Assembly: GCA_028065135.1 (NCBI GenBank) | Contig: JAPTWR010000195.1 | Location: 1 to 16,505 of the forward strand | DNA from: Acidithiobacillus sp. | GTDB lineage: Bacteria > Pseudomonadota > Gammaproteobacteria > Acidithiobacillales > Acidithiobacillaceae | Reading direction: 5' to 3' | Length of the DNA stretch: 16,505 bases | Shown: positions 1-16,505 of the stretch, piece after piece | Layout: every line of letters begins with the position of its first letter | Numbering within the stretch: position 1 is the first letter of the stretch | Position numbers and translations under genes: made by a program | Notes under the pieces: generated by a model | Database searches by the model: none | What the model saw: the letters and a program-made list of their open reading frames with translations, nothing else | Told to the model about the DNA's origin: nothing

Positions 1-1681
1 CCGCCAGCGTTTGCGTAAACACCGGCTCATTCAGCAGGGCCCGACCCATGCCCGCCCATTGACTGCCATTTCCGGAATAGAGGAATACCGGGCCGCGCGG
101 CGCCTCCAGCCCTTTCCCCAATGCGGCCGGGGATGCATCCTCACCGGCGGCAAAAGCGCGTACATCCGCTGCTAGATCGGAGCCGTCACCACCCCAGAAC
201 AGGGCGCGCTGACCCAAGCGCTCGCTACGAAAATTCGCCTGATAGCGGCAGGCGTAATCCTGCTCCGCCACTCCGGTCAGCACCCCGGCGAAATCCGCCG
301 CCACCTGTCGCAAAGCGGTCGGCGTCGCCGCCGACAGCAGCAGCGGCCAACGCTGCGCATGGCGCACCTTTCCGGGCGAACGCAGCCGCCGTCGTGGCTC
401 CGTCGCCCGCTCCAATATCACATGGGCATTGGCACCGCCGAAACCGAAGGCGTTCACTCCGACCGTCAGCGGCCCTGTGGTACGCAGCGCGCGCGCCGCA
501 GTCACCACCTCCAGCCCGAAATCCGCCAGCGGCAGGCGCGGATTCAGCCGCGTCACGCCGATCGTCGCCGGTACGGTCCGCTGTTGCAGGCAGTGGATGG
601 CCTTCAACAATCCAGGCACCCCCGATGCCGTCTCCATATGCCCCAGATTGCTCTTTACCGAGCCCAGCGGCAGCGGGTTGTCGGCGCGCCGCCGGGCGCC
701 CAGCGCGCGGCCAATGGCCTCCACTTCCAGGGGGTCGCCAACCGCCGTGCCGGTACCATGCGCCTCGATATAATCGACGGCGTCAGGATCGATGCCCGCC
801 GCCGCATAAGCCGCGGTCAGCAAGGCCGCCTGCGCCGCCACCCGTGGTATGGTCAGCCCCGCCTTGTGCCCATCCGTATTGATGGCGGTATGGGCCACCA
901 CCGCCAGGATGCGATCCCCGTCGCGCAGCGCCGCCGCATGCTCTTTGAGCACGAAGACCCCACCGCCTTCCGCGCGCACATAGCCATCCGCCGCCGCGTC
1001 AAAAGGGCGCGAGCGGCCCTCGGCAGAAAGCATGGACGCCTTGGAAAAAATCAGAAAACCAAAAGGATGCAGATGCAGGTTGATGGCCCCGGTCAGCGCC
1101 AGATCGCTTTCACCGTGCAACAACGATTGGCAAGCCTGATGAAAAGCGACCAGTGCCGAAGAGCAGGCCGTATCTACCACCATGCTCGGCCCTTGCAGAT
1201 CATAAAAATAGGACAGGCGATTCGCCGCAATGCTCGCCGTCGAACCCGTCGCCGAGTTCGCGCCGATGGCCGCCAAATCATCGGTCAGGCGGTAGCCATA
1301 ATCGGTACTGGCGAGGCCGATGAAGACGCCGCAACGACTCCCGCGCAAGCGGAGAACCGGGATACCGGCATGGGCGAAAGCCTCCCAGCTCATCTCCAGC
1401 AGCAGACGTTGCTGTGGGTCCATGGCCGCCGCCTCGCGCGGGGAAATGCGAAAAAAACCCGCATCAAAGCCCCCCACATCCCCCAACGAACCCGCCGCGA
1501 AGGTCACCGAACTCCCTGGATGGGCGCGTGACGGATGCTCAAAACCGTACTGCGCCCAGCGGTCCTCCGCCACCCGCGTCAGCAGGTTTCGGCCCGCCAG
1601 CAAGTCCTCCCAGAAGGTGGCATCCGATGTTTGCGGCAAGCGCGACGCATAGCCAATGATCGCGATTTTTTTATTTTTCAT
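1..1681 (-). CDS. Type I polyketide synthase, N-terminal part (KS domain and start of AT domain), runs off the left edge
   Basis: The minus strand is open from the ATG at 1681 to the window edge, giving about 560 residues. Residues 1-430 form a complete beta-ketoacyl synthase domain. The catalytic cysteine is C173 in DTACSSAL, and the two histidines are H308 in EAHGTGT and H348 in KSNLGH; the spacings of 135 and 40 residues are those of active modular KS domains. A linker follows. At about residue 530 an acyltransferase domain begins with SGNGSQWAGMG, where N replaces the more usual Q of GQG. The rest of the AT and any ACP or reductive domains lie outside. The ATG overlaps the stop of the upstream glycosyltransferase gene (ATGA) with no clear ribosome-binding site, so translation is probably coupled. 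KS domains of this type condense acyl units; the product cannot be read from this fragment. Its place in an operon with a polysaccharide export channel suggests, by inference, a lipid or acyl component linked to the glycan. Confidence 0.93.
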   Translation of the reverse strand, partial: MKNKKIAIIGYASRLPQTSDATFWEDLLAGRNLLTRVAEDRWAQYGFEHPSRAHPGSSVTFAAGSLGDVGGFDAGFFRISPREAAAMDPQQRLLLEMSWEAFAHAGIPVLRLRGSRCGVFIGLASTDYGYRLTDDLAAIGANSATGSTASIAANRLSYFYDLQGPSMVVDTACSSALVAFHQACQSLLHGESDLALTGAINLHLHPFGFLIFSKASMLSAEGRSRPFDAAADGYVRAEGGGVFVLKEHAAALRDGDRILAVVAHTAINTDGHKAGLTIPRVAAQAALLTAAYAAAGIDPDAVDYIEAHGTGTAVGDPLEVEAIGRALGARRRADNPLPLGSVKSNLGHMETASGVPGLLKAIHCLQQRTVPATIGVTRLNPRLPLADFGLEVVTAARALRTTGPLTVGVNAFGFGGANAHVILERATEPRRRLRSPGKVRHAQRWPLLLSAATPTALRQVAADFAGVLTGVAEQDYACRYQANFRSERLGQRALFWGGDGSDLAADVRAFAAGEDASPAALGKGLEAPRGPVFLYSGNGSQWAGMGRALLNEPVFTQTLA

Positions 1682-2853
1682 AAGCGGCTCACAAAGGTTT
1701 CGAATTCGGAAAAATGATCAGACCAGCTGGGTGCCGAAAATCCGCGCAGACGTTGCAATTGCGCCTCCCGTCGGGCACTCGCGGGTTGCGCATAATCGCG
1801 AATCGCCTCCAACCACGCGTCCCCGTCGTCCAGATCGAGGTAATCCGGCACCAAACCCGCCACCTCGCGAAACACCGGCAGCGGGCTTGTCAGCACCGGC
1901 ACGCCCAAATCCATCGCCTCCAGCAGCGGTAATCCATAGCCCTCCGCATGCGAAGGAAAGAGCATGGCGCGGGCATGGCGCAAGTAATGCCCGAGCCGGG
2001 CATCGTCACAATCCGTCATTAAGTGTACATGCTGTTTCATGCGCTCGTCGGTCTTCAACTGATGGACCACCGGACCACACATCCAGCCGATTTGCCCGAT
2101 GACCAGCAGGTGAGGAATCTCCGCAGCGTGCCATTCATCCAGCATGCGCTGCCAGAGCCGCAGCACGAACGCATGATTTTTGCGGGGCTCCAGCGTTCCC
2201 ACCATCACGAAATAAGGCTCTATTACCGCGCCAGGCTCATCCTCGCAGACGGTCCAGTGCTTTTTGGCGCCCAACGGGATTACCGCCACCGGCGGCACCG
2301 CTACCCCGGTCTGCCGGGCATGGTCGCCGAGCATCTCCGCCGTATGCCGGGAGTTGCTGACGATCCCCTCTGCCTGCCCCAGAATCAAGCCCATTCGCCG
2401 GACATGACGTTTTGCCGCGCCCGCCTGACAAAACTGCGGATGGGTAATGGGAATCAGGTCATGGACCATCACCAGCAAGCGCATGTTTTTACGGCGTAGC
2501 CAGCCAAGATAACCCCGCTGGTCCAGCCCGCTGTGCCCCATATTGAGCACCCAGCTCCCGGCAGGCACCGCGCGCGGCGGCCATTTGAGCGCGGCCCTCA
2601 GGGTGTTCCCCAGGCTGGCGGGACGCTCACCATCTTCCCATCTCACCAGGCGGTCGAAAAGCGCCATGGAGGCCGACGGTGACCAGCCTACCGCAATGCC
2701 GCCCCAGATCACCATGGCCTGCGCCCGATGGTGAAAATGCCGCACGTAGGCGAGACACACGCGATCCACCCCCGTCGGCATGCGTCCTCGCGTCAGGCGG
2801 TACAGCAGGCGAGTCACATCCAGAAAAATCGGTGCATCACCAAATCCGCTCAT
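1678..2853 (-). CDS. GT4-family glycosyltransferase
   Basis: This 391-residue protein has the layout of a GT-B fold, group 1 (GT4) glycosyltransferase. The N-terminal half contains a VMVHDLIPITHP segment followed by VSNSRHTAEML, typical of mannosyltransferase-like members. The C-terminal half has MVGTLEPRKNH near residue 220, which contributes to nucleotide-sugar binding, and the EX7E motif HAEGYGLPLLEA with E304 and E312. No signal peptide or membrane segment is seen, so it should act in the cytoplasm. The ATG at 2853 is preceded by AGGA, which overlaps the TAG stop of the export lipoprotein gene 9 bases upstream; at its other end the TGA overlaps the polyketide synthase ATG. The three genes therefore look like one translationally coupled unit. 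Because manC lies across the divergent promoter, GDP-mannose is a plausible donor, but the donor and acceptor are inferred, not shown. Confidence 0.9.
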   Translation of the reverse strand: MSGFGDAPIFLDVTRLLYRLTRGRMPTGVDRVCLAYVRHFHHRAQAMVIWGGIAVGWSPSASMALFDRLVRWEDGERPASLGNTLRAALKWPPRAVPAGSWVLNMGHSGLDQRGYLGWLRRKNMRLLVMVHDLIPITHPQFCQAGAAKRHVRRMGLILGQAEGIVSNSRHTAEMLGDHARQTGVAVPPVAVIPLGAKKHWTVCEDEPGAVIEPYFVMVGTLEPRKNHAFVLRLWQRMLDEWHAAEIPHLLVIGQIGWMCGPVVHQLKTDERMKQHVHLMTDCDDARLGHYLRHARAMLFPSHAEGYGLPLLEAMDLGVPVLTSPLPVFREVAGLVPDYLDLDDGDAWLEAIRDYAQPASARREAQLQRLRGFSAPSWSDHFSEFETFVSRL

Positions 2854-2862
2854 ATGAGTTTC

Positions 2863-4047
2863 CTAGGGGACTACACCCGCCGTTGTCAGACCCTGAATCG
2901 GATAGACGATCTGTATGATCAGCCCCAGGAACTTCTGCAGATCGGTGATCGGCGCCGACGCCACATAAATCAGGTCATGATTCTGGATGGGGAAGGTCTG
3001 CGCGGCAAAGAGGGTGGCCGGATCGCTGAAATCAAAACGGAATACCACCGGCACTTCGCCATTGGCGGTGAGTTGCACCGGTTTCGGCCAGTGTGGCAGC
3101 AAAGACGGCTTCTCAAAGCGAAACACAAACACCGCCTTGGCATCCGCCTGATTGCCATTGAGCCCCCCCGCCTGCGCCAAGGCCTGGGCCAGGCTGATGC
3201 CAGAGGCCTGAAAGTCCACTTCCTTGGTTTCCTTGGCGGCGCCCATCACGGTCACCTGCAAGGGTTTATAGAGCGCCGTCAGCACATCGCCACCGCGCAA
3301 AGAAACGTCCTCATGGGGATTGCGGATGATCTCTTCCAGGGGCAATTGCAGCACCTTGCCGCTGCGGGACAACTGTATGGTCACCTTGTTGACCGGCTTG
3401 ACCACACCACCCGCCGCCGCTATGGCCTGTAGTACGCTGACCCCGCCCGGAATCATGGGCACCATGGTGCTGTCTTTCACGTTGCCCACCACCGTAATGC
3501 TCTGGGCATGATTCTTCACCAACCGTACCACCACCTGCGGATCGTGGGCCATATGAATCAGCCGATCGCGGATCTCGGCACCAATCTCGTTGAGGGTTTT
3601 GCCGGTACAAGGAATCTTGCCCGCAAAAGGCATCATGATGTCGCCATCGCTCCCCACCATCTGTGCAGGGATGGATGTCATCATGGACCCCGAAAGGCGA
3701 CTCATGGAAGCAGCCCCCGTCGCAAAGAGCATGGCGGGCGGCGCCTCCCAAATATACACCTGCAGCGTATCGCCGGGCCCGACGGCATAACGGAGGGGGT
3801 CGGGATTCATGAAATCCTTCAACGCATCCAGATGAGACTGACCAATCTCATCTTTCATGTAACGAGACATGGCGTAATTCACATCCACCAGTTGAATCCC
3901 CGCCAGGGCTTTGTTGTGTGCGACATCGTTCACACTGCCCGCGCGAGGCCCGGAATACGGCATGTAAGAGGCGCACCCGGTCATGCCCACCAATAAGGTG
4001 GCCATGACACCAGCGCGGATCATCCAGGTGTTTGCTTTTTTGTCCAA
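2863..4047 (-). CDS. Outer-membrane polysaccharide export lipoprotein (OPX; BexD/CtrA/Wza type)
   Basis: OPX proteins form the outer-membrane channel through which capsule polysaccharide leaves the cell, docking onto the KpsE-type partner. I choose the TTG at 4047, giving 394 residues, because GGAG lies 8 bases upstream and the resulting N-terminus is an ideal lipoprotein signal: MDKK, a hydrophobic stretch, then a lipobox MTGC with C25 as the lipidated residue. An ATG at 4023 is a possible alternative; the in-frame ATG at 4200 would place coding sequence through the divergent promoters and put the signal peptide inside the protein. The poly-export domain begins with YAVGPGDTLQVYIWEAP, two soluble SLBB-like repeats follow, and the C-terminus ends in a hydrophobic helix (FLGLIIQIVYPIQGL), as expected for the outer-membrane-spanning helix. 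Its size matches the BexD/CtrA class paired with ABC exporters. It is the first gene of the leftward operon. Confidence 0.9.
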   Translation of the reverse strand: MDKKANTWMIRAGVMATLLVGMTGCASYMPYSGPRAGSVNDVAHNKALAGIQLVDVNYAMSRYMKDEIGQSHLDALKDFMNPDPLRYAVGPGDTLQVYIWEAPPAMLFATGAASMSRLSGSMMTSIPAQMVGSDGDIMMPFAGKIPCTGKTLNEIGAEIRDRLIHMAHDPQVVVRLVKNHAQSITVVGNVKDSTMVPMIPGGVSVLQAIAAAGGVVKPVNKVTIQLSRSGKVLQLPLEEIIRNPHEDVSLRGGDVLTALYKPLQVTVMGAAKETKEVDFQASGISLAQALAQAGGLNGNQADAKAVFVFRFEKPSLLPHWPKPVQLTANGEVPVVFRFDFSDPATLFAAQTFPIQNHDLIYVASAPITDLQKFLGLIIQIVYPIQGLTTAGVVP

Positions 4048-4214
4048 ATCTATAACTCCGCATTTAATTTGGGACCGAGGATCCGAACCAAGGCGGACGC
4101 ATACCCCAGATGCCTGGTCGTAGAAACTTGTAATCCTCCGTCGACGTAGTGTACCATAAAAAAATGTTATAGTAGAACAGCGCATAACACTTAAATTCAA
4201 GGACGGCGAAAATC
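4048..4214. promoter_or_regulatory. Divergent promoter region between the OPX operon and manC
   Basis: These 167 bases separate two divergent operons and must hold both promoters. On the plus strand TGTTATAGT at 4165-4173 is an extended -10 (TGn plus TATAGT, five of six matches to TATAAT), about 40 bases before the manC ATG. On the minus strand TGGTACACT, the complement of 4149-4157, is a weaker extended -10 candidate for the OPX operon. The two candidates lie within 25 bases of each other, so the promoters may overlap and be controlled together. No convincing -35 is seen for either. The manC ribosome-binding site is AAGGA at 4199-4203, and GGAG serves the OPX gene on the other strand. Confidence 0.5.
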
Positions 4215-5687
4215 ATGCAGATTATACCGACCATTCTATCTGGTGGCTCCGGCAGCCGGCTCTGGCCGCTTTCCCGCAAGTCTTTCCCCAAGCCGTTTAT
4301 CGCCTTGCCGGATGGCGAAACCCTCATTCAGAAAACGCTGTGCCGCATTATGCAACTGGATCTGCAAGGCCCCATACTCACCGTCACCAACCGGGATTAC
4401 TACTTTCTTACCCGGGACACCTTCACGGCCTATGCCAAGCATCATGACTGCACACTGCCAAAGGCACAGTACCTGCTGGAGCCCGTCGGACGCAACACCG
4501 CCCCGGCCATGACCGCCGCCGCACTCTGGGCGCAGGCAGAAGCGGGAGAGGACAGCATTCTCCTGTTTTTGCCGGCAGATCACATTATTCAGGATGATCA
4601 GGCCTTTTCCAGGGCCGTCACGCATGCCGCGGCGCTGGCAGAAGCCGGTTATCTGGTGACTTTTGGAGTGGTGCCCACCACCGCGGAGACCGGCTATGGT
4701 TACATTCAGATGGGTGCCGCGCTGGAGCAGGGCGGGCACCAGGTCGTGCGCTTCGTAGAAAAGCCCGATGCCGCAACCGCCACGAATTACCTGAGGAGCG
4801 GCGATTACCTCTGGAATTCCGGCATGTTCTGCATGCGGGCCGATGTGCTGCTGCAGGCCATGGCAGAGCACGCTCCGCAAGTGTACGCCGCGGCATCCGC
4901 TGCCTGGGAGTGCGGCAGCCGTAACGGAGACAGTATCGAGCTGGACGAGGCGCTTCAGGGGGCGCCCGATCTTTCCATCGATTACGCCGTTATGGAGAAG
5001 GCCAGTAACGTCGCGGTGATCCGCGCGGAATTCGGCTGGGATGACCTGGGCGCCTGGAACGCCTACGGCGCCTTGATGGAGATCGATGCGCATAACAACC
5101 ACATGGTGGTTAGGGACAGCGTGCTCGTGGACAGTACGGACTGCGTAGTACACAGCCCAGACCGGGTGACGGCATTGCTGGGGGTGCGTGATCTGCTGAT
5201 CGTAGACACTCCGGATGCCCTGCTTGTCGCCGACAAAAGCCGCGACCAGGACGTCAAGCGTATCGTGGAAACTCTCCGCTCGCGCCGCCACGCCGCCGTG
5301 GACACGCATGTTACCTGCCATCGTCCCTGGGGCAGTTATACGGTGCTGGAGGAAGGCGATCATTTCAAAATCAAGCGCATCGTGGTCAAGCCCAAAGAAA
5401 AGCTATCCTTGCAGATGCATCATCATCGCAGTGAACACTGGATTGTGGTGTCTGGTACCGCGCTCATCCATGTGGGCGGTGAAGAACGCTTGATCATGAC
5501 CAATGCGTCCACCTTTATTCCGGCAGGAGAGACTCATCGTCTCAGTAATCCAGGCGTCATAGACCTGCACCTGATCGAGGTGCAAAGTGGCGCCTATCTG
5601 GGCGAAGATGATATCGTTCGCTTCGAGGATATCTATGGGCGGGCTCTACCCGATGCGCAAAGCGAGCCCGCTCCGAGAATCAGCTGA
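4215..5687 (+). CDS. manC: Mannose-1-phosphate guanylyltransferase / mannose-6-phosphate isomerase
   Basis: This 490-residue protein has the full length of the bifunctional type II PMI/GMP family. The nucleotidyltransferase domain begins with GGSGSRLWPLSRKSFPKPF (residues 10-28), the GTP and metal-binding signature, and contains FVEKPD near residue 180 and the WNSGMF and GWDDLGAW segments. The C-terminal cupin domain (about 368-480) carries RPWGSY, then QMHHHRSEHW (400-409) and GETHR with E439 and H441, the usual zinc ligands of the isomerase. It turns mannose-6-phosphate and mannose-1-phosphate plus GTP into GDP-mannose, the precursor for mannose, fucose or rhamnose units. It is first in the rightward operon, 14 bases ahead of kpsE, so precursor supply and export are likely co-transcribed. 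Confidence 0.97.
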   Translation: MQIIPTILSGGSGSRLWPLSRKSFPKPFIALPDGETLIQKTLCRIMQLDLQGPILTVTNRDYYFLTRDTFTAYAKHHDCTLPKAQYLLEPVGRNTAPAMTAAALWAQAEAGEDSILLFLPADHIIQDDQAFSRAVTHAAALAEAGYLVTFGVVPTTAETGYGYIQMGAALEQGGHQVVRFVEKPDAATATNYLRSGDYLWNSGMFCMRADVLLQAMAEHAPQVYAAASAAWECGSRNGDSIELDEALQGAPDLSIDYAVMEKASNVAVIRAEFGWDDLGAWNAYGALMEIDAHNNHMVVRDSVLVDSTDCVVHSPDRVTALLGVRDLLIVDTPDALLVADKSRDQDVKRIVETLRSRRHAAVDTHVTCHRPWGSYTVLEEGDHFKIKRIVVKPKEKLSLQMHHHRSEHWIVVSGTALIHVGGEERLIMTNASTFIPAGETHRLSNPGVIDLHLIEVQSGAYLGEDDIVRFEDIYGRALPDAQSEPAPRIS

Positions 5688-5701
5688 TAAGAGGAACATC
5701 T

Positions 5702-6820
5702 GTGCCGCAATCCATCTGGAACCGGGTCAAGAACCTCAACAAGCTGTTTATCTACGTGGTGCTGCTGCCGACGGGGTTATCCATCCTGTACTTCGGTCTC
5801 ATTGCTTCGCCGGTGTACATCAGCGAATCCGCCTTCGTTGTCTATAGCCCCAGCCAGCGCATCAGCAGTTCCGGCCTCGCCAGCCTGCTGAGCGGGCTGG
5901 GTGGCAGCAACTCCACCAGCGCGGCGGAAACCATCCATGCCTATGTGAAGTCCTGGGATGCCATGATGGCCCTCAACAAGGCCTACGATCTCAAAAAAGT
6001 CTACGGTAGCGAGAACATCGACATCTTCGACCGCTTCGGCGGTGTATTCTTCCCCCATAGCAGCTATGTCAAGCTCTTGCGCTATTACCAGTCCATGGTC
6101 ACCGACAATCTGAACAACACCAGCGGTATCACCAAGCTCAAAGTGCGTGCTTACGGCGCCGGAGATGCGCGTAAGATCAACGCCTTCCTGCTGCAAAAAA
6201 GCCAGGATATCGTCAATCGACTCAACAAAAGGGCAAGAGTCGAGGGGGTATACTACGCGCAGAAAGACGTCACTACCGCCGAGCAAAAATTGCGGGATGC
6301 CACCCTGGCGCTCGCCAATTACCGCAACCGCCACGGCGTTTTTAGCCCGCCCGCCCAATCGGCTTTGCAACTGGGCATGGTTTCCAAACTCCAGGACCAC
6401 CTCATCACCCAAAAAACCCAACTCGATGCCATCCGCGCGCACGCCCCCGGTAACCCGCAGATACCGGTGCTGAAAAGCTCCATAAAGGCGCTGCAAGGCG
6501 AGATCCTGGCGGAAAACGCCAAGGTCACCGGCTCCAAACAATCACTGGCCAGCAAAGACACCGAGTATGAGCGCCTGAACGTCAACCAGCTTCTCGCACA
6601 GAAATTGCTGGAAGCGGCGGTGACCTCCCTGGAGCAGGCGCGCCTTACGGCACAGAAGCAGGAACTGTATCTGGAGACCATCAGCAGGCCGAATCTGCCC
6701 GATGCGCCGCAGGAACCGAAGCGCTTTGAAGATGTTCTGGCGGTATTGCTGGTGTCGCTGATGGTCTGGGGCGTGCTGAGCATCCTGTTCGCAGGAATTC
6801 GAGAGCACCATGCCCGCTAA
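5702..6820 (+). CDS. kpsE: Capsule export inner-membrane co-polymerase protein (KpsE/BexC/CtrB, PCP-3)
   Basis: The 372-residue product has the two-helix layout of PCP-3 adaptors: a short cytoplasmic N-terminus, a membrane segment at about 15-35 (LFIYVVLLPTGLSILYFGLI), a long periplasmic region rich in predicted helix with coiled-coil character between about 180 and 325, and a second membrane segment at about 345-365. Before the last helix is the proline-rich RPNLPDAPQEPKRFEDV motif, a hallmark of the family. The protein bridges the ABC exporter in the inner membrane to the OPX channel. The start is GTG at 5702, supported by AGAGGA six bases upstream. Its last 11 bases overlap kpsM, so the two are probably translationally coupled. 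Confidence 0.94.
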   Translation: MPQSIWNRVKNLNKLFIYVVLLPTGLSILYFGLIASPVYISESAFVVYSPSQRISSSGLASLLSGLGGSNSTSAAETIHAYVKSWDAMMALNKAYDLKKVYGSENIDIFDRFGGVFFPHSSYVKLLRYYQSMVTDNLNNTSGITKLKVRAYGAGDARKINAFLLQKSQDIVNRLNKRARVEGVYYAQKDVTTAEQKLRDATLALANYRNRHGVFSPPAQSALQLGMVSKLQDHLITQKTQLDAIRAHAPGNPQIPVLKSSIKALQGEILAENAKVTGSKQSLASKDTEYERLNVNQLLAQKLLEAAVTSLEQARLTAQKQELYLETISRPNLPDAPQEPKRFEDVLAVLLVSLMVWGVLSILFAGIREHHAR

Positions 6821-7607
6821 TCATAACCTGACCGCATGGGATCAGTTGCGGCTACAGGGGCGGGTGATTTGGGCGCTCACCTTGCGCGAGACGGTGACAC
6901 GATTCGGACGTGAGGGGCTCGGCATGCTGTGGATGATTGGCGAACCGGCGCTGTTTGTGATCGGGGTGATGATCATCTTCTCGTTTATTGATTCTGGGTA
7001 TCCCTATGGCATCAGCCCTGCGGAGTGGCTCGCGGTGAGCTATCCCACTCTGCTGTTCTGGAGAAATGGTACCGGGAGGGTAACCGGGGCCATAGAGCAA
7101 AACCGATCCTTGCTGCACCATCAGCCCATCCGGCCCATGGATATTCTCTATGCGCGAATACTGCTGGAATTCACCAGCGGGATGGCGGTGTTCCTGTTTC
7201 TTTTTCCCATATTCATCGTCGTGGGGATATGTCATTTACCGAGCAATCTACTGATCATGGCGGTCGGCTATCTGCTGATCATCTGGTTTTCCTTTGGCTT
7301 TGTGCTGATTATGGCGGGGCTTGCCGAACTCAGTGAAACCATCGAAAAGACGTCCCACATCATCTTGTATTTGATGCTGCCGTTTTGCGGTGTTTTTGTT
7401 CCCACATTTCTGGTGCCGGAACCCTATCGAAGTTATTTGCTCTACTTTCCATTGATCGATGCGGTGGATTATTTCCATCATGGCTATTTTGGCCCGACGG
7501 TACCCAGTTACTATCATCTGGGTTACACCGTGCTCACGTTGTTGGGAATGACGTTGTTTGGCCTGGCTATTTCAGGGGTGGCCATCCGTCGGGTAAAGGT
7601 GGCGTGA
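6810..7607 (+). CDS. kpsM: Capsule polysaccharide ABC exporter, permease subunit
   Basis: This 265-residue ABC-2 permease has the exact size of KpsM/BexB/CtrC proteins. The N-terminus carries an amphipathic cytoplasmic helix (WALTLRETVTRFGREGLGMLWMIGEP) followed by about six hydrophobic segments, with the family pattern FWRNGTGRVTGAIEQNRSLLHHQPI in the loop after the second. It forms the membrane pore that moves the finished, lipid-linked chain across the inner membrane, driven by KpsT. The ATG lies within the end of kpsE. Unusually, kpsT does not follow directly but lies about 7.7 kb downstream, behind an AT-rich insert. Just beyond the TGA a diverged copy of the last 50 codons is present. 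Confidence 0.95.
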   Translation: MPANHNLTAWDQLRLQGRVIWALTLRETVTRFGREGLGMLWMIGEPALFVIGVMIIFSFIDSGYPYGISPAEWLAVSYPTLLFWRNGTGRVTGAIEQNRSLLHHQPIRPMDILYARILLEFTSGMAVFLFLFPIFIVVGICHLPSNLLIMAVGYLLIIWFSFGFVLIMAGLAELSETIEKTSHIILYLMLPFCGVFVPTFLVPEPYRSYLLYFPLIDAVDYFHHGYFGPTVPSYYHLGYTVLTLLGMTLFGLAISGVAIRRVKVA

Positions 7608-7631
7608 GCTAGTGATGAAAATAGACTCAGA

Positions 7632-7788
7632 CTGGTGGATTGGGTGGAATACTTCCATCACGGCTGTTTTAGTAGCCGCATGCTGACTTATTATTATCTT
7701 GACTATACTTTTGGTGGTGAATTTTGCTCTGCCCCTTTTTGGTCTGGCTATTTCCGGTGTGGCCATCAAATGCGTTCAGGCGGCGTGA
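7632..7788 (+). pseudogene. Remnant of a second kpsM 3' end, frameshifted
   Basis: About 157 bases align without gaps, at an offset of 180 bases, to the last 50 codons of the kpsM just upstream. The translated remnant reads LVDWVEYFHHGCF where kpsM has LIDAVDYFHHGYF, then continues TYYYLDYT against SYYHLGYT. After a T5 run at 7736-7740 the match jumps to another frame and reads GLAISGVAIKCVQAA then stop, where kpsM ends GLAISGVAIRRVKVA then stop. Removing one T from the run restores the frame. Many differences are at third codon positions, so it once evolved as a working coding sequence and is not a recent tandem duplication. No start or upstream portion is present. It probably marks a recombination junction in which an incoming cassette brought the tail of its own permease gene. 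Confidence 0.85.
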
Positions 7789-8106
7789 GCGCGGCTATGT
7801 TGCAATTCAGGAGCGCAATTGAAAGCCTGAGGTTTCATCTGGTTACGTATTATGTTGGGCATTAATCTTCAAAACATCATACGCATCATGTGCACTTGGG
7901 TGAATAACTTGAGCTATGTCATCATATATTGGTTCTTCGTTATTGTGTGTTAGTCATAGAGCAAGTGGTTCCACGCTGGTGTCTTGCCCTTACAAGCTAC
8001 AGCAAGACGTAAAGAGATAGTAGACATAGGTTTGTACGGCCCAAAAGCCGGGATCAATGATTATGCTTTGGCACTCATAATAACGAGGAGTCAAAAAGGA
8101 TTAAAT
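7789..8106 (+). other. Non-coding stretch at the left edge of the AT-rich insert
   Basis: No convincing gene is present in these 318 bases. Base composition falls from GC-rich to AT-rich here. The direct repeat GCAATT appears twice close together near 7804 and 7817. I see no good -35/-10 pair, though a promoter for the giant glycosyltransferase is expected. The only firm element is AAGGA at 8096-8100, six bases before the ATG at 8107. Confidence 0.5.
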
Positions 8107-11100
8107 ATGAACATAAAAGAAATTATTCGGTTAGATAATGAATATTTTATTGACGGTGTGTATAAATTTGTGCTTGGAAGAGAGCCTGATTTAATTGGGT
8201 TGGCGCACTATACCAATAAGCTAAATTCAAAAATTCCAAAAATTTTAATATTGTTGGATGTATTAACTTCAAAAGAAGCAGCGAGCAAGGTGAATACGAC
8301 CAATGCAATCGACTGTAAGCATCTTTTGGCAAAGTATAGAATATACAAAATCCTCCCATATAAAGAAGCTTTCATTAGAACTCTATTTAATGAATATATA
8401 ATAGATGATGAGTTATCTGCTAAATATGACTGGGGGAAGTTTTTAGAGAATAAAATTGAACAGCGTATAAAAACAAAAACAGTTGCCTTAAGCGTAACTA
8501 ATAAAAATAAGTCCATGATTAATGAGTTAATATTATCTAGCGGAAAGGGTAAAAGCTATCAAGAAAGAGCAAGGTATCACTTTCGTAATGGTGACAGAAA
8601 AGGTGCATTAAAAATTCTTAATACAGCATTAACCGAAGATGAAAATAGTCTGATAGACTTTGACTCTTTGGAGCAATTAATAGATGCAGGAGAGACATTA
8701 GATGCATACAGGATCACCACGGCCTGGTTGACGAACAAAGATTTTTATGGAAATTATAAGCTTGTTAAAATTGCGGCCACATTGGCCATACAATTAGAAA
8801 AAAATAAAGAAGGAATTCATCTGCTGCGTCGCTTAATAAATCTAGAGCGTGATAATATGGTTAATGATAATCCGGAAAAGCGGCTACGAATCCAAGACAT
8901 CTTCCAAAATATATTTTTTTGTTATTGGGATATGGCTAACTTAAAGGAAGCGCACAAAGTTCTCACAGAAATGGAATTAGCTGGCTGTCATTGCTCCGCG
9001 TTTGTATTAGAATGGAAATCATGCATCTCATTGGAAGTAATGAACTTTCGTTCATGCTTAAAGCACGCTTATGAGTATATGCGAGCTTTTCCTGAATACT
9101 CACAAACAGCCTATGGTCTAATACAAAAAGGATTATTAAGCCAACGAAAATTTATAGAGCTTAAATCTTTTATAGCTGAAAAAAGAATTCCTTTAGCCTT
9201 GGATCTTTTTGATGAAGGTCTAACAGAAACAGATCTATGTAGTTTTGCGAATTCATCGTTAAACAGAAAGCCATGCCACATATTCGATCTTACAAGTCTA
9301 ACTATAGCATTAGAGAGCGGAGCTTCTTTTGGCGGAATAGAGCGTACGTTAGTAGAATTGACATACAATATCATAAATAGTCGTGCAAAAGATGTTGTAT
9401 TTATAACATGGAAAAATATGATACCAGTTATTGTGAGACCAATCGATTTTATGGCATCCATATTTTCTGAACGAGCAGCTAGTGATGAACCTAATACTAT
9501 AAACACTAGTAAGCTTACTAAATTTGACACACTATACTCTCCTTTGCCAGGGGATATCATTGTGATCGCTGGATCTGTCTGGCACTATGATCCAAACTGC
9601 GATAAGCACAAGTACTTTACTAATTATGGGGCTAGTCCTATATACTTAGTTTATGATCTATTGCAAATATTTTTTCCGCAATTGGTTAGCGAAAAATGGT
9701 CTGCTCGATTTGAGGGTTGGGTTTCAAGAGTAATCAAGCTTTCCAGTATAATATTGGTAGACTCTAAATATGCATCTCGTGAAATACAGCAATATAGCCA
9801 CCTGAATAATATCGATATCAGTTCTAAGGAACTCGTAGAAATTGAGCTTGGTGATAATTTCATGCCAATGGCTTTGAGTCGAAAATATAAAAATTTAAAC
9901 ACGAATACTATAATAACTGATCGTCCTTATGTGCTTTATGTATCATCAATTTCTGCTCGAAAAAATCATCCATTCTTAGTTAATGCCTGGTCTCGCCTTG
10001 AATCAAAAATAGGAGATCAATGTCCAGAGCTTAAAATTGTTGGGTCTAAAGGTGACGGAACCAAAGCCCTAGATGATGTCCTAATAACCACAAATTTCGC
10101 TAATGGAAAAGTTTCCGTTTTGACCTCTGTTGATGATAATGGTTTGATAACTCTATATGATAGCTGCTTATTCTGCGTTTTCCCAAGTATTTGTGAAGGA
10201 TGGGGGCTACCAATCGCAGAGGCACTTTCTTATGGTAAGGTTTGTTTGGCATCAAACGCAACATCAATGCCCGAGGCTGGAGGCTCTCTTGCTGATTATT
10301 TTGATCATTATGATGAAGATGAATTTCTATCATTAGTACTGAAATACCTAGATGAAGATGAACGCACATTTAGGGAGGGTGAAATAAAGCAGGCTTATAA
10401 AAGACGTGATTGGTCCGCAACGTTGAAGCAAATATTTCATGCAACGGCTAGAATTAATAAAAATACAACACCCCTTGAATTTAAAGAGATAGAAGTGTGC
10501 GGTGGTGTGGTGATTGTCTGTGCGAGTCTCGGACAAAACTGTGGAATTGCCAGCTATTCTCTCTATGTTGTAAATGCTATAAGGGAAACTGGTCGGGAGT
10601 GTGTTATTGTCGATGATTCGAGTTCCCTTTTTGCTCTTCTAAATACAGGAAAATTTTTGCACGTTATAGTTCAACATGAGTATGGACTTTACGATGGTCT
10701 AATACCTCATCTCGGACAAGGGGAGGCTACCGGAACACTGATCAAGAATCTCAGCTATTGTAAGTCTACTTATAGCGATATAAAGATTTCGTTTGTCATG
10801 CATACAATTGATTCTAGTAACCCTCTGCTGGTTCAGAGAAACAATATTATTTTTAATTCTGATATTGATGTCTACACCCTTAATAGTAACGGCGCAAGGA
10901 AATTTAACTTAAATTACCTTGAACATGGTATTCCAAATGGTCACGAATTCCAAAATTTTCCCGAAAAGATTTCATCTTCCCAGAAAAAGACCACAATTGG
11001 TTGGTTTGGGTTCGTTTCGTCTATGAAGCGAATAGATAAGCTTCTTATTGATATTGCTCGCCTTAACTGTGAAATATTTGCTAATTTTGCTACTGAAGAG

Positions 11101-12093
11101 CAATCGGTCATTGACGATATTCGTTCACAGATTTCAATCCTTGGGTTGAAAGGAACGGTAACATTCGGTTTTGCCTCCGACCGTGCTATTCTTGATATGC
11201 TGGCTAGATGTGATTTTTGCTATTTTCCACAGGCAGATATTGGATATCACGCGACAAGTGGATCTGTGAGACTTGCAATGCTTTCCGAAACCCCTGTTTT
11301 AGTTAGTCCTCATGAGCAGTTTTTAGATTTAGCACGAGGCGTAATATTTGTTGAAGACGAAGATCTTGAAGCGTGTATAGAGAAATTGAGAGGGCGGGCA
11401 GTATACAATGCTACTGTTAAGAGACAGAGTGCATTTGTGCGATCAAACACTATAGAGCTTGTGTATAATAATATGCTTTCTGGCAAAAAGTTCTCGCCAG
11501 TTTTAAATAAACTAATCTGTGTGCGACAGCTTTTGATGCTGCCTAATGATGTATTTATACAAATAATATCTCATTTGGTATCAAATGAACTGTCATGTAT
11601 ATCTAGTGGAGGAGCAGAAGATGATGAATTATTAACGCGGATTAAAATACTAAAAGAGGTTTTCTGTAAAGAACATGGTATAACAGGTGATAATAATTCA
11701 GTTTATTTCCTTTACATGGGCGATCCGTTACCATCCTTAGAATGCTTGTCTGTAGACCAAATCTACTTGTCTGATCTGTTTGCATTGGTTGATGGCTACA
11801 TTTCTATACACTTATATAGATCTATGGCTGGTAGGAATCCTACTTTGGATGAACACAAGGCAGTCCATAGGTTGTGGTCACTTGATCCTTTGGCGTGTGT
11901 GTATTCATTAGCACAGGCTTTACATTATAAAGGGACTATTTGTGATAACCGTTCATTAGAATTGTTGGATAAGGCAAATAAGATTTGCAATTTACAACGG
12001 GCGACATCTGATGTAGGGATAACTGGTGACAACCTGGCTGCGTATGAGAGAACTAGACTGCGTAAAGAGTTTCCTGACTTTTTATTACCTTAG
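8107..12093 (+). CDS. Giant multidomain protein: DUF4214, helical repeats, two glycosyltransferase domains, DUF4214-like C-terminus
   Basis: The ATG at 8107 is chosen because AAGGA lies six bases upstream and the protein then opens with a DUF4214 motif (YKFVLGREPDLIGLAHYTNKL, about residues 17-37); the open frame extends further upstream without a good start. The length is 1328 residues. Residues 150-385 look like TPR-type helical repeats. A first GT4 domain spans about 391-785, with a GGIERTLVEL acceptor-side motif, SARKNHPFLV (R618, K619) and CEGWGLPIAEAL with E697 and E705 of the EX7E motif. A second GT-B-like domain spans about 799-1128; it opens with ASLGQNCGIASYS and has the donor-side segment GWFGFVSSMKRIDKLL, but GYHATSGSVRLAM stands where EX7E is expected. 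Near 1232-1278 is a second, degenerate DUF4214-like segment (YRSMAGRNPTLDEH). It is likely a cytoplasmic polymerase or two-step transferase for the glycan. Codon and base use are AT-rich, unlike the flanking export genes, indicating transfer. No membrane segment is evident. Confidence 0.88.
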   Translation: MNIKEIIRLDNEYFIDGVYKFVLGREPDLIGLAHYTNKLNSKIPKILILLDVLTSKEAASKVNTTNAIDCKHLLAKYRIYKILPYKEAFIRTLFNEYIIDDELSAKYDWGKFLENKIEQRIKTKTVALSVTNKNKSMINELILSSGKGKSYQERARYHFRNGDRKGALKILNTALTEDENSLIDFDSLEQLIDAGETLDAYRITTAWLTNKDFYGNYKLVKIAATLAIQLEKNKEGIHLLRRLINLERDNMVNDNPEKRLRIQDIFQNIFFCYWDMANLKEAHKVLTEMELAGCHCSAFVLEWKSCISLEVMNFRSCLKHAYEYMRAFPEYSQTAYGLIQKGLLSQRKFIELKSFIAEKRIPLALDLFDEGLTETDLCSFANSSLNRKPCHIFDLTSLTIALESGASFGGIERTLVELTYNIINSRAKDVVFITWKNMIPVIVRPIDFMASIFSERAASDEPNTINTSKLTKFDTLYSPLPGDIIVIAGSVWHYDPNCDKHKYFTNYGASPIYLVYDLLQIFFPQLVSEKWSARFEGWVSRVIKLSSIILVDSKYASREIQQYSHLNNIDISSKELVEIELGDNFMPMALSRKYKNLNTNTIITDRPYVLYVSSISARKNHPFLVNAWSRLESKIGDQCPELKIVGSKGDGTKALDDVLITTNFANGKVSVLTSVDDNGLITLYDSCLFCVFPSICEGWGLPIAEALSYGKVCLASNATSMPEAGGSLADYFDHYDEDEFLSLVLKYLDEDERTFREGEIKQAYKRRDWSATLKQIFHATARINKNTTPLEFKEIEVCGGVVIVCASLGQNCGIASYSLYVVNAIRETGRECVIVDDSSSLFALLNTGKFLHVIVQHEYGLYDGLIPHLGQGEATGTLIKNLSYCKSTYSDIKISFVMHTIDSSNPLLVQRNNIIFNSDIDVYTLNSNGARKFNLNYLEHGIPNGHEFQNFPEKISSSQKKTTIGWFGFVSSMKRIDKLLIDIARLNCEIFANFATEEQSVIDDIRSQISILGLKGTVTFGFASDRAILDMLARCDFCYFPQADIGYHATSGSVRLAMLSETPVLVSPHEQFLDLARGVIFVEDEDLEACIEKLRGRAVYNATVKRQSAFVRSNTIELVYNNMLSGKKFSPVLNKLICVRQLLMLPNDVFIQIISHLVSNELSCISSGGAEDDELLTRIKILKEVFCKEHGITGDNNSVYFLYMGDPLPSLECLSVDQIYLSDLFALVDGYISIHLYRSMAGRNPTLDEHKAVHRLWSLDPLACVYSLAQALHYKGTICDNRSLELLDKANKICNLQRATSDVGITGDNLAAYERTRLRKEFPDFLLP

Positions 12094-12356
12094 TACAAGG
12101 TTAACTAATCAGGGTCCCGAACTCCAAGCTTCTTTTTTATCTAAAGTCTCCCTAGTTATTGATCCATAAGGATACTATGGAACCTCTTGACCTGAGTATG
12201 ATGGATCACACGGCTAAGGAGAACCCAATTCGATTTATTCTCGGGGGGGGGGGGGCACGTATCACTGCACTCGAAGTTCGCCTGGACAAATATAGTCACA
12301 ATTCCATCGGTCCGCCTGTCTCATGTGGCTGCGTAAATCCGCATCTAAATCTTTGC
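12094..12356 (+). other. Decayed intergenic region with a short reading frame of unknown origin
   Basis: After the giant gene stops, no confident gene is visible for about 260 bases. A frame starting ATG at 12177 (AAGGA four bases upstream, rather close) reads MEPLDLSMMDHTAKENPIRF and runs through a 13-G tract and onward into the transposase remnant to a TAA at 12540-12542. The first 25-40 residues could be the broken start of a gene, but I recognise no family, and the C-terminal part of that frame is transposase debris. A functional product is unlikely as it stands. Confidence 0.35.
12243..12255 (+). repeat. Homopolymer tract of 13 G
   Basis: Thirteen consecutive G residues follow TTTATTCTC in otherwise AT-rich DNA. 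Tracts of this length slip readily during replication and underlie phase variation in other bacteria. Here it sits inside a short frame that begins at 12177. The exact length is also the kind of detail that sequencing miscounts. Confidence 0.95.
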
Positions 12357-12542
12357 GTCAGTCGGGCAGCAGAGCACCCCAAGGTCAAGCAGGAGATCTT
12401 CTGCTGTTTCCGAACCGTTGATGGGGAGTCGTCTTCTGCACGATTCGAACTTGTCTGGAAACAATACGCAAGCAGCGCATCGATCTGCTGCAGACCTTGG
12501 ACTCGTTTTTTTAGGGGGAACCCCGTAGCCCACCTGGGGTAA
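12357..12542 (+). mobile_element. Remnant of the 3' end of an IS66-family transposase, two frameshifts
   Basis: Reading across frames reconstructs the C-terminal signature of IS66-family transposases. One frame gives KVKQEIFCCFRTVDG, matching the family pattern KVKQKISGxFRTxxGA. The next frame, after a shift at a G4 run near 12423, gives VFCTIRTCLETIRKQRIDLL, matching the family's FATIRSYLSTLRKQ segment. After a second shift at a T7 run near 12508 the first frame resumes with FRGNPVAHLG and a TAA. The residues expected before it (NNQAERDLRM) are only partly recognisable, and everything upstream is missing. No inverted terminal repeat or target duplication could be confirmed. The fragment cannot be active; it records an old insertion and deletion between the giant glycosyltransferase and the methyltransferase genes. 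Confidence 0.7.
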
Positions 12543-12600
12543 CTGTACCGCTGGTGAATACTTGCGAACAAAGATTTGACTAGTTCTGGAGTGTTAAAAA

Positions 12601-13674
12601 ATGCCCATACCAATCGAAACAGTGGCGCGATACGTAAGAGATTTTCTTGGCGTTGATGTGGACTCCAAAAATCCGAAGATATCATATATTGCAGCCATAT
12701 CGGATAGTGTTGGAGATGCCAGAGATATCCTCCTAAAGCATCACATGAAAGAAATATTATACTCTCATACAGAACACTTTGGCCTTCATGAATATTATCC
12801 GCCATTTTTCCTTTTACCCCGTGGCAATAGCCCTATCCGAGACCATCTTGTATTTTATGAACCTTCTCTTGATGATCCAGTTAGTCAGATTTGTACTTGG
12901 GGACAGATTCAAGGTGACATATTTGATCGTATCAATTTTCTTTTAGGCCAAGGTGATAACTGCGGTCGTAAGCAATGGGAATGGTGCTTTATTTACAGGG
13001 TATTGGAGCGCTTAAATTTCTTGCGTCCAGGGAAAAGAGGCTTGGGTTTTGCCGTAGGCCAGGAACCGCTTCCATCGGCCTTTGTGGCTGCTGGTTGTGA
13101 TATACTCGCAACAGATGCACCTCCTGAGGCGTTGTCGGAGACAGGTTATCTGTCGTCTGCTGAATATTTGTCATGTATCGACCAGATCAACCTGCAAGGT
13201 TTATGTGATCCACAATTCCTTGAAGAGCATTTAGTTTTTCAGCCAGTAGATATGAATGATATTCCGAATGAAATGGACAATAGTTTTGATTATTGCTGGT
13301 CGTCTTGCGCATTCGAACACCTTGGATCGATAGAGGCAGGTTTATCATTTGTTCTGAATTCACTTAAGACATTGCGCCCTGGGGGGATTGCCATTCACAC
13401 TACAGAGTTCAATGTTAGTTCTAATACCTCAACGTTTGTATCTCCAGAGCTAAGTATTTTTACAATGGAACACATTGAAAACCTGATGGTAATGGCAATA
13501 AAGCGTGGATATGAAATTGAGCCCTTGAATTTTTTTCCTGGCTCAGCATCAGAGGATCTGTGTTATCAGACATTTCCTTACAGTTATAACGTGCCCAAGC
13601 TAGACATACAAGGCAATATTTGCACATCAATCGGGCTCGTCATTAGGAAAGTTGCTGAGGTGATCAATGTTTGA
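12601..13674 (+). CDS. Class I SAM-dependent methyltransferase
   Basis: This 357-residue protein has an N-terminal region of about 140 residues, containing DDPVSQICTWGQ and RKQWEWCFIYRVLERL, in front of a Rossmann-type methyltransferase core. Motif I is GLGFAVGQEPLPSAF (147-161), followed by AGCDILATDAP in which D172 would bind the SAM ribose. FDYCWSSCAFEHLGSIEAG and LRPGGIAIHTTEFN correspond to motifs II and III (strands 4 and 5). The GxGxEPLP variant of motif I is seen in methyltransferases that accompany glycosyltransferases in polysaccharide clusters, so modification of a sugar in the exported glycan is a reasonable inference; the acceptor is unknown. GGAG at 12588-12591 supports the ATG. 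The gene overlaps the next by 8 bases and is AT-rich like the giant glycosyltransferase gene. Confidence 0.85.
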   Translation: MPIPIETVARYVRDFLGVDVDSKNPKISYIAAISDSVGDARDILLKHHMKEILYSHTEHFGLHEYYPPFFLLPRGNSPIRDHLVFYEPSLDDPVSQICTWGQIQGDIFDRINFLLGQGDNCGRKQWEWCFIYRVLERLNFLRPGKRGLGFAVGQEPLPSAFVAAGCDILATDAPPEALSETGYLSSAEYLSCIDQINLQGLCDPQFLEEHLVFQPVDMNDIPNEMDNSFDYCWSSCAFEHLGSIEAGLSFVLNSLKTLRPGGIAIHTTEFNVSSNTSTFVSPELSIFTMEHIENLMVMAIKRGYEIEPLNFFPGSASEDLCYQTFPYSYNVPKLDIQGNICTSIGLVIRKVAEVINV

Positions 13675-14509
13675 TTCTTTTGAACTGATGAATTTTCCAG
13701 AATTTTTTGCTTTGAAATATTATATGCGGTTGCCAGCAAGTTGGATCACACCATCTTTACATACTTCTATTAACGTAAGCTATGATATTCCTTCTTTATC
13801 TAATCCTATATCGCAGGCATGTACCTTTTCTCAGTTTGGAGAGCCTATTTGTTGGCGCATCGCAGATGCACTTGGAGTGCTTCCTGTTAGGTATGCAAAA
13901 CGCAGCTATATGTGGGTATTTTCCTCAACTGAAGCACAGAACTACCTTGCATCTCTTGATGTATTTCTTCCTCTCCATCGATGGCATTGGGAAAGGTTTT
14001 TTATTTTTAGAGTTTCTGAGGAATTTGTTAATCCATCCGTCTTTATAGACTTCCCTGCTGTAGATCAGTTGGTTGACGCCTTGGATAGCAGTGGGTGCTC
14101 GGTAAACAAATTTACTTGCGGAGATTTTTATGCTCTTGCACCGTCAGACCTTATTGTAATCCGTATTACTCCTGTAATTGGGTCATTTGAAGCAGTTGAG
14201 GAAATAGTTGGTCGACTTGTTGAGTATGTTAATCCGGGTGGCGCCTTGGTTCTCATGTTAGATGTGAATATTTACGCCAATGAAGCTATTTTTAAGCCTG
14301 ATTTCTCTGTTCTCGGTAGATCTGAGATAGAACGACTGGCTCTCTTTATGATATCTTGTGGTCTAAGCTGTGTTCTTAATTTTCACACTGGTGATAACAT
14401 TCTTGACTATGCCTTCGATAATGCTCCGTATGGTCTCCCACACTTGCGTGCTTACATGAATGGTTGCGTGGTTGGGTCGTACGCTCTTTACGGTCGACGA
14501 TCTCTATAG
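13667..14509 (+). CDS. Degenerate paralogue of the upstream methyltransferase, apparently without a SAM site
   Basis: At 280 residues this protein can be aligned by eye to the preceding methyltransferase. NPISQACTFSQFGEP matches DPVSQICTWGQIQGD; HRWHWERFFIFRVSEEF matches RKQWEWCFIYRVLERL; EYVNPGGALVLMLDVNI matches KTLRPGGIAIHTTEFNV; and GLPHLRAYMNGCVVGSYAL matches NVPKLDIQGNICTSIGLVI. Where the upstream protein has the glycine-rich motif I and the ribose-binding acidic residue, this one reads NPSVFIDFPAVDQLV and NKFTCGDF, so SAM binding is unlikely. About 75 residues of the N-terminus and part of the centre are absent. The frame is intact and the start overlaps the partner's stop by 8 bases, so it appears to be translated with it. 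It may be a non-catalytic subunit, or an early stage of decay. I recognise no named family for it. Confidence 0.75.
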   Translation: MFDSFELMNFPEFFALKYYMRLPASWITPSLHTSINVSYDIPSLSNPISQACTFSQFGEPICWRIADALGVLPVRYAKRSYMWVFSSTEAQNYLASLDVFLPLHRWHWERFFIFRVSEEFVNPSVFIDFPAVDQLVDALDSSGCSVNKFTCGDFYALAPSDLIVIRITPVIGSFEAVEEIVGRLVEYVNPGGALVLMLDVNIYANEAIFKPDFSVLGRSEIERLALFMISCGLSCVLNFHTGDNILDYAFDNAPYGLPHLRAYMNGCVVGSYALYGRRSL

Positions 14510-15187
14510 TTAAGCTGTCTCAATAAATGTGTGCATATGGCGAACATGTTGACCACCATGTATTGAAGCTTTAATGATAGGATAAGGAAGTTTACGTAGA
14601 GGTCATCGCTTACTAGATGTGAATTTACTATCGGAAGACCTTGATGATCTGGCTTGGCTTAACATCTTTAGGATTGGTCTCATCCAACTATTTAGAAATT
14701 TAGCCGAATGTATTGCTCTTTAAAATTATTCTCTCGCAGTAAATTTATCAATGCGCCATTAGGCTACCCCATTTTTAAGAAGGGGTAAAACGTCGCTTGA
14801 CTTTTGGGCCATCAATGGGAAAAAAGCCAATGCCTTGCGATGTGGAAGCACCGTTTTCCCCGATCTCAAGAGCGGTAGCCGTAGGTCTAGAGTGGGGGGG
14901 CCACAGTATGTAATTAAATTATACAAGCTCTTAAAGTTGTGATAGTCTGTGCTCGCCGTAGGGCAGGGCGTAAACTGGATTTAGTACGTGATTTTGTTCG
15001 TATGACAGCCAAAGTTCGTAGATATCGAGATCGTCTTCGCGGGTACATTGTAAGCGTCTAACCGACCCTTGCGGGTTAGGGTCAATCAGGCTTATGCGGT
15101 TTTTTCCAGTTCCACAACAAAAGCTCGCAGAGCCGCTTATTGAACCAGGTGGGTAGCCGGTGGATGTGCGCAACTCTTACGACAGAT
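14510..15187. other. Gene-poor region at the right edge of the AT-rich insert
   Basis: I see no convincing gene in this stretch. A plus-strand frame near 14950-15060 reads RKLDLVRDFVRMTAKVRRYR before a stop at 15058-15060; it is basic and protein-like but unassigned and lacks a clear start. A minus-strand frame over 14931-15173 overlaps it and is equally unassigned. CTAACC at 15058-15063 pairs with GGTTAG at 15074-15079, but the nearest T run (15100-15105) is too distant for a standard terminator. TACCCC/GGGGTA near 14765-14786 forms another weak stem without a T tail. A G7 run lies at 14892-14898. Composition returns to GC-rich across this region, so the right junction of the insert probably lies here. 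Confidence 0.45.
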
Positions 15188-15209
15188 TGTATGCTTTGAC
15201 AAGCATACA
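15188..15209. promoter_or_regulatory. Nine-base inverted repeat enclosing a perfect TTGACA
   Basis: TGTATGCTT at 15188-15196 and AAGCATACA at 15201-15209 are perfect complements around a 4-base centre. The middle of the dyad reads TTGACA (15196-15201), a consensus -35 hexamer. A weak -10 candidate, TATCCA, begins at 15221 with 19-base spacing. The arrangement would suit a repressor operator lying on the kpsT promoter, but it could equally be an RNA hairpin if transcription starts further upstream. Confidence 0.55.
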
Positions 15210-15215
15210 CGCTGT

Positions 15216-15231
15216 GTCAGTATCCACTGAC
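15216..15231. repeat. Six-base inverted repeat
   Basis: GTCAGT (15216-15221) and ACTGAC (15226-15231) are perfect complements around the 4-base loop ATCC. It directly follows the larger dyad at 15188-15209 and overlaps the candidate -10 region. Confidence 0.6.
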
Positions 15232-15243
15232 GATCCCCTGCCA

Positions 15244-15265
15244 TCGCGATGATTCTGGATCGCGA
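15244..15265. repeat. Seven-base inverted repeat
   Basis: TCGCGAT (15244-15250) and ATCGCGA (15259-15265) are perfect complements around an 8-base spacer. Each arm also contains the self-complementary core TCGCGA. It is the third of four inverted repeats in the 140 bases before kpsT. Confidence 0.6.
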
Positions 15266-15282
15266 AGAGAGACCAAGGCAGA

Positions 15283-15325
15283 GGTGTTGTGGTATCTTTT
15301 CCGGGGCAACTGGAAAGGCAACACC
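15283..15325 (+). promoter_or_regulatory. Leader hairpin enclosing the kpsT ribosome-binding site
   Basis: GGTGTTG (15283-15289) pairs perfectly with CAACACC (15319-15325), and inside it CTTTTCC (15296-15302) pairs with GGAAAGG (15312-15318) with one G-U pair and a 9-base loop. The only interruption is a six-base bulge on the 5' side. GGAAAGG is also the likely Shine-Dalgarno sequence, nine bases before the ATG at 15328, so the folded leader would hide the ribosome-binding site. This suggests control of KpsT translation; no ligand or known riboswitch class is recognised. Confidence 0.6.
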
Positions 15326-15327
15326 CT

Positions 15328-15984
15328 ATGAACGACTTGCTTCTGGAAAACATCCATAAAACCTTCCCTATCCGCCATGGCCGGGACAAACAGGTGGTGC
15401 TGGATGACATCTCCTTGCGGGTTCGTCCCGGAGAGCGCTGGGGCATTGTGGGCCCCAATGGCGCGGGCAAGTCCACCATCATTCAGATCATCAGTGGATC
15501 TCTCACGCCCGATTCAGGCACCGTGCACCGGGGGATGAATGTTTCCTGGCCCATAGCCTTTGGCGGGGCATTCCACAGTAGTCTGACGGGGCGGGACAAT
15601 GCCCGGCTCATCGCCAGGGTGTACGGTGTGGACGTGGATGAGACCGTGGCAAGAGTCGAGGGTTTCGCGGAACTCGGGACCTATCTGGATGAGCCCGTCA
15701 AGACCTATTCCTCGGGCATGAATTCCCGCCTGAGCTTCGCCCTGAGTATGGCCATCGATTTCGATTGCTTTTTGGTGGACGAGGTCATCTCCGTGGGCGA
15801 CATCCGCTTTAATCGCAAGTGTGAGGAGGAACTGCGAAGCCGGGAGAACAAGGCCATGGTGTTGGTCTCTCACCATCTGGATATTATCCGCAACAACTGC
15901 GATCACGCGGCCTTTTTGCAGCATGGCAAGCTGCACTTTTTCGATAGCGTGGATGAGGCCATATCCGCTTATGAGGGGATGTAA
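15328..15984 (+). CDS. kpsT: Capsule polysaccharide ABC exporter, ATP-binding subunit
   Basis: This 218-residue ATPase has the length of KpsT/BexA/CtrD. Walker A is GPNGAGKST (42-50, K48), the ABC signature is the family-typical YSSGMNSRL (127-135), Walker B is CFLVDEVISVGD (D151, E152), and the switch histidine is H182 in VSHHLD. It powers export of the glycan through KpsM. The ATG at 15328 is preferred because GGAAAGG lies nine bases upstream; an in-frame GTG at 15289 would add 13 residues that do not belong to the family. It is GC-rich like kpsM but separated from it by the AT-rich insert, with its own structured leader, so it may be transcribed independently. Its end overlaps the next gene by 14 bases. 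Confidence 0.95.
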   Translation: MNDLLLENIHKTFPIRHGRDKQVVLDDISLRVRPGERWGIVGPNGAGKSTIIQIISGSLTPDSGTVHRGMNVSWPIAFGGAFHSSLTGRDNARLIARVYGVDVDETVARVEGFAELGTYLDEPVKTYSSGMNSRLSFALSMAIDFDCFLVDEVISVGDIRFNRKCEEELRSRENKAMVLVSHHLDIIRNNCDHAAFLQHGKLHFFDSVDEAISAYEGM

Positions 15985-16453
15985 GACAGGTTTTCCCGCC
16001 CTGTGGGACCATTGGTGGCCTGGGGCTGAGGCGAGAGAGGCGGATTTGCGCGCCTTGCCCGACGCCGAGTTCGTGGAAGCGATTTACCAGCGCTATCTGG
16101 GACGTGCCGCGGATGAGGAAGGCAAGGCCTACTATCTGCGCCTGCTGCGCGCGGGCCGGGGGCGTGTCCGCGTATTGAAGGATTTCAGGCGATCTGCCGA
16201 GGCCCGGCGCTATACCCAATACCGCCAGCGGCGCTTGGCTATCGCGGATTTTTTGCGCAAGGAACACCCCCCCCCTGTTGCCGACGGAGTTGCGCCGTCT
16301 GCCGCTGCCAAAACCTCGAATCGCACTGCTCGGCACCTGTCTTGCCGAGAGCTTGCTGCAGGTGGCCCTGGAGTTGGACTGGTCCATGCGGCATTACCTC
16401 ATGGATTCGGGCTTGCAGGAGGTGGATCGGCAGATAGTTGCCGATGCCTTTGA
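15971..16453 (+). CDS. DUF4214-domain protein, frame interrupted at a C9 tract
   Basis: The ATG at 15971 overlaps the end of kpsT and opens a frame of 160 residues. Residues 28-90 form a DUF4214 domain, with FVEAIYQRYLGRAADEEG followed by YYLRLLRAGRGRVRVLKDF and a final SAEARRY, close to the family pattern. After LRKEH the frame enters a C9 run at 16267-16275 and then continues as about 60 residues of Ala/Gly/Ser-rich sequence with no recognisable character before stopping at 16453. The neighbouring frame downstream of the run looks like genuine protein to the window edge, so the intact gene is probably a two-part fusion that needs one more C. It could be phase-variable, a pseudogene, or a sequencing miscount. 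DUF4214 domains occur near glycosyltransferase and export genes, but their role is not established. Confidence 0.7.
   Translation: MRGCKTGFPALWDHWWPGAEAREADLRALPDAEFVEAIYQRYLGRAADEEGKAYYLRLLRAGRGRVRVLKDFRRSAEARRYTQYRQRRLAIADFLRKEHPPPVADGVAPSAAAKTSNRTARHLSCRELAAGGPGVGLVHAALPHGFGLAGGGSADSCRCL
16267..16275 (+). repeat. Homopolymer tract of nine C
   Basis: Nine consecutive C residues fall exactly where the DUF4214 frame and the following protein-like frame part company. Ten Cs (or seven) would join them into one reading frame. Confidence 0.95.
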
Positions 16454-16505
16454 TGTGGTCCTTGTCAATCTCACCCTGCGCACCCTCCTCAGCATGTCGG
16501 TAGAA
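16276..16505 (+). pseudogene. Out-of-frame continuation of the DUF4214 gene, partial at the right edge
   Basis: In the frame reading CTG at 16275 the sequence is open to the window end for about 77 codons and looks like folded protein. It has PRIALLGTCLAESLLQ, a strand ending in a GTC turn reminiscent of SGNH-hydrolase block I, then WSMRHYLMDSGLQEVD and a DAFDVVLVNLTLRTLL strand. There is no start codon and no ribosome-binding site between it and the DUF4214 frame, so it should be the second domain of the same gene. The SGNH suggestion is tentative because too little of the domain is visible. Confidence 0.6.

What the first reader, a model, noticed from the sequence alone, without database searches (positions are those of the whole stretch)
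8107..12093. 1328-residue double glycosyltransferase bracketed by DUF4214-like segments
One chain combines a DUF4214 domain, a long helical-repeat region, a GT4 domain with an intact EX7E pair, a second GT-B-like domain without it, and a second degenerate DUF4214-like segment. Two unequal transferase domains in one protein suggest a polymerase adding alternating sugars, or a catalytic plus a binding domain. DUF4214 at both ends could act as a docking or chain-sensing module.
Basis: partly seen in the sequence, partly recalled or inferred. Interest (0 to 1): 0.7.

Follow-up and report, generated by a model that had tools for sequence, protein, structure and literature searches.

The report
Capsule sugar-chain enzyme with DUF4214
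This is one very long bacterial enzyme from a capsule-making gene cluster that joins two sugar-transferase domains to helical modules; enzymes built on this general plan are known, but what its DUF4214 part and its second transferase domain do is untested.

The parts
8107..12093 (+). 1328-aa multidomain glycosyltransferase ORF (P0001)
   Evidence: relatives
8093..8100 (+). AAAAAGGA, possible ribosome-binding site
   Evidence: read; inference
8131..8289 (+). DUF4214 domain, residues 9-61
   Evidence: PF13946 E 1.1e-8, above cut-off; same in P0003, E 4.5e-11; 36% identity over 56 residues to the N-terminus of a Novosphingobium DUF4214-GT4 protein
8548..9216 (+). probable TPR-like helical array, residues about 148-370
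9277..10461 (+). first GT-B domain (GT4), residues 391-785
   Evidence: PF13692 E 1.8e-18, PF00534 E 2.2e-16, both on its C-terminal half
10195..10221 (+). EX7E pair E697...E705
   Evidence: invariant in the 4 sequences aligned
10495..11484 (+). second GT-B domain, residues about 797-1126, EX7E lost
   Evidence: fold of a predicted model; motifs
11485..12090 (+). helical C-terminal tail, residues 1127-1328
   Evidence: low-confidence helices; GDNxA near the end invariant in the 4 sequences aligned
11764..11856 (+). suggestive DUF4214-like stretch, residues 1220-1250
   Evidence: hhalign, 31-33 columns; not detected by Pfam
5702..6820 (+). KpsE/BexC/CtrB-type capsule export protein
   Evidence: TIGR01010 E 8.6e-95, 317.9 bits, below its cut-off of 437.5
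6810..7607 (+). KpsM-like ABC-2 permease
   Evidence: PF01061 above cut-off; NF050053 E 2.6e-27, below its cut-off
7633..7790 (+). degraded second copy of the kpsM-like 3' end
   Evidence: alignment score 102; 200 shuffles reach at most 53
12601..13674 (+). methyltransferase-like protein next to the GT
   Evidence: Methyltransf_11 E 9.6e-4, 20.2 bits, just under the cut-off of 21.2; matches in 7 of 72,556 plasmid records
13667..14509 (+). diverged paralogue of the methyltransferase-like protein
   Evidence: 24% identity, E 6e-10; no Pfam family
15289..15984 (+). KpsT/Wzt-like ABC ATPase
   Evidence: PF00005 E 2.6e-18; TagH/Wzt-type NCBIfam hits, below their cut-offs
15980..16453 (+). second DUF4214-bearing frame, directly after the ATPase
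   Evidence: PF13946 E 2.4e-10, 40.7 bits
4215..5687 (+). mannose-1-phosphate guanylyltransferase / mannose-6-phosphate isomerase
2863..4200 (-). Wza-type polysaccharide export protein
   Evidence: PF02563

Best explanation
The protein is a cytoplasmic polymerase, or at least a chain-extending transferase, of an ABC-transporter-dependent (KpsE/KpsM/KpsT, Wza type) capsule. Shown or well supported: the order DUF4214 - helical array - GT4 domain with EX7E - second GT-B domain without EX7E - helical tail, and the place in a capsule export locus. Inferred: the array is TPR-like; the GT4 domain adds one sugar, and the second GT-B domain adds the other through a non-EX7E active site (its motifs are conserved), so that one chain makes a disaccharide-type repeat. 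Also inferred: the DUF4214 and TPR-like parts hold the enzyme to partners (export complex, neighbouring methyltransferase) or to the growing chain and so set processivity, as is reported for the TPR domain of Cps3D/Cps7D.
For: Locus: KpsE-, KpsM-, Wza-, ManC- and KpsT-type genes around it. Two GT-B domains. Order and lengths parallel Cps3D of Actinobacillus pleuropneumoniae: predicted N-terminal helical bundle 10-75, TPR 100-357, GT-B 358-736, GT-B 748-1136 (PMC11666461, passages); there TPR truncation hampers processive elongation. Dual- and triple-GT polymerases are known in ABC-dependent O-antigen systems (PMC11231755, passages). The second domain is conserved: 32.7-37.6% identity to P0004/P0012, against 31.0-32.7% for the first domain's N half and 47.3-51.9% for its C half; relatives of it occur in three other multi-GT proteins. 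A 577-aa DUF4214-GT4 protein lies directly after the kpsE-, kpsM- and kpsT-type genes of Novosphingobium PP1Y; BLASTP E 6e-35 to the GT4 part and 2e-8 to the DUF4214 part. A GT4 gene followed by a relative of the methyltransferase-like gene recurs in Rhizobium sp. 11515TR.
Confidence: 0.5

Rival explanations
1. Only the GT4 domain is catalytic; the second GT-B domain is a pseudo-enzyme that binds the acceptor or the growing chain, or serves as a scaffold.
For: Both EX7E positions are replaced: H,H,W,W and L,L,V,V in the 4 sequences of this architecture; the second position is L, V, I or T in all 7 sequences compared.
Against: Motifs are strongly conserved, including the Lys of FGF...K; in the 3 outgroup sequences the first position is acidic (E, D, E). 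Some GT-B enzymes are active without EX7E (recalled, no call).
Confidence: 0.33
2. The protein is not the polymerase but adds a linker, cap or side-chain residue(s); polymerisation is done by another enzyme of the locus.
For: Only part of the locus is in the window, and a further GT4 gene is present at 1678-2853. Transition transferases that build a linker exist, one of them with a predicted TPR domain (PMC11666461, passages).
Against: Two GT-B modules plus a TPR-like array in one chain is the polymerase layout in the passages read.
Confidence: 0.15
3. Compatible with any of the above: the C-terminal tail carries degenerate DUF4214 repeats, so DUF4214 brackets the enzyme.
For: Profile of 14 short-form DUF4214s: P0012 tail 14.1 bits, P0004 tail 11.9; best of 600 shuffles 6.3. 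hhalign of the last repeat in 5 sequences 79%, or 60% with the N-terminal rows of this protein and P0003 left out; 100 column shuffles at most 9%. In Pararhizobium a two-GT gene whose second half matches this second domain is followed, overlapping by 4 bases, by a separate DUF4214 gene and then a TPR gene.
Against: This protein's own tail scores 4.2 bits; 1 of 200 of its own shuffles and 2 of 600 in all score higher. hhalign: 2% with its close relative alone, 12% for P0004/P0012 alone, 33% for the whole tail. Pfam none. Genuine members left out one by one score 52-99.5%. Only the first half of the domain aligns. The piece that gave 60-79% was anchored by eye. The Pararhizobium DUF4214 protein matches the tail family at 2%.
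Confidence: 0.45

Closest known systems
Cps3D / Cps7D capsule polymerases (Actinobacillus pleuropneumoniae; PMC11666461, passages read)
   Same: Order helical N-terminus, TPR array, GT-B, GT-B; similar length; ABC-transporter capsule
   Different: Their first GT-B is a glycerol-phosphate transferase (TagF-like family); here it is GT4. DUF4214 is not mentioned in the passages read, and Cps3D ends at about 1138, with its last GT-B. No sequence or structure comparison with Cps3D was made here
WP_148274759.1, Novosphingobium sp. PP1Y plasmid Lpl (L010 11956-13689)
   Same: N-terminal DUF4214 joined to a GT4 domain, after KpsE-, KpsM- and KpsT-type genes; E 2e-8 and 6e-35 to the two parts
   Different: 577 aa; no second GT-B domain and no tail. 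Its DUF4214 is borderline: 23.2 bits at a cut-off of 23.2, 27.1 bits
P0004, glycosyltransferase of Burkholderia cenocepacia (1436 aa)
   Same: TPR, GT4, EX7E-less second GT-B and tail in the same order; 32% identity over 74%
   Different: Clear TPRs and no Pfam DUF4214 among the 25 families shown; longer tail
WbdA-type dual-GT polymerases of ABC-dependent O antigens (PMC11231755, passages read)
   Same: Two or three GT modules in one chain, one per linkage
   Different: DUF4214 is not mentioned in the passages read; WbdA is recruited by the coiled-coil terminator WbdD. No sequence comparison with WbdA was made here

Membership tests
DUF4214 (PF13946), N-terminal segment | Score above Pfam's curated cut-off | tested here: met
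   35.5 bits against 23.2
DUF4214 (PF13946), C-terminal segment | Score above Pfam's curated cut-off | tested here: not met
   no DUF4214 match at E<=10
DUF4214 (PF13946), C-terminal segment | Profile-profile relation to true members | tested here: inconclusive
   2% to 79% depending on the piece and rows used
GT4, first domain | Glycosyl transferase group 1 profile and EX7E | tested here: met
   E697/E705
GT4, second domain | GT-B fold like solved GT4 enzymes | tested here: met
GT4, second domain | Pfam group 1 profile and EX7E | tested here: not met
   no Pfam family; H1048/L1056 at the two positions
TPR array | TPR profile above cut-off in this protein | tested here: not met
   best TPR E 0.06, below cut-off; relatives P0004 and P0012 pass
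ABC-transporter-dependent capsule locus | KpsE-, KpsM-, KpsT- and Wza-type genes together | tested here: met
   NCBIfam equivalog cut-offs are not reached
ABC-transporter-dependent capsule locus | KpsC/KpsS Kdo-linker transferases | tested here: inconclusive
   not among the 9 window proteins scanned, but the locus runs off both ends and no genome is held
Capsule polymerase | Makes polymer from nucleotide sugars | not testable with these tools
   needs an assay

The most novel reading that the evidence does not exclude
DUF4214 in its short form is a general docking or chain-binding module of cytoplasmic capsule-assembly enzymes (GT4, FkbM and other methyltransferases, GT2), and the second GT-B domain founds a transferase family that works without EX7E, so that this chain is a self-contained two-sugar capsule polymerase.
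Probability: 0.25. Interest if true: 0.6.

Novelty: new variant of a known kind. Interest (0 to 1): 0.36.

Why it matters
DUF4214 is a domain of unknown function. Of the 4 papers in the searched library that name it, two suggest a surface-anchoring or extracellular role and two only list or correlate it. Its fusion to sugar- and methyl-transferases of capsule loci offers another, testable role. If the second GT-B domain is active, it is an EX7E-less transferase type that Pfam does not call, so such polymerases would be half annotated.

Tried and rejected
Genome context: no genome is held for the window. Both genome-contig scans (P0001; P0004) and one viral-contig scan returned no relative. tblastn of P0001 on plasmids gave 178 of 72,556 records, none with one place covering 80%; for P0004, 180 and none. 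The second half alone hit 1 of 72,556. DNA searches of the spacers 14510-15321 and 7608-8106 in plasmids found nothing. tblastn of the second DUF4214 frame found 1 record at E 0.2.

Pfam on short pieces of the C-terminal tails did not reveal DUF4214. The Pararhizobium DUF4214 protein did not match the tail family convincingly (2%). PDB sequence searches found no convincing relative for DUF4214 (best E 0.54) or for the second-half profile (best E 0.3). Cps3D did not appear in the rows shown for the two models; that is no evidence against the parallel, which rests on domain order taken from the paper.

Considered and rejected: chance ORF or broken gene for the GT itself (uninterrupted, 81% identical full-length relative).

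Papers: passages only of PMC11231755, PMC11666461, PMC5974469, PMC11970703, PMC12780176, PMC6034559, PMC12165300; search listings otherwise. The term DUF4214 is in 4 papers of the library; 'glycosyltransferase' together with 'DUF4214 domain' in 0. Most subscription papers are not in that library.

Full report
Observation. The window holds one open frame that gives 1328 aa from ATG 8107 to the stop ending at 12093. The frame itself opens at TTG 7984, but AAAAAGGA just before ATG 8107 favours 8107. It is not a chance ORF. Of the 6 proteins found among 5.8 billion (7,993 candidates scored), one is the window itself, one is 81% identical over the full length (P0003), one is a Burkholderia cenocepacia glycosyltransferase 32% identical over 74% (P0004), and the other 3 match only 16-30% of the query. 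A search with the second half of P0004 added P0012 (1618 aa, 39% identity over 97% of that half; 2 hits of 7,991 candidates, one of them P0004 itself). A search with the second-half alignment added P0013, an incomplete 628-aa relative at 89% (1 hit of 7,997).

Domains. Pfam sees DUF4214 at 9-61 (E 1.1e-8, 35.5 bits, cut-off 23.2) and the GT group 1 profiles within 600-751 (E 1.8e-18 and 2.2e-16); TPR only at E 0.06, below cut-off. The EX7E pair is E697/E705, invariant in the 4 sequences aligned, i.e. this protein and 3 relatives. No family is called on 785-1328 even at E 10.

C-terminal tail. I built a profile of 14 short-form DUF4214s: the N-termini of this protein and P0003, the second DUF4214 frame of the window, and 11 from plasmid records. 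P0012's tail scored 14.1 bits, P0004's 11.9, this protein's 4.2, P0003's and P0013's 3.8; of 600 shuffles none reached 11.9, 2 exceeded 4.2, one of them among the 200 of this protein's own tail. hhalign with the last repeat cut out by eye in 5 sequences: 79%, or 60% without the two N-terminal rows of this family; 100 column shuffles at most 9%; 10 TPR or helical control windows at most 0.8%; 12 genuine members left out one by one 52-99.5%. With the whole tail alignment the value is 33%, with P0004/P0012 alone 12%, with P0001/P0003 alone 2%. I call it suggestive, not shown. Context adds a little: in Pararhizobium a two-GT gene is followed by an overlapping DUF4214 gene and then a TPR gene, the same modules as separate proteins; that DUF4214 scores 22.3 bits by hmmscan, just under the cut-off, and just over it.

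Neighbourhood. ManC-, KpsE-, KpsM-, Wza- and KpsT-type genes surround it, with another GT4 gene on the minus strand and, at the left edge, a frame that reads like a polyketide ketosynthase (read from the translation, not tested). A Paraburkholderia plasmid locus of this kind also carries a type I polyketide synthase. GC is 0.366 for the GT gene and 0.42 and 0.408 for the next two, against 0.526-0.649 for the 7 other genes measured; third-position GC is 0.30, 0.37, 0.32 against 0.65-0.76. The block thus looks foreign and sits between the kpsM- and kpsT-like genes. Of the 6 annotated comparison loci with a permease gene, permease and ATPase genes are adjacent in 4 (Acidisoma, Paraburkholderia, Sphingobium TomTYG71, Novosphingobium); in Sphingobium YG1 and Cupriavidus no ATPase gene is listed beside the permease, so a split is not unique, though that gene table is incomplete. 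Right after the kpsM-like gene lies a degraded second copy of its 3' end (7633-7790; score 102, 200 shuffles at most 53), a likely recombination trace.

DUF4214 in other enzymes. Novosphingobium PP1Y: DUF4214-GT4, 577 aa, directly after the ATPase gene. Sphingobium TomTYG71: FkbM methyltransferase with DUF4214, on a plasmid with capsule export genes. Lichenihabitans: methyltransferase - 2 DUF4214 - GT2 in 1014 aa. These were found because they matched DUF4214; among 6 plasmids chosen for GT or KpsE similarity only 2 had any DUF4214 match.

Mechanism. The parallel is Cps3D/Cps7D (PMC11666461, passages): helical bundle, TPR, GT-B, GT-B. There the bundle is dispensable for elongation, and TPR truncation hampers processivity; in Cps1B, by contrast, the TPR domain was not needed for activity (PMC5974469, passages). 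By analogy (inference) DUF4214 takes the place of the bundle. The methyltransferase-like gene next door has relatives directly after a GT4 gene in Rhizobium 11515TR and beside the FkbM-DUF4214 gene in TomTYG71. It might modify or terminate chains, as methyl groups do in WbdD systems (PMC11231755, passages), but this is a guess.

Verdict. Real, well formed and mostly as described; a new arrangement of known parts. The C-terminal bracket is unproven, and the second domain's activity is the open and testable point.

Noticed in passing
7633-7790: Degraded second copy of the 3' end of the kpsM-like gene just downstream of it, at the edge of the low-GC block; likely recombination trace.
   Followed up: partly
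12243-12255: Run of 13 G in the spacer after the GT gene; 1000 composition shuffles of the window gave at most 12. Could be a contingency tract or an assembly fault.
   Followed up: partly
16267-16275: Run of 9 C in the DUF4214 frame after the ATPase gene; a second frame opens there, reads RIALLGTCLAESL and runs off the window, no Pfam hit. Variable tract, true break or sequencing error cannot be told apart.
   Followed up: partly
12601-14509: Two adjacent genes, a methyltransferase-like protein and a diverged paralogue (24% identity, E 6e-10); the second has no Pfam family.
   Followed up: partly
L011 3820-6864: Lichenihabitans protein: methyltransferase, two DUF4214, GT2 in one 1014-aa chain, recalling terminator-ruler-polymerase fusions.
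   Followed up: no
L003, L008, L016-L044: DUF4214 matches may have two shapes: the 21 highest-scoring (Sulfitobacter, Alloyangia, Rhizobium rhizoryzae records) start at profile position 1-3, those in or near sugar-enzyme genes at 14-22. Short matches starting at 24 also lie next to the full ones, so the split is not clean.
   Followed up: no
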